Source of the DNA: an uncultured Verrucomicrobiota bacterium | GTDB lineage: Bacteria; Verrucomicrobiota; Verrucomicrobiia; Opitutales; Opitutaceae | DNA length: 64,000 bases | NCBI GenBank assembly: GCA_903904685.1 | Contig: CAIVDS010000021.1 | Span: 1 to 64,000, forward strand | Direction of reading: 5' to 3' | Part shown: piece after piece, positions 1-64,000 of the stretch | How positions within the stretch are numbered: position 1 is the first letter of the stretch | Layout: every line of letters begins with the position of its first letter | The notes under the pieces: model-generated | What the model saw: the letters and a program-made list of their open reading frames with translations, nothing else | Databases searched by the model: none | What the model was told of the DNA's origin: nothing | Made by a program: the position numbers and the translations under genes

Positions 1-140
1 GGCGACTGATAACCGAGCGAGCTATGTGGCCTCGTGGCGTTGTAGTCCCGGCGGAAGTCCTCGATGACGACTCGCGCTTCGCTGAGGGTGTAGAGCTGCT
101 CCCGGTTCAGGCATTCGTCGCGGAAGCGGCTGTGGAAGCT
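1..140 (-). pseudogene. IS3-family transposase (OrfB) C-terminal fragment
   Basis: Read on the minus strand, this stretch encodes an IS3-type integrase tail: FRDECLN, then YTLSEARVVIEDFRRDYN, then RPHSSLGYQSP. These match the conserved end of the DDE integrase domain of IS3-family OrfB proteins. Homology stops abruptly near position 140; upstream of it I see no DNG or IESFN motif, so the 5' part is gone. The fragment runs off the left edge, so its true 3' end cannot be judged. It is a decayed insertion-sequence remnant, not a working transposase. Confidence 0.8.
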
Positions 141-213
141 TGGGGAATGGGGCCGTGTCGGTACGCAGGAATGGTTTTGTTTTTTACGGGTGATGGCCGT
201 TTGGACTCCTCAG

Positions 214-280
214 TTACCATTCTTGGTGTAAATTGATAAAACTCGACCTGCCCCCTTCGCTTCGGCTTGGCGACTGATAG
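214..280 (-). mobile_element. Second IS3-type tail fragment next to the MBL gene
   Basis: On the minus strand, 11 bases (TATCAGTCGCC, 279 to 269) repeat exactly the YQSP-coding tail seen at 11 to 1. They are followed by a short open frame to a stop at 214-216. The adjacent G-rich GGGGGCAGGTC (about 256 to 246) resembles terminal sequence of IS3-family elements, which is an impression rather than a match I could test. The fragment begins just after the stop codon of the neighbouring metallo-hydrolase gene. Between this piece and the larger fragment (141-213) I see nothing else. Confidence 0.45.
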
Positions 281-290
281 GAAACTGGAT

Positions 291-1148
291 TTACAGCTCG
301 ATGACCATTTCTTCGGCGCAGGCGAAACAATCCACGGTGCTACCGGCCTCGCGCAGTTGTCGCCGGCACGACTCTATCTGGCGGTCTAAGTCGTCGTCCG
401 TCCTCGCCGGATCGTGGTGGAACAGCCCCAGCCGTTTCACCCTCGCCGTGGTGGCCAGACGCAACGCGTCGCCATAGGTGGAGTGGCCCCAGCCGCGGGT
501 CCGCTGATAGTCCGCCTCGGTGTATTGGGCGTCATGGAAGAGCAGGTCCGCGCCCCGGCAAAAATCAACCTGCTCGGAGAACTCCGGGCAGTTGGCATGG
601 TGGAATCTCAGTTCGTTGTCGGGGAGGAAGACAAAGGACTTGCCGTCTTCCTCCAGTTTAAACCCGTATCCGCCGTCAGGGTGATTCAGGCGCACCGAGC
701 GGCAGCCCGGCCCGCCCCGTTCCGCGATGAGCTTGCCCGCGCAGGGATGATCGCAGCGACAGCCAAAATCAAGCCGGGCCTGTAAACCTTCAAACGGCAC
801 CGGGAAAAACGGCGGCTCCATTTGGTGTTTGAAGTAGCGCTCCAGCGATTGTTGCGCGGCGGGCCCGCCACAAAGCGTGATCTGGCATTGCTTCAGATAA
901 GCCGGAGCGAAAAAGGGAAACCCGCACAGGTGATCCCAGTGGGCGTGGGTGAGCAGCATCTGCAGGGTCAGGTCCTGCCCGGCCACGAGAGCCTTGCCCA
1001 AGTTCATCAATCCGGAGCCCGCATCCAAGATGATCACGCGGCCGTCCCGCATGCGCACCTCGACGCACGTGGTGTTGCCGCCATACCGCAGGGTTTCTTT
1101 ACCCGGGGTGGTCAGAGATCCACGACAGCCCCAGATTTTAATCTTCAT
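291..1148 (-). CDS. MBL-fold metallo-hydrolase
   Basis: A 285-residue metallo-beta-lactamase-fold protein of the RNase Z / cyclic-nucleotide phosphodiesterase-like group. The N-terminal MKIKIWGCRGS strand leads into DAGSG (42-46) and the metal motif HAHWDH (68-73). Later histidines (RLNHPDGG near 155, FHDAQY with GWGHST near 210-222, and FHHDP near 245) fit the remaining zinc ligands. There is no signal peptide, so it should be cytoplasmic. The family hydrolyses phosphodiester or related bonds; the substrate cannot be named. The gene stands alone, with IS3 remnants downstream and a 200-base gap (1149-1350) upstream in which I see no further gene. Confidence 0.85.
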   Translation of the reverse strand: MKIKIWGCRGSLTTPGKETLRYGGNTTCVEVRMRDGRVIILDAGSGLMNLGKALVAGQDLTLQMLLTHAHWDHLCGFPFFAPAYLKQCQITLCGGPAAQQSLERYFKHQMEPPFFPVPFEGLQARLDFGCRCDHPCAGKLIAERGGPGCRSVRLNHPDGGYGFKLEEDGKSFVFLPDNELRFHHANCPEFSEQVDFCRGADLLFHDAQYTEADYQRTRGWGHSTYGDALRLATTARVKRLGLFHHDPARTDDDLDRQIESCRRQLREAGSTVDCFACAEEMVIEL

Positions 1149-1350
1149 CGGATGAAAATGGTTCTGGGTTTGATGATCTGCGGTGGCTGACGAAATCCAC
1201 AGTCGGGAGCCTTGAAACTAGGCAAGATTAGCCCGCACACGCCAACCTTTTATCGACAGCGGTCAATCCGAAGGGCTCGGGGCGTGGTGTATCGATTTCT
1301 GTTTTCCCTGGCAAGGTGACGGGCCGCCGCACGTGGGCTTTGAGATGCGC

Positions 1351-2418
1351 TTAGTACGGCATCGAATCGCGAAGCCTATCAAGCAGTTGCCTGCCGTCTT
1401 CAATCGTTTGAGCCGAAACGGCGACGACTATGTTGCGTTTTGCAGGCCAATCGCCGCGCAACAATCGGTTGAGCTCGGGAGATTCGCGACCGAAGCTCCC
1501 GGTCGGCATGAGGACTACCCGCAAGGGGGCGCGATCACATAACGCGAAAAAATCATGTCTGCCGCAATCCGCATCAAGCCCCGTGAGGGACGGTACCTTG
1601 AAAAAATCATCGATCACCGCGCCTGTGATGCCGCAATAGTGCATGCGTCCGCCGCCAATGCTGTCGAAGAAACGGATGTCGCGCGGCAATACATGTTCAC
1701 GATAGAATTCCGGGGAAATCAGCTGCATCGAGCAATTGCTGATTCGGGCGACGCCTTTCCACATCGCGCCCCAGTCGAAGAACCAGTCCGGATCATCGCT
1801 GATCATCGCCTTGGTGTGCCGCGTGATCTCGATCATGAAATCCGTCACTTTGTCCAGTAGAACGTGAACTTCCCTCGGGTGGTCGTAGAAATCCATCATG
1901 ATGTCGTTCCCGCGAATCAAGTGGGCGGAATTGAAGGCGCTCTGGATGTCTGGATGCTGGATGTGGACCGCTGCCGGAAGGTTGTCTTTCCATATCTCCG
2001 TCCACTCCGCAAGTTTGCCATACCATCCGGCATCAAGGTCGGGGTTGTTGAGGCGATAGACGTCGGTGGCATGGTTCAACACATGGCTCCCGGCAGCGGG
2101 CAGGTTGTTTGCAGGCGCGTGCATGGCGCATCCGAACGCAGCCGCCACTTGGGCGGTGCCGAATTGTACACGCACGGTGGGAACCCGGTCGTCTCCGATC
2201 TCCAAGTGCGGACGAAGGGAATCCAACTCCGCGCGAAGCATGACCAGCGGGTCGGCAAGACGATCTTCCCAGGTAGGGAGTCCCTGCACCGGCGTGTTGA
2301 CGATGATCATGGGCCTGCATTGGTCCGGTGCGTCGTGCAGCAGCCGATACCTTCCATACAGGTCTTCGAAACGACACCGATCCGTGTCGTTGATCTTAAG
2401 GTGCTCTCTCAGGCTCAT
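1351..2418 (-). CDS. Uroporphyrinogen decarboxylase-like (URO-D superfamily) protein
   Basis: A 355-residue protein with the layout of the URO-D / corrinoid methyltransferase (MtaA/MtbA-like) superfamily. It has a TIM-barrel core, a central DPDWFFDWGAMWKG segment, and MHYCG near residue 268, where methyltransferase relatives place zinc ligands. It lacks the usual N-terminal haem-pathway signatures, so it is unlikely to be HemE. Such paralogues are common beside glycan genes in Verrucomicrobiota and have no settled function. A second, divergent member lies at 21123-22208. The start is an ATG; the 158-base upstream gap holds no recognisable gene. Confidence 0.75.
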   Translation of the reverse strand: MSLREHLKINDTDRCRFEDLYGRYRLLHDAPDQCRPMIIVNTPVQGLPTWEDRLADPLVMLRAELDSLRPHLEIGDDRVPTVRVQFGTAQVAAAFGCAMHAPANNLPAAGSHVLNHATDVYRLNNPDLDAGWYGKLAEWTEIWKDNLPAAVHIQHPDIQSAFNSAHLIRGNDIMMDFYDHPREVHVLLDKVTDFMIEITRHTKAMISDDPDWFFDWGAMWKGVARISNCSMQLISPEFYREHVLPRDIRFFDSIGGGRMHYCGITGAVIDDFFKVPSLTGLDADCGRHDFFALCDRAPLRVVLMPTGSFGRESPELNRLLRGDWPAKRNIVVAVSAQTIEDGRQLLDRLRDSMPY

Positions 2419-2577
2419 GGTTGTATGCTCTTCGCCGAACAGAGTTATTGAGCGGAACCCGTGGGTTTTGGTTTATGAGGAGAAGACACGTGGAGTTGGG
2501 AAGGATCGGCTTTGAACGGACTGCGAAATCGGCGTTTTGTTTTTTATCGAACAGTCAGCATTCATTCATTGATGAAT

Positions 2578-3261
2578 CTAGCCCTGATCCGCCCTGACCG
2601 CTTCGGATTGGTGTTCATGGTTTGGATGGAGCCTTTTCCATCGCTCGACGAAGAGAAAGTAAACGGCGGGACCAAAAGCGAAGACCATCACCGAAATCCC
2701 GCAAGCCAATCCCATGAATGTCATGAAGCCTGCGCAGCAATAATCGCGGTGACGGGCCACGATGTGGGTGGGGATGGCGATAAGAAACTCCAGAATGCTT
2801 CCCATCCGCATGAAACGTCGCAGTCGGTTGACGATCTGATCTGGCTCCGCACGCTTCGTGGAACGATGGAAATAGACGGCCCAGAATGCCCAACTGGCCG
2901 CGCCGGCTCCAACCCACCACCAGAACGATTCATCGATAATCCCACTGGCAAGGAACTCGTAGACGCAACCGGCGGCTCCGAACCCAAGCAGTCCCATCAT
3001 GAAGGCGGCCGCAACGATGGTGATGAGCAGCGGTCTCCGAGTCACCGGCCGGCGAGAAGCGATATGGACTGGTATGCGAAGCAGGGCGAACTGGGCCAGC
3101 ACCATGATCACAATCGGGAACCATAGCCAACCACTCGCGAGAGCTTTCTGAATGTCGGTGACGCGAATGACGGGTTGGAAGGCGATCAACAGCAGTGGGA
3201 CGAACAGGGTCAACAAGACCAATCCATACAGACCGGCGACGATAAGAGGCCATTTCTTCAT
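2578..3261 (-). CDS. Hypothetical multi-pass membrane protein
   Basis: About 227 residues starting MKKWPLIVAGL. Six hydrophobic stretches are visible: near 5-30, 45-65, 75-98, 105-125, and two close together in the last third (around LEFLIAIPTHIVA and LACGISVMVFAFGPAVYFLF). It ends in a charged tail. The frame is open further upstream to a TTG at 3330, but that extension reads like untranslated sequence, so I chose the ATG at 3261. I do not recognise a family and propose no function beyond membrane location. Confidence 0.6.
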   Translation of the reverse strand: MKKWPLIVAGLYGLVLLTLFVPLLLIAFQPVIRVTDIQKALASGWLWFPIVIMVLAQFALLRIPVHIASRRPVTRRPLLITIVAAAFMMGLLGFGAAGCVYEFLASGIIDESFWWWVGAGAASWAFWAVYFHRSTKRAEPDQIVNRLRRFMRMGSILEFLIAIPTHIVARHRDYCCAGFMTFMGLACGISVMVFAFGPAVYFLFVERWKRLHPNHEHQSEAVRADQG

Positions 3262-3318
3262 GGGATTTTGTGCTGAAGGTTGCGTGGTAATCGGTGCATG
3301 TGGCGTGTGTGTGGCTGA

Positions 3319-3359
3319 TGGAGACGCCAAAAGTAGACCTGTGAAGTGTTAGTCCGAGC
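3319..3359. repeat. Copy 1 of a dispersed 'CSD-tail' repeat
   Basis: About 41 bases, from GGAGACGCCAAA to GTGTTAGTCCGAGC, recur with few changes at 22257-22300, and the core TAGTC(C/T)GAGC recurs again near 23937. On the minus strand the right-hand part reads as the end of an open frame (RSD-stop). The other two copies read QCSD-stop and KCSD-stop with more coding-like sequence in front. It therefore looks like the 3' end and trailer of one gene left behind at several places. Confidence 0.5.
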
Positions 3360-3530
3360 GGTTGATTAGGATATGTTGGTTGGGGTTTGGGTTGGCAAGC
3401 CGTGGCGGGCCTGCCACCTCGCTCCTGCGCAACCTCGGATTGACGCCTGTTGATTCTTTGGCTTTTTCCTCCTCATGTCTCGGCCAAATTTCCCAACCCC
3501 TTTTGCCTAAAAACTCTGTTGGGCCGAAAG

Positions 3531-3956
3531 ATGAAAATACTCCGCTGGTTCATCTCCTTCCCGACGGCCATGATTGTTTCTGGCGTCGCATGGATGTTCA
3601 TCCAATCGCTGTTTCACGCGATATATTACGGAGGCGGAATTGGCAGAAGCATCGTTGGTCTTGCCCCGCTTATTATCGAAACGACCTTGCCTGCGACTTT
3701 GTTTGTCCTCGTTGGCGTGCTGCTGTCGCCAAGCAAAGCAAGAAATGTGGTGTTTGTCTTTTTTGTGTTGGCCCTCCTGTTTTCCGGCGGCGGCATGGGT
3801 GTGGTCAAAGCCTATCAGAATGGAATTCTATCATTCTGGTTGGCTTCAGCGATTGGCGTCGTTTTGGGCGCTCTCTTGGGATTATTTGTTGGCCTCGGCA
3901 TCCAGAATTTAAGAAAAACGACGATCCAAAGTGGGCGCGGCGAGTTTGATCAATGA
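3531..3956 (+). CDS. Small hypothetical membrane protein
   Basis: About 141 residues from MKILRWFISFPT. Four predicted membrane helices are visible: roughly residues 5-24, 38-62, 68-86 and 97-120. The last is a glycine-rich helix of the type GVVLGALLGLFVGLG. The frame is open back to 3450, but the preceding 27 residues have no membrane or signal character, and the ATG at 3531 is the natural start. It converges on proA (gap of 38 bases). No family recognised. Confidence 0.6.
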   Translation: MKILRWFISFPTAMIVSGVAWMFIQSLFHAIYYGGGIGRSIVGLAPLIIETTLPATLFVLVGVLLSPSKARNVVFVFFVLALLFSGGGMGVVKAYQNGILSFWLASAIGVVLGALLGLFVGLGIQNLRKTTIQSGRGEFDQ

Positions 3957-3994
3957 CTGAGAATCGGACCGTTCGATAGCAACCGGACGGGCGA

Positions 3995-5269
3995 TCATCC
4001 GCGCACCTGGCCGGTGCCGGTGACGAGGTATTTGTAGGAGCAAAGCTCGTTCAATCCCATCGGGCCGCGGGCGTGGAGGCGGTCGGTGCTGATGCCGATC
4101 TCGGCTCCAAAACCAAACTCGAAACCGTCGTTGAAACGCGTGCTGGCGTTCCATGCGACGACGGCACTGTCCACCGCGAGTTGGAATTTCGCGGCGGCGG
4201 CGGAATCCTGAGTGACGATGGCCTCGGTGTGGCCGGAGCTGTCGCGGTTGATCGTGAGAATGGCTTCGTCGAGCGAGCCGACCACGCGCACGGCGAGGAT
4301 GAGGTCGAGAAACTCGGCGATGTAGTCGGCGGGCGTGGCGTCGGTGTGGGCGAGGTGGGCTCGTTCGAGGATGACGGCGCTGGCGGCGTCGCAGCGGAGC
4401 TGGACACCTTTGGCGGCGAGGGCGGCGGCGAGTTTTGGGAGAATCGCGTCGGCCACGTCGGCGTGGACGAGGAGCTGCTCGGCGGCGTTGCACACGCCGG
4501 GGCGCTGGGTCTTGGCGTTGACGAGGATGTTCTCCGCGATGGCGGGGTCGGCGGCCTTGTCCACGTAAACGAAGCACACGCCGGTGTAGTGCTTGATGAC
4601 GGGGATGGTGGAGTTTTGCGCGACGAAGCGGATGAGGCTTTCGCCGCCGCGGGGGATGATGCAGTGGACGAGCGTATCGAGCCTGAGGAGGGTGTTGAGC
4701 GCGGCGCGGTCGGTGGTGGGGATGAGCTGGACGGCGTCGGCGGGCAGGCCGGTCTCGGCGAGCGCCTGCGTGATGAGCGCGGCGAAGGCGGTGTTGGTGT
4801 GGAAGATTTCCCTGCCTCCGCGCAGGATGGAGGCGTTGCCGCTTTTCAGGCAGAGGATGGCGCAGTCGATGGTGACGTTGGGGCGCGCTTCGTAGATGAT
4901 GCCGATGACGCCGATGGGCACGCGGCGTTTCTGGATGCGGAGGCCGTTGGGGCGCGTCCACGATTCGAGGGTTTCGCCGACGGGGTCGGGCAGGGCGGCG
5001 ACTTGGCGGACGGACTCGGCAAGGTGGTCGAGCTTGGCCAGCGAAAGGGAGAGGCGCTCGATCTGGTGGGGCACTAGGCCGTTGGCGGCGGCTTCGGCGA
5101 GGTCTTTGGCGTTGGCGGAGAGAAGCGCGGCGCTGGCGGCGGGGATAAGCTCGGCGAGACGAAGAAGTGCGGCGTTTTTGCGCGCGGTCGGGGTTGTGGC
5201 GAGCACGAGGGACGCAGCGCGGGCGCGTTGGGCGATGGCGGTGACGAGATGGACGAGATCGGCGGACAT
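3995..5269 (-). CDS. proA: Glutamate-5-semialdehyde dehydrogenase (gamma-glutamyl phosphate reductase)
   Basis: Second step of proline synthesis: NADPH-dependent reduction of gamma-glutamyl phosphate to glutamate 5-semialdehyde, in the cytoplasm. The 424-residue product has the family length. Diagnostic motifs are IYEARPNVT (about 124-132), CLKSGNASILRGG, the catalytic cysteine in QRPGVCNAAE (near 262), and GPMGLNELCSYKY at the C-terminus. The frame is open to 5335, but family alignment favours MSADLVHL at 5269. Upstream bases lack a Shine-Dalgarno sequence. No proB is in the window. Confidence 0.95.
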   Translation of the reverse strand: MSADLVHLVTAIAQRARAASLVLATTPTARKNAALLRLAELIPAASAALLSANAKDLAEAAANGLVPHQIERLSLSLAKLDHLAESVRQVAALPDPVGETLESWTRPNGLRIQKRRVPIGVIGIIYEARPNVTIDCAILCLKSGNASILRGGREIFHTNTAFAALITQALAETGLPADAVQLIPTTDRAALNTLLRLDTLVHCIIPRGGESLIRFVAQNSTIPVIKHYTGVCFVYVDKAADPAIAENILVNAKTQRPGVCNAAEQLLVHADVADAILPKLAAALAAKGVQLRCDAASAVILERAHLAHTDATPADYIAEFLDLILAVRVVGSLDEAILTINRDSSGHTEAIVTQDSAAAAKFQLAVDSAVVAWNASTRFNDGFEFGFGAEIGISTDRLHARGPMGLNELCSYKYLVTGTGQVRG

Positions 5270-5353
5270 TTTGGAAATGACGAACGACGAATGGCGAATG
5301 GCAAGCTTCGGAGGAGGAGAGCCGCCTTGGATCACCTATGAGACAAATGAGGA

Positions 5354-5902
5354 TTACTCAATCCACACCAAGTCCCCGGGGCGCACGTCTTCGAAGAGCT
5401 CCACGATATCGTGGTTGCCCATGAGCACGCAACCGGCGCTTTGCGGCGCGCCAAGGCGGTCTTCGTGATTGGTGCCGTGGATGTAGATATAGCGCTCGTA
5501 GGTATCCACGATGTCGCCGGCGGGCGTGTTCCCGGAGTTAACGCCGGGTTCCAGTCCGCGCAGCCACAGGATGCGGCTGGTGATGAGATTCGGGTGTTGG
5601 TCGACGTCGGGCAGCTCGGAGAAATGGCGGCCGGTGGAGACGCGGGACTTGAAGACCATGCCGGGGGGCTGGCCTCCGCCGATGCGGTCGGCGATGGTGT
5701 GGAGGCCGCGCGGCGTGCCAAGGGAGTCCTTTATGTTGGATGGCGGGCGTCTGGACGTGGAGACGACGTAGCTGCGCACGAGTTCACCGTTGAGGTAGAG
5801 CTGCATAGTTTGCGTTCCGATGCGCACGACAAGAACCCGGTCTGCGGGCTTGATGCCGAGCCGGTCACATGTTTCATTAACCAATTCCCAAGGAGATATC
5901 AT
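5354..5902 (-). CDS. L,D-transpeptidase (YkuD-type) family protein
   Basis: About 182 residues with a YkuD catalytic domain. The region from RVLVVRIGTQTMQLYLNGEL onward is the first strand pair, and the active-site motif is IYIHGTN (about 141-147) followed by SAGCVLM (about 157-163), giving the conserved His and the Cys nucleophile. The family forms 3-3 peptidoglycan cross-links or anchors proteins to the wall. I see no signal peptide, unusual for a periplasmic enzyme, so export or the exact start is uncertain. The frame can also begin at a TTG at 5911. It is divergent to asd, with start codons facing each other across 1 base. Confidence 0.8.
   Translation of the reverse strand: MISPWELVNETCDRLGIKPADRVLVVRIGTQTMQLYLNGELVRSYVVSTSRRPPSNIKDSLGTPRGLHTIADRIGGGQPPGMVFKSRVSTGRHFSELPDVDQHPNLITSRILWLRGLEPGVNSGNTPAGDIVDTYERYIYIHGTNHEDRLGAPQSAGCVLMGNHDIVELFEDVRPGDLVWIE
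5891..5895 (+). promoter_or_regulatory. Shine-Dalgarno AGGAG that fixes the asd start
   Basis: AGGAG sits 8 bases before the GTG at 5904. The open frame extends back to 5820, but those 28 codons are antisense to the L,D-transpeptidase gene and lack Asd character. The SD plus the N-terminal Rossmann motif decide for GTG 5904. It is one of few clear SD sequences in this block. Confidence 0.8.
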
Positions 5903-5903
5903 C

Positions 5904-6953
5904 GTGAACAAAGCTAACTACGTTGTCGGTATCGTCGGCGCGACCGGTGCGGTCGGTCAAGAGCTCGTGCGTCTTATGCACGAGCGCAACTTCCCTTTGA
6001 GCTCGCTGCGGCTTTTCGCCTCGGCTCGCTCGGCGGGCAAGACCGTGGAGCGCTTCGGCAAGAAATACGTCGTCGAGGAGGCAAAGCCCGGCGTTTTCGC
6101 CGATGTTGACGTGGCGTTCTTCGCCGCCGGCGGCTCCGTCACGCGCGCCCTTGCCGCCGATGCGGTCAAGGCCGGCTGTCTCGTGATCGACAAGAGCTCG
6201 GCGCTTCGCATGGACCCGAACGTCCCGCTCGTCATCCCCGAGATCAATCCGGAGAAGCTGCGCAAGCACGCCGGCATCATCGCCAATCCCAACTGTTCGA
6301 CGGCCATCATGCTGATGGGCCTCTGGCCGCTGCACCAGGCGTTCGGCGTGAAGCGCGTCATCATTTCCACCTACCAATCCGTCTCCGGCACGGGTGCGGA
6401 AGCCGTTCGCGAACTCGAAGACCAGGTGCAGTCCTACGTCGCCGGCCGCCCGATCGCGAACAAGGTTTATCCCTACCAAATCGCCTTCAACTGCATCCCG
6501 CAGATCGATTCGTTCGACGCCACGGGCTACACCGGCGAGGAGACGAAGATGGCGCAGGAGAGCCGCAAGATCATGGGCCTGCCCAATCTCAAGGTTTCCG
6601 CTACCACCGTGCGCGTGCCCGTCGTCCGCGCCCACTCGATCTCGGTCAGCGCCGAGTTTGAGCGTCCGGTCGATCTCGCCAAGGCCCGCGCCGCCATCGC
6701 CGCCTTCGCCGGGGCCGAACTCGTGGACGATGTCGCCTCCCGCAAGTATCCCACGCCCCTCGATTTCGCCGAAAAGGTGAAGTGCGGCGTCGGCCGCCTG
6801 CGCATCGACACGGCCTTCGACAACGGTCTTTCGTTCTGGGTCAGCGGCGACAATCTTTGGAAGGGAGCCGCGCTCAACGCCGTCCAAAACGCCGAGCTGA
6901 TGATCCGCGAGGGCTTGCTCAAGCCCAAGGCGGCGTTGGCGACCGCCCAATAA
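5904..6953 (+). CDS. asd: Aspartate-semialdehyde dehydrogenase
   Basis: Reduces aspartyl phosphate to aspartate semialdehyde, the branch-point intermediate for lysine/diaminopimelate, threonine and methionine. The product is 349 residues from a GTG start. The NADP-binding motif GIVGATGAVG is at 9-18, the catalytic cysteine is Cys131 in NPNCSTA, and RVPVVRAHS carries the conserved substrate-binding Arg and the catalytic His. The length matches the family. It opens a plus-strand run leading to a tRNA and ilvNC. Its start lies 1 base from that of the divergent L,D-transpeptidase, a wall enzyme that shares the diaminopimelate connection. Confidence 0.95.
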   Translation: MNKANYVVGIVGATGAVGQELVRLMHERNFPLSSLRLFASARSAGKTVERFGKKYVVEEAKPGVFADVDVAFFAAGGSVTRALAADAVKAGCLVIDKSSALRMDPNVPLVIPEINPEKLRKHAGIIANPNCSTAIMLMGLWPLHQAFGVKRVIISTYQSVSGTGAEAVRELEDQVQSYVAGRPIANKVYPYQIAFNCIPQIDSFDATGYTGEETKMAQESRKIMGLPNLKVSATTVRVPVVRAHSISVSAEFERPVDLAKARAAIAAFAGAELVDDVASRKYPTPLDFAEKVKCGVGRLRIDTAFDNGLSFWVSGDNLWKGAALNAVQNAELMIREGLLKPKAALATAQ

Positions 6954-7001
6954 ATCCTTGTCAGCCCCCGCACCCGCCCGCTTATCTCTCAACTTTGGCT
7001 C

Positions 7002-7078
7002 GGACGCTTAGCTCAGTTGGTTAGAGCATCTCGTTTACACCGAGAGGGTCGGGGGTTCGAGCCCCTCAGCGTCCACCA
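7002..7078 (+). tRNA. tRNA-Val (anticodon UAC)
   Basis: A full cloverleaf can be drawn: acceptor GGACGCT with AGCGTCC, D-stem GCTC/GAGC, anticodon stem TCTCG/CGAGA around loop TTTACAC (anticodon TAC), T-arm with TTCGAGC, discriminator A, and an encoded CCA at 7076-7078. It lies 48 bases after asd and 21 bases before the ilvN start on the same strand, so it may be co-transcribed with the valine-pathway genes. Confidence 0.95.
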
Positions 7079-7099
7079 CTTTCCATCCACCACAAACCC

Positions 7100-7570
7100 A
7101 TGCGACACACGATCTCCGTCCTCGTTGAGAACAAGTTTGGCGTTCTGGCCCGCGTGGCCGGCATGTTTTCCGGCCGCGGTTTCAACATCGATTCGCTCAA
7201 CGTCGCCCCTACGCACGATGCCTCCTTGTCGCGGATCACCGCCGTCCTCATGGGCGACGACTCCTCGCTTGATCTCTGCATCAAACAGCTTCGCAAGCTG
7301 GTCAACGTGGTCGATGTCGTCGATTTCACCGAGGGTCAGGCCGTCATCCGCGAACTCCTGCTTCTCAAGGTCAAGGCCGACGCCAAGACCCGCTCGGAGA
7401 TCATGCAGATCTGCGACATTTTCCGCGCCAAGATCGTCAACGTCGCCCACGATTCCGTGATCATCGAGATCACCGGCGACGAGGGGAAATCCAGCGCCTT
7501 CCTCAAGCTCGTCGAGCCCTTCGGCATCATCGAACTCGCCCGCACCGGCGCGCTCGCCCAAAGACGCTGA
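7100..7570 (+). CDS. ilvN: Acetolactate synthase small (regulatory) subunit
   Basis: Regulatory partner of the acetolactate synthase catalytic subunit, conferring valine feedback control. The 156-residue product begins MRHTISVLVENKFGVLARV, the canonical N-terminal ACT domain (about 2-75), with the conserved FSGRGFNIDSL. A C-terminal ferredoxin-like domain carries KVKADAKTRSEI and GIIELARTG. The length is typical. No ilvB is adjacent in this window. The upstream 21 bases after the tRNA contain no Shine-Dalgarno sequence. ilvC follows after 51 bases. Confidence 0.95.
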   Translation: MRHTISVLVENKFGVLARVAGMFSGRGFNIDSLNVAPTHDASLSRITAVLMGDDSSLDLCIKQLRKLVNVVDVVDFTEGQAVIRELLLLKVKADAKTRSEIMQICDIFRAKIVNVAHDSVIIEITGDEGKSSAFLKLVEPFGIIELARTGALAQRR

Positions 7571-7621
7571 TCCGCCCTCGATTTCTCAAATCCCAACCAC
7601 CAACTCTTAACTTTTCCCATT

Positions 7622-8653
7622 ATGCCCGCCAAAGTATACACCGACAAAGACGCCGATCTCGGCCAGTTCAAAAACAAGACCATCGCCGTGCTCGGCTACG
7701 GCTCCCAAGGCCACGCGCACGCCCTCAACCTCAAGGACTCCGGCGTCAAGGTCATCATCGGCCTTTACGAAGGCTCCAAGTCGAAGCCCGTCGCCGAAAA
7801 GCACGGCTTCACCGTTGTCTCCACCGCCGAGGCGGTGAAGCAGGCCGACGTCATCCTCGTCGGTCTTCCCGACATGAAGCAGGCCGATGTTTACAAGACC
7901 GACATCGCCCCCAATCTCGCCAAGGGCAAGACGCTCATCTTCTCGCACGGCCTCGCGATCCACTTCGGCCTCATCAAGGTCCCCGCCGACATCGACGTGA
8001 TTCTCGTCGCCCCTAAGGGGCCCGGCCACATGGTCCGCCGCCTTTACGTCGAAGGCAAAGGCATGCCTGCCCTCATCGGTGTGTTCCAGGACAAGTCCAA
8101 GAAGGCCAAGAAGACCGCCCTCGCCTGGGCCAAGGGCATCGGCAGCACCCGCGCCGGCGTCCTCGAGACCACCTTCAAGGAAGAGACCGAGACGGATCTC
8201 TTCGGCGAACAAGCTGTGCTCTGCGGTGGCGCTTCCGCTCTCGTGCAGGCCGGTTTCGAGACCCTCGTCGAGGCCGGTTACCAGCCCGAGATGGCCTACT
8301 TCGAGTGCCTCCACGAGCTGAAGCTCATCTGCGACCTCATGTATGAAAAGGGCATCTCCGGCATGCGCTTCTCCGTCTCCGAGACCGCCAAGTATGGCGA
8401 CATCACCCGTGGTCCCCGCGTGATCAACAAGAACACGAAGAAGGAAATGAAGAAGATCCTCGCCGAGATCCAGAGCGGCAAGTTCGTCAAGCAGTGGGTC
8501 GCCGAATACAAGGGCGGCCTCAAGAACTACAACAAGCTCCTCAAGGCCGGCGAAAAACACCAGATCGAGAAGACCGGCGAACGCCTTCGCGGTCTCATGC
8601 CCTGGATGCCCAAGCGCAACATCGGCGGGGTGCAGGGCGCCTACGCCTCGTAA
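7622..8653 (+). CDS. ilvC: Ketol-acid reductoisomerase (class I)
   Basis: NADPH- and Mg-dependent isomeroreduction of acetolactate/acetohydroxybutyrate in valine and isoleucine synthesis. The 343-residue length marks the short class I form. The Rossmann motif is [14 protein letters not shown] (about 24-37). [10 protein letters not shown] and [11 protein letters not shown] precede the C-terminal knotted domain, whose metal and substrate residues fall in [19 protein letters not shown] and [16 protein letters not shown]. No SD sequence precedes the ATG. An intrinsic terminator follows 26 bases after the stop. Confidence 0.97.
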
Positions 8654-8679
8654 TCCCCAGCTTAAAAGCCTCTCATCGC

Positions 8680-8716
8680 GGGCGCCGACCCTCTCCGGGC
8701 GGCGCCCTTTTTATTT
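8680..8716 (+). terminator. Intrinsic terminator after ilvC
   Basis: GGGCGCCG (8680-8687) pairs perfectly with CGGCGCCC (8700-8707). The stem encloses a 12-base loop that can itself extend the helix (CCC with GGG). It is followed at once by TTTTTATTTT. This is a textbook Rho-independent terminator ending the tRNA-Val/ilvN/ilvC transcript. The hemC ATG comes only a few bases after the T-run. Confidence 0.9.
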
Positions 8717-8719
8717 TCC

Positions 8720-9586
8720 ATGAGCTCTTCCGCTAAACTCATTCTCGCCACTCGCAAGAGTCCGCTCGCTCTCGCGCAATCGGAGCAGGTCGCCGCGCAC
8801 TTGCGCACCGCGCTTGGCGTCGAGGTGGAGCTGTTCAAGATCGTCACCACCGGCGACCAGCGCACCGAGTGGTCCCTGGAAAAACAGGGTGGCAAGGGCC
8901 TTTTCACCAAAGAGCTCGAGGAAGCCCTTCTGCGCGGTGACGCCGATCTCGCCGTCCATAGTTGCAAGGATCTCCCCGGCGAACTGCCGCCCGGTCTCGC
9001 CGTCGCCGGTTACCTGCCGCGCGAAGACCCGCGCGACGTGCTCGTGCTGCGCGACGGCGTCGAGACTCCCAAACTCGTTGCCACCAGCAGCCCGCGGCGC
9101 CGTCTTCAGTTGAAGATGATCTTTCCGGACGCCGCGTTCACCGAGATCCGCGGCAACGTGGACACCCGCCTGCGCAAGATCGCCCAGGATCACGTGGCCG
9201 ACGCCACCGTGCTCGCCGCCGCCGGCATGCGCCGCCTTGGGATCGCCGGTTGGAAGGACGCGACCTTTCGCCCGCTCGGCTGCGATCAGATGGTGCCCGC
9301 CGTCGGCCAGGCCGCCATCGCCCTCGAAACCCGCGTCGCCGACGCCGCGCGCTTCGCCGCCGTGCTGGACGCCCGCACCGCCCGCGCCGTCACGCTGGAG
9401 CGCGCCTTCCAGGCCGCGCTCGGCGGCGGTTGCCAAACGGCCTTCGCGGCGCACGTCACCGCCGACACCCTGTGGTTCTACCACCACGAGATCGGCGTGC
9501 GCACCCTCCCGCTGACCGCCGCCGAGATCGACGCCCCCGTCGAAACCGCCCGCCGCTTGCTCACCCACTTCGGTTTCAAACTTTGA
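8720..9586 (+). CDS. hemC: Hydroxymethylbilane synthase (porphobilinogen deaminase)
   Basis: Joins four porphobilinogens into hydroxymethylbilane in tetrapyrrole synthesis. The 288-residue product begins with the ATRKSPLALAQ motif. It has HSCKDLPGE, with the catalytic Asp at 84, the SSPRRRLQL and RGNVDTRL arginine loops, and Cys238 in GGGCQTAFAAH, which carries the dipyrromethane cofactor. The C-terminal domain is short but in range. The ATG abuts the preceding terminator and has no SD, so transcription must read through or start very close. cobA-hemD follows after a palindromic repeat. Confidence 0.96.
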   Translation: MSSSAKLILATRKSPLALAQSEQVAAHLRTALGVEVELFKIVTTGDQRTEWSLEKQGGKGLFTKELEEALLRGDADLAVHSCKDLPGELPPGLAVAGYLPREDPRDVLVLRDGVETPKLVATSSPRRRLQLKMIFPDAAFTEIRGNVDTRLRKIAQDHVADATVLAAAGMRRLGIAGWKDATFRPLGCDQMVPAVGQAAIALETRVADAARFAAVLDARTARAVTLERAFQAALGGGCQTAFAAHVTADTLWFYHHEIGVRTLPLTAAEIDAPVETARRLLTHFGFKL

Positions 9587-9679
9587 ACCACGAAGCGCAC
9601 GAAGAACACGAAGCAGGCTGCAACCATCGCTCTTCAGTTCGTCGTTCCAAACTTCGTGACCTTCGTGTTCTTCGTGGTT
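9586..9679. repeat. Palindromic CACGAAG-type intergenic repeat
   Basis: Left arm 9586-9613 and right arm 9652-9679 are imperfect inverted repeats built from the short units CACGAAG / CTTCGTG. They fill the hemC-cobA gap almost completely. Repeats of this style between genes are common in Verrucomicrobiota and Planctomycetota. It could fold in RNA or act as a mobile REP-like element. Its left arm begins on the last base of the hemC stop codon. Confidence 0.7.
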
Positions 9680-9694
9680 AATTAATTCCGTCTA

Positions 9695-11227
9695 ATGTCT
9701 ACTGGTATCGTTTATCTCGTTGGCGCCGGTCCCGGCGATCTGGGCCTTGTCACCTTCCGCGCCAAGGAACTCATCTCCGCGGCCGACGTTCTCGTCTACG
9801 ACTACCTCGTCCATCCCGAGCTCGTCAAATGGTGCCGCCCCGAGTGCGAGATCGTCTATGTCGGCAAACAGTCTGGCTTCCACTCGATCCCGCAGGAGGA
9901 GATCGAGACGATCCTCGTGAAACACGCCAAGGCCGGCAAGAAGGTCGTCCGTCTCAAGGGCGGCGACCCCTACGTCTTCGGTCGTGGCGGCGAGGAAGCC
10001 CGCACCCTCGCCAAGGACGGCATTCCCTTCGAGGTCGTGCCCGGGGTCACCGCCGCGCTTGCCGCCGGCGCCTACGCGGGCATTCCGCTCACCTACCGCA
10101 ACACCAGCACGTCGCTCGTGTTCCTCACCGGCCACGAAGACCCGACCAAGAGGCAAACCCAGGTGGACTGGCGCAGCTACGGCGCGCTCAAGCACGCCAC
10201 GCTCGCGATCTACATGGGCATGGGGAATCTAAAGTTCATCCTCTCCGAACTCGTCGCCGGCGGACTCGACCCGAAGACCCCCGCCGCCGTCGTGCAATGG
10301 GCTTCTCTTGGCCGCCAGCGCAGCGTCGCCGGCACCGCCGCCACGCTCGCCGGCCTCGTCGAAAAATCCGGACTCGCCGCGCCCGCCATCATCTTCGTCG
10401 GCGAGGTCGTGCGCGGCCACGAGGCCATCGACTGGTTCGAGCACCTCCCGCTCTTTGGCCGCCGCGTGGCCATCACCCGCACCCGCGACCAGAACGGCGA
10501 ACTGCGCGAAAAACTCGAAACCCTCGGCGCCGAGGTGCTGGAGTTGCCGCTCATCCGGATCGGCAAATACGTCGAGAAAGACGCGCTCGTCGAAATCCTG
10601 GCCGAGCTCGGCGGCTACGACTGGATCGTGTTCACCAGCGCCAACGGCGTGCGCTATTTCTTCGAGGATTTCCTCAAGGGCTTCCCCGACATCCGCGCGC
10701 TCGGCCTGCTGCGCTTCGCCTGCGTGGGCAAGGCCACCGCCCGCGAGATCGAGAAACACCACATCAAGGTCGAGTGCATGCCCGACACCGCCACCGGCGA
10801 CTCGCTGGCCGACGCGCTCATCGCCACCGGCAGCCTCGACAGCGCCAAGGTCATCGTCGTCACCGGCAATCTCACCCGCGACACGCTCGTGAAAAAGCTC
10901 GAGGCCGCCCGCGCCATCGTGGATCGCCTGCAGCTCTACAAGACCGAGAAAACCGATCTCACCGCCGATCCCATCGCCGACGATTTCCGGGAGAAAGGCG
11001 CCGACGCCATCCTCTTTGCGAGCTCCTCCGCCGTGCAGTCCTTCACCGACCAGGCCAAGTCGCTCAAGCTGGCGAAAGACGCCAGGCGCCCGCTCGCCGG
11101 CAGCATCGGCCCGCAGACCACCGAGACGATGAAGAAGGTCGGCATGGACATCGCCTTCGAGGCCAAGACGCCGAGCCTCGATTCCCTGATCGAAGCGCTG
11201 ATCAAGAACCTGAAAGCCAGCCGCTGA
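9695..11227 (+). CDS. cobA-hemD: Fused uroporphyrinogen-III C-methyltransferase / uroporphyrinogen-III synthase
   Basis: A 510-residue bifunctional enzyme. Residues 3-245 are the SAM-dependent methyltransferase that makes precorrin-2: VGAGPGDLGLVT at 9-20, GGDPYVFGRGG at 89-99, then VPGVTAALAAGAYAGIPLT and the TGHED motif. From about 254 (FGRRVAITRTRDQ) to the end is HemD, which closes hydroxymethylbilane to uroporphyrinogen III, with VFTSANGVRYFFE and ASSSAVQSF. It follows hemC directly, so the two steps from porphobilinogen to uroporphyrinogen III are adjacent. No SD precedes the ATG. Confidence 0.93.
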   Translation: MSTGIVYLVGAGPGDLGLVTFRAKELISAADVLVYDYLVHPELVKWCRPECEIVYVGKQSGFHSIPQEEIETILVKHAKAGKKVVRLKGGDPYVFGRGGEEARTLAKDGIPFEVVPGVTAALAAGAYAGIPLTYRNTSTSLVFLTGHEDPTKRQTQVDWRSYGALKHATLAIYMGMGNLKFILSELVAGGLDPKTPAAVVQWASLGRQRSVAGTAATLAGLVEKSGLAAPAIIFVGEVVRGHEAIDWFEHLPLFGRRVAITRTRDQNGELREKLETLGAEVLELPLIRIGKYVEKDALVEILAELGGYDWIVFTSANGVRYFFEDFLKGFPDIRALGLLRFACVGKATAREIEKHHIKVECMPDTATGDSLADALIATGSLDSAKVIVVTGNLTRDTLVKKLEAARAIVDRLQLYKTEKTDLTADPIADDFREKGADAILFASSSAVQSFTDQAKSLKLAKDARRPLAGSIGPQTTETMKKVGMDIAFEAKTPSLDSLIEALIKNLKASR

Positions 11228-11432
11228 TTCGCAGTCTGCAAAAGGAAGCTCGGGTTGACGCCACGGCGAGATTGCGCGGGGCCAGGGAATCTTATGCGCT
11301 CGCCGACTTACGCACTGCGCTGATCGAAGTCTGCGGGAGGGAGGGCGCACCGTCCCAGTGAGCCGGGAATGGTCAAACCCTTGCGCATATCGAAACCAGC
11401 CGGCTCCGGTGGCCTCGCACCAAGCGTAACAA

Positions 11433-11789
11433 AGATCTAAGTAATCCTAAAAAAGCATTAAGAACCCCTAACCAACTATTAAGTAAGACTAACTAACTAT
11501 AAAGTAATCCAAACGAACTATGAAGTAACCCTAAAAAACTATTAAGTAAGCCTAACTAACTATGAAGTAGTCATAAAAAACTATTAAGTAGCCATAACTA
11601 ACTATGAAGTAAGCCAAACGAACTATGAAGTAAGCCTAGCCAACTATTAAGCAGCCCTAAAAAACTATTCAGTAATCCAAACTGAGTATGAAGTAACCAT
11701 AGAAAAGTGTTAAGAAACCTTAACTAGGACTTAAGAAATCCTAAAAAAGACTGAAGTAAGCGTAAGGAAGATTGAAGAAGGTCCGGAAA
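11433..11789. repeat. Array of 21-bp AT-rich tandem units (16 in exact register, plus one decayed)
   Basis: Sixteen consecutive 21-base units run from 11433 to 11768 with no insertion or deletion, and a decayed seventeenth continues to 11789. The consensus is A(C/G)TAT(T/G)AAGTAA followed by GCCTAAMWA. By hand count, columns 8 (A), 9 (G), 11 (A) and 17 (A) are the same in all sixteen units; column 13 and the last four vary most. Units end in AAAAA, AACTA or AACGA. Every frame on both strands contains stops, so it is not coding. At roughly 30% G+C it contrasts sharply with its GC-rich surroundings. The 653-base intergenic stretch 11228-11880 contains nothing else I recognise. A small winged-helix gene starts 91 bases after it. 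Confidence 0.95.
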
Positions 11790-11880
11790 TCATCGAATGT
11801 GCGCTTAAATTCAGGGTCGGAACCCCAAAAACGTCAGTTTTACCCCAAAACGAGCCCATTGGAGGCCAAATTTTCATCTT

Positions 11881-12201
11881 ATGAGCGAAACCAACCCAAC
11901 CATCCCGGAACCGAAGCTCAGTTTGACGCAAGTCCTGACTCTCCTAAGGGACCCGGCGCGCTGGATCGTGCTGCGCGAGCTGAGCAAAGAGCCTGCGCTG
12001 CCCGTCGGTGAGCTGGCGCGGCGGATCGGGGGCCCGCCGAGCGCGGCCTCCAAACACATGGCGCTGATGCTCAGACTCGGCGTGGTGAAGTCGGTGTATG
12101 GCCGGATGTATGCGCTGACGCCCGCCTTTCGTCCAACCCCCGGCACGCTGGAGATCGACTTCGGCCACTGCCTGGTGCGTCTCGACCGCCCGCAGGCCTG
12201 A
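11881..12201 (+). CDS. Small winged-helix (ArsR/MarR-like) DNA-binding protein
   Basis: A 106-residue protein that is mostly one winged-helix domain. TQVLTLLRDPARWIVLRELS is the first helix pair, and LPVGELARRIGGPPSAASKHMALM (split over about 41-64) is the helix-turn-helix. The LGVVKSVYGRMYALTPAF wing follows. There are no cysteine metal-binding pairs typical of metal-sensing ArsR proteins and no ligand domain. It should bind DNA, probably as a dimer. Its position just downstream of the 21-bp array makes that array an obvious candidate target, which is inference only. Confidence 0.7.
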   Translation: MSETNPTIPEPKLSLTQVLTLLRDPARWIVLRELSKEPALPVGELARRIGGPPSAASKHMALMLRLGVVKSVYGRMYALTPAFRPTPGTLEIDFGHCLVRLDRPQA

Positions 12202-12287
12202 GCGAGCCTGTAGCTTGGATTGATAAAACTCGCCGAGGCCCTTTTGGTGACCACCCTTGGCGCAGCGCACAGTCCCAGTTCAGCAAT

Positions 12288-12788
12288 ATGTCCAAAATTA
12301 CTTTCAAGCAAGATTCGGATTTTGGCTGGGAGACGTTCGTCTTAGACGATGATCGACTGATCATTTGCAAAAAAGCTCTGAGCTTTGGCACGGAAACCGT
12401 GATCAAAATAAGTGATGTTTCTTCAGACTACGAACGGGGCAAAGGACGCCTTGGCCTGCTATACATGGTTCCTTTGACTCTCAGCATAATTGCGTTGGTG
12501 GTGACAGTTGCGCTTGTTAAGAAAGATTTGTCACTTGGAGAAGAGCTACCGATATTCCCCGCCGCTCTTACCGTAGTATTTTTATGGCACACCATTAAAG
12601 GCTACCGGCCGATTGATCTCTGCCGTTTTAAGGATAAAAACGGCAAGGTGTTGTTCGAATTGTTTAAGCCCAGAAAATCGTCGCCAGCTTACGAGGAATT
12701 TATTGCCGCCTTGATCTCGGCTCTGACAACAAGCCGGACGAAGAAGATGACATGGGGTGGTCAGGAGGGCGAAGAGCGCCCAACCTGA
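12288..12788 (+). CDS. Hypothetical membrane protein with PH-like layout
   Basis: A 166-residue protein of visibly lower G+C than the housekeeping block. An N-terminal beta-rich segment (FVLDDDRLIICKKALSFGTETVIKISDV) resembles bacterial PH-like domains. Two membrane helices follow at about 56-78 and 89-104, then another beta-type segment (CRFKDKNGKVLFELF). The last 15 or so residues are encoded by a 33-bp direct repeat and a strong hairpin and are probably acquired sequence. No function can be assigned. It resembles an orphan cargo gene. Confidence 0.5.
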   Translation: MSKITFKQDSDFGWETFVLDDDRLIICKKALSFGTETVIKISDVSSDYERGKGRLGLLYMVPLTLSIIALVVTVALVKKDLSLGEELPIFPAALTVVFLWHTIKGYRPIDLCRFKDKNGKVLFELFKPRKSSPAYEEFIAALISALTTSRTKKMTWGGQEGEERPT

Positions 12789-12935
12789 CCACCGATGATG
12801 AAGACTGACGCGAAGGAGAACAGCACCCGCGAACATGCCCCGCAAGGCGATAAGACCACCGGCGTAAAGCTGCGGCGGCTGAAGCTGGGGATCGGCGATC
12901 CAAAGATGACATGGGGTGGTCAGGAGGGCGAAGAG
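12744..12935. repeat. 33-bp perfect direct repeat (12744-12776 and 12903-12935)
   Basis: The two 33-base copies are identical and contain the cores GATGACATGGGGTGG and TCAGGAGGGCGAAGAG. They are 159 bases apart. The first forms the 3' end of the upstream open frame; the second lies in a short frame of 62 codons (12795-12983). The spacer is more GC-rich than the preceding gene. The pattern fits a duplication or the footprint of a small element. Confidence 0.85.
12756..12793 (+). terminator. Strong hairpin overlapping the stop of the preceding gene
   Basis: GGTGGTCAGG (12756-12765) pairs with CCTGACCACC (12784-12793). An inner stem of GGGCG (12767-12771) with CGCCC (12777-12781) closes on an AAGAG loop. 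Fifteen base pairs form with only small bulges. No T-run follows, so it may be a terminator of a non-canonical kind, a processing site or a recombination structure. The left arm is part of the 33-bp repeat; the second copy lacks a right arm. Confidence 0.55.
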
Positions 12936-12983
12936 GATGAAATTCAAAGGGGACTGGCCGTGGTCCCGTGTATTTCACCCTGA
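12795..12983 (+). CDS. Possible 62-codon orphan ORF (doubtful)
   Basis: The frame opens with ATGATG right after the hairpin and ends at 12983. Its product is hydrophilic and mixed-charge (KENSTREH, TTGVKLRRLKLG), with no signal, membrane or family features. Its middle is encoded by the second copy of the 33-bp repeat. I list it so the interval is described; it may be no more than a chance frame. The rest of 12789-13147 holds an attC-like stretch. Confidence 0.2.
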   Translation: MMKTDAKENSTREHAPQGDKTTGVKLRRLKLGIGDPKMTWGGQEGEEDEIQRGLAVVPCISP

Positions 12984-12994
12984 TGCCTAGGAGA

Positions 12995-13136
12995 GCCTAA
13001 CAACCACCGACACAGTCACATTAACCTTTGATCCGATGAAGTTCACCCAAAGCGGGAAACCGCCCCTCACGACAACCCCCTCGCACGGCTTCCCTCGTAA
13101 AGCCTTACTCAGTTGGTGCGAATAACACGGTTGGGC
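12995..13136 (+). other. Possible integron attC-like stretch
   Basis: GCCTAAC (12995-13001) fits the R'' box RYYYAAC, and GTTGGGC (13130-13136 by my count) fits the R' box GTTRRRY. The second box lies about ten bases before the next ORF, as in gene cassettes. The 142-base length is at the upper limit. Between the boxes I find only small hairpins (GCGG-GAAA-CCGC), not the extended imperfect palindrome of a good attC. Weak support. Confidence 0.25.
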
Positions 13137-13147
13137 AGAATCGAACC

Positions 13148-13450
13148 ATGAAAATCCGGAAGCGAACACTGTTGCTGTTTTGCCTACTGGCATACGTTGG
13201 CAGCTATGTGACGCTATCCTTAAACGGATATTACTATCCAGGGGCGTATGGTCTACAGGGCGAAAAGTGGTTCAATTGGTCGCCGGCCGGTTTTTCGTCC
13301 CGGAAGGAGTATCGCTGGAGCTACACGATGATGTTCTTTTATCTGCCATTATGGGAGGTTGATCGGATTTGGATTCACCCTGTGGATTTCGGAACAACGG
13401 ATGGCCCAATCATTTTCCTGAAAGATCTAAAACCGAAGAATGAAAACTGA
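13148..13450 (+). CDS. Small hypothetical exported or membrane-anchored protein
   Basis: A 100-residue product starting MKIRKRTLLLFCLLAYVGSY, a positively charged end followed by a hydrophobic stretch (7-22) that is a signal peptide or anchor. The rest is rich in aromatic residues (YYYPGAYG, WFNWSP, YRWSYTMMFFYLPLW). Base composition is clearly lower in G+C than the housekeeping genes. It is flanked by GCCTAAC motifs at 12995 and 13451, which suggests a cassette-borne gene. No family recognised. Confidence 0.5.
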   Translation: MKIRKRTLLLFCLLAYVGSYVTLSLNGYYYPGAYGLQGEKWFNWSPAGFSSRKEYRWSYTMMFFYLPLWEVDRIWIHPVDFGTTDGPIIFLKDLKPKNEN

Positions 13451-13490
13451 GCCTAACAATGCGATGGGTCCGAGCGGAAGGGGTCGCGGC
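13451..13490 (+). other. attC-like left half directly after the orphan gene
   Basis: Directly after the stop codon comes GCCTAACAATGCGATGGG, then TCCGAGCGGAAGGGGTCGC. It reads like the left half of chromosomal-integron attC sites (R'' box then an arm). No matching right half ending in GTTRRRY is present. Instead the sequence runs into a truncated copy of the thrH end. The rest of 13491-14001 holds that fragment and nothing else I recognise. Confidence 0.35.
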
Positions 13491-13558
13491 GAGTTGTGTT
13501 GATTTCGAGTCAGGCGGAGGAGCCTTTGGCGTCGAGCCGGCGGGGACGGTGGGGAACC

Positions 13559-13707
13559 GGCGCGCCCCGCTTACATGCGGGAGGTGATCTGGCTCAGGAG
13601 GTCGCCGTAGTCGTTGACGGCGGGAAACTGCGGGAACTGGCGCACGATGCTTTCGGGGGCGTGAAACAGGAAACCGTGGTCGGCCTGCGCGAGCATCGTC
13701 GTGTCGT
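13559..13707 (-). pseudogene. Truncated copy of the thrH 3' end
   Basis: 13571-13707 encodes DTTMLAQADHGFLFHA... to SQITSRM-stop on the minus strand. It is nearly base-for-base the last 137 bases of thrH at 15684-15820, with no gaps and about five differences over 149 bases including the trailer. Upstream of 13707 the similarity ends abruptly. An open frame continues upstream to 13804 with unrelated codons, so a hybrid reading frame exists, but it lacks the catalytic N-terminus. The two copies flank the SGNH/CBM9 gene. Confidence 0.9.
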
Positions 13708-14001
13708 CGCAGTCGGCGACGGTTTTTTCAGTCCAATCGGTCGCGCCAGGCAGGGTCGTCGCGACGGTGGGACGAATCTTGATTTTATCGTTCCCAATTA
13801 CCATTTGAATAAATCCGGAGGCGCTGTGGGATTTCTAGATCAAGGTAGCGTCACGAAACAAGATCGCGGTCTGGTCATCTTGGATAGAGGCGCTGAATGG
13901 GAATTGATACTCTATTTAAAGAAATGAAAAGCGATCCCAAGGGGCCGGGCCTCGGTCAGATGCTGGCTTGTCTGGCGGGCGCAATAGGGGAATATCTCCC
14001 C

Positions 14002-15624
14002 ATGCTTTTGAAACGCACCCCTGTCGCGCTGGCCGTCTCCCTGGTCTTATCCGTCGCCGCATTCGCGGGGAACGGCAGCTTCGTCAAAAACGGCGACACC
14101 GTCGGCTTTTTTGGCGACAGCATCACCGAAGCCAAGGTTTACGGGCAAATCGTCGAGGCCGTTTTCCGCCACTGCCATCCCGAAGCCAAGGTCGTCTTCG
14201 TCAACAACGGCCACAGCGGACTCCAACTCGCGGGAACCAAGACCGGCGATGTCGTCAAGGGCGACCCTGGCGTCGTGACGATCATGATCGGCATGAACGA
14301 CGCCATCAACGCCGCCTGGGTGCGCGGCCTGCCCATCGATGCCACCGTTGAAAAATACAAAAGCAACCTCCTCAGGCTGGTGCGCGAACTCAAGGCCCAG
14401 GGCAGGCGGGTGGTCCTCTTCACCCCCACGCTCACGGACGAAGGGGCCGAAGCCACCACGTTTAGAATCGAAGGCACCGGCCGACTCCTGAAGGCATTCG
14501 GCAAGGTCTGCGAGGAGGTCGCCAAGGAAGAATCCATCCCCTGCGTTCCCGTCCAATCCGAATTCGAGGACTATCAGGATTCGCTCCCCGGCTTCGCGCA
14601 ACTCCGCCCCGACGGCGTCCACCCCTGCGCGCGCGGCCACTACCAGATCGCCCGCTCCGTATGGACGCATCTCAACTTCGCCGGCCCGCTCGAAGGAGCG
14701 CGTGAAGTCTCCGCGCAAACCTGCGCCACCGACATCAAACTCTCCCCGACCTCGAACATCCTCCCCGCGGAGTCCGATTCCATCGAGTTTGCCATCACGA
14801 CCCCGAAACCCGGCCCGGCCAAACTCACCTGGAGCTCGGGACAATCGAGAGGCTCCGAGTCGCTCAACCTGACCGGCAAGGACACCTGGACGCTCAAACT
14901 GCCCAAAGACGCGCTCCCCCAGGCCGCCGGCAAGGCCGTCACCGTCGTCACCGACATTGAAAGCGGCGGCTCGCGGCAGATCTTCGTCACCGACGTTTTC
15001 CGCAAGACCGTCATCCGCGGCAAAGACGGCTCCGCGACCGGAACCGTTTCAAACGCGAACAAAGAACCGGTCGCCTCCTACCTTTTCAGGAAAAACGGCA
15101 AGGACCTCGTCTTTGAGGCCGTCGTGAAAAAAGCCGAGATCATCGAGGGCGCCGCCTCCTCATGGCCGTGGGGAGAGGGCGACGCCATCACGCTCTTCCT
15201 CGACGCGCGCAAAGGCGCCGACCTTGGCGGTCTGGGTTACGACGGCTACGTTTACCAGGTCTGGTTCCGTCCCAAAAACAATCCCTTCACCCCCGGCTTC
15301 CACCCGTGGGCGGGCAAGCACATGTCCAGTATCGAGACAGCCTACGGCGAAAAGACCCCCGACGGCTACAAGGTCGGCCTCCTGCTCTCCGGCTTCGTCA
15401 ACGGCCGTGAACGTTTCGACATGTCGGGCCGGGACTTCATCGCCTTCGACCTTTCCGTCATCCAGGCCCAGGCCCCCGGCAAACGCGAATGGCTCAACGC
15501 CCAGACCACGGAACGCCAAAACTTCCTCTACCCCGGCAACTGGATTCTCGTCGACCTCACTGGCAAATCCACCGGCGACTCCGCCTTGGGCGTCAGCACC
15601 TTCCCCGACGGCCTCGCCCCGTAA
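14002..15624 (+). CDS. Secreted SGNH hydrolase with C-terminal CBM9/DOMON-like domain
   Basis: 540 residues from MLLKRTPVALAVSLVLSVAAFA, a clear signal peptide; AGGGGA lies upstream of this ATG, which is why I prefer it to 13897. Residues 28-225 are a GDSL/SGNH hydrolase: FFGDSIT (Ser40), NNGHSG, MIGMNDA and DGVHP with the Asp-His pair. A linker and Ig-like stretch follows, then about 350-540 resembles a CBM9/DOMON beta-sandwich (SWPWGEGDAITLFLDAR, YVYQVWFRP). It likely de-esterifies polysaccharide outside the cytoplasm; the substrate is unknown. The gene sits between two copies of the thrH tail. Confidence 0.8.
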   Translation: MLLKRTPVALAVSLVLSVAAFAGNGSFVKNGDTVGFFGDSITEAKVYGQIVEAVFRHCHPEAKVVFVNNGHSGLQLAGTKTGDVVKGDPGVVTIMIGMNDAINAAWVRGLPIDATVEKYKSNLLRLVRELKAQGRRVVLFTPTLTDEGAEATTFRIEGTGRLLKAFGKVCEEVAKEESIPCVPVQSEFEDYQDSLPGFAQLRPDGVHPCARGHYQIARSVWTHLNFAGPLEGAREVSAQTCATDIKLSPTSNILPAESDSIEFAITTPKPGPAKLTWSSGQSRGSESLNLTGKDTWTLKLPKDALPQAAGKAVTVVTDIESGGSRQIFVTDVFRKTVIRGKDGSATGTVSNANKEPVASYLFRKNGKDLVFEAVVKKAEIIEGAASSWPWGEGDAITLFLDARKGADLGGLGYDGYVYQVWFRPKNNPFTPGFHPWAGKHMSSIETAYGEKTPDGYKVGLLLSGFVNGRERFDMSGRDFIAFDLSVIQAQAPGKREWLNAQTTERQNFLYPGNWILVDLTGKSTGDSALGVSTFPDGLAP

Positions 15625-15683
15625 ACCGGCTGGCGGGAAACCGGCCCGGAGGCCGCCTCGTCGGGCGCGATGGCGCGCCCCGC

Positions 15684-16286
15684 CTACATGCGGGAGGTGA
15701 TCTGCCGCAGGAGTTCGCCGTAGTCGTGGACGGCGGGAAACTGCGGGAACTGGCGCACGATGCTTTCGGGGGCGTGAAACAGGAAACCGTGGTCGGCCTG
15801 CGCGAGCATCGTCGTGTCGTTGAACGAATCGCCGGCGGCGATGACGTTGTAGTTGAGCGATTGCAGGGCGGCGACGGCATGGCGCTTCTGGTCGGCCATG
15901 CGAAGCCGGTAGCCCGCGATGCGGTCGTTTTCCACGACAAGGCGGTGGCAAAAAAGCGCGGGGCGGCCGAACTGGACCATGAACGGATCGGCGAACTGCT
16001 CGAAGGTGTCGGAGAGGATCACGACCTGGACGCGGCGGCGGAGTTCGTCCAGAAACCCGGCGGCGCCGGGGAGGGGAAAGAGGGACCCGATGACCGACTG
16101 GATTTTCGAAAGCGTGACGCCGTGGCGGTCGAGGATGTCGATGCGATAGCGCATCAGCTTGTCGTAGTCGGGCTCGTCACGCGTGGTGCGGCGCAGTTCG
16201 GGGATGCCGGTGCGTTCGGCGACGGCGATCCAGATCTCCGGCGTGAGAACGCCTTCCATGTCGAGGGTGACGATGCTTTGCTTCAC
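15684..16286 (-). CDS. thrH: Phosphoserine phosphatase / homoserine phosphotransferase (ThrH)
   Basis: A 200-residue HAD-superfamily enzyme matching ThrH throughout: TLDMEGVLTPEIWIAVAE (nucleophile and acid Asp/Glu near 9-11), TTRDEPDYDKLMRYR, VILSDTFEQF, AGDSFNDTTML (Mg-binding Asp) and LFHAPESIVRQFPQFPAV. The family moves phosphate from phosphoserine to water or homoserine, linking serine and threonine synthesis. The start is GTG. A 137-base copy of its 3' end lies 2.1 kb downstream, beyond the SGNH gene. Confidence 0.92.
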   Translation of the reverse strand: MKQSIVTLDMEGVLTPEIWIAVAERTGIPELRRTTRDEPDYDKLMRYRIDILDRHGVTLSKIQSVIGSLFPLPGAAGFLDELRRRVQVVILSDTFEQFADPFMVQFGRPALFCHRLVVENDRIAGYRLRMADQKRHAVAALQSLNYNVIAAGDSFNDTTMLAQADHGFLFHAPESIVRQFPQFPAVHDYGELLRQITSRM

Positions 16287-16510
16287 AAGTGTGGCAAGTG
16301 AACCAGAGGGCTTTGCGCGGAGGCAAGCTCGGTAAGCTCAAATCCAAAGCCGTGACGGGGAGCGGGAACGATAAAACCGGTTTGGGTTTCGCGGTGTTTT
16401 TGAAAGACCTTGCCAATTTTTGGCTTCATCTGGAACTTTATCCATGCCGTGGCGGGAGTCGATTGTGCCGATGCGCGTATCGACGAGAAGCCAGATCGGC
16501 CCACTATCCC

Positions 16511-19500
16511 ATGAGAATAATACCCTTTGTTTTAACGCTTTTACTGAGCCTTTCGCTGTCGGGGCGTGCGGAGACTCTTCCCGTCGAATGGGGCGTGTTC
16601 AGGACTCCCCTCAAATCCACGGATTTCGATTTGAAGAGTTTCGCGGAGTGGATGGACGGAGGGGAAAAAGCCATCGTGATCGAGCGTGGACAGCCAGCCG
16701 TGCGTTCTCCCCAGTATGCCGTCTGGACGCAGGATAGCCTGACGGCATCCAGAGGACTTCGTTTCGGAAATTCCAAGATTCCCGGGCGGCGCCATCTGCG
16801 GGTGGGGTTGTTGAACAACATCCCCGTGGGCGCCATTCTCGTGACGGGAAATATCCAAGTGAGCGTCTTGAAATCGAACGCCAACTATCCCGGCAATCTC
16901 AATGACGATTCCCAGTGGATCATTGGAACGCGAATCAAGGATGGAAAGATCACTTCCGACGAAGTGGAGAATGCCCGTGAAGCGACCATGTGGGTCTTCC
17001 CGCCTGGAACGCAGCCGAAGGCGTTAAGATTCAGCCATACGGCCCAGCCGAACGACGGCAATTATCAAGGTGTTCTGATGGGCGCCTACATGCTGTCGGG
17101 GCGGTTCTCCAATCTGGCCGCCGGGGCGCTGGCGGCCGCCAGCAGTTCGCCTGAGAAAGCGACTCGGATCAATGATGGCATCGAGAGCCGGGGTGAAACC
17201 TGGGATAACATCCGGAGTCGCGACGGCGAGCGCGCCCACCCGGTCAGCGCCCAATATCCGGAGTGGCTCATGCTGGTCTGGCCCCGTGCGGTGTCGCTCA
17301 GGGGACTCGGTTTCCTCGTGCCCGGCTTTTGCACCGCGGAGGTGCAGGTTTACACGGGTCTTGAAACCGTGCATCCACGGGATGCGACCGACAAGGATTG
17401 GAAAACGCTGGCGACCGCCCCGGTGCAGTTGACCGCCGCCTTGAGTTCGCTGGATGGCGGTTTGGGCTGGTTCGATTTCGGGAAGGATGTTGCGACGCGC
17501 GCGGTGAGGGTGGTGATCACCGCCATACCCGAGAAGAACCTCGGCTGGCATTGGACCGGCGACGGCGTGCATGAGAAACGCGTCTGGCTATCGGAGATGC
17601 TCGCGATGGAGGATATCGGATCAAAATCTCTGACGGCTCCCGCGGCCAATGCCGCCCAAGTCGTCCCGCATCCTCCCATTCCCGTGAGCTTCACCCTGCC
17701 GGAGGACGGTTGCGTCACGTTGGTGATCGAGGACGCCTCGGGGAAACGGGTCCGCAATCTCGTCTCCCAGGCTCCGTTTCCCAAGGGTGAAAATACCGTC
17801 TGGTGGGACGGCACCGATGATCTGGCCCGCGACCGTGCCGCCGCGAACCACGGGATCTACTTCATCCCGCCCAGTTTTGTCGCTCCGGGCTCCTACACGG
17901 TCCGGGGTCTTTGGCACAAGCCGCTCGATCTTCATTACGAGTTCTCCGTTTATTACCCCGGCGATCCCCCGTGGCCCAGCGTCGATCTTTCCTCCGGCTG
18001 GATGACCAGCCACACTCCGGCCTCCTGCGTCGTCTTCATTCCCGGAAAGAAGGCTCCCGGCGGCCAGCCTCTCATTGGCATCGGCGCCGCCGTGTCCGAG
18101 GGCGGCTCGGCGTTCTCGTGGCTTGATCTCGACGGGAAAAAGGTCGGCGGACGCGGCTGGATCGGTGGCGCCTGGACCGGCGCCCAATTCCTGGCGGGCG
18201 ATTCCGGCCCCGATGCGGAATGGGACGCGACCGCCTATGCCGGCTCGGCCTTCGAGGGCAACAAGAGCTATGGGGTCAACGGGAAAGTTGAAATTCGCCT
18301 CACCAAGCTCACCACGCTCGTCCCGGGCGGCGACAAGCCGGTTCTCAGGGAAAAACTCCTGATCGACCCGCTTCCGAAACCCTCGCCGGGTGCGAAGCGC
18401 CTGTCGGCGGACGCTTACATCGGTGGTCTCGCGGTTCGCAACGGGCTCCTGATTTTCAGCCAGCCGGCGCTCGACAAGATCGTCTTTGTCAATGCGAAGG
18501 CGGGCGACATTCTTGGCGAGGCCGCCGTGCCGGATCCCCGCGCCTTGGCCTTTGATGGCGAGGGAAGACTGCTCCTGCTCTCCGGGAAAACCCTTCTCCG
18601 TTATGCGGCGGGCGCCTCGACTCAAAAACTCCCGGACCCTGAGAAGCTGGTTGTCGGTTTGGATGATCCGCGGGGCATCACGGTCGATTCCGCCGGGAAG
18701 ATCTACATCTCCGACCAAGGGAACAGTAATCAGGTAAAGACGTTCTCCCCCGAGGGAAAACCATTGCTTGTGTATGGCAACGCAGGAGCCACGAAGGCGG
18801 GGCCTTACGATCCGCTCCACATGAATCACCCCAAGGGGATCGATGTCGATTCCCAGGGACGCCTCTGGGTGGCCGAGGACGATCACCACCCGAAACGTTT
18901 GAGCGTCTGGAATCCCGACGGCACGTTGCGGAACGCCTGGTATGGCCCTCCCTATTACGGCGGCGGCGGCATTCTCGACCCGAAAGAGAAAGGGACTTTC
19001 CTGTATGACGGGATGGAGTTCCAACTCGATTGGCGGAAGGGGAGCTACCAACTCTCGCGGGTTTATTACCGACCCGACGATGGCAACCTCCAACTGGCCT
19101 TTCGCGCAGGCCCTCCCGAGACGCCCGTTTACTTCAATGGCAAACGCTATCTCAGCGACGCGTTCAACAGCAACGGGACCAACGGCCACCCCAACATCTT
19201 CATCTTTCTCGACAAGGGCGACCGCGGCGCGGTTGTCCCCGTGGCGGGTGCCGGCCGCGCCAATGACTGGCCCATCCTGAAGACAGACGCGTTCAAGTCC
19301 CTCTGGCCGCAGGGGCTGGACCTGTCATCAAGCGATCCCAAAAAGAACGCGGGCTTCTTCCTCTGGAGCGATCTCAACGGCGACGGCCAGGTCCAGCCCG
19401 ACGAGGTGAAAATCATCGCCGGCAGTTCCGGCGGCATCACCGTGGGCGACGATGGCTCGTTCCTTGTCGCCCACCTCGGGCCCGATGCCGACCACCAGCA

Positions 19501-20926
19501 TGCGACACGCTTTAAGCCGGTCCGCTTTACCGACAAGGATGTCCCCGTTTACGACATCGCCGGCGGCGAAATGCTTGCCCCCGCGCAATCACCGGGTGGT
19601 GACGGTGGCGATCAGCTTTTGGCCGGAACCGATGGCTGGCTCGTGATGACGACCGCCCCGGTCCCGTTTTCGAATCTTGGTCTCGGCGGGACGAAGGACG
19701 GCGTCCCCGCATGGAGTTATCCCTCGCTCTGGCCCGGTCTGCACCCGTCTCACAGCTGCGCGATCCCCACCGAACCCGGCATGCTCGTAGGCACGACCCG
19801 GCTCCTCGGCGGCCTCGTCACTCCGAAGGGCTCCGAGGTCGGGCCTCTCTTCTTCCTCAACAGCAATCAGGGGGACGTCTACGCCTTCACGCAGGACGGC
19901 CTTTTCGTAGCCCACCTCTTCGACGATTTCCGACGGGCGCCGTATTGGGAGATGCCGGCGGCGGTGCGGAACATGAGCGTCAACGGTCTTTCGCTGGGCG
20001 GCGAAAATTTCTTCCCCTCGGTCGCGCAGACATCGGAGGGACAGGTCTATCTGAACACCGGTGCGACCATGTCGCTGGTTCGCGTGGACAACCTTGGCAC
20101 GCTCCGGCCGATCGCTCCTTTCCCGCTCCAGATAACGGCCGCCGACCTTGGCAAGGGGCAGGAGTATGTCATCGCCGGCGAGGCGGTGCGGCAGGCGGCG
20201 CAGGGCTCGGGTATCCTTGAAGTTCCCATCCTCAAAACCGCTCCGGTGGTCGATGGGAATCTCGACGACTGGGCGAACGCCGAGTGGGCCGCGATCGACC
20301 ACCGGGGCACCAACGCCTACTTCAACTCCACCAGCAGACCCTACGATGTGAACGGCGCCGTGGCCATCGCCAACGGGAAGCTCTATGCCGCTTGGAAGAC
20401 CGCCGATCCCAAGCTCGCCCAAAACGCGGGTGACATCCCGAACGGGCTCTTCAAGTCGGGAGGCGCCCTCGACCTGATGATCGGGGCCGATCCTGCGGCC
20501 GGGCCCAACCGTCCCGCGGCCGTGGCGGGCGACGAGCGCCTCCTCATCTCCCAAGTCGGCGGCAAAACCCGCGCCTTGCTTTACCGCGCCGTCGTCTCCG
20601 GCACCGCCGCGAAGGACAAGGTGCCGTTCAACGCCCCGTGGCATGGCATCACCTTGGATCGTGTCGACGACGTGAGCGCGCAGGTGGAGTTCGCCGCCGA
20701 CAAAGCCGGCAACTACGAGATCGCCGTGCCGCTCTCCGTCCTCGGCCTCCGGCCTTACCAGGGCATGCGGATCAAGGGCGACATCGGCATCCTGCGCGGC
20801 GACGGCAGGCAGACGACCCAGCGCATCTACTGGGCGAACAAGGCCACCGCCATGGTCTCCGACGTTCCCACCGAAGCCGAGCTGACTCCGCGACTGTGGG
20901 GGACATGGGTGTTCGATCAAAAGTAG
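16511..20926 (+). CDS. Giant secreted NHL-propeller / FlgD-Ig / CBM9-like protein
   Basis: 1471 residues from MRIIPFVLTLLLSLSLSGRAE, a signal peptide; the frame is open to 16289, but that leader is antisense to thrH. Domains in order: discoidin-like beta-sandwiches (about 110-380); a FlgD-type Ig domain (about 480-590, FTLPEDGCVTLVIEDASGK, WDGTDD); an NHL-type propeller (about 700-850, PRGITVDSAGKIYISDQGN, PKGIDVDSQGRLWVAED); a second propeller half; and a C-terminal CBM9/DOMON-like domain from about 1240 (VVDGNLDDWANAEW). A paralogue is encoded at 39926-43702. Probably a cell-surface or secreted glycan-binding protein; no catalytic site recognised. Confidence 0.7.
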   Translation: MRIIPFVLTLLLSLSLSGRAETLPVEWGVFRTPLKSTDFDLKSFAEWMDGGEKAIVIERGQPAVRSPQYAVWTQDSLTASRGLRFGNSKIPGRRHLRVGLLNNIPVGAILVTGNIQVSVLKSNANYPGNLNDDSQWIIGTRIKDGKITSDEVENAREATMWVFPPGTQPKALRFSHTAQPNDGNYQGVLMGAYMLSGRFSNLAAGALAAASSSPEKATRINDGIESRGETWDNIRSRDGERAHPVSAQYPEWLMLVWPRAVSLRGLGFLVPGFCTAEVQVYTGLETVHPRDATDKDWKTLATAPVQLTAALSSLDGGLGWFDFGKDVATRAVRVVITAIPEKNLGWHWTGDGVHEKRVWLSEMLAMEDIGSKSLTAPAANAAQVVPHPPIPVSFTLPEDGCVTLVIEDASGKRVRNLVSQAPFPKGENTVWWDGTDDLARDRAAANHGIYFIPPSFVAPGSYTVRGLWHKPLDLHYEFSVYYPGDPPWPSVDLSSGWMTSHTPASCVVFIPGKKAPGGQPLIGIGAAVSEGGSAFSWLDLDGKKVGGRGWIGGAWTGAQFLAGDSGPDAEWDATAYAGSAFEGNKSYGVNGKVEIRLTKLTTLVPGGDKPVLREKLLIDPLPKPSPGAKRLSADAYIGGLAVRNGLLIFSQPALDKIVFVNAKAGDILGEAAVPDPRALAFDGEGRLLLLSGKTLLRYAAGASTQKLPDPEKLVVGLDDPRGITVDSAGKIYISDQGNSNQVKTFSPEGKPLLVYGNAGATKAGPYDPLHMNHPKGIDVDSQGRLWVAEDDHHPKRLSVWNPDGTLRNAWYGPPYYGGGGILDPKEKGTFLYDGMEFQLDWRKGSYQLSRVYYRPDDGNLQLAFRAGPPETPVYFNGKRYLSDAFNSNGTNGHPNIFIFLDKGDRGAVVPVAGAGRANDWPILKTDAFKSLWPQGLDLSSSDPKKNAGFFLWSDLNGDGQVQPDEVKIIAGSSGGITVGDDGSFLVAHLGPDADHQHATRFKPVRFTDKDVPVYDIAGGEMLAPAQSPGGDGGDQLLAGTDGWLVMTTAPVPFSNLGLGGTKDGVPAWSYPSLWPGLHPSHSCAIPTEPGMLVGTTRLLGGLVTPKGSEVGPLFFLNSNQGDVYAFTQDGLFVAHLFDDFRRAPYWEMPAAVRNMSVNGLSLGGENFFPSVAQTSEGQVYLNTGATMSLVRVDNLGTLRPIAPFPLQITAADLGKGQEYVIAGEAVRQAAQGSGILEVPILKTAPVVDGNLDDWANAEWAAIDHRGTNAYFNSTSRPYDVNGAVAIANGKLYAAWKTADPKLAQNAGDIPNGLFKSGGALDLMIGADPAAGPNRPAAVAGDERLLISQVGGKTRALLYRAVVSGTAAKDKVPFNAPWHGITLDRVDDVSAQVEFAADKAGNYEIAVPLSVLGLRPYQGMRIKGDIGILRGDGRQTTQRIYWANKATAMVSDVPTEAELTPRLWGTWVFDQK

Positions 20927-21122
20927 ACCATTTTTTCTTCGTTATGATTGAGCCTTTGGGAGTATGGGTTCAGCACCTGTTCGACAGATTCCGGGGCAGG
21001 CTCTCACTAAACCTGCTTATTGGCCGATCCAGAGGTGCTCTGGAAGCCGAAGATCAGCCGTCCCACGAACCGATCATTAATTCAGCCAAGAACGTTAATC
21101 TTGGTGATTCAACGGAGTTTCC

Positions 21123-22208
21123 ATGACCGATCGCGAGCGCTTTCTGAGGCTGATGAATTATGAATCGGTGGACCAGCATCCGATCGGCTTGGCGGGGCCG
21201 TGGCCTGATACGGTGGCCCGATGGAGGAAGGAGGGCTTGCCTGCCGAGGTCACCGATGTGCACGCCTATCTCGGAATTCCCCACCTCAGGGTGGTTAATA
21301 TCGTCGGAGTCTTCCCTTATTTTCCGAAATTCGAGCGGCGCATTCTGGAAAACAACGAGACGTTCGAGGTCAGCATAGATGGGGACGGTCGGACGGTGCG
21401 CAATTTCAAGGATCACACATCCATGCCGGAGTGGATTGATTTTCCCGTCAAAGATGGTGAGGACCTTCGGCGGGTCATGGATGAGCACATGGATGTCGGC
21501 GATATGGATGCGCGATTCGGTGAAGAATTTGAAAAGTCTGTAAGGCAGAAAACCGTGGATCATCCCGACGCGCTGGTCATGAGCAATGGCGGGGGTTATT
21601 ACTGGGTGTTGCGGTCCTTGGCGGGGGTCGAGGTGGCCAGCTATCTGTTGCATGATGAACCGGCGTTGGTTGATGAATTGTTTGAGCGGATCTTTACGCT
21701 GGTGATGGAGGGTCTGCGCCGGGTCACCGCCAGGGTTCAGGTGGATGTGATCGGATATGGGGAGGATATTGCCGGCAAGAACGGGCCGTTGATGGCCCCG
21801 GCCATGATCAAGAAACTGATTCTCCCGCGTTATCGTGCCGCCTTGGATTTGGCTCATGCCAAGGGGATTGATCTCACGTGGTATGATAGCGACGGCGATC
21901 TGCGATTGCTCCTCCCGGATTATATGTCCGTCGGGATCAACGGGGTTTCGCCCTGCGAGGTCGCCGCCGGCATGGACCCGGTGGCCTTGAGAAAGGCTTT
22001 CGGAAGGAACTTGCGTCTGATCGGCGGCTTTGACAAACGCATCGTTGCAAAGGGGAAATCGGCCATCGATGCCGAATTTGAACGGCTGCGCCCGGTCATT
22101 CAGGAAGGTGGGTTCATGCCGACCATCGATCACTCCGTTTCTTCGGATATTTCGTGGGACAACTATCGGCATTTCCTGGACGCCATCCGAAAGTATTCCG
22201 GCCATTAA
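21123..22208 (+). CDS. URO-D superfamily protein (methyltransferase/decarboxylase-like)
   Basis: 361 residues beginning MTDRERFLRLMNYESVDQ, the usual start of URO-D/MtaA-like proteins. MSNGGGYYWVLRSLAGVE sits mid-barrel. DVIGYGEDIAGKNGPLMAP and LIGGFDKRIVAKGKSAIDAE are the conserved C-terminal half, ending HSVSSDISWDNYRHF. A GGAG precedes the ATG. These proteins are corrinoid or unknown-substrate enzymes distinct from HemE and often sit in glycan-use loci. The last 76 bases of the gene plus its trailer are repeated at 26152-26270. Confidence 0.8.
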   Translation: MTDRERFLRLMNYESVDQHPIGLAGPWPDTVARWRKEGLPAEVTDVHAYLGIPHLRVVNIVGVFPYFPKFERRILENNETFEVSIDGDGRTVRNFKDHTSMPEWIDFPVKDGEDLRRVMDEHMDVGDMDARFGEEFEKSVRQKTVDHPDALVMSNGGGYYWVLRSLAGVEVASYLLHDEPALVDELFERIFTLVMEGLRRVTARVQVDVIGYGEDIAGKNGPLMAPAMIKKLILPRYRAALDLAHAKGIDLTWYDSDGDLRLLLPDYMSVGINGVSPCEVAAGMDPVALRKAFGRNLRLIGGFDKRIVAKGKSAIDAEFERLRPVIQEGGFMPTIDHSVSSDISWDNYRHFLDAIRKYSGH

Positions 22209-22250
22209 GAGAGCGTGGAAATGCGTGTGGATTTGGCGGGTTTTGTTAAT
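22133..22250 (+). repeat. 3' end and trailer of the URO-D-like gene (duplicated at 26152-26270)
   Basis: 118 bases here match 119 bases at 26152-26270 with about a dozen differences, covering SDISWDNYRHFLDAIRKY-SGH-stop and 40 bases beyond. The segment between the copies (22251-26151) contains a minus-strand propeller gene and a plus-strand sialidase-like gene. Confidence 0.9.
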
Positions 22251-22256
22251 GCAGCG

Positions 22257-22360
22257 AGGGAGACGCCAAATGCAGGCCGGGGTGGAGTGTTAGTCCGAGC
22301 ACTGGGTGATCTCATCTCGAAGCCTATTTAAATCCGGTTCATCCAGCGCCAACAACACCT
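22257..22360 (-). repeat. Copy 2 of the CSD-tail repeat
   Basis: The minus strand reads LDEPDLNRLRDEITQCSD-stop. The frame could start at an ATG that overlaps the stop of the next gene (ATGA at about 22366-22369). The trailer part, 22257-22300, matches 3319-3359. The coding part, about 22287-22357, matches 23935-24005, where it reads LHEPDSKELWDWITKCSD-stop. It is probably the 3' remnant of an unidentified gene. Confidence 0.6.
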
Positions 22361-22366
22361 GGGCGG

Positions 22367-23761
22367 TCATTTGCCGTTGATGCCGACCTTGATCACTTGT
22401 CCCGGTTCGGAATCGGTGCCGAAGTAAATGGCGTCGTGCTTTTCGTCGATCACGGCTGTGCGCAGGTAGGACTCGCCATAAAGCTCAAACGGATTTCCGG
22501 GGACAGTATCGCCGTCGCGAGGGTACTGCTTGAGCGAGCCCGGCTGGAGGTCGAGGCGTCCCACTTCCTCCATCGGTGAGGTCCCGTCGCCGACGTGAAT
22601 CATATAAACGTGTCCCGGATAACAATTGTCGGTGCCAAAGTAGACATTCCCATGGGTTAAATCGATCACTGCGGCGGCGAGATCGCGTTCTCCAACCCGC
22701 AAGTTCAAAACAGAAACCGGGTGTGCAGGGAAGTTGTCGCCGGTTCCCAGCTGCATCCGCGCCACCATAGCCTGATTATACGGCCACGTGTCCGCCTTGG
22801 GGTGGTCCTTGGCCTGGTCGCAGTTGTAGGTGCCGATATACCCGCAGGCATGGACAGGATCGATCACGAACCCCTGATCGAAGCTTGGATAGTCGGAACC
22901 GGCGCGGGCAACGCCGTCCGAGGGTTCGGTGCTGTCCAAAGTATAGGTGGCCACGCTGCCGCCACCGTCATGAAACGTGCCAAGGTTGACCTTGGAAATC
23001 TGCGGGGCCTCCTTGACCTTCGTTGAATTGTCGAAACTGGTGAAATAAGCGTAATGATGCACGGGGTCGATGGCGCAGTAGCGAATGGATCGGATGTTGA
23101 TCGTTTCGGCGCCCTGATCCGTGAAATCTGAAAGCCGCACGCGCAGGATCTTCCGTGCCGTCCCGCGCACGTTGATTCCAAAGTAAACGTAATGTTGATT
23201 CGGATCGGGGCTGCTGAGATCGATGGCGCTGCACATGATCGTGCCTGCGGCTGACTTGCTCTGCAAAGTTGAAATCAGCCTGGGTGTTTCATGGGCGCCG
23301 CCCGGGGCGAATTTCAATATCTGGCCACTCGCCATGCCGCAATAGATGAAATGCTTCAACGGGTCAGGATCAGACGTATCGACCTCGACGCCGAGCATGG
23401 CGACCATCCCCTTGGAAATCGGGTTCGGCGCCCCGTCCTTGACAAGCTTGGGGATGCGGCCGTGCAGATCGATCTTGGCGAGGATGCTGGGATCGATCGG
23501 GCCTGCGGCGCCGAAATAGGCAAACCCCGCAACCGGATCGATGGCAGCCTTGTAGGAGGCTCCAAACGGCTTGAGTTCGAGGACCTCTCCAACATTGGTC
23601 ATGCCGGTTCGCGCAAGTTCACCGGGAGCCACCGGTGGCGCATGCAGCGGGCCGGGTTCTGTGAACGCAGCAGTGCCAGCCAGAAGAACAGGCAACAAGG
23701 CGCATCGAACCAGTGTGCGATACTTGATTTTCAGATTTCCGTGAAATCCATGAATCTTCAT
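22367..23761 (-). CDS. Secreted beta-propeller protein with repeated IDP-YFG motifs
   Basis: About 464 residues from MKIHGFHGNLKIKYRTLV, with the hydrophobic run CALLPVLLAGTAAF ending near residue 33 as a signal sequence. The mature part repeats a blade motif at least seven times: (A/V)IDP or (A/V)ID followed ten or so residues later by YFG or YIG (AAIDPVAGFAYFG, CAIDPVHHYAYFT, AVIDEKHDAIYFG). That is a propeller of the YVTN/kelch kind with no enzyme signature. The frame is open to 23863; the start is chosen for the signal peptide. It is divergent from the sialidase-like gene. Confidence 0.65.
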   Translation of the reverse strand: MKIHGFHGNLKIKYRTLVRCALLPVLLAGTAAFTEPGPLHAPPVAPGELARTGMTNVGEVLELKPFGASYKAAIDPVAGFAYFGAAGPIDPSILAKIDLHGRIPKLVKDGAPNPISKGMVAMLGVEVDTSDPDPLKHFIYCGMASGQILKFAPGGAHETPRLISTLQSKSAAGTIMCSAIDLSSPDPNQHYVYFGINVRGTARKILRVRLSDFTDQGAETINIRSIRYCAIDPVHHYAYFTSFDNSTKVKEAPQISKVNLGTFHDGGGSVATYTLDSTEPSDGVARAGSDYPSFDQGFVIDPVHACGYIGTYNCDQAKDHPKADTWPYNQAMVARMQLGTGDNFPAHPVSVLNLRVGERDLAAAVIDLTHGNVYFGTDNCYPGHVYMIHVGDGTSPMEEVGRLDLQPGSLKQYPRDGDTVPGNPFELYGESYLRTAVIDEKHDAIYFGTDSEPGQVIKVGINGK

Positions 23762-23934
23762 CTTGATTAAAATTTCCAATGTGGTTTTCTTGTTCACGAT
23801 TCGCGCAGGCCGATTTTCGGCATTTTCTTTTCGGCCCATAATTTTACGAGCTCTTTTCATCATTTTATCGGTTCACGCACCCCGTTCCCTCCGCTGCCGG
23901 ACGTTGACAGGATACATCTCGAGCTGCCCCAAAA

Positions 23935-24005
23935 GTTAGTCTGAGCACTTTGTAATCCAATCCCACAGCTCCTTTGAATCCGGCTCGTGCAGCGCCGCAC
24001 TAGAC
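23935..24005 (-). repeat. Copy 3 of the CSD-tail repeat
   Basis: About 70 bases resemble 22287-22357. The minus strand reads SSAALHEPDSKELWDWITKCSD-stop. It lies in the 280-base gap between the propeller gene and the sialidase-like gene; the rest of that gap (23762-23934, 24006-24041) shows no other recognisable feature. Confidence 0.55.
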
Positions 24006-24041
24006 AACCTATGCAATGGGCTGTATGAGAGGCTCAATACA

Positions 24042-26090
24042 ATGAAGAGAACCATCCTATCAAGGGTAGCTGCAACCTTCCTCTGTCTATGGCTGCCGAT
24101 TGATGCCTTGGCCCAGGTCGGTGCCTCAGGTCAACCTGCCACGGCGATGATGCCTATGATCCAAAAGCCGCCGGTTGGCAGCCAGATCAACTGGAATCAT
24201 CCTTTGGCTAAAGGATTGGTTTCCGCAGTGCCGCTCAACGAGGGTGCCGGCAACGCGTATTACGATGCCGCCACCAAAGAGATTTACACCGCCAAGGCCC
24301 TGGAGTTCACGCCGAAGGGGGCCCTGCCTCCGGCATGGATCACCCCGCCGGTGACGGCCGACTACCCTTGGGGCGGGTCGGCGATCAGCAACAACAACGC
24401 CACCGCCCAGTCGATCTGTAGTCGGCTAAAGGATGGACATCAGTTCATCGAGAACGTGAAAAACGGTTATTCTTACGCAGTGCTAGTTCAGATGCTGGAC
24501 AACAAGACATTCCCCGCTCGCATCATGGACGGAACCGGTCCGGCGGTGATCACGATCTACCAGAATGTCCCTCGGAAAGAGGGAGTGGTGGGAACCACGT
24601 GGCGCAAAGCAGACCGGGATCCCATTGTTCCGGCCGTCAAATACCAACTCAACGAGTGGATACTGGTGCTCTGCACGGTTCAGGATGGCTTGGGGGTGAT
24701 GTATATCAACGGGAAGGAAGTGGCCCGCGATACGCACGTGAACCTAGCCCAATCCTGGGCCAACCAAGAAGGCCAGATCGCCTACAACACGACCGGCAAG
24801 GGCGGCATGATGCCCAATGCCAATTTCTCATCCTGGTGGGTTTGGAACCACCGGGTGCTGACCGCCCAGGAAGCGGCGCAACTGTATGCCAATCCTTGGG
24901 CGATGTTCGGCCCCGCCGCCCCGATCCAGCCGACCACGAAACCCGAACCCGCGATCCAAGAAGCAAACAAACCGGCAGCCATCCCTGCCCAGTGGGGGCC
25001 GGACATCAAGTTGTCTACCACCGAAACTGACGCCAAAACGAACGAAAACTCAGGCCCGTGCCTGGCCGTCAGCGGCAGAACATTGCATGTGGTCTGGTAC
25101 GACAACAAGGACAAGGGCAGCGCCATTTTTTACAAGCATTCGACGGATGGAGGCGCCACCTGGAGCACCGATACCCGCCTCTGCGACTATGCCGGTCGTG
25201 CCGACTTCCCCGCAGTGGCCGTCTCCGGTTCAACCGTGCTGGTCACCTTTCGCGACTACAGAAACGGACATGCCGCCTCCTACTCCAAACGCTCTTTGGA
25301 TGGTGGAGAAACTTGGGAGGGTGATGTATTTCACAAGAATACCGAGTGGTGGCCTTCCTGCGCCGCAGTCGGTCCCAACTTGTATATGGCGCTGGAGGAC
25401 CTCCCCAGCAAAGACAACTCCGAGATCTATTTCCGGAAATCCACCGACTGCGGCAAGACTTGGGATGCCATCCAGCAGATCTCCAACGCGCCGGGACGCT
25501 CGGAAGATCCCTCGATCTCGGCCAGCGGCGACTACGTCCACATCGCTTGGAATGATAACCGCACCGGTATCATGCAGACCTTTTATCGGCGTTCGCCGGA
25601 CAAGGGCGTGACCTGGGGCCCGGAAACCCAGCTCACCACGACCACTGGGTTTACATATATGCCAATGCTTTATGCTGACGATTCGAATGTCGATCTGGTC
25701 TGGGGAGATCGCCGCAACGGCAAGGACTTCGAACTCTATCACAAACATTCCGGTGACTTTGGACTTACCTGGGAGGCGGCCGAGTGCTTAATGCCCGGCG
25801 TCAAAGGGGGGTATCCTGCGATAGCGCGGGATGGGAAAAATGTTCATATTGTCTGGCCGGGAGCCGGCCTCTTTTACCTGCACTCCGGCGATGGCGGAGC
25901 AACCTGGGACCCGGTCGTGACTCTGCTTCCCGGTGCTTTCGGCCCTGGTCGGGTTCCCTACGCGTTCATTGCCGTTTCGGGGCCGGCCCTGCATGTCATC
26001 TGGGCGGACCATCGGGACGGCCACGGCGCGATCTATTACAAATCAAGTCCCACGGCGAACGCCGACACCAGCGGTGCTGCCGCGAAGTAA
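24042..26090 (+). CDS. Secreted LamG-like plus BNR-repeat (sialidase-like) protein
   Basis: 682 residues with a signal peptide (MKRTILSRVAATFLCLWLPIDALA). Residues about 50-290 form a LamG/concanavalin-like sandwich (GLVSAVPLNEGAGNAYYDA, GVMYINGKEVARD, WWVWNHRVLTAQEAAQLYANP). Residues about 320-670 form a sialidase-type propeller with Asp boxes: STDGGATW, SLDGGETW, STDCGKTW, SPDKGVTW, SGDFGLTW and SGDGGATW. I do not see the full Arg triad of a proven exo-sialidase, so activity is unverified. Next to the O-acetylesterases, sialic-acid glycans are a reasonable guess. Confidence 0.75.
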   Translation: MKRTILSRVAATFLCLWLPIDALAQVGASGQPATAMMPMIQKPPVGSQINWNHPLAKGLVSAVPLNEGAGNAYYDAATKEIYTAKALEFTPKGALPPAWITPPVTADYPWGGSAISNNNATAQSICSRLKDGHQFIENVKNGYSYAVLVQMLDNKTFPARIMDGTGPAVITIYQNVPRKEGVVGTTWRKADRDPIVPAVKYQLNEWILVLCTVQDGLGVMYINGKEVARDTHVNLAQSWANQEGQIAYNTTGKGGMMPNANFSSWWVWNHRVLTAQEAAQLYANPWAMFGPAAPIQPTTKPEPAIQEANKPAAIPAQWGPDIKLSTTETDAKTNENSGPCLAVSGRTLHVVWYDNKDKGSAIFYKHSTDGGATWSTDTRLCDYAGRADFPAVAVSGSTVLVTFRDYRNGHAASYSKRSLDGGETWEGDVFHKNTEWWPSCAAVGPNLYMALEDLPSKDNSEIYFRKSTDCGKTWDAIQQISNAPGRSEDPSISASGDYVHIAWNDNRTGIMQTFYRRSPDKGVTWGPETQLTTTTGFTYMPMLYADDSNVDLVWGDRRNGKDFELYHKHSGDFGLTWEAAECLMPGVKGGYPAIARDGKNVHIVWPGAGLFYLHSGDGGATWDPVVTLLPGAFGPGRVPYAFIAVSGPALHVIWADHRDGHGAIYYKSSPTANADTSGAAAK

Positions 26091-26148
26091 CCGTCGTCAA
26101 AGTCAGTAAAACCCAAATAAGCGATCGGGCGGGTAAACTTTCTTCTTT

Positions 26149-26270
26149 TGCCTCCGTTTCTCCAGATATTTCGTGGGACAACCACCGGCATTTCCTGGAC
26201 GCCATCCGAAAGTATGCCGGTCATTAAGAGAGTGTGGAAATGCGTGTGGATTTGGCGGTTTTTGGTTAAT
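26149..26270 (+). pseudogene. Orphan tail of a URO-D-like gene
   Basis: SPDISWDNHRHFLDAIRKYAGH-stop is encoded at about 26159-26227, followed by a trailer that matches 22209-22250. It is the last part of a second URO-D-like gene whose body is missing. Codon differences from the intact copy (HR for YR, YAGH for YSGH) show it diverged rather than being an assembly duplicate. The 26091-26358 gap otherwise holds nothing I recognise. Confidence 0.85.
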
Positions 26271-26358
26271 ATCAGTGTTGAAAACCAACAACAACTAAAC
26301 GACATCAAAGCCGCCTAAATTAGTGTCCACTTGTTCGAGGCAAGCCCCAACACACAAA

Positions 26359-29300
26359 ATGCCCGCCAATAGATTAAACAAACGCGCGATGTTTGATGTA
26401 ACGCTGATCGAATCCCTCCCGCGCTTGCGGCAGAAGCTGGCCACGGCGACCGGGCCGTTGCGCCACTACTGGCAGTGGATGCAACATGCCGCGCGCCATG
26501 CGCCGGAACGCTACGCCTGGTACCAGCCCTTCTGCGCGCTGGTGACCGAAGATCCGGCGTTTTTGGAAGAGGCGCGGCGAGCGGTGCTGCGTTTCGTGAC
26601 TCAATTGCCCGCGCAAGACTGCATCGCCCTTGTCCAATACCACCATTGGGCGGCAGCGGCGCCTGTTGGACGGTGGGGCATCCTATACGATTGGGTTGCC
26701 GAGCGGGCACCATTTACCGCGCAGGAGCATCGCCAGATACGCGAAGCGCTGCTCGATTACGGGGTCAAGCACATCCTCCCAGCCTTGCAGACCAAGTCTC
26801 GGCGTGACGATAACAACCAGGTTCTGTCATTGGCGCTATCGGCAACGGCGCTTGGCTGGGTCTTTGGTCGCCACGGCTCCGACCCTCTGGCGGAGGCGTT
26901 GCTAGATTATGGTCTGGAACGCCTGCATATCCTCATGGATGCGATTCCGGAGGGCGGCTACAGCGGCGAGGGCAGCTCTTACATGCTCCAAATTTTCGGG
27001 CCCGGCATGGTCTTCAGCGCCAAGTTGCTGGAGGAGATCACCGGAACGCCTTGGATGAAGCGTCCGGCATCGAAGACCGGCGCGTCGGTGGAGGACATCC
27101 TGCGCATGTGTGCGCGGGAGTATACCCCGGGAGGTCTGTGCCTGCCTTGGGATCATCACGGCTACACACCGGCGCTAAATTTCATGCTTCCCGTAGTCCT
27201 GGCCGCAGAAACCGGGGAATCGCAATGGCTGGATCTGCCGCGTCGGTTGGGCACATGGAGTGTGGAACTGAACACCATGTGGGGGTATGATGACAAAGTC
27301 TGGGCGCTGCTCTGGTGGCCGGATGACCCGGCTCCGGCAGAGCAGTCGCCCTTCATGAATTGGATGGTGCCCGAGGTCGCCGGGGGACTGATCGCCGATG
27401 CGACCGCGCTTTCCGTCGTGCAGGCGTGGGATCGCTGCGGGAATACCGGCCTCTCGACCAGTCGATGCCATGTCAATCCGAATACCGTGCTGATGGAAGC
27501 CTTCGGGTCGCCTTTGACCATGGACGGACATACGGCGCCCGGCAGCGCACTTCGTTTTCCGGGTTGCCAACAGGTGGTGCACTATTTCGGGACGCCGCTG
27601 GAGTCGGATTGGAGCGAGGGTGCGCTGGGTGCGCATTCCTGTCTTCTCGTTGATGATCGGGCAGACTATATCAGCGCCACCTCGGTGACCGGGGAGGGGC
27701 TGTGTCTGGTCGATCTGCCGGGACTTCGCGCGGTCTCGGCGGACGCCACGGCCTTCTATGTTGACGGGTGGAAAGATGTGCGCCGCGTGATTCGAACCAC
27801 CATTCTGATCGATGACTTCCGCATCCTCATCACCGACCGGGCGGAGTTCGCGCAGGCGCATGCGGTCAGCACCCGTTTTTACCTGCGTCCGCAAACGGTC
27901 TGCATCGCAGGCGGTGTCCGTCTGGAGACGCCCGAGGGGGTGCGAGCTACTTTCCGACCGGTGGGTAAACCGGAAATTTTGCTGGTTGGCGTGCCGGGAT
28001 TTCCAACCACGCTGGAAGTAGCCAGCGCCCGAGTCGATTTCCGCTATGCTCCTGCAGCGACGCATCAGTTGGCCACGGTGGTGGACGTGGAGAATACGCG
28101 GCGTGATCTCGACCTATTGAACGAGGCGTGGTGGTTTTGCGCAGACAGGGGAAAGGTCGGCGTTGACGCGGGATGGTGGCGGCGGCCCACCGACTGGTGG
28201 AGGGAGAAGCCACGGATCCCGGTGAGCGATCCATGGGTCGCCTACGGAGGGGATCCGATGGCGACGGTGGGTTGGTATGCCGCGCTCTTCCACAGCGAAG
28301 TCGAGGCACGCCCGACCCACATCAAACTCCATCGAACGACAAGCGCCTATCGCGCATGGCTCGATGGATGCGCATTGGCATTGGAAGGTAATGGATTGAC
28401 CGGATGGCAGGCGGTTCTTCCGGCAGACTTGGCACCGGGAGAACACCTGTTGGTGGTGCGCACCGAATATGATGGGCCGGGCACGTTTTGGGGAATGCCG
28501 ACCTTGCAGCTAGCGCAAGAACCCACGGAGTTGGCCGCGCTACCGACGATACTCTCGCCGGGCTGGATGCGTTTTTCCGATGACGCGTTGTTGCTCTTCG
28601 ACAACCATGAGGGCGGACATCGCGCGTGTAAAAAATGGCGGAGCGATGCGCGGCATGCGCGTCTGACTGCCCCCACCCGATGGGCGGCGGCGGATGCGAC
28701 CTTCGTGCAACATTCCGGGCGTCTGCTGATGAATGCAGAAACCCCCTGTACTCTCGTGTGCAACGCGGATCGTATCACCGTGTCAGGATTCGCGGACGGT
28801 GCTTCGGTCACCGTGTATCTGGACGGCGCGTTGCTTCGCTTGACGAGAGCCGGGATGCTGCGCGCACGTCTGCACGGAGCTGCGAATCGGCAGGTAACGT
28901 TGGTCCTGACCGGCGCGTTGGCGTCGCTCACCGTGGATACGGGCGCGGAGGCAATCCAGGTTGCGTCGGGCGAATACCGATTGGCTTCCGTGTCAGCAAA
29001 ACAGGACGATCTCGCATCGGCTGCCACCATGCTGGCACTGGCTGACGATCCATCCAAAGACGCATTATCCGGATTATTGGCGGGATTGACCGCAGAGGTA
29101 TGGAGCGTGCGCAGTGCGGCGGCATGGGGATTGGCCCGGCGGGGCGAGGCGGTCGCAGTGCCTGCTTTGCTGACGGCGCTGTCACGGGAAAACCCGGCGG
29201 AGATTTACCCGGAACCGGCTGAGGTGGATGTTGAAGTTTTGGTCTTCATCGCGGACCCGCGCGTGCCGACGGGTGAAGCGCCCGCATCCGAGCGCATAGG

Positions 29301-29586
29301 GAAACGCTGGCGGGTGCGGATGCAGATCATAGAGTCTCTGGGCCTGCTGCGCGATCCGCGCGCCGTCCCAGAGCTGAGCGCGATCCTGGCATCCTGTACC
29401 GAACCTTATCCCGTCCTGGCAGCCGCTGCGCGGGCATTGGGGCGCATCGGCGATCCCTCTGTGATCCCGGTGGTCGCAAAGACCTGCATCTACTACGAGG
29501 CCTGCACCCATCTGGCTGCCCGCGATGCCTATCGGGCGCTGACTGGACGGGCATGGCGGACGGATGAGGCGCAGGCAATCAACTGA
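26359..29586 (+). CDS. Heparinase II/III-like polysaccharide lyase with C-terminal HEAT repeats
   Basis: About 1075 residues, no signal peptide. The N-terminal 400 residues are helical with paired aromatic motifs (YDWVAERAPFTAQE, EGGYSGEGSSYMLQIFGPGM), like the alpha/alpha toroid of heparinase II/III enzymes. About 400-640 is a beta-sandwich with LGAHSCLLVDDRADYISA and RRVIRTTILIDDFRILITDR, matching the heparinase II/III C-terminal domain. Further Ig-like parts follow, then about 950-1070 carries HEAT/PBS-lyase repeats (VRSAAAWGLARRGE, LGLLRDPRAVPELSAIL, ALGRIGDPSVIPVV). The start could also be at 26389 or 26323. A glycosaminoglycan-like substrate is a guess. Confidence 0.6.
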   Translation: MPANRLNKRAMFDVTLIESLPRLRQKLATATGPLRHYWQWMQHAARHAPERYAWYQPFCALVTEDPAFLEEARRAVLRFVTQLPAQDCIALVQYHHWAAAAPVGRWGILYDWVAERAPFTAQEHRQIREALLDYGVKHILPALQTKSRRDDNNQVLSLALSATALGWVFGRHGSDPLAEALLDYGLERLHILMDAIPEGGYSGEGSSYMLQIFGPGMVFSAKLLEEITGTPWMKRPASKTGASVEDILRMCAREYTPGGLCLPWDHHGYTPALNFMLPVVLAAETGESQWLDLPRRLGTWSVELNTMWGYDDKVWALLWWPDDPAPAEQSPFMNWMVPEVAGGLIADATALSVVQAWDRCGNTGLSTSRCHVNPNTVLMEAFGSPLTMDGHTAPGSALRFPGCQQVVHYFGTPLESDWSEGALGAHSCLLVDDRADYISATSVTGEGLCLVDLPGLRAVSADATAFYVDGWKDVRRVIRTTILIDDFRILITDRAEFAQAHAVSTRFYLRPQTVCIAGGVRLETPEGVRATFRPVGKPEILLVGVPGFPTTLEVASARVDFRYAPAATHQLATVVDVENTRRDLDLLNEAWWFCADRGKVGVDAGWWRRPTDWWREKPRIPVSDPWVAYGGDPMATVGWYAALFHSEVEARPTHIKLHRTTSAYRAWLDGCALALEGNGLTGWQAVLPADLAPGEHLLVVRTEYDGPGTFWGMPTLQLAQEPTELAALPTILSPGWMRFSDDALLLFDNHEGGHRACKKWRSDARHARLTAPTRWAAADATFVQHSGRLLMNAETPCTLVCNADRITVSGFADGASVTVYLDGALLRLTRAGMLRARLHGAANRQVTLVLTGALASLTVDTGAEAIQVASGEYRLASVSAKQDDLASAATMLALADDPSKDALSGLLAGLTAEVWSVRSAAAWGLARRGEAVAVPALLTALSRENPAEIYPEPAEVDVEVLVFIADPRVPTGEAPASERIGKRWRVRMQIIESLGLLRDPRAVPELSAILASCTEPYPVLAAAARALGRIGDPSVIPVVAKTCIYYEACTHLAARDAYRALTGRAWRTDEAQAIN

Positions 29587-29591
29587 AAGCG

Positions 29592-29660
29592 CCACCCGGC
29601 TTCACCGTTCGCTGGGCTATCAGTCGCCGCAACGCTTCGTCCAACAGACAACCTCTCCAA
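29592..29660 (+). pseudogene. IS3-type transposase C-terminal scrap
   Basis: Soon after the heparinase stop codon the frame reads TRLHRSLGYQSPQRFVQQ, the end of an IS3 OrfB (RPHSSLGY-like). It shares CTATCAGTCGCC with the remnants at 1-11 and 269-279. Only the last 20 or so codons are recognisable. The wider gap 29587-29856 also holds a hairpin at 29734 and otherwise nothing. Confidence 0.6.
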
Positions 29661-29733
29661 GCCTTGGCTGCGGTCAGACCCGCCAAACCGGGCCTTCCCT
29701 CCGCCACGGCAGCAACCAAAGAAATCGCCAGTG

Positions 29734-29763
29734 TTCCTTTGCGCACCAATGCGCGCAAAGGAA
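29734..29763. other. 11-bp perfect hairpin
   Basis: TTCCTTTGCGC (29734-29744) and GCGCAAAGGAA (29753-29763) are perfect inverted repeats around an 8-base loop. There is no T-run on either side. It lies about 95 bases before the start of the GH101-like gene and could be an operator (dyad) for the downstream cluster or a weak terminator for the upstream gene. Confidence 0.6.
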
Positions 29764-29856
29764 AGATTGTGGGTGTTATGAAGATGTATTCTATCAGATC
29801 TATGACATGTCCAGATGATGGTCGTGTTGAGTCATTCTTCTGACATCCCCTTTTTC

Positions 29857-31890
29857 ATGAAGCACTCCCATCTCTCTATTTCTGTGCTGGGACTCATTGT
29901 GTCTGGCATTTTTATTCCCCTTGTCTGCAAAGCGGCGGAGACGATCCGTTCCTCTCAGATTCTGGTGGATAAAACGGTCCAGGAGCTCGCTGTCCCAACG
30001 AAGATGACGGGAAACAAAGCACCCAGATGGACAAAGGGCGGAGCCTTCGTCTATCGTCTGGCGACCCCCGATACCCCCAACCTCCTCCCCTCGGTGGAAG
30101 AGGGGATCGGGATCGCCTCCCATCTGCTCGACGGGACCGGGCAAGTCCCGCTCATCAACGGCCTCATCGGGCACGATCACTTGGGCGCGTGGAATTGGGA
30201 CGGGCTTTGGCCCTATTGGGGCCGCGTCACCTTCCGCGCGGGCGACTGGGACAAACTCACCGCGTTCATGAAAAATGCCAATGAGAAGTACAACACGAAA
30301 GTCTCCTTTCACGTCAACCTCACCGACGTCAACATCGGCCTGAAAGATTACCCCGAGACGCAGGCATTCTTCAAAAAACTCGTTGCAACCAAGTCGATCT
30401 ACCGGCGCGACTGGAATCCTCAGACGAATAAGAGGGACGGCGTTCCCTACGTGCCGCAGGAGATCCCGTCCGGCAAGACGGACCCCGTTGAGATATTCTC
30501 CATCGTCAACTACAAGAACTTTTGGGACAGCGGGCTTGCCAAGGAGATGATCGACATGTTCTACGGCCACCTTCCCTGCGCCCCGCCGATTCTCTACCTC
30601 GACGTCTTCAATACGACGGGCGGCAACCTCAATGTTGGCGTTCCCGATGGTCCGCTCGGCGGGAGCAAGGAGACCCAGGTTGAGGGGATGAATGCGATTG
30701 GCGCCTATCTCCGAAGCAAGGGAACCGATCTCGCCACCGAAGGGAACCGTCCGCAGGTTGGCCAATATGCCACATACGTCTGGCTCCATGGCAGTGGTGT
30801 CTCGACTAACGACTACTCGGTCATTTCGGGTGGATCGGGTCAGTTTCCCTGGCAGCATGTGGTCGGAAACACTGGCGCCTTCGATGTTTCCCCTATCGCC
30901 TCGACCCCCGACGGCTTGGCTACAATTCGGGGACATTACGCGAACCTTCTCGCCGGAAAGTCCGACGCGAAGAAGATGGCCAGCCTGGAGAAGTGGCATA
31001 TTTGCGCTCGTCCGGGGACGAAAGACGAGTTCGATATTCCTGGCACAGGCGATCAGTTTCGCGGCGATTGGGTCGACTTGGTAAATGATTTCTACCTCGT
31101 CAGCATTCAGGAGCTTTATTTCATTGGCAAAGGGGCCGTCCGCACCGCCCTCTTCAACCCGAATGGAAGATTTCACCTCACCCGACTCGTCCTCGCCGAT
31201 GCCGATGGAAAGGAGAGCAGGCTCGAGTGCCTTGACTTCCTTTCTCCCAATGTCCCCGGATGGTTGAGAAAGCAGGGGAAAAAACAAGGTAGTCTCATGA
31301 TGGAGACTCCTTACGCCGGCACATCCTTTGAGGCCCATTTTACCGCGGCACAGACCGGGAAATATAAGGTTCGGGTTGTCGGAGGTGGTGCGACCGGCGC
31401 TATGAACATCTACGCCAACGGCCAACTCCAGATCGCGCTCAACGAACTTGTTTCCAAGTCATCGAGCAATATGGGGCAGACCTACGATGCGGGCGAGATC
31501 GCCCTCAAGAAGGGAGACAATGTCATCACGCTCGACACGGGCTCTCTCTATGCGAAGTGGAGCGACGGGACAGAGGCACTGTGGGCCACGCCGGGGATTT
31601 ACAAGGGGTTCACGGTTAAGAACGGCGATGTCACTTTTGCCGAGGATTACGACCGGATGTGGCCGGATACATGGAGTGGCCAGAAAAAAATCTACTTCTA
31701 TAGTTGGGATGGCACCGGGCGCACATGGAAGCTTCCGGAAGATTGGGCCTCGGTGAAACAAGCCACACTCTACCCGCTAACGCCCGACGGGCGAGGGAAG
31801 GGCGTCATGTTCTTGATCGCGGACCGGTTGCTTACCCCGAAGCTGCTTCCGCAGATCCCCTACATCTTGGTGCCCAGTAGGCCTGATTGA
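29857..31890 (+). CDS. Secreted GH101-like endo-alpha-N-acetylgalactosaminidase family protein
   Basis: 677 residues with a signal peptide (MKHSHLSISVLGLIVSGIFI ... CKAAE); the ATG at 29857 was chosen over 29815 for this. The TIM-barrel shows the GH101-style KYNTKVSFHVNLTDVN (144-159), NYKNFWDSGLAKEMIDMF, and a strand ILYLDVF (245-251) whose Asp249 is the expected nucleophile. The C-terminal module DTWSGQKKIYFYSWDG ... TWKLPEDWASVKQATLYPL mirrors the LYHW...W.LP...LYKLT end of known GH101 enzymes. The family releases core-1 disaccharides from mucin-type O-glycans. A cytosolic paralogue follows at 36172. Confidence 0.7.
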   Translation: MKHSHLSISVLGLIVSGIFIPLVCKAAETIRSSQILVDKTVQELAVPTKMTGNKAPRWTKGGAFVYRLATPDTPNLLPSVEEGIGIASHLLDGTGQVPLINGLIGHDHLGAWNWDGLWPYWGRVTFRAGDWDKLTAFMKNANEKYNTKVSFHVNLTDVNIGLKDYPETQAFFKKLVATKSIYRRDWNPQTNKRDGVPYVPQEIPSGKTDPVEIFSIVNYKNFWDSGLAKEMIDMFYGHLPCAPPILYLDVFNTTGGNLNVGVPDGPLGGSKETQVEGMNAIGAYLRSKGTDLATEGNRPQVGQYATYVWLHGSGVSTNDYSVISGGSGQFPWQHVVGNTGAFDVSPIASTPDGLATIRGHYANLLAGKSDAKKMASLEKWHICARPGTKDEFDIPGTGDQFRGDWVDLVNDFYLVSIQELYFIGKGAVRTALFNPNGRFHLTRLVLADADGKESRLECLDFLSPNVPGWLRKQGKKQGSLMMETPYAGTSFEAHFTAAQTGKYKVRVVGGGATGAMNIYANGQLQIALNELVSKSSSNMGQTYDAGEIALKKGDNVITLDTGSLYAKWSDGTEALWATPGIYKGFTVKNGDVTFAEDYDRMWPDTWSGQKKIYFYSWDGTGRTWKLPEDWASVKQATLYPLTPDGRGKGVMFLIADRLLTPKLLPQIPYILVPSRPD

Positions 31891-31907
31891 GTTTCGGCCA
31901 AAAAGTC

Positions 31908-33589
31908 ATGAAGAAAGCAATTCCTCTCCTTGCAGTCAGCATTCTCAGTCTCTTCATCAAGGCCGATCTCCGTGCTGACGTAAAGCTTCCCTCAATCTTT
32001 GGCGACCACATGGTTCTCCAGCAGGAAGCCAAGCTTCCCGTCTGGGGCTGGGCCGATCCGGGCGAAAAAGTGAAAGTCATTATCGGTGATCGATCGGCCG
32101 AGGTGACGGCGGGTACGGATGGACGGTGGCGCGCCGATCTCCCTCCGCTGCCCACGGCGGGGGCACCGGTCACCGTGACCATTGCCGGAAAGAATACGCT
32201 CAAATTGGAAGATGTCCTGATCGGGGACGTCTGGCTTTGCTCGGGGCAATCCAACATGGTCTTTGGTCTCCGGCATTCCTACAAGGGGGCGGAAGCGGCC
32301 AAACAGGCGAACGAACCGCAGATCCGGCTTTTTTCTGTCACGAAATCGGGCCTGGCTAAACCGACGGATTCGTTCGCGGAAGCCCCCTTCGACTCGCCGC
32401 TCCAAGGGCAATGGCAGGTCTGCACTCCGGCAACTGTCGCGAAAATCGGTGACTTCACCGATCAGGATGAGGGGGGATTCTCCGCAGTCGGCTATTTCTT
32501 CGCCAAGGCCGTCCACGATGCCACCCGGCGGCCCGTGGGCATGATCGGCAGTTATGTCGGCGCCACCGGTGCGGATGCCTGGACGAGTTTGGCCGGATTG
32601 GAAAAAGAACCCGCTTTGGCCGGCTACGTTCAAAAATTGGCCCGACCAACCGAGGATCAGAAACTCTATTATTCGACACGCTGGGCCGATTATGTCGCGG
32701 CGTACCAAAAGTGGAAGGCCGTCCTGCGCGAACCGATTAAAGAATGGGCCCTGGCCGCAGAAGTTGCCCGGAAAGCCGGTCAGTCGGAGCCGCCCAAGCC
32801 CGTGAATCCCGAGCCGCGTCCACGCAATCTCAACAGCTTCGCCGTGCCGCCCGCCGCGCTCTTCAACGGCATGATCAGCCCGGTGATTCCCTACGCCATT
32901 AAAGGCGTCGTTTGGTATCAGGGGGAAAACAACATCTCGAAAGCGCAGGAATATGGCATCCTGCTTCCTGCCTTGATTCGGGACTGGCGCGCCCAGTGGA
33001 GGCAGGGAGATTTCCCGTTTCTTTTCGTCCAGCTCCCCAATTGCAATCAACCGCCCAAGACCGCCGGAGATACTTCCTCGTGGGCCATCCTCCGGGAGGC
33101 GCAGCTCAAGGCCCTCGCATTGCCGAATACCGGCATGGCAGTCGCCATCGACATCGGAGCCGTCGGAATTCACCCGCCGGACAAATTCGACGTCGGCGCA
33201 CGACTCGCCCTAGCGGCCCGCCACGTCGCCTATGGCGAGAACCTTGTCTACACTGGGCCGATCTACGACTCGATGAGGACCGAGGGGGGGGGATTCGGAT
33301 CTCCTTCAAGGCCGATTCGATCGGAGGTGGCCTCATCATCGGGAGTGCCCCGTGGATTGATCCGAAGGCAGTTCCCGTCTCCAAGACCGAGCTTCAGGGC
33401 TTCGCCATCGCGGGCGAGGACAAGGTCTGGGTCTGGGCCGATGCAAAAATCGATGGCAACACCGTCGTTGTCTCCAGTCCCCGCGTGGCCAACCCCGTTG
33501 CCGTTCGTTACGCTTGGGCGGATAATCCCCCCTGTAATCTTTATAACAAGGAGGGCTTGCCCGCCGCTCCCTTCAGAACCGACAAATGA
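31908..33589 (+). CDS. Sialate O-acetylesterase, frameshifted in a G tract
   Basis: A secreted esterase (signal peptide [20 protein letters not shown]) removing O-acetyl groups from sialic acids or other glycans. The SGNH motif [12 protein letters not shown] puts Ser at 115. VVWYQGENN and [12 protein letters not shown] supply the other catalytic blocks. The frame breaks at 33284-33292: nine G bases are present where ten would continue [18 protein letters not shown], which lines up with the intact paralogue downstream. After the break the other frame carries the expected C-terminus to 33589. Unshifted, translation would run to 33596 with nonsense. Either a sequencing slip or a real, possibly phase-variable, lesion. 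Confidence 0.85.
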
Positions 33590-33645
33590 GATGTGATGCC
33601 TCATCCCGCCGCCTGGTAGATGCTGCCCGGGGCCGTTCACTTATC

Positions 33646-35298
33646 ATGAAAAAACCCTTTCTGCTGCTCTGTGCAGGCATGTTCGGTCTTGCCAATCTTA
33701 CCGGTCTCCACGCCGAAGTGAAGCTTCCAGCGATCTTCGGCGACCACATGGTCCTTCAGCAGGAAGCCAAGCTTCCTGTCTGGGGTTGGGCCGATCCGGG
33801 CGAAAAGGTTGTCGTGACCTTCGGTGCCGCGAAAGCCGAAGCGACCGCCGGAGCCGATGGCAAATGGCGGATCAATCTCCCTGCCGTTCCGGCAGGGATA
33901 CCGCCAGGCGTGCTCGTCGTCGCGGGGAAAAATGTGATCACGATTTCCGATGTCTTGGTCGGAGACGTTTGGCTCTGTACAGGTCAGTCGAATATGGAGT
34001 GGCAATTGAGGTCGGCCCACAATGCCAAGGAGGAGATTCCCAAGGCCAACGACGGCCAGCTCCGGCTTTTCCACGTGCTGACCACGCTTGCCATCGAGCC
34101 TCGTGCGGATCTCATCGGTTCGTGGGAAATTTGCTCGCCTAAAACGGTGCAAAATTTCACTGCCATCGGGTATTTCTTTGGAAAGGACCTCCGGGCCGCT
34201 CTCAACCGGCCGATCGGGCTGATAGAGTCTTCGTGCGGGGGAACTTCCGTCCAAGCGTGGACAAGCCTTGCTGCCCTTGAGGCGGTCCCGTCCATTCGGC
34301 ATCATGTCGAGGCGTTCAAGCAATTTGCCGCCAACTTTCCCGGTGGTGACGCCGAGTTCGCTGCGAACCAGGAAGCCTATCGAAAATGGCAGCGGCAGGT
34401 TCACGATGATCCAACCTATCAGGCGGCGCTCAAGGATTGGACCGCCACGTCGACCAAGGCGAAGGCGGCGGGGCAGCCTGTCCCTCCGCAACCCGTTCCC
34501 TCCCTACCTGCGCCCCGAAAAATATCTTTTGGCGGTCGTTGCGCGACGATTTGGTTTAATGGCACACTTGCTCCAGTGATCCCGTATGCCATCAAGGGTG
34601 CGATCTGGTTTCAAGGGGAGGGCAATGCGGGGAGCGCTGCCGATTCACTCGAATACCGTATTCTTTTGCCGACGCTGATCGCCGACTGGCGGACGAGATG
34701 GGGGCAGGGGGACTTCCCGTTCCTTATCGGCCAGATTTCCAACACCGGCACGTTGGCGAAGACCGCCGACGAAGCAGCGAATTGGGCGCTTTTGCGCGAG
34801 TCGCAATCAAAAACCCTCTCCGTGGCCAATACCGGCATGGCTGTCTCCGTTGATCTGGATCCCGCCGGCGACGTCCACTTCACCGACAAGGTCGACGTAG
34901 GCTCCCGTTTGGCTTTGGCTGCCCGCCATGTAGCCTACGGCGAAAAGCTCGTCTATTCGGGACCTGTCTATGTCTCGATGAAAGTCGAGGGGGGGTCCGT
35001 TCGGGTCGCCTTCAAGGAGGATTCGGTTGGCGGAGGGCTGATCATTGGAAGCTCCCCGTGGAGCGATCCGAAGATGCCTCCCTTTTCCAAGACCGAGCTT
35101 CAGGGCTTCGCCATCGCGGGCGGAGATAAAAAATGGGTTTGGGCCGAGGCGAAGATCGACGGCAATACCATCGTCGTTACAAATCCAACGGTGACCAGAC
35201 CCGTCGCCGTCCGCTATGCGTGGGCGGACAATCCCCCCTGCAACCTCTACAACAAGGAGGGACTTCCCGCTTCTCCCTTTCGAACCGATCAATGGTGA
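33646..35298 (+). CDS. Sialate O-acetylesterase (second tandem copy)
   Basis: 550 residues, a close relative of the preceding gene with an intact frame. The signal peptide is MKKPFLLLCAGMFGLANLTG; next comes [20 protein letters not shown] (identical to the neighbour in most positions). Ser115 is in GDVWLCTGQSNM, then AIWFQGEGN, and VDLDPAGDVHFTDK in place of the usual IHPxxK block. The DVHFTDK substitution is odd and could alter the His/Asp region. The mature C-terminus [18 protein letters not shown] is shared with the first copy. Tandem duplication is evident. Confidence 0.88.
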   Translation: MKKPFLLLCAGMFGLANLTGLHAEVKLPAIFGDHMVLQQEAKLPVWGWADPGEKVVVTFGAAKAEATAGADGKWRINLPAVPAGIPPGVLVVAGKNVITISDVLVGDVWLCTGQSNMEWQLRSAHNAKEEIPKANDGQLRLFHVLTTLAIEPRADLIGSWEICSPKTVQNFTAIGYFFGKDLRAALNRPIGLIESSCGGTSVQAWTSLAALEAVPSIRHHVEAFKQFAANFPGGDAEFAANQEAYRKWQRQVHDDPTYQAALKDWTATSTKAKAAGQPVPPQPVPSLPAPRKISFGGRCATIWFNGTLAPVIPYAIKGAIWFQGEGNAGSAADSLEYRILLPTLIADWRTRWGQGDFPFLIGQISNTGTLAKTADEAANWALLRESQSKTLSVANTGMAVSVDLDPAGDVHFTDKVDVGSRLALAARHVAYGEKLVYSGPVYVSMKVEGGSVRVAFKEDSVGGGLIIGSSPWSDPKMPPFSKTELQGFAIAGGDKKWVWAEAKIDGNTIVVTNPTVTRPVAVRYAWADNPPCNLYNKEGLPASPFRTDQW

Positions 35299-35324
35299 AG
35301 GGCTGATTCATCGCATATTCATTT

Positions 35325-36164
35325 ATGTTAAAACATTCCGGCCAGCTGCGTTTTTTGATGCGACTTGTCATTTTTGTGGCGCTTGTCCCGTGCGTGAATG
35401 CCTCCGGCGACACGCCGTTCCTGACAAAGGGTGAGAACATCAAAGTGATGCCAATCGGCGACTCCATCACATTGGGAAAAAACGATGGTTTGGGTGGATA
35501 CCGTCGAGTCCTCTACGAGTGGCTGCTTTCCGGTGGTTACCGGATAACGTATGTGGGTAAACAGAATCTGGTCTGCCATGGCCCGGCCACCTGCTCCGAT
35601 GGTTCCATTCCCTGGCACGAGGGCTACGGCAGTTTCCGCACCGACATGATCTTGAACGGGGGAACGGCCGAAAAAGAGGTTGCTCCGCCTCTGACGACCA
35701 CGCTGGCCAATTTTAAACCTGACATCGTGCTGTTGATGCTCGGCACCAACGACATCATTCAAAACTACCAGTTGGATGCGCTCGAGGCTCGGCTCGAGAA
35801 AATCATCGAGACGATCTATGCGGCCAATAGAAAGACGATGATCGTCGTGGCAAGCATCGCTCCGATCAAAACCCCGAAGTGGGCGGAGAAGGAGTCCCGG
35901 GTTGTTTCTTACAACACGGCTCTTGCCGCCTTGGTTAAAAAACAGGCGGCACTGGGCCATAAGATTGCCTTTGCCGATGTGCATGCGTCGCTCGTCGAGC
36001 GTGGTTTGAGCGGGGATGGCGTGCATCCCGGTAATCAGGGTTATGCACAGATGGCCCAGGTGTTTTACCGTGTGTTGACCGGCGGGGAGCCTCCGCAGAT
36101 CGATCGGAAAAATCCTCTCTTGGTGCCACCGCCGGCACCGTCAGAAACCGGCGTCGGTAAGTGA
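35325..36164 (+). CDS. Secreted SGNH/GDSL esterase
   Basis: 279 residues with an N-terminal hydrophobic stretch (LMRLVIFVALVPCVNA). SGNH blocks: VMPIGDSITLG (Ser47), GYGSFRTDM, LMLGTNDII, and SGDGVHPGNQGY carrying the catalytic Asp-His. This is the acyl-esterase type often called GDSL lipase or acetylxylan esterase (CE2/CE3-like). It is 26 bases after the O-acetylesterase and 7 bases before the GH101-like gene, so it belongs to the same transcript. Substrate is likely an O-acylated glycan. Confidence 0.85.
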   Translation: MLKHSGQLRFLMRLVIFVALVPCVNASGDTPFLTKGENIKVMPIGDSITLGKNDGLGGYRRVLYEWLLSGGYRITYVGKQNLVCHGPATCSDGSIPWHEGYGSFRTDMILNGGTAEKEVAPPLTTTLANFKPDIVLLMLGTNDIIQNYQLDALEARLEKIIETIYAANRKTMIVVASIAPIKTPKWAEKESRVVSYNTALAALVKKQAALGHKIAFADVHASLVERGLSGDGVHPGNQGYAQMAQVFYRVLTGGEPPQIDRKNPLLVPPPAPSETGVGK

Positions 36165-36171
36165 TTTTACC

Positions 36172-38049
36172 ATGACCGAATCTTTCGTTAATCACGCGCC
36201 CGATTTCGTCCGGGGTACTTTCATCTGGCGCATCGTCATTCCCGACGGCTCCAACAACATCTCGCGTGCGGCCGAGGCTATCGCGGGCGTCCAGAACCTT
36301 CTGGATAACACGGTGCGAAGCTGCGTCATCACCAATGGCTTCATTGGCCTCGACGACGTGTTCCCCAACTGGGACGGCACTTGGCCCTACATCTTGCGCC
36401 CGACCTACCGTGCCGGACACAACTGGGACAATATCGCTAATTTTATGCTGGAGATGCGCGATCGGCACAACGCCTGGATCAGTTTCCACACCAATGTGAC
36501 CGACGTGAATGTGGGCCTGCGCGAGCATCCCGAGATGCTGGCATTCTTTGAACGGTTGCAGGCGGCCGATGCCCTTTTTACCCGCAATGGCTATGGGTGC
36601 GGGATTCCCTTCAAGGGGAACGCCTACATCCCGCGCACCATTCCTGTGCATAAGGCTACGATGGACTACGTGAAGCCTGGCGAGGCCGCCGACATTTTCG
36701 CCATCGTCAACTACAAGAATTTCTGGGACTCGGGTCTGGCGAAGGAGATGCTCGATGCGTTTTTTGAGAACCTTCCATATCCGCCGCTCATGCTCTACGT
36801 CGACGTGCTCACGACGACGGGCAGCAACCTCACCGCCGGCCTGCCCGACGGTTTGCTCGGCGGCAGCGAGGCGACCCAGATCGAAGGTCGCAAAGCGATC
36901 CTTGATTATATCAAGAGCAAGGGCACCGAGCCCGGCGGTGAAAGTCCGTCCTGGTGGACGCGATACAACTGGAACCACGGCGGCATGTCGCTCAACGATT
37001 ACAGCCGCATCGAGACTGGATGGGCGCAGGGCTGCATGGCTTGGCGCGGAGCAGAGTGGCAGCATGTTTACGGCAATTTGGGCGCCTATTCGCTGGATGT
37101 GGACGGGCAGTTGATGGCCAAGGACACCAAGTATCTTGCCGCCGAAGGTGGCGGCGTCCTGATGACCGGGATGAGCGATGACGCCCCTGTGGCGACATTC
37201 TCGGAAACAGCCGAATGGCGCACATTGGACCAGGTAGTCGAGGGCTTTTACCTGACCGCGATTCAGGAGCTTTATCACATTGGCAAGGGCAACGTGCGAC
37301 TACCCGGAGGCGCCGGCATCACCCGGCTCGACGAGCATCGTGGCCGTATCCGTCCGGACAGGTTTGACGTCTATTCGGCCGATAAAAAATGGCTGGCTGG
37401 GACCCCCGCCAGCGAGGGCAAGCTCACCGCACCCTGTGTCGCCGAGGCCGATCGCCACGCCACCAACGGTTTTGTTATCGGCAAGCTCGACGAAAGCCTG
37501 CAAGGAGCCTGCACGGTCACCGTTCAAATTCCGTCCGAAGCCGAGGGCGAGGGCTTCGTGGTCATCCGCTATGACTCGGTGCAGGGCGGCACCGCCGAGA
37601 TCGAAGTCAACGGAGAGTCTCTGGGTGAGATCGATTTTCCCGCCTCGGCCAAACCGGCCGTTTTCGGCGATCGTGCGGTTTCCGTGCGACTGCTGGCGGG
37701 GGTGAACACGATCACGGTGCGCAAGGGGAGCATCCACGCGGCATGGAGCGACGGTACCGAGGCCCGTTGGGACGCGTGCGGTTTTCGCGCGTGGAATGGC
37801 GACGTCGTCTTTGGCGTCGGTTATGATCGCATGTGGCCCGACACTTGGAGCGGTGCGAAGAAGATATATTTCTACAGCCGCGATGGCGCCGAGCGAACCT
37901 GGCAATTGCCGCCAGAATGGGCCGACCGCACGGGCGTCGCATTGTGCCGGCTCACCAAATCAGGCCGAGGCGCACCAGTTCGTATCCCCGTGACCAAGGG
38001 GCGTGTGACCCCTGCGTTGCCGCCCGGCGTGCCTTGCGTAATCGAATAA
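36172..38049 (+). CDS. Cytosolic GH101-like paralogue
   Basis: 625 residues with no signal peptide, clearly homologous to the secreted protein at 29857. Shared features: DRHNAWISFHTNVTDVNVG, NYKNFWDSGLAKEML, and the strand LMLYVDVLTTTGSN with Asp211. The same GH101-style ending occurs (TWSGAKKIYFYSRDGAERTW, LCRLTKSGRG, LPPGVPCVIE). If both are active, one would cut outside and one on imported oligosaccharides, an arrangement I have not seen described for this family. It starts 7 bases after the SGNH gene. Confidence 0.65.
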   Translation: MTESFVNHAPDFVRGTFIWRIVIPDGSNNISRAAEAIAGVQNLLDNTVRSCVITNGFIGLDDVFPNWDGTWPYILRPTYRAGHNWDNIANFMLEMRDRHNAWISFHTNVTDVNVGLREHPEMLAFFERLQAADALFTRNGYGCGIPFKGNAYIPRTIPVHKATMDYVKPGEAADIFAIVNYKNFWDSGLAKEMLDAFFENLPYPPLMLYVDVLTTTGSNLTAGLPDGLLGGSEATQIEGRKAILDYIKSKGTEPGGESPSWWTRYNWNHGGMSLNDYSRIETGWAQGCMAWRGAEWQHVYGNLGAYSLDVDGQLMAKDTKYLAAEGGGVLMTGMSDDAPVATFSETAEWRTLDQVVEGFYLTAIQELYHIGKGNVRLPGGAGITRLDEHRGRIRPDRFDVYSADKKWLAGTPASEGKLTAPCVAEADRHATNGFVIGKLDESLQGACTVTVQIPSEAEGEGFVVIRYDSVQGGTAEIEVNGESLGEIDFPASAKPAVFGDRAVSVRLLAGVNTITVRKGSIHAAWSDGTEARWDACGFRAWNGDVVFGVGYDRMWPDTWSGAKKIYFYSRDGAERTWQLPPEWADRTGVALCRLTKSGRGAPVRIPVTKGRVTPALPPGVPCVIE

Positions 38050-38067
38050 CGAAAGAATACTCCAATT

Positions 38068-38640
38068 ATGGAAAACCCTTGGATACAAATCGGCGTGTGG
38101 GGCGACAGCATCGTGCATGGCGGCTGCGATCCGGTGATGGGCGGCTGGGTCAACCGCCTGCGGCTCTACCTGTGGTCACGGGGTATGGGCGACCATGTCT
38201 TTAACTTAGGTTTAGGTGGCAACAACAGCACCGACGTGCTCAATCGCATTGAGCCAGAGCTGCGCGCCCGGCGCGTACAGGTGGATCATGTGATGATCGG
38301 CGTAGGGGTGAATGATCTGCTGCATCCCACCCAGCCCATGCCACTGGAAGTGTTTGCGCAGAATCTACGAGACATCATCGCCATCGTGCGCACCTTGGGA
38401 AAATCGCCCCATTTGCTCAGTATGATTCCAATCCAAAAAGATCCGGAGAAATGGGTGGCTTACAATGCAATCATGGAACGTGTGGCGGCAGATACCGGTG
38501 CCGGTTGGATCGATCTGCGCAATTGTCTGATCGCTTCCGACTTGCCGGACCTCGTGCATCCCGATGCCAAGGGGCATGAGAAGGTGTTTCAAGCGGTCAA
38601 GGATCACTTGATTCGTGTTGGAATCATTCCGGAGGAATGA
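38068..38640 (+). CDS. Cytosolic SGNH/GDSL hydrolase
   Basis: 190 residues, no signal peptide. IGVWGDSIVHGG puts the nucleophile at Ser14; LGLGGNNSTDVL is block II, MIGVGVNDLL is block III and DLVHPDAKGHEKV supplies Asp and His. The short length is that of single-domain TesA-like or rhamnogalacturonan acetylesterase-like enzymes. It is 18 bases after the cytosolic GH101-like gene, suggesting it removes acyl groups from the same oligosaccharide. Confidence 0.82.
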   Translation: MENPWIQIGVWGDSIVHGGCDPVMGGWVNRLRLYLWSRGMGDHVFNLGLGGNNSTDVLNRIEPELRARRVQVDHVMIGVGVNDLLHPTQPMPLEVFAQNLRDIIAIVRTLGKSPHLLSMIPIQKDPEKWVAYNAIMERVAADTGAGWIDLRNCLIASDLPDLVHPDAKGHEKVFQAVKDHLIRVGIIPEE

Positions 38641-38717
38641 TCTGCATCCTGGAAATTCTCCCTGTCTGGGTGCGACTGTGTGTTTACTTGGAGGATGCGG
38701 CGCTTTAGACCGAAACC

Positions 38718-39808
38718 ATGGCAACCCCCCGGGTCACCCTGCGCAGCATTGCCGGTGTGCTCAATCTTCATCACTCCACCGTATCGCGGGCGTTGAAAAA
38801 CGACCGCCGTATTCCGCCGGAGACTCGGGAGCGAGTGCTTAAAGCCACGAGGGAACTTGGTTATCAGCCCGATCCCATGTTGTCGGCGCTGATGACATAT
38901 CGGAAAAGTCGGGCCACCCGTGAGCGGTATCGGGCGACGCTGGGTTGGATCACGAATTATCCCACGAAGGACGGCTGGCGCGAGTATGAGAAGAACGCGT
39001 ATTTTCGCGGCGCGACACGGCGGGCGCACGAACTTGGCTACATGCTGGAAGAATTCTGGCTGGCCGAACCGGGACTCACGCAGAAACGGGCGATCCAGAT
39101 CCTTGAGGCGCGCAACATCCACGGGCTTTTTTTATCCCGTCTCCGCGATCGCGCGCACACCTGTTGCTTGACTGGAGCCGGTTTGCGGCGATCACGTTCG
39201 GCCGTTCTCTGGCGAGGCCGGTTTTCCACAATGTGGACAATGACCATTTCCGTTCGCTGGCCCTGCTCATGCGCCAGCTCAGGCGATTGGGCTACCAGCG
39301 GCCGGGATTCGCCTGCTGGCCGCGCATCCACGAGTCGAACGACCGTGCATGGGCGGCGGCTTTCGGGGCCTACCAAAGTCTGCCGCCGAGAAAACAGGTT
39401 CCGATTTTCATGCATCAGCCTTGGACTCGAAAGGCGTTCAGGCAGTGGTTTTTTGAGTGCAAACCCGATGTGGTCGTGACCCATGACGAGACTTTGTTGG
39501 CGTGGATTGAGGCGTGGGGGTTGAAGGTGCCCCGGGATGTGGGTTTTGCGCTGGCGGCCAAGCACGGGGAAGCGTCCTTGCGTTGTGCAGGGATTGACGA
39601 AAACAGCGAGACGGTCGCCGAGGTGGCGGTAAACGTCTTGGTGGATATGATCAACCGCGGTGAAACCGGCATTCCTCTCCGACCGATCTCGACGCTGGTG
39701 GAAGGCTGTTGGATTGCAGGCGAGACTCTGCGGAGCCAGACCTTGGTTCCGGTGGGTAACGCCGCAGCGGATACCGGTGAGGTCGATGAGGTCCCACAGA
39801 TCGAGTGA
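38718..39808 (+). CDS. LacI-family transcriptional regulator, frameshifted
   Basis: The N-terminus (MATPRVTLRSIAGVLNLHHSTVSRALKNDRR, split: HTH about 6-25, hinge to 60) is a canonical LacI DNA-binding domain. The periplasmic-binding-like domain continues to IHGLF. At 39127-39133 there are seven T bases; eight would restore GLFFIPSPRSRAHLLLDW and join the second frame, which carries LDWSRFAAITFGRSL, DVVVTHDETLLAWIEAWGLKVPRDVGFA and the rest to 39808. Repaired length is about 363 residues, normal for LacI. It probably controls the neighbouring glycan genes. Confidence 0.85.
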
Positions 39809-39872
39809 GCGAGACAGAAACCGCGGCGCCGGTTATTGCGTGACTCTTGGTTCCTGTTAGTTTTGGGAGCAG

Positions 39873-39902
39873 AAAAGCTGGGAGACGGTCAGGTCTCCCG
39901 GC
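39873..39902 (-). terminator. Intrinsic terminator for the minus-strand giant gene
   Basis: On the minus strand, GCCGGGAGAC (39902 to 39893) pairs with GTCTCCCAGC (39886 to 39877), one G-U pair in ten, around a 6-base loop, and is followed by TTTTC. It lies 24 bases after the stop codon of the minus-strand gene at 39926. In the plus direction the hairpin also ends the convergent LacI transcript but without a T-run. Confidence 0.8.
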
Positions 39903-39925
39903 TTCAAGGGGCGCGGAGCAGGTGA

Positions 39926-42900
39926 TTATTTGCCCAGCGTGATCCTACCCCAGCGGGTGGGATCTAGACGGGCTTCGCTTGGCACGTCGGAGACGAGTCC
40001 GGTTGATTTGTCATGCCAGTAGAGGCGGGAGGCACGGTTGGTGCCAGATGGATCGGAGAAGATCACGCCGACAATGCCTTTTAGCTCGGGTGTCTTGACG
40101 AGATTGAGGCCGAGGTCAGCGAGGGGGACGGTGAGCAGCACGCTGTAGCCGCGCAAACCGACCGAGACGGCAACCTTTGCGGAAGCGAGGCGCTTCACGA
40201 TGTCGAAGTTCTGCGCGTTGGCCGTGTTGTTGGCGACCATGTAGGTCGATGGGTTCTCCTTCACCGTGGCTGTCTTCTGCCAGTAGACGACAGTGTTGGT
40301 TCCTGCGATCGGAGCGGCGAGCAGGCGAACGAGCCCGCGACCGGGAACGTCGAGCTGCAGATCGACGCAATCTCCCCCGATGAAGGCGTGGGTGAAGCGA
40401 CCTTCGCCATTTTTCCACGGGTTGGCGTCGTTGACCTGCCAGGCGACGGCGAGATTTTTGCCGTCTTGGCCGAGGGCGACACGGAACCAGCGAGTGGCAT
40501 CGCCAGACTCCTGCACACGCACCGTTTCGACGCCATCGATGAGGGACTGTTGGGTGCCGGCATCAGGAGAAACGGGGTCCTTGGGCAGGATGGCGCGGGA
40601 GATTATGAGGGCTTCGGGCTCCGTGGTGACGGAAGAAGTTTTCGTCTGGGAGAGCTTCACCCCTTCTGCGATCTGCGCATCCGTAAGACGGAGCTTCATG
40701 GTTTGCTGCCGGGTGGTGTCGAGGCCGAGGATCTCGACCAGGCGGTAAGAGGCTCCTCCGAGTTGGGCGAGCACGCGGCCCTTCTCGTCACGCCAGATAA
40801 AGCCACCAAAGGATTCCTGACCGACGAAGGTCTCGTCGAGAGTGACATCGCCCTTGGAATCCTGGAGAATGCTGGAAAGATAGATCCCGTCAGTGGACAT
40901 GAGGAACCACTCGCCGCGATCGCCGCCGATGGCTGTGATGCTGCCGACACCGGGGACCTTTTCGACGATGCCGTTGCTGCGGAAAGGCGCGATCAGCAGG
41001 CCGCGGTGGGCGGCGGGGGCATCGTGACGGCCATAGAGGTTGGGGTAGCTGCCAGTGTGGCCATCCACGGTGGCGAAATTGATGCCGTCAGAAACGTTGC
41101 CGGCATCATCCATGACCACGGTGCCCGACCCGTTGGAGCGAAAATCCGGCCTGAAAGCATTAGGCAACTTTTCTGGGTTTTTGAAATCGTAAAGAGGGAC
41201 GCCGGTGGGAGACAGCCCCTTAAGCCGATAGACGAGCTGGTCGGGGGTGATGAAGGTGAGGTCGGGACGCATCCAACCGTTGCTCCAGTAGTGGTGATTT
41301 CCTTGGAAGCCTGCGACGGTCTCGCCGGGGTCTTCGATACCGTTATCATTGAGGTCGGTCCAGACGCTGCCGGGGGCTGCTTTTTTCCCGCCGGAGGCAT
41401 AATCGATGCGCACGACGGTCTTGAAAACGCCCTCGGCGTTGCGCTTGGCGATAATAACGTAGTCCTGCTTGTTGTAGCCGGGCACGCTGACGGCGTATTC
41501 ATGGCCCTTGTAGGAGTATATCAAACCGCGGGTTTTGCTGAGCTCGGGGTGGAAGACGAGCGGGGTTTCCGCCGTCGGGCGGTTATAAATATCGGGGTGG
41601 GGATCAAGCTTGAACTCGACGCCGAAGGCGATGAAGCGCGTCGAATCCTGGGTGAAGGGGAAGCCGGCCATCGCGCCGTAGTCGGCGCTGCCCCAGTATT
41701 GGGCGAGGAGCTGGCCTTCGGGGTTCCAGCGCGTGATGCGACGGCAGGACTGCACGGACTCGGCGATCCAGAGCTGGCCCTTGGCGTCAAAATCGAGGCC
41801 GAGGGGTTTGATAAAATTGGTGTCGATGAACTTCCCCGGGGGTCGCTGGCCATCGACGGCGGCATAGGCCTGGCCGAGAGTCTTTAGCAGCGTGCCCTTG
41901 GCGTCGTAGACGAAGACCTGATTGGTGCCGATGTCGCTGATCGCGAAACGGGCGCCATCCTCGCTCTCGGCGAGACGGGCGGGCTGGATGAGTCCGTGTG
42001 CGGTGAAGACCTTGGCCTTGGGTTTGCCGGAGAAGTCAAGGCGGGCGACGGTGCCGTCGGCGAAGAGACCGGTGAGGTTTTCATCACGGTCGTTGACGGC
42101 GATGAGTCCGGGGATGTCGGACGCGGACGCGGTTTTGCCGGTGGAGGCGTCGATGATGAAGAGGCCCTTGGCGGGAACGAAGACGTAGAGTTTGCCCGCG
42201 CTCACGGCGACGGTGCTGGTGTCGGGGACGTCGGCAATGGCCAAGTCCATGAGGGAGGCGGGGCTGTGGTCGGCGTCATCGAAGAGCACAAGCTTGCCGG
42301 TTTGGATGTCGAAGCGGCGAAGAAGAACCTTGTTGGTGTAGGATTCGCGGGAGAAGGTGTAGACGTATTTTTCTCCGATGGTCGCATCGAGTATCTCGGA
42401 GCTGTCGGACCATTGGATGATGCCTTCAGGACTGGTGCGCAGGACGCCTGAAGTGCCTTCGGTGCCGGTGAAGCCGATGATGGTCACGTCACCGCGGGTG
42501 GCGACAGTAGTAGGGTGGCCGTGGTTGCTGCCCCAGTAGCGGGCGCCCTTGTCGGTCGACCACGGCGGAGTGGCGGCGTTGTAGAGGCTGTTGTAGAGAC
42601 GCACGGTGATGGGCGCGTGATCCACGATGCGGACAGTGTATTCGCCGGGAGGGAGGGGGCTGCCTTTGTCGTCGAGGCCGTCCCAGAAGTCGGTGTTGGT
42701 ACCCTTGGAACGAGGGTACTGCCCGATGAGGTTGCGCACGCGGACACCTTGGGCGTTGTCGATGGCGATGGTGACGTCACGATCGTCGGGCAACGTGTAG
42801 GTTATGGCGACGGGCCCTTGGGTGTCATAATTGATGAATTGCTTGAGCCGGGCGGCCTGGAGCGCCTTCTGCGCGGCGGTAATACCAAGATTGCCCTTGT

Positions 42901-43702
42901 CCGAGAGAACGGCTCGGCCCCAGCCGTCGCGGGCGCGAAAGAAAAAGATTCGGTTGACCTTGTCGTTCTTCATATTGTCCACGAGGCGGTGGATGAGAGA
43001 AGTGCCATCGGAGGATCCCCACATGTCTTCGATGCCGAAGATGAATGAATCGCCCGCCTTGAGCGGCTTGCCGCTGGTACGCAGGTAGCCCCATGGCCAG
43101 AAGGCCTCCATGTTGTAACCCTGTCCATCGTCCCACGGACGGAATGCAATCTTGCCGCCGAATGCATCCATGGTGACGCCGTATTTCTCCAGTTGGTCGG
43201 GGCGTTCGGGGCCGGTGCCGTCGTAAGGAGGCTTCGATCTCAATCCACCGTGATGGACGATGATGTAGGGTTTCTGCTCCGAGGAGGAGTAGAACATGTT
43301 GATGTGCATCTGATGTTCCTCGGGCGTCTTGTCGTCAAAGATGAGGCGGCCTTGGAAGGCGTCGGCACGCCAGCTTTGGGAAAAGTCCTTGCCGCGGGTG
43401 GCGTTCTTCATCGGGGAAAGATCCGCGTAGCGGCAGAGCAGGTAGATGCCTTTCTCGTCCCACATGGCATGGGTCCAGACGGAGTATTTCTTGACGAGGG
43501 TGGGGTCGTTGTAGCTCCAGATGCCGGCGGAGAGATCCCAATCTTTATCCGATCCGTCGATGGTCACAGGGCCGGGTGTGGGCACGACCGTGATCTCACG
43601 ATTATTGGAAGTTGGGTTTTGAACGTCGTCCTGGGCAAATATCGGGGATGTGAAAATCAAAAGCAGGGCGAGAACAGGTGTGATTGGCAGGCGAGAGGAC
43701 AT
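39926..43702 (-). CDS. Giant secreted CBM9/FlgD-Ig/propeller protein (paralogue)
   Basis: 1258 residues from MSSRLPITPVLALLLIFTSPIFAQ, a good signal peptide; the frame is open to 43846, but that leader lacks one. Residues about 40-240 are CBM9/DOMON-like (VTIDGSDKDWDLSAG, YSVWTHAMWDEKGIYLLCRY). About 300-380 is a FlgD-like Ig domain (YTLPDDRDVTIAIDNAQG, FWDGLDDKG). The middle is propeller-like (FIKPLGLDFDAKGQLWIAES). From about 1080 a second CBM9-like domain ends the protein, closing with RLYWHDKSTGLVSDVPSEA, matching the end of the 16511 protein. Function unknown; likely surface glycan binding or scaffolding. Confidence 0.7.
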   Translation of the reverse strand: MSSRLPITPVLALLLIFTSPIFAQDDVQNPTSNNREITVVPTPGPVTIDGSDKDWDLSAGIWSYNDPTLVKKYSVWTHAMWDEKGIYLLCRYADLSPMKNATRGKDFSQSWRADAFQGRLIFDDKTPEEHQMHINMFYSSSEQKPYIIVHHGGLRSKPPYDGTGPERPDQLEKYGVTMDAFGGKIAFRPWDDGQGYNMEAFWPWGYLRTSGKPLKAGDSFIFGIEDMWGSSDGTSLIHRLVDNMKNDKVNRIFFFRARDGWGRAVLSDKGNLGITAAQKALQAARLKQFINYDTQGPVAITYTLPDDRDVTIAIDNAQGVRVRNLIGQYPRSKGTNTDFWDGLDDKGSPLPPGEYTVRIVDHAPITVRLYNSLYNAATPPWSTDKGARYWGSNHGHPTTVATRGDVTIIGFTGTEGTSGVLRTSPEGIIQWSDSSEILDATIGEKYVYTFSRESYTNKVLLRRFDIQTGKLVLFDDADHSPASLMDLAIADVPDTSTVAVSAGKLYVFVPAKGLFIIDASTGKTASASDIPGLIAVNDRDENLTGLFADGTVARLDFSGKPKAKVFTAHGLIQPARLAESEDGARFAISDIGTNQVFVYDAKGTLLKTLGQAYAAVDGQRPPGKFIDTNFIKPLGLDFDAKGQLWIAESVQSCRRITRWNPEGQLLAQYWGSADYGAMAGFPFTQDSTRFIAFGVEFKLDPHPDIYNRPTAETPLVFHPELSKTRGLIYSYKGHEYAVSVPGYNKQDYVIIAKRNAEGVFKTVVRIDYASGGKKAAPGSVWTDLNDNGIEDPGETVAGFQGNHHYWSNGWMRPDLTFITPDQLVYRLKGLSPTGVPLYDFKNPEKLPNAFRPDFRSNGSGTVVMDDAGNVSDGINFATVDGHTGSYPNLYGRHDAPAAHRGLLIAPFRSNGIVEKVPGVGSITAIGGDRGEWFLMSTDGIYLSSILQDSKGDVTLDETFVGQESFGGFIWRDEKGRVLAQLGGASYRLVEILGLDTTRQQTMKLRLTDAQIAEGVKLSQTKTSSVTTEPEALIISRAILPKDPVSPDAGTQQSLIDGVETVRVQESGDATRWFRVALGQDGKNLAVAWQVNDANPWKNGEGRFTHAFIGGDCVDLQLDVPGRGLVRLLAAPIAGTNTVVYWQKTATVKENPSTYMVANNTANAQNFDIVKRLASAKVAVSVGLRGYSVLLTVPLADLGLNLVKTPELKGIVGVIFSDPSGTNRASRLYWHDKSTGLVSDVPSEARLDPTRWGRITLGK

Positions 43703-43898
43703 GGTCGGATGAGGTGAGATGAGTTGAGTCAATTGCACCAGGCGAGGTTGCGGCGCAGTTGACCAAGGGGAAAGAGAAGGCTCAGTGCATTCTCGGTTAT
43801 TCTCAATCTCCATTCTTTTCCGACAGTTTCTTCGGCTTTGGCACAAACGCTCCTTTGTCTTGAGTAGGCCAATCTGTGATCGTTACGGTGTCTATTTT

Positions 43899-45566
43899 AT
43901 GAAGATAGATTCCGCTGGATGGTTTGTTGCCGCCGATGGTGTCCGCTTTGTGCCGGTCGGGGCCAACTATTGGCCGGCGTCGTGCGGCGTGGAGATGTGG
44001 CAAGCATGGCCTGAGGCGGAGATTATCGCGGACTTGGATCTGATGGCGTCGCTGGGGTTCAACACGGTGCGCGTTTTTTTGCGCTGGCCGGATTTCGAGC
44101 CGCGCGCAGGCGAGTATGACGAGGTCATGTTCGGGCGTTTGGAGCGGTTGACACGGCTTTGCCTTGATCGGGGAATTCATCCGCAACCGAGTCTTTTTGT
44201 CGGCTGGATGAGCGGCGGGACGTTCTGGCCGGAGTGGAAGGGAACGCGCAACGTGTTCGCCGATGCGGAAGTCACGAGGCGTGGCGAGGCGTATGCGCGC
44301 GAAGCTGCGCGGCGGTTGGCGCCGTTTGCGGCGGAGCTGGCCGGCATCGACCTGGGCAATGAGTTGAACGCGCTGCCGGAGTCGCGCGAGGCGTCGCCGG
44401 CGGCGGTGCGCGCCTGGTGCGCGCGGATGACCGCGGCGGTGCGCGACGTGTTGCCGGATGTGGTGATGCTTTCCGGCTGCGACCATCAGCAGGTGACCGC
44501 GGACACGGGATGGCGGCTGGGAGATCAGCCGGGAATCGATGTCATCACCATGCACGGTTATCCGGTGCCCGGCTGGCATCCGGTGCCGAGTGGCGGTCTG
44601 CAGGATCCGCTCACACGCTCGCTGCTGCCGTTTTATGTGAAATGCGCACGGGCGTTCGGTCCGGTGCTGCTGCAGGAATTTGGAACGATCCTGACACGGC
44701 ATGCCGCGTATGCCGACGGCTACCTGCGCGCGATTTTGCCGGCGTGCCGGGAGGCGGGTGCAAATGGTTTCCTCTGGTGGTGTTTTCGGGATATCCCGGC
44801 CCGGGTGCATCCTTACATGAAGGGACATTTTGAGAGCGATCTCGGACTCGTCGATGAGAGCGGACGCGTGAAGGACGGGCTCCGGTATTTCGTGGAATTC
44901 ACCCGTGAAATCACGCGGGCGGCCGCCCGTCCAACGGAGACGCCGCCGGATGCCGCCGTGTATTGGCCGGCCCACTATTATCACCGTGATACGCAGCACA
45001 ATCCCGGCAACAGCCCGCATGAGGTGTCGCGGCGGATGATCGCGGCTCATCATCTTCTGGAAAAGACGGGGCGGCGCGTGGGGATTGTGCGGGGGGATCA
45101 GCCCCTTTCTCCGGATTTGCGCACCATTATCATCGCCGGGAGTTTTCCCTCCGTGCCGGAGATGGTGGCGTTGCGAGTCTGGGTGGAGAACGGCGGATGG
45201 TTGTTGTGGCATGGTCCCGATCCGGTGAACTGGGCTGAGGATCTCAGACAGTTGCTCGGGGCGGAGATTGCGGACTATCACGCGCCGGCGCCCCTTGAGG
45301 CGACGCTTGCCGGCCTGCGCTACCGGTTCGATTCCTTTCCGCGAGGGATGCGACTCGAGGTGACATCGCTGAGAGCCCACGTCATGCTGACCGACGACGC
45401 GGGCAGGCCGTTTGTGCTGAAGAACAGGCTCGACAAAGGCAGCGTGACCTGCGTGCTGGCTGATGTGGAGGGAAGCGTGCTAGGCCAGTGGCTCACCGCC
45501 CCATCGACGCCGTGGGTCGAATGGTATCGGCAGCTTCTTTTATCCGAGGAACCTGCCGTCAAATGA
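43899..45566 (+). CDS. GH5-like glycoside hydrolase with GATase-like C-terminal domain
   Basis: 555 residues from MKIDSAGWFVAADG. The TIM-barrel of the GH5/GH42-clan type shows FVPVGANYWPAS, GFNTVRVFLRW, the acid/base pair Asn154-Glu155 in GIDLGNELNAL, HGYPVPGWHP, and nucleophile Glu260 in LLQEFGTI. From about 365 a flavodoxin or GATase-like domain (RRVGIVRGDQ, IIIAGSFPSVPEMVALRVWVENGG) resembles the trimerisation domain of beta-galactosidases. No signal peptide, so cytosolic; mannoside or related beta-glycoside hydrolysis is likely. Tail-to-tail overlap of 8 bases with the GH2 gene. Confidence 0.75.
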   Translation: MKIDSAGWFVAADGVRFVPVGANYWPASCGVEMWQAWPEAEIIADLDLMASLGFNTVRVFLRWPDFEPRAGEYDEVMFGRLERLTRLCLDRGIHPQPSLFVGWMSGGTFWPEWKGTRNVFADAEVTRRGEAYAREAARRLAPFAAELAGIDLGNELNALPESREASPAAVRAWCARMTAAVRDVLPDVVMLSGCDHQQVTADTGWRLGDQPGIDVITMHGYPVPGWHPVPSGGLQDPLTRSLLPFYVKCARAFGPVLLQEFGTILTRHAAYADGYLRAILPACREAGANGFLWWCFRDIPARVHPYMKGHFESDLGLVDESGRVKDGLRYFVEFTREITRAAARPTETPPDAAVYWPAHYYHRDTQHNPGNSPHEVSRRMIAAHHLLEKTGRRVGIVRGDQPLSPDLRTIIIAGSFPSVPEMVALRVWVENGGWLLWHGPDPVNWAEDLRQLLGAEIADYHAPAPLEATLAGLRYRFDSFPRGMRLEVTSLRAHVMLTDDAGRPFVLKNRLDKGSVTCVLADVEGSVLGQWLTAPSTPWVEWYRQLLLSEEPAVK

Positions 45567-47931
45567 AGAAGCCCTCCACGGGCCGGGCAGCGTGTTTGAG
45601 CAACGGTTGAAGCGCGTCCGACCGGGAGTTGGCGAAGAACAGGTATTGTTTTGCGAGTGGCGTTTCTCGATCGTCGCCAACGAGGGTCAGTTGAATGGCT
45701 AGGGGTGTCTCGTTGCGAAGCGTGACGGGGACGAGTTCGGCGAGGCGTACGACGGAATAGCCGGGTGCGTCAATCGTGCCGGCATAGGTGTCGACGACCA
45801 CGGCGGTCTCGAACCAGAAGACGCGGACTTCGTAGCGTCCTTGGAAACGCTCCGGCAGGCTGTTGGTAAAGACGAGATCGCCGCGAAACTTGCGGAGCAC
45901 GCACCGCTCGTAGTCGAGCGAGAGCAGATGGGGGGCAAAGGCCGAACCGAGCACGCGGAGGGCGGGTTTTACCCGTCCGAAGAAATCCACTAGCGCGCAA
46001 CCGGCGAGGCCCGCAAATGGTTCGTTGGCTCCCCACCAGACCAGCCCGGTGGTGTGGCCCTGATGGCGGCGGATCGACTCGACCATGTAGCGGGCCGCTT
46101 CGCACTGGAGGTAATGGTTGGCGAAGAGCAGGGCGGGTAGCGTGGAGATGGGGCCGAAGTAACGTTCGGTTTCAGGAATGTCGAACCAGAGGTCTTCGTG
46201 CTGATCCCATGCCGCGTGAAACGCCTTGTGCGCAACCCAGACAGGGTCATCGCGTCGGGGAATAGGCAGGTCGGCGAGGGCCGAGGCGCCGGGCAGGCCG
46301 AGGATTTGGGCGATGGTGTCGGGGTGGGCGACGGTGCCGACGGCACACTCGGAGAACGAATGCGCACGGGTGGTGCGCCAGTGGTTGAAAAACTCCTTGT
46401 CGCGGAAGCGGTGGTCGCTGATGGGGAGGCGTAGGTTCCATGGGCCGTGGACGTCGCCCTGATCTTCGAGGGCGGAGGTGATGTCGTAGAGGTTGCCCGG
46501 GGTTTCCTCTCGGGCGACACCTTCAAGCAGACGCAGCGCGGGATGGTCGCTGGCATCACCGCCGCGCAAGAGACGGTCGTCGGGGTTGAGGGCGAACATG
46601 CGGATCACGTCGGCCTTGATGCCTTCCATGAGCGGAGTTCCAGAGTCGAGGCATTCCCAAAAGTGATAGTGTTCATTGCCGCCGGTCCACCAGATGACGG
46701 AGGCGCGAGCGGCGAGAGTTCGGGCGATGACACGGCCTTCGCGTTCGAGGAGGTCAAGCCAGCGGGCATCGTGGGAGATACGCTGGCAGGCGAGCGGGAA
46801 CTCCTGCATGACAAGCAGGCCGTGCCGGTCGCACCAGTCGTAGAAGGCGGTTTTCTCGCGCAGGCCGCCGCCCCAGACGCGGAGAAAGTTGACGCCGGTA
46901 TCGCGCAGCGGACGAAGAACACGGTCGTAGTCGGCGGCGGTGAGATCGGCGGGCACGGAGCTGAACGGGGTGAGGTTCATGCCGATCAGAAAAACGGGAA
47001 CTCCGTTGATCTCGAGTTGGAGCGGGGTGGCGGTGGGCAGTTGGTTGACGGCTGGGCGGCGCTTGACGGAGCGCAGGCCGACGCGGCGTTCGGCGGTATC
47101 GGAGGGGATTCCATTGGCGTCCAAATGTGAAACTCGCAACGGGTAGAGGTGGGGCTTGCCGTGGGTGTGCGGCCACCAGAGGACGGGATTGGCCACCTGG
47201 AGGGCGATGGTATAGCGCAGGCGTTCGCCGGTGGGGATGGCGATGGAGGCGCCGCCGAGTTCTGCGCGCACGGTGCCGCGGCCGGGGGGGCGGTTGAAGT
47301 GGATGGTGACGGCGACATCGGCGCGGGCGGCGTTGTCGAGACGGGTGGTGACGGCGAGGTGTTCGATGCGAACGAGCGGGCGTTGCTCAAGAATGACGTC
47401 ATCCCATGGGCCGACACAGGCGAGGCGGGGGCAGAAATCCCAACCCTTCATGTAGCGGGCCTTGAGATGGAGAATGGGGCCCTCAGGCGCGCCCGGTTCC
47501 TTGGGGGCGAAGGGTTCGCCGAGCAGGACGGGCGGTAGAAACGCAAGATGAACCACGTGTTTTGCCGCAACGGCGGGCAGTTCGATTTCCACCGGTGAAA
47601 ACATGCCCTCGTGATCGTCCACCAGCGTCCCGTTGAGGAAAATGCGCGTGCGGTAGTCGAGACCTTTGAACGTGAGCAGCCAGACGCGGCCGGCGGCGGC
47701 AGAAGAGGTTTCAAACTCGGCGCGATAAACCCAGAGCTTTTCCTCCATCCAAGCGACTTTCTCCCAATTTTTATGAAAGAGCAGATCGGCGTAGGGCACG
47801 CCGAACGGCGAGGTCTGCGCCACGCCGGGCACGACGGCGGGCCGGCCGGGCTCGATCGGACGGGACAACGGCGTCCATGCGGTGAAATCCTGCGCATTGG
47901 AGCAGGGAAAATAGGTAAGGGTCCAGTTCAT
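45559..47931 (-). CDS. GH2 beta-mannosidase-type glycosidase
   Basis: 790 residues, no signal peptide. The GH2 sandwich domain (WVYRAEFET, FKGLDYRTRIFLNGTLVDDHEGMF) is followed by an immunoglobulin-like domain (PVLWWPHTHGKPHLYPL). The TIM-barrel has NFLRVWGGGL, acid/base Glu420 in WWTGGNEHYHF, and nucleophile Glu528 in HSFSECAVG. ECAVG where many relatives have SEFG is a mild variation. The layout fits beta-mannosidases more than beta-galactosidases. Last gene of a three-gene minus-strand operon, 9 bases after GH42. Confidence 0.85.
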   Translation of the reverse strand: MNWTLTYFPCSNAQDFTAWTPLSRPIEPGRPAVVPGVAQTSPFGVPYADLLFHKNWEKVAWMEEKLWVYRAEFETSSAAAGRVWLLTFKGLDYRTRIFLNGTLVDDHEGMFSPVEIELPAVAAKHVVHLAFLPPVLLGEPFAPKEPGAPEGPILHLKARYMKGWDFCPRLACVGPWDDVILEQRPLVRIEHLAVTTRLDNAARADVAVTIHFNRPPGRGTVRAELGGASIAIPTGERLRYTIALQVANPVLWWPHTHGKPHLYPLRVSHLDANGIPSDTAERRVGLRSVKRRPAVNQLPTATPLQLEINGVPVFLIGMNLTPFSSVPADLTAADYDRVLRPLRDTGVNFLRVWGGGLREKTAFYDWCDRHGLLVMQEFPLACQRISHDARWLDLLEREGRVIARTLAARASVIWWTGGNEHYHFWECLDSGTPLMEGIKADVIRMFALNPDDRLLRGGDASDHPALRLLEGVAREETPGNLYDITSALEDQGDVHGPWNLRLPISDHRFRDKEFFNHWRTTRAHSFSECAVGTVAHPDTIAQILGLPGASALADLPIPRRDDPVWVAHKAFHAAWDQHEDLWFDIPETERYFGPISTLPALLFANHYLQCEAARYMVESIRRHQGHTTGLVWWGANEPFAGLAGCALVDFFGRVKPALRVLGSAFAPHLLSLDYERCVLRKFRGDLVFTNSLPERFQGRYEVRVFWFETAVVVDTYAGTIDAPGYSVVRLAELVPVTLRNETPLAIQLTLVGDDRETPLAKQYLFFANSRSDALQPLLKHAARPVEGFFI

Positions 47932-47940
47932 GGGGAAAAA

Positions 47941-49977
47941 TTAGGAGCAGGTGAGGATTACGGCGACGTCGTAGGCGGCGAGGGTGAGCGAACCGGAGAC
48001 CGGTTGGTCCGTAATAAGGTTCCGACCGGAGGCCGGCGTTTGCACGGTGACGGGCTTGTCGCGGTGGTTGACGAGAAACGTGAGCCGGCGATCCGGGCTG
48101 ATGCGGACGATTTGCTCGACACCCTCCGGGTGTGATACGGCGGCGGGTAACTCGTGGCGGGCCGCCCAAAGAGGAGTGAGAATGGCAAGCATCTCGTCCG
48201 TGAAGTAGGTGCCGACATAATACACGGCGCCTTTGCCCAGGGTCCGGCGGGTGACGGCGGGCGAGCCGGCGAGATGGCGAGAGGTCCAGGTGGCGACGAC
48301 CTCGGCGCCGGCTTCTGGCGTGAGCTGTTCATACCAGAGCGCTGTGGTGGCGGTGCGGCCGGCAGCGATGATGGAGAGCGGGCGGGCCTCCGAATTGTTC
48401 TGGCGACCCCAGTCGGCGATGGTGACGCCGGCGAGCGAGCGGAGCACGCCGGGCGCCGGCACGGTGACGACGTTGTTGTCCAGATCCTTGGTGGCGGTGC
48501 GGGCGCCGATCACCAGCACGCCGCCGGCCTCGACCCACGCCTGCAGACCCGGCAGCCAGGCGGGATCGAATATCGTGTAGTTTGTTACGAGATACAGCTT
48601 CACGCCCGCGAGGGAGTCGGCGGGATGAATGCAGCCGACGGCGTGGCCGTGCGCATGGAAGTAGCGGTGGGCCTTTTGGGCCGCCTGACGGGGTGTTGGC
48701 AGGCCGTGGGACAGGGCGAGATGGCCGTAGTGGGCGTTGAAATCGCCACCGGAGATGGCTATATCCATGTGGACACGGGTGCCGAGCACGGCGGGGCCCA
48801 CGCGGGCGAGTTCTGCGCCAAGCTGAGCGGCCTCGCGGTAGCGGCGGCGGGGGACGTTGTCATGGTCGAGAACGCCGCACCAGTATTGTTCCGCCCCGAA
48901 GGGGCAACTGCGCTCGCGGAAGAGGAGGAGGCTGTCGGCGCCGCGGGCGATGCTCGCGTAGGACATGCGGCGCATTTCGCCGGGCTCGGGCGTATCGTGG
49001 AGGTAATCGGACTGTCCGCCGGGACCGGACTGCTGCTCCATCACCATGAAGTTGCCGGAGAAACTGCGAACATGATCGAGGTTGAAGGCGTGATCATGGA
49101 TGCGGCTATCCGGATCATAATTAAACAGCGGATATGAATCGTAGCTGAGAAAATCGAGGTCGCGGGTGAAGGCCCCGCGATAATCAATGGAGTCGAAGCA
49201 GCCGTTGTGGGTGACAAACCAGGCGGGGTTGGCGGCGCGCAGAATGTCAACCTGCTCCCACTGGAACGCGGTCACGCCATGGTCGAGGAAACGGTGGTAA
49301 TCGAGGACATGGGCGGGATTCAGGTGGGTGGGCCGCATGTTCTTTGGTGTGACGACATCCTCGAAACGAGCGTAGGTCTGGGCCCAGAAGGCGGTGCCCC
49401 AGACGCGATTGAGAGCGTTGATGTCGCCCTTGAACTTGGCGCGGAGGAATTCCGCAAACGCGGCGACGGCATCGAGGCAATGATCTTGGGAGAAATGGCA
49501 GTGGAACTCGTTATCGGTCTGCCAGCCGATGATATGAGGGTTGTTTTTGTAGTGGTCGGCGAGAACGGCGGTGATCCGGCGGCTGTGATCGCGGAAAAGC
49601 GGACTGAAATGGCTGGCGTGCTGGCGCGAGCCGTGGACTTGGGGATGGCCATCGGCATCGATACGGAGGATTTCCGGATGGTCGCGGGAAAGCCAGCGGG
49701 GCGGGGCGGCGGTGGGCGTGCAAAAGATGGTGCGGATGCCGGCGGCGGCGAGTCGCGCAATCGTTTCATCAAACAGCGTGAAATCGTAGCTGCCGGGCTT
49801 GGGCTCGATGAGATCCCACGCGAATTCGCCCATGCGCACGGTGTTGTAACCGGCGGCCTTGAAAAGCGCGGGGTCGCCTGCGCGGATCGCCTCGGGCCAG
49901 TGCTCGGGATAATAGGCGACGCCGTAGAGGAAAGTTTTTACCGGGACGGGGCGGGTATGGGTAAGAGGAGCGGACAT
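47941..49977 (-). CDS. GH42 beta-galactosidase
   Basis: 678 residues starting MSAPLTHTRPVPVKTFLYG (the open frame extends to 50097 but overlaps the upstream gene). GH42 signatures are VAYYPEHWPE, YNTVRMGEFAWDLIEP, acid/base Glu157 in GWQTDNEFHCHFS, and nucleophile Glu314 in NFMVMEQQSGP. A GATase-like trimerisation domain (LYLVTNYTIFD, GVLVIGARTA) and a small beta-domain follow. It hydrolyses terminal beta-galactosides in the cytosol. Middle gene of the operon, 16 bases after the ADP-ribosylglycohydrolase-fold gene. Confidence 0.92.
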   Translation of the reverse strand: MSAPLTHTRPVPVKTFLYGVAYYPEHWPEAIRAGDPALFKAAGYNTVRMGEFAWDLIEPKPGSYDFTLFDETIARLAAAGIRTIFCTPTAAPPRWLSRDHPEILRIDADGHPQVHGSRQHASHFSPLFRDHSRRITAVLADHYKNNPHIIGWQTDNEFHCHFSQDHCLDAVAAFAEFLRAKFKGDINALNRVWGTAFWAQTYARFEDVVTPKNMRPTHLNPAHVLDYHRFLDHGVTAFQWEQVDILRAANPAWFVTHNGCFDSIDYRGAFTRDLDFLSYDSYPLFNYDPDSRIHDHAFNLDHVRSFSGNFMVMEQQSGPGGQSDYLHDTPEPGEMRRMSYASIARGADSLLLFRERSCPFGAEQYWCGVLDHDNVPRRRYREAAQLGAELARVGPAVLGTRVHMDIAISGGDFNAHYGHLALSHGLPTPRQAAQKAHRYFHAHGHAVGCIHPADSLAGVKLYLVTNYTIFDPAWLPGLQAWVEAGGVLVIGARTATKDLDNNVVTVPAPGVLRSLAGVTIADWGRQNNSEARPLSIIAAGRTATTALWYEQLTPEAGAEVVATWTSRHLAGSPAVTRRTLGKGAVYYVGTYFTDEMLAILTPLWAARHELPAAVSHPEGVEQIVRISPDRRLTFLVNHRDKPVTVQTPASGRNLITDQPVSGSLTLAAYDVAVILTCS

Positions 49978-49993
49978 GGAGAAAAAGGCGGGG

Positions 49994-51949
49994 TTATGCA
50001 GCAGTGACGGGAACCAGATCCTCGAGGCAGTCATGGAGGTTGGACTTGCCGCCCTTCCGATCAACGATGCCGGGGATGATGAAGAACAGGCTGACATCGA
50101 AGACGTCGGTGAGGCGTACCAGCTTGATAACGAGGCGCTGGGGCCGTCCGGTGAAGGTGATGTTGAGGTTCACATCGTCAATCATGGCCCAGCCGCGCAG
50201 TTCGTCGCTGCGGCCGATCTCGACGCCGTCGAGCCAGGCGCAATACGGGCCGCTGCGACCCAGCATGAGGCGCGCTTTCTGGTCGGGGAGCGACGAGCGA
50301 AGGGTGCGGACGAGGTAGTAGCAGCCCTGGCCTTCGAAGCCGCCGAGATCGGAGGAAGCGATATGATCCTCACCGTGTTCGAGGATAAGGGGAACTTCAT
50401 CGGGAATATCCGCTGAGAGAAGGGTGGTCTCGTGGAGATAGGGATGGGCGGACCGGACGTAGTGGTTGTAGCAATCGCCGGTGAGGTTGACCATGAACGG
50501 ACCACTGACGTTTTCCGGATTGTTGTAGGGGCAAACAGGATTCTTGGTCTTGTCCCACATATCCCAATAGGGGCCGTAAACCTGCCACTGGCGCGCGCCG
50601 CCGAGACCGAAGGTGCGGATGGCGTGGGTTTCACCGCCGGTGGTTAAGATGGCTTTAAAAAGATTTTTATCGGGTAGCCAGCCGCCGGGCGTTTTGCGGC
50701 GGATGGCCAGACGTATGACGGTGGAGCCGCTGGCCGGGACGGTGATGGTGGCAAGGGTGGGCTCGCAGCGGATGTTTGGCGGAAGAGTAATGCGGAGGTC
50801 GCCGCGAAGCTCGGAGGCATGGGGGTTGTGAACGGTCAGGAGAACCTCGGTGCAGCGTTCGTTCCACAGCACGGGCTGGCCGGCATAGGCGACGGTGATG
50901 TTCGCCTTGGGGGCAGGAACGGGGCGCACGATGGCGGCGGGTGCGCCGGTGAAGATGACGGCGGGGTTTCGCGTGAGGGCCATCTCCGCGCCGATAAGAC
51001 AGGTGTCGTTGGCGAGGGCGGCAAGGGTGGCATCCTTGTGTTTTACCTCGATGCCGCAGATGAGATTTTTGCCTAGTTTTTCGATCCAATCGGCGGGAAG
51101 CGCGGCCGTGCCGCCAAGGCTGCCGAGCAAGGCGCCGGCGGTGGAGGCGGTGCAATCGGTGTCCCAGCCGAAATTGGCGCACAGCTGCATGGTGCGCTTG
51201 AAGTCACCCTTGCCTGCGTAGAGCGCGAGCAAAACGAGGGCATGGTTGGCGACGGCGTCGTTGGCATTGCGATTACCGAACTCGCGGATGACCACGCGCC
51301 AGGCCTGGCGCGTGTCGGGGTAGCGTGCGGCGATTTCCTTTACGCGTGGAACGGCGCGGGCGAGCGGGCTTTCCGCCGGGATGACGGAGAGTCCAGCGGC
51401 GAGCGCCTCGTCGAGGCCCGGGTTGACGAGAGATTGCGCGGCGGCGGCGGCGAGGAACTGTTCGGCTTGGATGCTGATCTCTCCGTGGTCGAGCTGGCCG
51501 TCGAGGCGGGCAAGCTCCGCGGCGAGGGAGGGGTTGCCCGCTGCGATGTAGCCCCATATCTCGGCGCGGATGGGGCATCCCTCGGAGTGTTTGAAGTAGG
51601 TGTTGTTCCAGATGCCGGAGAGAGGGGGAAGGATGCCGCGCTGGACATTGTTAAGGAAAACTCCGTATTCGCAAAAAAAGTACCAACAGCGGTCCTGCCA
51701 GATTTCAAGAAGGTCTTGCGAGGTTAGGTGGATGCCGCGCTCCTGCAAGGCCTCCAGCCAGAGTACTTGGAGGTCGAGGTCGTCATTTGGCACCATTTTG
51801 TCTGGCCAAAGGTCGCCGAGTGGGAGGTTCTTGAGTTCCTTGTGGCATTCCAAACGGGCGCCAATGACGCCACCAATAGATTTTCCGATCCAGCCTGCAA
51901 GAACGCGATCTTGGTATTCATTGTAGGCAAGCGAGATATGGATTGACAT
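49994..51949 (-). CDS. ADP-ribosylglycohydrolase-fold protein with C-terminal beta-sandwich
   Basis: 651 residues, about twice a plain ARH. Residues 1-330 carry the ARH fold: LAGWIGKSIGGVIGA (17-31), metal-binding PNDDLDLQ (54-61), and NFGWDTDCTASTAGALLGSLGG (split near 272-293), which supplies the Mg-binding Asp residues. From about 345 an Ig-like segment (VTVPASGSTVIRLAIRRK) leads to a jelly-roll half (DLGGFEGQGCYYLVRTL, AWLDGVEIGRSDEL). No signal peptide. It is first in an operon with GH42 and GH2, so a carbohydrate N- or O-glycoside may be the real substrate rather than ADP-ribose. That is inference. Confidence 0.8.
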   Translation of the reverse strand: MSIHISLAYNEYQDRVLAGWIGKSIGGVIGARLECHKELKNLPLGDLWPDKMVPNDDLDLQVLWLEALQERGIHLTSQDLLEIWQDRCWYFFCEYGVFLNNVQRGILPPLSGIWNNTYFKHSEGCPIRAEIWGYIAAGNPSLAAELARLDGQLDHGEISIQAEQFLAAAAAQSLVNPGLDEALAAGLSVIPAESPLARAVPRVKEIAARYPDTRQAWRVVIREFGNRNANDAVANHALVLLALYAGKGDFKRTMQLCANFGWDTDCTASTAGALLGSLGGTAALPADWIEKLGKNLICGIEVKHKDATLAALANDTCLIGAEMALTRNPAVIFTGAPAAIVRPVPAPKANITVAYAGQPVLWNERCTEVLLTVHNPHASELRGDLRITLPPNIRCEPTLATITVPASGSTVIRLAIRRKTPGGWLPDKNLFKAILTTGGETHAIRTFGLGGARQWQVYGPYWDMWDKTKNPVCPYNNPENVSGPFMVNLTGDCYNHYVRSAHPYLHETTLLSADIPDEVPLILEHGEDHIASSDLGGFEGQGCYYLVRTLRSSLPDQKARLMLGRSGPYCAWLDGVEIGRSDELRGWAMIDDVNLNITFTGRPQRLVIKLVRLTDVFDVSLFFIIPGIVDRKGGKSNLHDCLEDLVPVTAA

Positions 51950-52330
51950 GGAAGTGGTAGAGGGGATGAGATGTCAGCTGAACGATAGGACAGACGTGTC
52001 AGTCTGTCGGACCTTGAATGTCGTGAACGTCGAACACAATCCATACAGTGATTACGATTTTTAGAACCGTCCCATTTCCCCGACCCAGAGGGCCTGACGG
52101 GCTGTCATGGTTGCCGTAGGGTATGGAAGTAGGAGAAAACGCGGTAAAAGGAAAACAGCAGGCCCGGCAAGATCGCGGTTCCTACTGTATGCCCTCTGTA
52201 TGGAGTGCCCAAAGTATGGCTGCTGGCAACGTGGTCAAGATACCTGCCATATTTTTGTGTTCACCTCGGCGTATCCGATCATGAATTGGTTGCCGCGGTG
52301 AAAACCATCCGCTGGGCAGAGTCATTTTTA
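51950..52330. promoter_or_regulatory. Divergent promoter region with a 7-bp dyad (51989-52008)
   Basis: A 381-base gene-free stretch between two divergent glycan operons. GACAGAC (51989-51995) and GTCTGTC (52002-52008) form a perfect dyad with a 6-base spacer, 40 bases upstream of the minus-strand start: a plausible regulator site. The frame open from 52205 on the plus strand has no coding character before 52331. I could not place -35/-10 boxes with confidence. Confidence 0.5.
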
Positions 52331-54274
52331 ATGAACCGAATCAATCTTTTCGAAAAATCGTGGCAGCTTTGCGGCTGGCGGCCTTTTGCCTGGCAGATCG
52401 GGCGCAGCATGGAAATCGGCATGTCCCTGCGCGCCGACGTGGCGCCCATTCCGACGCGATTGCCCGGCTCGGTGCAATCTGCCTTGCTGGCCGCCGGCCT
52501 GATCAAGGACTGGAGCCACGGACTGGATTCGCTGCACTGCGAGTGGGTTGAGAACCGTCATTGGGAGTTTTTTGCCGAGATCGAGGCGGGCGCGATTGCC
52601 GACGGCCAACCGGTCACGCTATGCGCCGACGGTCTCGATTACTCGGGATGGATTTTGGTGGATGGCAAAATTGCCGCTACTTTTTCGGGTGCGCTGAAGC
52701 CGCACCGCATCGACCTGAGCGCCGCCCTCGGTGACGGGAAAAAGCATGTGTTGGGGCTCGTTTTCGACGAACCGCCGTCGGAGCAGGGGCAGATCGGGTT
52801 TACGGTCCGGTCGCGGTATTTCAAGCCGCGCAACAACTATTCGTGGGACTTTTGTCCGCGCATGGTCACCATCGGAGTGTGGGACGCGCTCACGTTGGAG
52901 ATTGGGCTCCGGACGGCGGAGCTGGTGCGGCTGTCGCCACGAGTAAGCGACAGTCTGGATAAGGGCCGGATCCAGGCTCTCGTTTCCGGCGTGCCTGGCG
53001 AGACTGTGACCCTGCGGGTCTCGAAGAATGGCCGTGAAGTTGCCTTCGCCGCTCGCGTGCTCGGGGAGGGGAACACCGAGATCGTCCTCGAATTGCCGCA
53101 GATCGAACTCTGGTGGCCGAACGGACAAGGGGCTCAACCTCTCTATGATGTCGTACTGACCAACGATTCCTGCGAGGTGCTGGCCAAGACGCGAACAGGC
53201 TTCAAGCGCATCCGTTGGCTGCCGTGCGAGGGAGCTCCCGAGGGGGCGCTGCCGTGGATCTGCGAGGTGAACGGACGTCCGGTCTTCCTGCGAGGCGTGA
53301 ACTGGGTCGCCGTGAACCTCGATTATCACTCGGTAACCGAGGCGCAATATCGCCAGCGCATCGGCCTGTATCGGGACATGGGTTGCAATGTGCTCCGCGT
53401 TTGGGGTGGGGCGTTTCTTGAGCGCGAGATTTTCTATAATCTCTGCGATGAGGCGGGGTTGCTCGTGTGGCAGGAGTTTCCCTTGTGTTCATCGGGCATC
53501 GACAACTGGCCGCCCGAGGATACCCAGACCATTCAGGAATTGGGCGAGATTGCCCGCAGCTACATCCGCCGGCGCGGGCACCATGCGAGCAAACTGCTCT
53601 GGTGCGGTGGCAACGAACTCCAGCACGCCGAGGGCCGCAAGGATGGCGTGGGCATTCCAATCACGCTGGCGCATCCCTGCATCGCCGCGCTAGACCAGGT
53701 GGTCGCCGAGGAGGACCCGGGGACGCGTTTCCTTCCATCGTCCAGCAGCGGTCCGAGCTTTTACGCCGGCGAAAATAATTTCGGGAAAGGCATTCATCAC
53801 GACGTGCATGGTCCGTGGGAGACCAAAGACATCGCCCAGTGGACCCAGTATTGGGCGAAGGACGATGCGCTTTTTCGGTCCGAGACCGGCATGCCCGGCG
53901 TCGCATCGCTGGAGGTGCTCGAGCGTTACTGTGGAACCGAGAATCCATGGCCGCCAAACCGCGACAACAAATACTACCGGCATACCAGTGTTTGCTGGGT
54001 GCAGTGGGACATTTTTTGCGCCGCTCATCCGGGCGTTGAAAAGCTCGAGGCACGCGACGGACTCGGAAAATACGTCGAGTTCAGCCAGGCGCTTCAGGCC
54101 GAGGCGCTGACCATCGCCGTGCGCGCTTGTCGCGAGCGTTTTCCCAAGTGCGGAGGTGTCATTCTCTGGATGGGGCATGACGTTTATCCGTGCCCGATCA
54201 ACACCAGCATCATCGATTTCGAGGGGACGCCGAAGCCGGCCTATTACGCGGTGCGAGAACTCTATCGCGCATAA
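52331..54274 (+). CDS. GH2-family beta-mannosidase-like glycosidase
   Basis: 647 residues from MNRINLFEKSWQLCGW. The N-terminal sandwich (LPGSVQSALLAAGLIKD, LCADGLDYSGWILVDG) and second Ig-like part (IELWWPNGQGAQPLYDV) precede a barrel with GCNVLRVWGGAFLE, acid/base Glu429 in LLWCGGNELQH, and nucleophile Glu518 in LFRSETGMPG. It is shorter than typical 800-residue beta-mannosidases because C-terminal domains are missing. Cytosolic. First gene of a five-gene plus-strand operon with dehydrogenase, Gfo/Idh, GH38 and an esterase. Confidence 0.85.
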   Translation: MNRINLFEKSWQLCGWRPFAWQIGRSMEIGMSLRADVAPIPTRLPGSVQSALLAAGLIKDWSHGLDSLHCEWVENRHWEFFAEIEAGAIADGQPVTLCADGLDYSGWILVDGKIAATFSGALKPHRIDLSAALGDGKKHVLGLVFDEPPSEQGQIGFTVRSRYFKPRNNYSWDFCPRMVTIGVWDALTLEIGLRTAELVRLSPRVSDSLDKGRIQALVSGVPGETVTLRVSKNGREVAFAARVLGEGNTEIVLELPQIELWWPNGQGAQPLYDVVLTNDSCEVLAKTRTGFKRIRWLPCEGAPEGALPWICEVNGRPVFLRGVNWVAVNLDYHSVTEAQYRQRIGLYRDMGCNVLRVWGGAFLEREIFYNLCDEAGLLVWQEFPLCSSGIDNWPPEDTQTIQELGEIARSYIRRRGHHASKLLWCGGNELQHAEGRKDGVGIPITLAHPCIAALDQVVAEEDPGTRFLPSSSSGPSFYAGENNFGKGIHHDVHGPWETKDIAQWTQYWAKDDALFRSETGMPGVASLEVLERYCGTENPWPPNRDNKYYRHTSVCWVQWDIFCAAHPGVEKLEARDGLGKYVEFSQALQAEALTIAVRACRERFPKCGGVILWMGHDVYPCPINTSIIDFEGTPKPAYYAVRELYRA

Positions 54275-54301
54275 GTCACCCATCGTTGTATTTTTATCCC
54301 A

Positions 54302-55306
54302 ATGACCTTTCTTGCCGCCCATTATCGCAGCGTTGCCGATGTCGTCCTCCGGACGACTTCCTTCGAGTCGGTTTCCGATCACGAAACGCTTTTGGCCGTG
54401 GACGCCTGCGGCATATGCGGGACCGACATCAATGCCATCCTGCGTGGTTCGGCGGATTATTTGCAGGTCGGCCATGAGATTGCCGGTCGTGTTCTGGACC
54501 GCGACGGCGTTCCCACCGCCCGCCGGGTCGTGTTGGAAAGTTCCAGTGCCTGCGGTCGTTGCGCATCGTGCCGCAATGGACGGACGGACCTGTGCACCGA
54601 CGTGAAGAGCTTCTTTCAACGGCGCTACTTTGGCATCGCCGAACAGATGATCAGTCCGACGATCTCGGTGCTCGACTACGACGGAATGGACCCTGCGGTG
54701 GCCACGCTTTCCGAGCCGCTCGGGGTGGCGATCGACCTGTGCGAGGTTGCGCAGATCACGCCTTATTCCACGGTGCTCGTTGTCGGACTCGGCCCGATCG
54801 GGCTGATGGCGGTGCGGCTGGCGAAGCTGGCGGGTGCAAAGAAAATCTACGCCGCGACGTTCTCCGCGCGCGAAAAGCGCAATGCGCTCGCCCTCGACTT
54901 CGGAGCCGCCGAACTGCTTTGTGAGGACGAGATTCCGCTGGCGCAGCGCAAGCTCGATCCCGCGCCCGACCGTATCCTCAGCTCGGCGCCGCCCTCCTCG
55001 CTGGGGGACTGCGTGCATGTGGCGGCGCCGGGGGCGCATATCGCCTTCATCGGCGTCGGGCATGGCGATTCGGACCGCGTGGTGCTACCAGGAAACAAGT
55101 TTCATTTCAAAAAGCTCCAGTTGCGCAGCTCCTTTGCCTCGCCCGCGCTGCGCACACCCATGGCGCTTGAACTCCTGCGCAGCGGCCGCGTTGACGGAGC
55201 GAAGTTAATTTCCCACCGCTTCCCGCTGGCGGACGCCGTCGAGGCGGTGCGCGTGGCCTGTCAGGATAAAAACAACGCCATCAAGGTCGTGGTGGTGAAC
55301 GAATAA
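54302..55306 (+). CDS. Zinc-dependent MDR alcohol/polyol dehydrogenase
   Basis: 334 residues of the medium-chain dehydrogenase family. Catalytic zinc ligands: Cys in VDACGICGTDINA and the GHEIAGRV histidine-glutamate pair. Structural zinc cysteines are in SSACGRCASCRNGRTDLC. The NAD-binding motif is VLVVGLGPIGLMAVRLA (about 159-175). Polyol, threonine-type or sugar substrates are possible. The gene is 27 bases after GH2 and 4 before a Gfo/Idh gene, consistent with oxidation of a released sugar. Confidence 0.85.
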   Translation: MTFLAAHYRSVADVVLRTTSFESVSDHETLLAVDACGICGTDINAILRGSADYLQVGHEIAGRVLDRDGVPTARRVVLESSSACGRCASCRNGRTDLCTDVKSFFQRRYFGIAEQMISPTISVLDYDGMDPAVATLSEPLGVAIDLCEVAQITPYSTVLVVGLGPIGLMAVRLAKLAGAKKIYAATFSAREKRNALALDFGAAELLCEDEIPLAQRKLDPAPDRILSSAPPSSLGDCVHVAAPGAHIAFIGVGHGDSDRVVLPGNKFHFKKLQLRSSFASPALRTPMALELLRSGRVDGAKLISHRFPLADAVEAVRVACQDKNNAIKVVVVNE

Positions 55307-55310
55307 ATTT

Positions 55311-56378
55311 ATGCCTCATTCTACTCCCCGTTTCGGCGTCATCGGCGCCGGTTCTATTGGTCGTATTCATCTGGAGGCTTTGCGCACCGCTGGATTGCCG
55401 GTGGTCGCCATCGCCGACCCCGTGCCGGCCGCGCGCGAGAAGGCTCGCGAGTTTTTTCCCGACGCCGTGCTTTACGAGGATTGGCGCGGGTTGCTTGCCG
55501 ACGCGAAGGTCGATGCCGTCAACATTTGCACGATCAGCTCGATGCATTTCGAGATCCTGCGCGAGGCGGTTGCCGCAAGTAAGCATGTGCTCTGCGAGAA
55601 AACGCTCACCGCCGACGGTGGCCAGGCCCGTGAAGCCCTCAAGCTCAAGCTGAAGCCTGGCCAGATCGTCCAGTCGGCCTACATGAAGCGTTTTTTCCCC
55701 GCTTCGGTGCAGGCGAAAGCGTGGCTGGCGGAGATCGGCCGGCCTCTTTGCGCGACGGTGCGTTCCTTTCAGGGCGGCTGGTGTGACGAAAAAATGTTCA
55801 ACGATCCGGGTTGGAAGCCGGGCGCAAAGGGAGTATCCAACATCCGGATCTTCGCCTCCGGAGGCATGCTGCACATGGCGGGCAGCCATATGCTCGACAT
55901 GACCGCATGGCTGCTCGGCGAGCCCGCTACCATCGCTTGCGAGACTTGGGCGCCGGACGGCTACGACGCCGAGCTGCACGCCCACGCGCTCTTCAAGATG
56001 CGTTCGGGCGTGATCGTTCATTTCGAGGCCGCGCTGACCAACCTCAACCGTTTGGGCGCGTATCAGAACGGATGGGACGAGTTCATCGAGATCACCGGCA
56101 CCAAGGGTCGCATCGAGCTCTGTTTTCCACTCTGGAATAAGCCGCTTGATAACGCTCCCCGCGTGCGCCTTTACCGCGAGGCGCAGAAGTCGTGGCAGGA
56201 GTCGTCGGCTCCGCTTGTGAATCCGTTCCAGCTTGAAATGGAGGCGTTCGCCCGCGTCTGTCGCGGCGAGCCCTCGGAGTTTCCATCGTTGCGCGACGGT
56301 CTTGTGGTTGATCTCTGGATCGATGCCTGCCTGCAATCCGCCGCGTCCGGCGGACGGATGGCTTTTCCCTCGTATTGA
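55311..56378 (+). CDS. Gfo/Idh/MocA-family oxidoreductase
   Basis: 355 residues with the N-terminal dinucleotide fold FGVIGAGSIGRIHLEAL, followed by CEKTLTADGGQAREAL (the EKP-like motif reads EKT here). The alpha/beta C-terminal domain carries GGMLHMAGSHMLDMTAWLLGEP, where the catalytic His/Asp region of the family sits. It oxidises or epimerises sugars or their derivatives with NAD(P). The EKT in place of the usual EKP is notable. Five bases separate it from GH38. Confidence 0.88.
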   Translation: MPHSTPRFGVIGAGSIGRIHLEALRTAGLPVVAIADPVPAAREKAREFFPDAVLYEDWRGLLADAKVDAVNICTISSMHFEILREAVAASKHVLCEKTLTADGGQAREALKLKLKPGQIVQSAYMKRFFPASVQAKAWLAEIGRPLCATVRSFQGGWCDEKMFNDPGWKPGAKGVSNIRIFASGGMLHMAGSHMLDMTAWLLGEPATIACETWAPDGYDAELHAHALFKMRSGVIVHFEAALTNLNRLGAYQNGWDEFIEITGTKGRIELCFPLWNKPLDNAPRVRLYREAQKSWQESSAPLVNPFQLEMEAFARVCRGEPSEFPSLRDGLVVDLWIDACLQSAASGGRMAFPSY

Positions 56379-56383
56379 ACGCC

Positions 56384-58831
56384 ATGTCCACGGGTAAACT
56401 TGTCTTTCACCTCCTTCCCAACGCGCATCTCGATCCTGTCTGGCTGTGGGACTGGCGCGAGGGACTCACCGAGGGCATCACCACCGTTCGCACGGTGCTT
56501 GACCTCATGGACGAGCGTCCCGAGCTCACCTTCATGCGCGGCGAGGCGGTTATCTACCGGCACATTCAGCAATACGCACCCGACCTCTTTCGCCGCATCC
56601 GCCAGAAAATCGACGCTGGCCGCTGGGACGTGGTCGGCGGCACCTGGGTGCAGCCCGACTCCAATCTCCCGTCGACCGAAACGCTGTGCCGCAATTTCGA
56701 GATGTCGCTGGCCTACTTTGAGCGTGAGCTCGGGGTGCGGCCGACCGCCGCTTGGCAGGCCGACAGTTTTGGGCACTCCGCCGGCTGGCCGAACATCCTG
56801 CGGAGTTTCGGCATGGATGGTTTTGCCTTCACGCGGCCGCAGCGGGCGCAGTTCCCCATGGAATCGCCCGTTTTCTGGTGGGACTGCGACCACGATGACC
56901 GGTTGCTGTGCTATCGTCAGCATGGCATGTGGTATTGCACGGAACGCGGCACCGTGCCGGCGCTTTTGGACGAGACGCTCGCCGCCTCGACGAAACAGCC
57001 ATGGCGCAATGTCGGCGTCCTCATCGGTCTCGGCAATCATGGTGGCGGCCCCACGCGCCGCCACCTCGACGATGTCGCAAAATGGAGTGCGGCTCATCCC
57101 GACGTAGAGGTACGCTACTCGACGCTTCATGGCCTTTTTGCCGCGCTGCAGCATGAACTCGGCAAATCGCCAGCCGTCGTCGCTCCCTCCGTGAAAGGCG
57201 AGTTCGGCTACTGCCTGCGCGGCTGCTATTCGTCGGTGCAGAAATTCAAGAGCCTCTACCGCCAGACCGAGCAGGCGCTCGTGGCGGCCGAGGCCGTGCA
57301 GAGTCTGGTCGGTGCACACCAGCCGGGCGCGAAGCAGCCGTTGGACGAGGCGTGGGAAAGCGTCCTCTTCAACAGCTTTCACGATATCCTGCCAGGTTCC
57401 AGCATCGAGCGCGCTATCGATGACCAGCTTGCCTGGACCAGCGTGGCGATGCACCACGCGCAGAAAGCCAGCCTGAACGCGCTCACCCGTCTGGCCGCCG
57501 CCGTGGACACTCGCGTGCCGCCGCCGGCCTCACCCGACGCGCCCACGCAAGTTCCGGTGCTGGTATGGAACCCGTCGGCGCGTCCGTTCTCTGGCGGGGT
57601 CGAAATCGAGACGTCGTTGGATTACCGTCCGTTTTTTCAATACAAGAACCGGACTTCCGAATTCCCGTTCGCATTGTGGGATGCAAAGGGACGTCCGTTG
57701 CCCTTCCAAGAAATTGCAACCGAGCATAGCTCAATGCCCAGCTTTCCGTGGCGAAAACGGGTGGTGGTGCAGCTGCGGATTCCCTCGTTCGGTTGGCATG
57801 TCGTTCGCATGGGTTTGGCGGCGCAAAAGATGGCACCTGTTAAGGGGAAGAATCCCTGCCATGCGGGAACAGGCGCGAAGCCTTGGATTTCCAGCGACCG
57901 CTGGCGGGTCGGCGTGGATGCTTCCGGTGGCATCGCGATCAAGCTCGCCGGCAAAAATCTTTTTTGCGGACGCGAACGCTTACGCCTTTTAGTCGTGGAG
58001 GATTCATGGGGTTCGTGGGGCGGCATGGAGGAGGAACCTTCCTCGTGGCAGCACGACCGTGTGCGCGAGGAGTGGAAACTGGTGCGCAGCGAGGTTGTCG
58101 AAGCAGGGTCTGAGCGTTCCCGCCTGTGGACGCGCTGGTCGGGGAAAAACTCCTGGGTGGAGCTGACCTTCGAGGTTGGCCGCGACATGTCATGGGTCGC
58201 GGTGCATGGGCGCCTTCTTTGGAGCGAACGCAGTGCACGTCTCCAACTCGTGCTGCCGTCAAAGGGACCGGCGGTGTGCGACGTGCCCGGCGGGGTCGCC
58301 ACGCGTTCGCAACGCGGGCAGGTGCCGGTGGGTCGCTGGTTTCATCGGGTCAATTCATTGGGCACGTGCGTCGGCGTGGCCAGCGATGTACTGGGCGACG
58401 CGGATTTTCTATCGACCGAGACGCGACTCACACTGGCGCGCGCCACGCGCTACGCCAACGACGTTGCGACCGGTCCTGCGGACAAGCCTTGGTTACCGGC
58501 GGTTGATTGCGGCGAACTCAAGTTTCGCCTGCGCCTATTTACCGATGGCATGGCCCCTGACGACGTCGCCGAGACATTGATTGCACCACCAGTCATGCTG
58601 CCGGTTCTTCCTTCGCCGGGATCATTGCCATCCACGGGTTCGCTTGGAGAGCTAAAGCCGGACGGAATGCGCCTGCTCTCGATTCACCCCGCAGCCGATG
58701 GCACACTCAGAGTGCGGGTGCAAAACCGGGGGGAAAAGACTGTCGTTGCCAAGTTTATGCAGGCCGGCAAGACCGTTTCACTTGGGCGGATCACTCCGCA
58801 GCAGATCGTTACCAAAACCATTTCATCATGA
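56384..58831 (+). CDS. GH38 alpha-mannosidase
   Basis: 815 residues from MSTGKLVFHLLPNAHLDP. Zinc ligands are His15 and Asp17 in NAHLDPVW, nucleophile Asp127 in WQADSFGHSAG, and a later His in FNSFHDILPGSS (near 330). A central helical domain and a C-terminal beta-sandwich (WTRWSGKNSWVELTFEV, QLVLPSKGPAVCDVP) complete the fold. It removes alpha-linked mannose residues, for example from N-glycan or mannan oligosaccharides, in the cytosol. The start at 56384 is an ATG; the frame opens 3 codons earlier with TTG. Overlaps the next gene by ATGA. Confidence 0.92.
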   Translation: MSTGKLVFHLLPNAHLDPVWLWDWREGLTEGITTVRTVLDLMDERPELTFMRGEAVIYRHIQQYAPDLFRRIRQKIDAGRWDVVGGTWVQPDSNLPSTETLCRNFEMSLAYFERELGVRPTAAWQADSFGHSAGWPNILRSFGMDGFAFTRPQRAQFPMESPVFWWDCDHDDRLLCYRQHGMWYCTERGTVPALLDETLAASTKQPWRNVGVLIGLGNHGGGPTRRHLDDVAKWSAAHPDVEVRYSTLHGLFAALQHELGKSPAVVAPSVKGEFGYCLRGCYSSVQKFKSLYRQTEQALVAAEAVQSLVGAHQPGAKQPLDEAWESVLFNSFHDILPGSSIERAIDDQLAWTSVAMHHAQKASLNALTRLAAAVDTRVPPPASPDAPTQVPVLVWNPSARPFSGGVEIETSLDYRPFFQYKNRTSEFPFALWDAKGRPLPFQEIATEHSSMPSFPWRKRVVVQLRIPSFGWHVVRMGLAAQKMAPVKGKNPCHAGTGAKPWISSDRWRVGVDASGGIAIKLAGKNLFCGRERLRLLVVEDSWGSWGGMEEEPSSWQHDRVREEWKLVRSEVVEAGSERSRLWTRWSGKNSWVELTFEVGRDMSWVAVHGRLLWSERSARLQLVLPSKGPAVCDVPGGVATRSQRGQVPVGRWFHRVNSLGTCVGVASDVLGDADFLSTETRLTLARATRYANDVATGPADKPWLPAVDCGELKFRLRLFTDGMAPDDVAETLIAPPVMLPVLPSPGSLPSTGSLGELKPDGMRLLSIHPAADGTLRVRVQNRGEKTVVAKFMQAGKTVSLGRITPQQIVTKTISS

Positions 58832-60672
58832 AACTTATCTCGGGATTGGCTGAAGGACAGGTGTTGCAGCGACTCGGCAAGGCCGGAGCGACCATGTTTT
58901 TGAGTGGAGAAACCGACACGGATGGGCCGGTGCAGGTAACCATCGCCAAGGCCGGTCGGCCGATCTCCGGCTGGAACCGGCGCAAGGTCGGCGAGGCGAA
59001 GCGCGGTCGCTTTACACTCAAGCTCGCAAGTATCCCTGCGGGCGGCCCGTATCGGCTCAGGCTGGAGACGGCGGGCAAGGATACGGAGTCAGCCGACGTG
59101 AAGGCGTTTTACGTCGGTGATGTGTGGATACTCGCCGGTCAGAGCAACATGGAGGGTGCGGGGCGGCTGCCCAGCGCGGCACGTCCGCATTCGCTTGTGC
59201 GCGCGTTTTCCCAGCGGCGCGAATGGCGGCAGGCGCTTGATCCGTTGCACATTCACGTCGAGTCTCCGGATGCGTGTCACAACTACGGTCGCCAGATCAC
59301 GCGTGAAATGGGCGAAGAATGCCGCAAACGCTCATCGAGCGGCGCCGGCGCGGGTGTTCCTTTCGGCCGCGAGATGCTGGTCCGTTCCGGCGTGCCGCAG
59401 GGATTGATCTGCGTCGCGCGGGGAGGCAGCTCGATGGACCTGTGGAATCCGGGTGCGCCAGACCAGCTTTACGCCTCGATGATGGCCTCGGTGCGCGCCA
59501 CGGGGCAGCCGGTGGCCGGCGTATTGTGGTATCAGGGCGAATCGGATATCTCCTTTGAATCGTCGGCGCTCTACACCGAACGGATGAAAACCCTGGTGTC
59601 TGCGGTCCGCCGCGATTTGCGCCAGCCCCGGTTGCCCTGGGTGATGGTGCAGATCGCCCGCGTTTTCCGTGCAGGCACGGGCGAATACTGGAACAGCGTG
59701 CAGGAACAGCAGCGTCTGCTGCCAGGCATTATCCCAGATTTGGCAACGGTTGCGGCCATCGACCTTGCTCTTGACGATGAGATTCACATTGGAGCGATCG
59801 ACATGCCGAGACTGGGAGTCCGACTTGCTCGCGCCGCGGATTGGCTTTTGAACAAGACAGGGAAGGAATCGTCCCCGCCGCAACTGCGTGCAGTGCGGCG
59901 CACGATTTCCACCGAGAACTCGCCCGGCCCCAAGTGCGGGGTTGATGTGGTGTTCGATCGGGTGGTCGGAGGAATACGCGCGGACGGAGAACCGGCTGGA
60001 TTCTGCCTGCTAGATCCGCAGGGAGTGGAGCTGCCGTGGATTTTCAAGACCACGCTGCATGGTGATTTTGCGCGTCTGCATATTATGCGTCTGCCTCCGC
60101 CTGGATCGATGATCGCCTACGGACGAGGTTTCTATCCGCGTTGCAATCTCACCGACGGGCGTGATCTGGCGCTGCCGGTGTTTGCCGCGAGGGCCATTGA
60201 GGGTGACGCGGGGTTGATGCCGTTTGTAACAACGTGGAAGGTCTGCCCGGTAGTGGAGACTGCGTCGTTCATTGACACGGCACGAAAGCCTGAACCGGGC
60301 CTATTGTCGACGGAGTTGAAGACCTATGAAGGCGGCTTCATCAACGAGCATGAGGCGTGGCAACGGAAAAGCGGACATGCCTTTTGGTGCGCGGCGCTTG
60401 AGCTGGACAATGCGCAGACCATCGAGTGCCTTATGGGTTACGACGGGCCCTTCAGGATGTGGCTCGATGGTCGGTCGTTTTTCTGCAACGCGGGCGGCAC
60501 GAATCCCTGTATCGCCGATGAGAGTGGCAAGACGGTGAAGCTGTCTGCCGGTCGCCACGAGGTCATTGTCGGCATGGACATCAACCACGGACGTGCGTGG
60601 GGATTTTTCCTGCGCTTCCGCTTGACCGGAGCCAAAACGATTCCGATCGACGGGTTGCGTTACACGGTCTGA
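58828..60672 (+). CDS. SASA/CE6-type carbohydrate esterase with C-terminal domain
   Basis: 614 residues, no signal peptide. The SGNH-type esterase has GDVWILAGQSNMEGAG (Ser106), LICVARGGSSMDLW, VLWYQGESD and AAIDLALDDEIHIGA (Asp-His). From about 350 an Ig-like piece (GIRADGEPAGFCLLD) and from about 480 a jelly-roll piece (CLMGYDGPFRMWLDG) follow, similar to the tail of the ADP-ribosylglycohydrolase-fold protein. It starts inside the GH38 stop (ATGA). It should de-O-acetylate imported sugars. Confidence 0.85.
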   Translation: MKLISGLAEGQVLQRLGKAGATMFLSGETDTDGPVQVTIAKAGRPISGWNRRKVGEAKRGRFTLKLASIPAGGPYRLRLETAGKDTESADVKAFYVGDVWILAGQSNMEGAGRLPSAARPHSLVRAFSQRREWRQALDPLHIHVESPDACHNYGRQITREMGEECRKRSSSGAGAGVPFGREMLVRSGVPQGLICVARGGSSMDLWNPGAPDQLYASMMASVRATGQPVAGVLWYQGESDISFESSALYTERMKTLVSAVRRDLRQPRLPWVMVQIARVFRAGTGEYWNSVQEQQRLLPGIIPDLATVAAIDLALDDEIHIGAIDMPRLGVRLARAADWLLNKTGKESSPPQLRAVRRTISTENSPGPKCGVDVVFDRVVGGIRADGEPAGFCLLDPQGVELPWIFKTTLHGDFARLHIMRLPPPGSMIAYGRGFYPRCNLTDGRDLALPVFAARAIEGDAGLMPFVTTWKVCPVVETASFIDTARKPEPGLLSTELKTYEGGFINEHEAWQRKSGHAFWCAALELDNAQTIECLMGYDGPFRMWLDGRSFFCNAGGTNPCIADESGKTVKLSAGRHEVIVGMDINHGRAWGFFLRFRLTGAKTIPIDGLRYTV

Positions 60673-60688
60673 TTCGAACCCGATGAAC

Positions 60689-60722
60689 AACGTCCAGACC
60701 GGTCACTCCGGCTTGGGACGTT
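60689..60722. terminator. Possible bidirectional hairpin between convergent operons
   Basis: AACGTCC (60689-60695) pairs with GGACGTT (60716-60722), with an inner CCGG pair, in the 69-base gap between the esterase stop and the convergent isomerase stop. There is no T-run on either side. Position suggests a terminator; sequence gives only moderate support. Confidence 0.4.
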
Positions 60723-60741
60723 ATCGGCCTGGCTTGATTCT

Positions 60742-61650
60742 TCAGACCGAGGGATTGGGGACGTAGGCGCCGCCGCGGCAGTTTTGCAGGTAACGCAGGG
60801 CGTGGACCTGACCGGTCATTTCGAGGTCATCCTTGTAGACCGGATCGTGCCAGCCTTCGATGTCGATCGTGCTGGTGTAGCCGGCGGCGCGCAGAATCGA
60901 AATGATGTCCGTCCAGTTCGTGTCGCCAAAACCGGGATGGCGGTGATGATAGTGGGGCGTGGGTCCGCACATGCCTTCGCGGGCGATGACGTCGCGGTAG
61001 ACGCTGGCGTCCTTGCCGTGTATATGGAAGACCTTGGCGATCCACTGGCGCAGCTGTGGGATCGGCTCGATGAGCTGGCCGAGCTGGTGGCAGGGCTCCC
61101 ATTCGAGGCCGATATTTTTGTCGGGCAGGGCGTCGAACATGAGTTCCCACGCGGCGGGATTGAAGGCGATGTTCCAGTCGCCGGTTTTCCAGTCGCCGCC
61201 CATCGGGCAATTTTCGAAGGCTAGGCGGACTCCCTTGTCGGTGGCGCGTTTGGAGAGGGGGCTGAAGACTTTTTTATATTGAGCGATGGAATCAGGGACG
61301 GATTTGCCGCGGACTCGGCCGGTGAAGCCGCACACGAGATCGGTTCCGAAGTCGGCGGCGTGATCGATTGCGAGCTTCCAGGCGAGACGGGTCTTGGCGT
61401 CCATTTCCTGATCGCCGAGCGGATTTCCGAAGACGCCGAGCGAGGAGACGACGGCGTCGTGCTTCTGGAGGAGAGGCTTCAGTTCCTTGGCGAGCTTGGG
61501 AAGGGAAACGGGGCCGAGTTCCTGCCAGAAGTTGATCTGGAGGCTTTCAAAGCCGAGCGGGAGTATCTGGCGGACGTATTCGGCGGTGTTGGCGCCTTTG
61601 CCGGCGAGAGTGCCGATGCGGATCATGCGGTCGAGGGTGGAGGAGGACAT
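60742..61650 (-). CDS. Sugar phosphate isomerase/epimerase-like TIM-barrel protein
   Basis: 302 residues of the xylose-isomerase-like/AP-endonuclease-2 superfamily. Strands end in FESLQINFW, VVSSLGVFGNPL, DLVCGFTGR, LAFENCPMGGDW (metal Glu), LEWEPCHQLGQLIEP, VFHIHGKDASVY and TIDIEGWHDPVY, the last supplying the fourth metal-side Glu. It starts MSSSTLDRMIRIG; Met9 is an alternative. Substrate unknown. It follows a Gfo/Idh gene by 14 bases, a pairing used for sugar oxidation and epimerisation, and in some bacteria for 3-keto-glycoside chemistry. Confidence 0.82.
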   Translation of the reverse strand: MSSSTLDRMIRIGTLAGKGANTAEYVRQILPLGFESLQINFWQELGPVSLPKLAKELKPLLQKHDAVVSSLGVFGNPLGDQEMDAKTRLAWKLAIDHAADFGTDLVCGFTGRVRGKSVPDSIAQYKKVFSPLSKRATDKGVRLAFENCPMGGDWKTGDWNIAFNPAAWELMFDALPDKNIGLEWEPCHQLGQLIEPIPQLRQWIAKVFHIHGKDASVYRDVIAREGMCGPTPHYHHRHPGFGDTNWTDIISILRAAGYTSTIDIEGWHDPVYKDDLEMTGQVHALRYLQNCRGGAYVPNPSV

Positions 61651-61664
61651 GGCGGTGTGTTGGT

Positions 61665-62705
61665 TTAAAGTTTGATGGAGACGCGTTGGCCGGATTCGGC
61701 GCTCAGGATGGCGTGCTCGACCATGGCGAAGCTGTGGATGTTGTCGGTGACCACGGTGGACGGCGTGGTTCCGGCATCAAGGGCATCGAGGAACTCGCCG
61801 ATCATACCGGCGTGGCCGGTCTTGGCGGGCTCATCGGGCAGGAGGAGAATATCGACAGTCTCGACGGGTTGGTGAAAATCCTTGCCGTTCCACGCGCCGA
61901 CGACGCGCTCGACCCTGATGCCTTCGGCACCGTCCCAGAGCAGAGTGCCGCGCTCGCCGATGAAGCGCCATGAGGAGTTCCAGTTGGTCTGCAAGCCTTG
62001 GGCGCACCAACTGCCACGGTAATTGACAACGATGCCATCGCTCATCTCGAAGATTGCCTGCGCCGAGGCGCCGTGGGCATACCATGAGCCGGCCGGGTTG
62101 AACTCGTGACAGTAAACCGAGCGCGGGCTGGCCCCGCTGAAAAAGCGCGAGGCGTCGAACGTATGGATCGCCATGTCGAGCAGCAGCACGTGCTTCATCT
62201 GGTCGCGGAAGCCGCCAAATCGCGGCGCGAGAAAAAAGTCGGCGTTGACCGTATGCAGTTTTCCAATGACCCCGGCAGCGAGGGCTTGGCGAACGGTGCG
62301 GGCGCCGCGCACACATCGGTAATTCTGGATAACGGCGAGCATGAGCCCGGTAGTGGCGGCGGTGGCGCGCAGGCTGAGCGCATCCGACAGGTTGGAGGCG
62401 ATGGGCTTTTCGGTGAGCACATGAGCACCGGATTTTAAGGCGGCGGTCGTGGTTGCGAGGTGGGCGTCGGGAATGGTACAGTTGAAGACGACGTCTGGCT
62501 TGAGCGTGGCCAGCGCGGTTTCGAGCGATGTGCCGGTCCACGCCTGGGGAGCGAATTCGGCGGCGCGGGCGCGGGCGGCGTCGGCGTTGATATCGACGAA
62601 ACCGACAAGCTCGACGCGCCCGGAAAACTGTTTCTGACAGGCGTCGAGCCAAGCCTTGGTAATGCTTCCACAACCGACGAGAACAACACGATAACGCTTG
62701 GACAT
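61665..62705 (-). CDS. Gfo/Idh/MocA-family oxidoreductase
   Basis: 346 residues from MSKRYRVVLVGCGSITKAW, a Rossmann start; the frame is open to 62753 but the extra 16 residues do not fit. The motif is VLTEKPIASNLSDA (canonical EKP). The catalytic-side region is KHVLLLDMAIHTFDASRFFSG. Another NAD(P)-dependent sugar oxidoreductase, paired with the downstream isomerase and divergent from the AraC gene. It is only distantly like the 55311 protein. Confidence 0.88.
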   Translation of the reverse strand: MSKRYRVVLVGCGSITKAWLDACQKQFSGRVELVGFVDINADAARARAAEFAPQAWTGTSLETALATLKPDVVFNCTIPDAHLATTTAALKSGAHVLTEKPIASNLSDALSLRATAATTGLMLAVIQNYRCVRGARTVRQALAAGVIGKLHTVNADFFLAPRFGGFRDQMKHVLLLDMAIHTFDASRFFSGASPRSVYCHEFNPAGSWYAHGASAQAIFEMSDGIVVNYRGSWCAQGLQTNWNSSWRFIGERGTLLWDGAEGIRVERVVGAWNGKDFHQPVETVDILLLPDEPAKTGHAGMIGEFLDALDAGTTPSTVVTDNIHSFAMVEHAILSAESGQRVSIKL

Positions 62706-62784
62706 AGGGGAGTAGATTAAGATATTTCTGTTTAAACCAACGGCGACAGACATGACTATTTACTAGGTGATCTCATTGAAATCC

Positions 62785-63744
62785 ATGCCGAGAGTTACCA
62801 ATAAACCGAAAATTATACCGGATAACCGGCATTCGTATTCCGAGCCGACTCCGGCGGAGCGCGTGTGCTTTTACCGGGCGGCATTGGAGCGTGCGCTGGC
62901 CGGTGCCGAGAGCGGACGGCTGGTGGTGCGGATTCCGAAGTTACGTGGGTTGAGACGGCGGGAACAGGGCATGAGCTTCCATGCGACGCCGGAGGTGTTC
63001 TTCCAGCAACAGGGACACACTCGCTTCAGCATGCCTGAAGAGACTTTTGTGCTGAAGGCAGGCGAGGTGTGCGTGATGCCGCGAGGAATGCCGCATGGCG
63101 AGGTGGCGATGGACGGACCGCTGCCGTTCAAAACGATGATCGCGATGTTTCGCGCAGGCGGGTTTTCTTTCCATCTGGCCGGAGCCTCGACGCGGCAGAC
63201 GGTGGCAAGCGGATCGATCGACACGATCCTCACGCCGTCGCACCTGGCGATGATGCGATATCTTGACGACGCCGTGGAGGCGGCGGCCCGGCAAGGCGGT
63301 GCGGAGGCGTTGTTCGTGCGCGGCCTGATCATGGCCTGCTTCGCGCTGGCATTGCGCCACACCGAGGCGAGGGAAAGGCCACCGGAGGAGGTCTCTCTGT
63401 CCCCGGCGCTGGTGTCGCGTTGCAAGAATCTTGTCGAAGGCGAGCTGGCGCGGCCGGAGTTGAACGTGCGATGGCTTGCAGAACAGATGGAGTGTTCGCC
63501 GGACCATTTGTCGCGGCTTTTTCGCCAGGCCACGGGAACACGACTGACGGCATATTTGCAGGAGCGCCGCATACGGCATGCGAAGGAGTTGCTGGAACAT
63601 TCCGATCTGAACATGACGGAGACGGCGTGGGCCTCGGGCTTTCGGTATCCCGCCTATTTCAATCAGGTTTTCAGGGCGCATACATGGATGACACCCAAGC
63701 AATATCGGACGCAGGCGGGTGTCGCGTCTTCACGTTTACGCTAG
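62785..63744 (+). CDS. AraC-family transcriptional regulator
   Basis: About 319 residues; an in-frame GTG at 62767 gives six more. The N-terminal cupin sensor reads FHATPEVFFQQQGHTRF, VLKAGEVCVMPRGMPHGE. The C-terminal double HTH reads LVEGELARPELNVRWLAEQM, CSPDHLSRLFRQATG, AKELLEHSDLNMTETAWASG and FRYPAYFNQVFRAHTWMTPKQY, diagnostic for AraC. It likely senses a sugar and controls the divergent oxidoreductase-isomerase pair 79 bases away. Confidence 0.92.
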   Translation: MPRVTNKPKIIPDNRHSYSEPTPAERVCFYRAALERALAGAESGRLVVRIPKLRGLRRREQGMSFHATPEVFFQQQGHTRFSMPEETFVLKAGEVCVMPRGMPHGEVAMDGPLPFKTMIAMFRAGGFSFHLAGASTRQTVASGSIDTILTPSHLAMMRYLDDAVEAAARQGGAEALFVRGLIMACFALALRHTEARERPPEEVSLSPALVSRCKNLVEGELARPELNVRWLAEQMECSPDHLSRLFRQATGTRLTAYLQERRIRHAKELLEHSDLNMTETAWASGFRYPAYFNQVFRAHTWMTPKQYRTQAGVASSRLR

Positions 63745-63806
63745 CGGGAGGCAAACGGTGGGCGGGTTGCGTCGCTTGCGATGTGAGCGGGCAATGAAGG
63801 CGAAAC

Positions 63807-64000
63807 TCAGATTTTCCGTTCGTGCGCGACTGTGTAGCCCCGGGAAAGATCGGCGCGGTAGCGGACGGGAGCCACGACGAGCCGGGAAATGTCCCACGAC
63901 AATGTCAGGAGATTAACGTGGTCGGCGGCGAAAGGCGCGTCTGGCGAAGCCTCCTCAAGCAGCGTGATGGGTAGCGCCCCGTTGCCATAAACGCGGACAT
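63807..64000 (-). CDS. 3' end of an unidentified gene (runs off the window)
   Basis: The last 64 codons of a minus-strand frame, ending at TGA 63807-63809. Readable parts are RVYGNGALPITLLEE, FAADHVNLLTLSWDISRL and YRADLSRGYTVAHERKI. Codon use is GC-rich and coding-like, and the gene converges on the AraC gene with a 62-base gap. The segment looks like the beta-rich end of an enzyme; the family cannot be named from this piece. Confidence 0.65.
   Translation of the reverse strand, partial: VRVYGNGALPITLLEEASPDAPFAADHVNLLTLSWDISRLVVAPVRYRADLSRGYTVAHERKI

Follow-up and report, generated by a model that had tools for sequence, protein, structure and literature searches.

The 64-kb window (the whole stretch of DNA that was analysed) contains a genuine and exact array of 21-bp direct repeats, and on comparison of paralogous sequences this array makes up the 5′ portion of a module comprising array, leader and winged-helix gene. 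We tentatively favour the view that the array is a helically phased direct-repeat platform, on which a protein would bind cooperatively to control the genes downstream; we consider this reading possible rather than probable. The features of this part of the window are listed below.

9695 to 11227, forward strand: upstream gene of 510 aa, outside the module, with full-length orthologues (81–86% identical) in congeners that lack the array
11433 to 11789, forward strand: 21-bp repeat array of 17 direct units (register, TRF and autocorrelation), pointing to the downstream gene in the orientation common to other arrays
11790 to 11880, forward strand: leader running from the array to the start codon and conserved among paralogues of the winged-helix gene
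11881 to 12201, forward strand: gene for a 106-aa ArsR/MarR-like winged-helix protein (Pfam HTH_20, 4.6e-8; HTH_5, 3.4e-5), with paralogues and an AlphaFold2 model
12202 to 12237, forward strand: short 3′ segment over which the paralogues remain similar, the approximate 3′ border of the module (flank blastn and 3′ flank alignment)

The first-pass annotation had described 21-base units in exact register without an indel, fixed bases at A8, G9, A11 and A17, and AT-rich DNA that is noncoding in every frame, and all of this was borne out. Moving in steps of 21 from position 11433, there are 16 good units followed by a decayed 17th with zero indels, and the first 16 all have A in columns 8, 11 and 17 and G in column 9; the rotated consensus of the unit is CTAACTAACTATGAAGTAAGC. 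The GC content of the array is 0.32 vs 0.604 for the 64-kb window, and stop codons fall in all six frames between 11400 and 11816, and even the best frame has at least 8. The proposed tandem-repeat check agreed, TRF returning a period of 21 with 73% matches and 0% indels, along with higher-order periods of 42 and 63 that score above 21. Identity at lag 21 over the best 105 bp reaches 0.78 at the array, while the other lags between 12 and 39 reach 0.52 at best in the whole 64 kb. An Rfam search of the window found nothing except one tRNA. Separately, two copies of a sequence of about 33 bp (agatgacatggggtggtcaggagggcgaagag) lie at 12744–12778 and 12903–12938, inside and just past the open reading frame 12288–12788.

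By blastn, the DNA 3′ of the array is paralogous to the flanks of other arrays, and this includes the 106-aa gene. MAFFT alignment of seven paralogous leaders gave the conserved core ...CATCGAAAAT...ACGTC.ATTTTACC.CAAAA...TTTTCATCTT. The encoded protein is basic (pI about 10.0), and its AlphaFold2 model has the expected topology (pLDDT 74.5). On the other side lies the 510-aa gene, which we take to be a uroporphyrinogen-III methyltransferase fused to HemD. At the orthologous place in the congeners the array is absent, and it therefore arrived recently at this site; as the gene order downstream of that site differs between the congeners and the window, exact insertion borders and target duplications are unreadable. 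No forward-strand promoter could be placed, and the gene that follows the winged-helix gene has no Pfam match.

The window array is one of many. In a survey without sequence prior of 13 contigs of the same genome, 1.24 Mb in all, 24 regions of period 21 were detected and none at each of 18, 19, 20, 22 and 23, with the harmonics 42 and 63 also appearing; because some of these regions are fragments of the same array, or are GC-rich and probably coding, the number of loci is better put at about 18. By extrapolation from this sample we estimate 45–50 arrays for the whole 3.2-Mb genome. Further arrays were matched by the window array in blastn, and a pattern search for a trinucleotide recurring at 21-bp intervals added many others, whose units are quite unlike that of the window array. 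The arrays have about 5–25 units of paralogue-specific sequence, and about half of those surveyed in this genome have none of the array-linked genes alongside now. Contigs C12, C49, C67, C98, C100, C108 and C35 end inside or beside arrays; the genomes compared are drafts, the assembly probably breaks at such places, and the true number may be higher. Beside arrays C58a, C67, C85a, C35 and C98 lies a second dispersed repeat, which has a CTTCRYCR core and is weakly periodic at 21 bp. Genes for C5 cytosine DNA methyltransferases, two recognised by Pfam and the third by inspection of the sequence, lie near three arrays (L064, 834–1946; L067, 3475–4602; contig C21, 71278–72474), which suggests that the surroundings of arrays are also places where foreign genes are acquired. 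Among the congeners, an 800-kb sample of G010 had no period-21 array, the one array described for it below lying outside the sample, and G002 has many 7-bp GAGCTAN-type tandem arrays in place of 21-bp ones (C1; L102, L103 and L116–L118).

The arrays stand before genes of three sequence-unrelated families. The winged-helix family has eight copies in this genome, every one with an upstream array, and a search of 131 further genomes of the order gave no member at E ≤ 1e-12. Family ii encodes helical proteins of about 240 aa, with 12 matches in this genome (some truncated) and one in G010 that has its own period-21 array of unrelated unit; the family has no Pfam match, and a PDB fold search gave no significant match. 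In family-ii genes (L137, about 1300–1500; L136, upstream of 2205) period 21 continues into the coding sequence of the N-terminus, where it yields heptapeptides such as PSTGTEI/PSANTES. When 183 genomes of the order were scanned with trinucleotide patterns, which miss arrays without the trinucleotide concerned, several unlike 21-bp arrays were identified in G158, a genome from another bacterial family. Two of these lie upstream of members of an orphan family, family iii, and protein searches located more members in G158 and G115, here too with period-21 arrays upstream. Families ii and iii show no significant homology to each other (hhalign probability 0.7%).

When upstream regions from the three families and four genomes were scored, lag 21 was the highest of 52 lags in 27/27 testable cases, the weak ones being L242 and L246 (0.55–0.56). 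It was highest, weakly, in 3/25 downstream regions, and 1–3% of random stretches had lag 21 highest with an identity of 0.55 or more. In this genome the association of array with gene was first seen and then tested, and seven of the family-iii loci, located by protein alone, provide an independent test. The family-iii member of the more distant genome G459 has no array, and the array is thus not obligatory. Array units share no sequence between the four genomes, which represent two bacterial families. Because the same period with differing sequences precedes three unrelated orphan families, it seems to be the spacing, and not the sequence, that is kept.

It had also been claimed that spacing is constant while sequence drifts, and this held beyond the window, period 21 recurring with unrelated units in four genomes. 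In 29 arrays we counted about 7 phase changes (4 by a cyclic profile model and 3 by eye where the model became stuck) against 2804 mismatches, whereas the winged-helix leaders have 6 indels against 146 mismatches (p = 2e-5); relative to this small leader control, indels in the arrays are about 15-fold too few. Gaps between close paralogous arrays are mostly of whole units, while more distant pairs align poorly and their gaps are mixed. The annotation had expected microsatellite noise to appear as one scattered unit at variable spacing, and the reverse was found, with differing units at constant spacing. When arrays are oriented to the downstream gene their similarity is higher on the same strand (mean z 0.93) than on the opposite strand (0.09), a result that is partly circular for gene-free arrays, whose strand was set by resemblance. 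The units have no dyad above that of column permutations (Fisher p = 0.68), and dyad operators, including the palindromic operator of a dimeric ArsR/MarR repressor, were accordingly rejected. Absence of a dyad together with same-strand similarity towards the gene fits head-to-tail binding.

Column conservation has a modest 10.5-bp component (p = 0.008; p = 0.025 for lag 10.5 on 18 mostly independent arrays). DNA bending, another of the original suggestions, found no support, the window array being no more curved than its own column-permuted versions (p = 0.64), and intrinsic curvature was discarded as a general trait since p = 0.002 on an overlapping set became p = 0.08 on mostly independent arrays. 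Sub-repeats of 7 bp were likewise rejected, as lags 7 and 14 were no higher than in permutations. The AT content of units in this genome's arrays has a weak period-7 component that fits none of the explanations considered here.

It can be seen from these results that the period is kept despite drift of sequence, that units are gained or lost whole, and that the arrays are noncoding, share an orientation and have a fixed position upstream of small, multicopy orphan genes. This combination fits a cooperative protein-binding role, and we propose that the array acts in cis as the 5′ portion of a dispersed module made up of array and gene. Since 21 bp is two turns of B-DNA, the core of each asymmetric, AT-rich unit would face one side of the helix, and a DNA-binding protein might load along the array cooperatively and head to tail, the bound array then setting the expression of the following gene. 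In the window the likeliest binder would be the basic winged-helix protein encoded directly 3′ of the array, which would make the arrangement autoregulatory. Families ii and iii are not recognisably DNA-binding, and the binder there would have to be a host protein. More speculatively, the arrays might constitute a new class of bacterial cis-element set by period rather than by sequence; they would be acquired in front of multicopy genes that are unrelated and lineage-restricted, would move together with them, and would be read by a nucleoid protein sensitive to phase. We regard this wider proposal as a fair possibility, if less likely than not.

A specific pairing of protein with array was looked for in the co-variation of recognition helix and array and was not found. 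The winged-helix paralogues are most variable at residues 51–60, the start of the recognition helix (p = 0.013), and almost no synonymous change is seen there. How alike two arrays are is correlated with similarity in the rest of the protein (rho 0.61) and not with that in the recognition helix (rho 0.14, not significant), so that specific pairing is unsupported. This result, the roughly half of the surveyed arrays that are gene-free, the array-less gene of G459, the non-significant bending of independent arrays and the failure to place a forward-strand promoter all count against the platform.

The main rival of a binding platform is a dispersed satellite, in which the arrays would derive from an ancestral array by drift and whole-unit homogenisation and ride along with copied orphan genes, their period inherited and functionless. 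Several pairs of arrays are indeed plainly homologous, including pairs that cross gene families (e.g. C39/C114b), and higher-order periods of 42, 63 and 126, arrays standing without genes, array similarity that follows co-inherited protein similarity and a recent, lineage-specific expansion are all consistent with this explanation. However, a satellite does not account readily for the deficit of indels against leader DNA, for strictly upstream placement, or for the recurrence of period 21 in another bacterial family where unit and gene family are both unrelated, and we consider it a serious contender that is somewhat unlikely to be correct. A third and more speculative option, which we think improbable, is that arrays are made de novo at certain loci by a process of mutation or copying that advances in fixed steps of 21 nt, in which case the period would belong to a putative enzyme and no binding would be needed. 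The sharing of period 21 alone by unrelated sequences in two bacterial families would then be explained, as would its extension into N-terminal coding sequence at some loci. Against this, many arrays of one genome are homologous and share an orientation, so that copying of existing arrays accounts for much.

We attach very little weight to the possibility that the arrays encode, or once encoded, heptapeptide repeats, seven codons being 21 bp. Some arrays are open in one frame (L015, 1327–1755) and heptapeptides occur at the N-terminus of one family-ii protein (L137), but the arrays show no codon-like column pattern or 3-periodicity (Fisher p = 0.99) and stops are not avoided relative to column permutations (p = 0.9997; p = 1 on independent arrays), and the window array has stops in all frames. 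A coding origin was rejected on these grounds.

Plasmid iterons, which work with winged-helix Rep initiators, are direct repeats arranged head to tail at a spacing of about two helical turns. The position of the window array, direct repeats at two-turn spacing just 5′ of a small winged-helix gene, resembles this arrangement, and the first-pass annotation had raised an origin or a partition site as a possibility. However, an iteron/Rep origin has one locus per replicon and an initiator gene beside its repeats, whereas here there are tens of chromosomal arrays with differing units (24 period-21 regions in 1.24 Mb) placed before small paralogous genes, and the adjacent gene encodes a single-domain protein of 106 aa. 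Neither the list of open reading frames nor the Pfam search of the next gene showed a replication initiator or a partition motor next to the window array, and GC skew, a check that had been suggested, does not turn at the array. Searches of phages, plasmids and viral contigs gave only generic 34% ArsR matches for the winged-helix family, and no relatives of families ii and iii in plasmids or viral contigs; a phage or plasmid origin was rejected. We conclude that an iteron-type origin or a plasmid-type centromere (Rep-iteron, ParR-parC or TubR-tubC) is most unlikely.

Small winged-helix proteins that bind direct-repeat arrays are nevertheless known. TubR of the type III partition system TubR-tubC represses its own operon from an upstream direct-repeat array (PMC5016525), and the window likewise has a small winged-helix protein with direct repeats upstream; unlike that system, no TubZ GTPase (tubZ) was seen among the open reading frames around the array or by Pfam in the next gene, and there are many arrays per genome, homology having been compared by Pfam only. 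BldC, a small MerR-like winged helix-turn-helix protein, binds cooperatively, head to tail and on one face, to asymmetric direct repeats of variable number, which are one helical turn apart and fewer (PMC5859096). The units here are also asymmetric direct repeats without a dyad, whereas the window protein is of HTH_20/ArsR/MarR type by Pfam, with no MerR match, and the arrays are longer in units. The cooperative binding of BldC and TubR to direct-repeat arrays indicates that small winged-helix proteins are capable of it, and we do not claim membership of either family. Repeats of the TAACTGA heptamer also form many intergenic direct-repeat arrays, often before start codons and patchy by lineage (PMC4679880), all of which resembles the present case; those have a single fixed 7-bp sequence, whereas the present arrays combine a fixed period with a free sequence. 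The 21-bp arrays do not have the 7-bp period of heptanucleotide STRR-type repeats, a type that is present in the congener G002.

A search of the open-licence literature on tandem repeats, iterons and Verrucomicrobia/Opitutaceae gave no description of such arrays. The repeat-based control elements described so far are, to our knowledge, recognised through their sequence. If the spacing is kept by selection, these arrays would be a natural experiment on how much the helical period alone can specify, and they would offer a route towards finding the protein that reads a 21-bp spacing. If it is not, they would represent a rare bacterial case of satellite-like DNA that spreads with orphan gene families.
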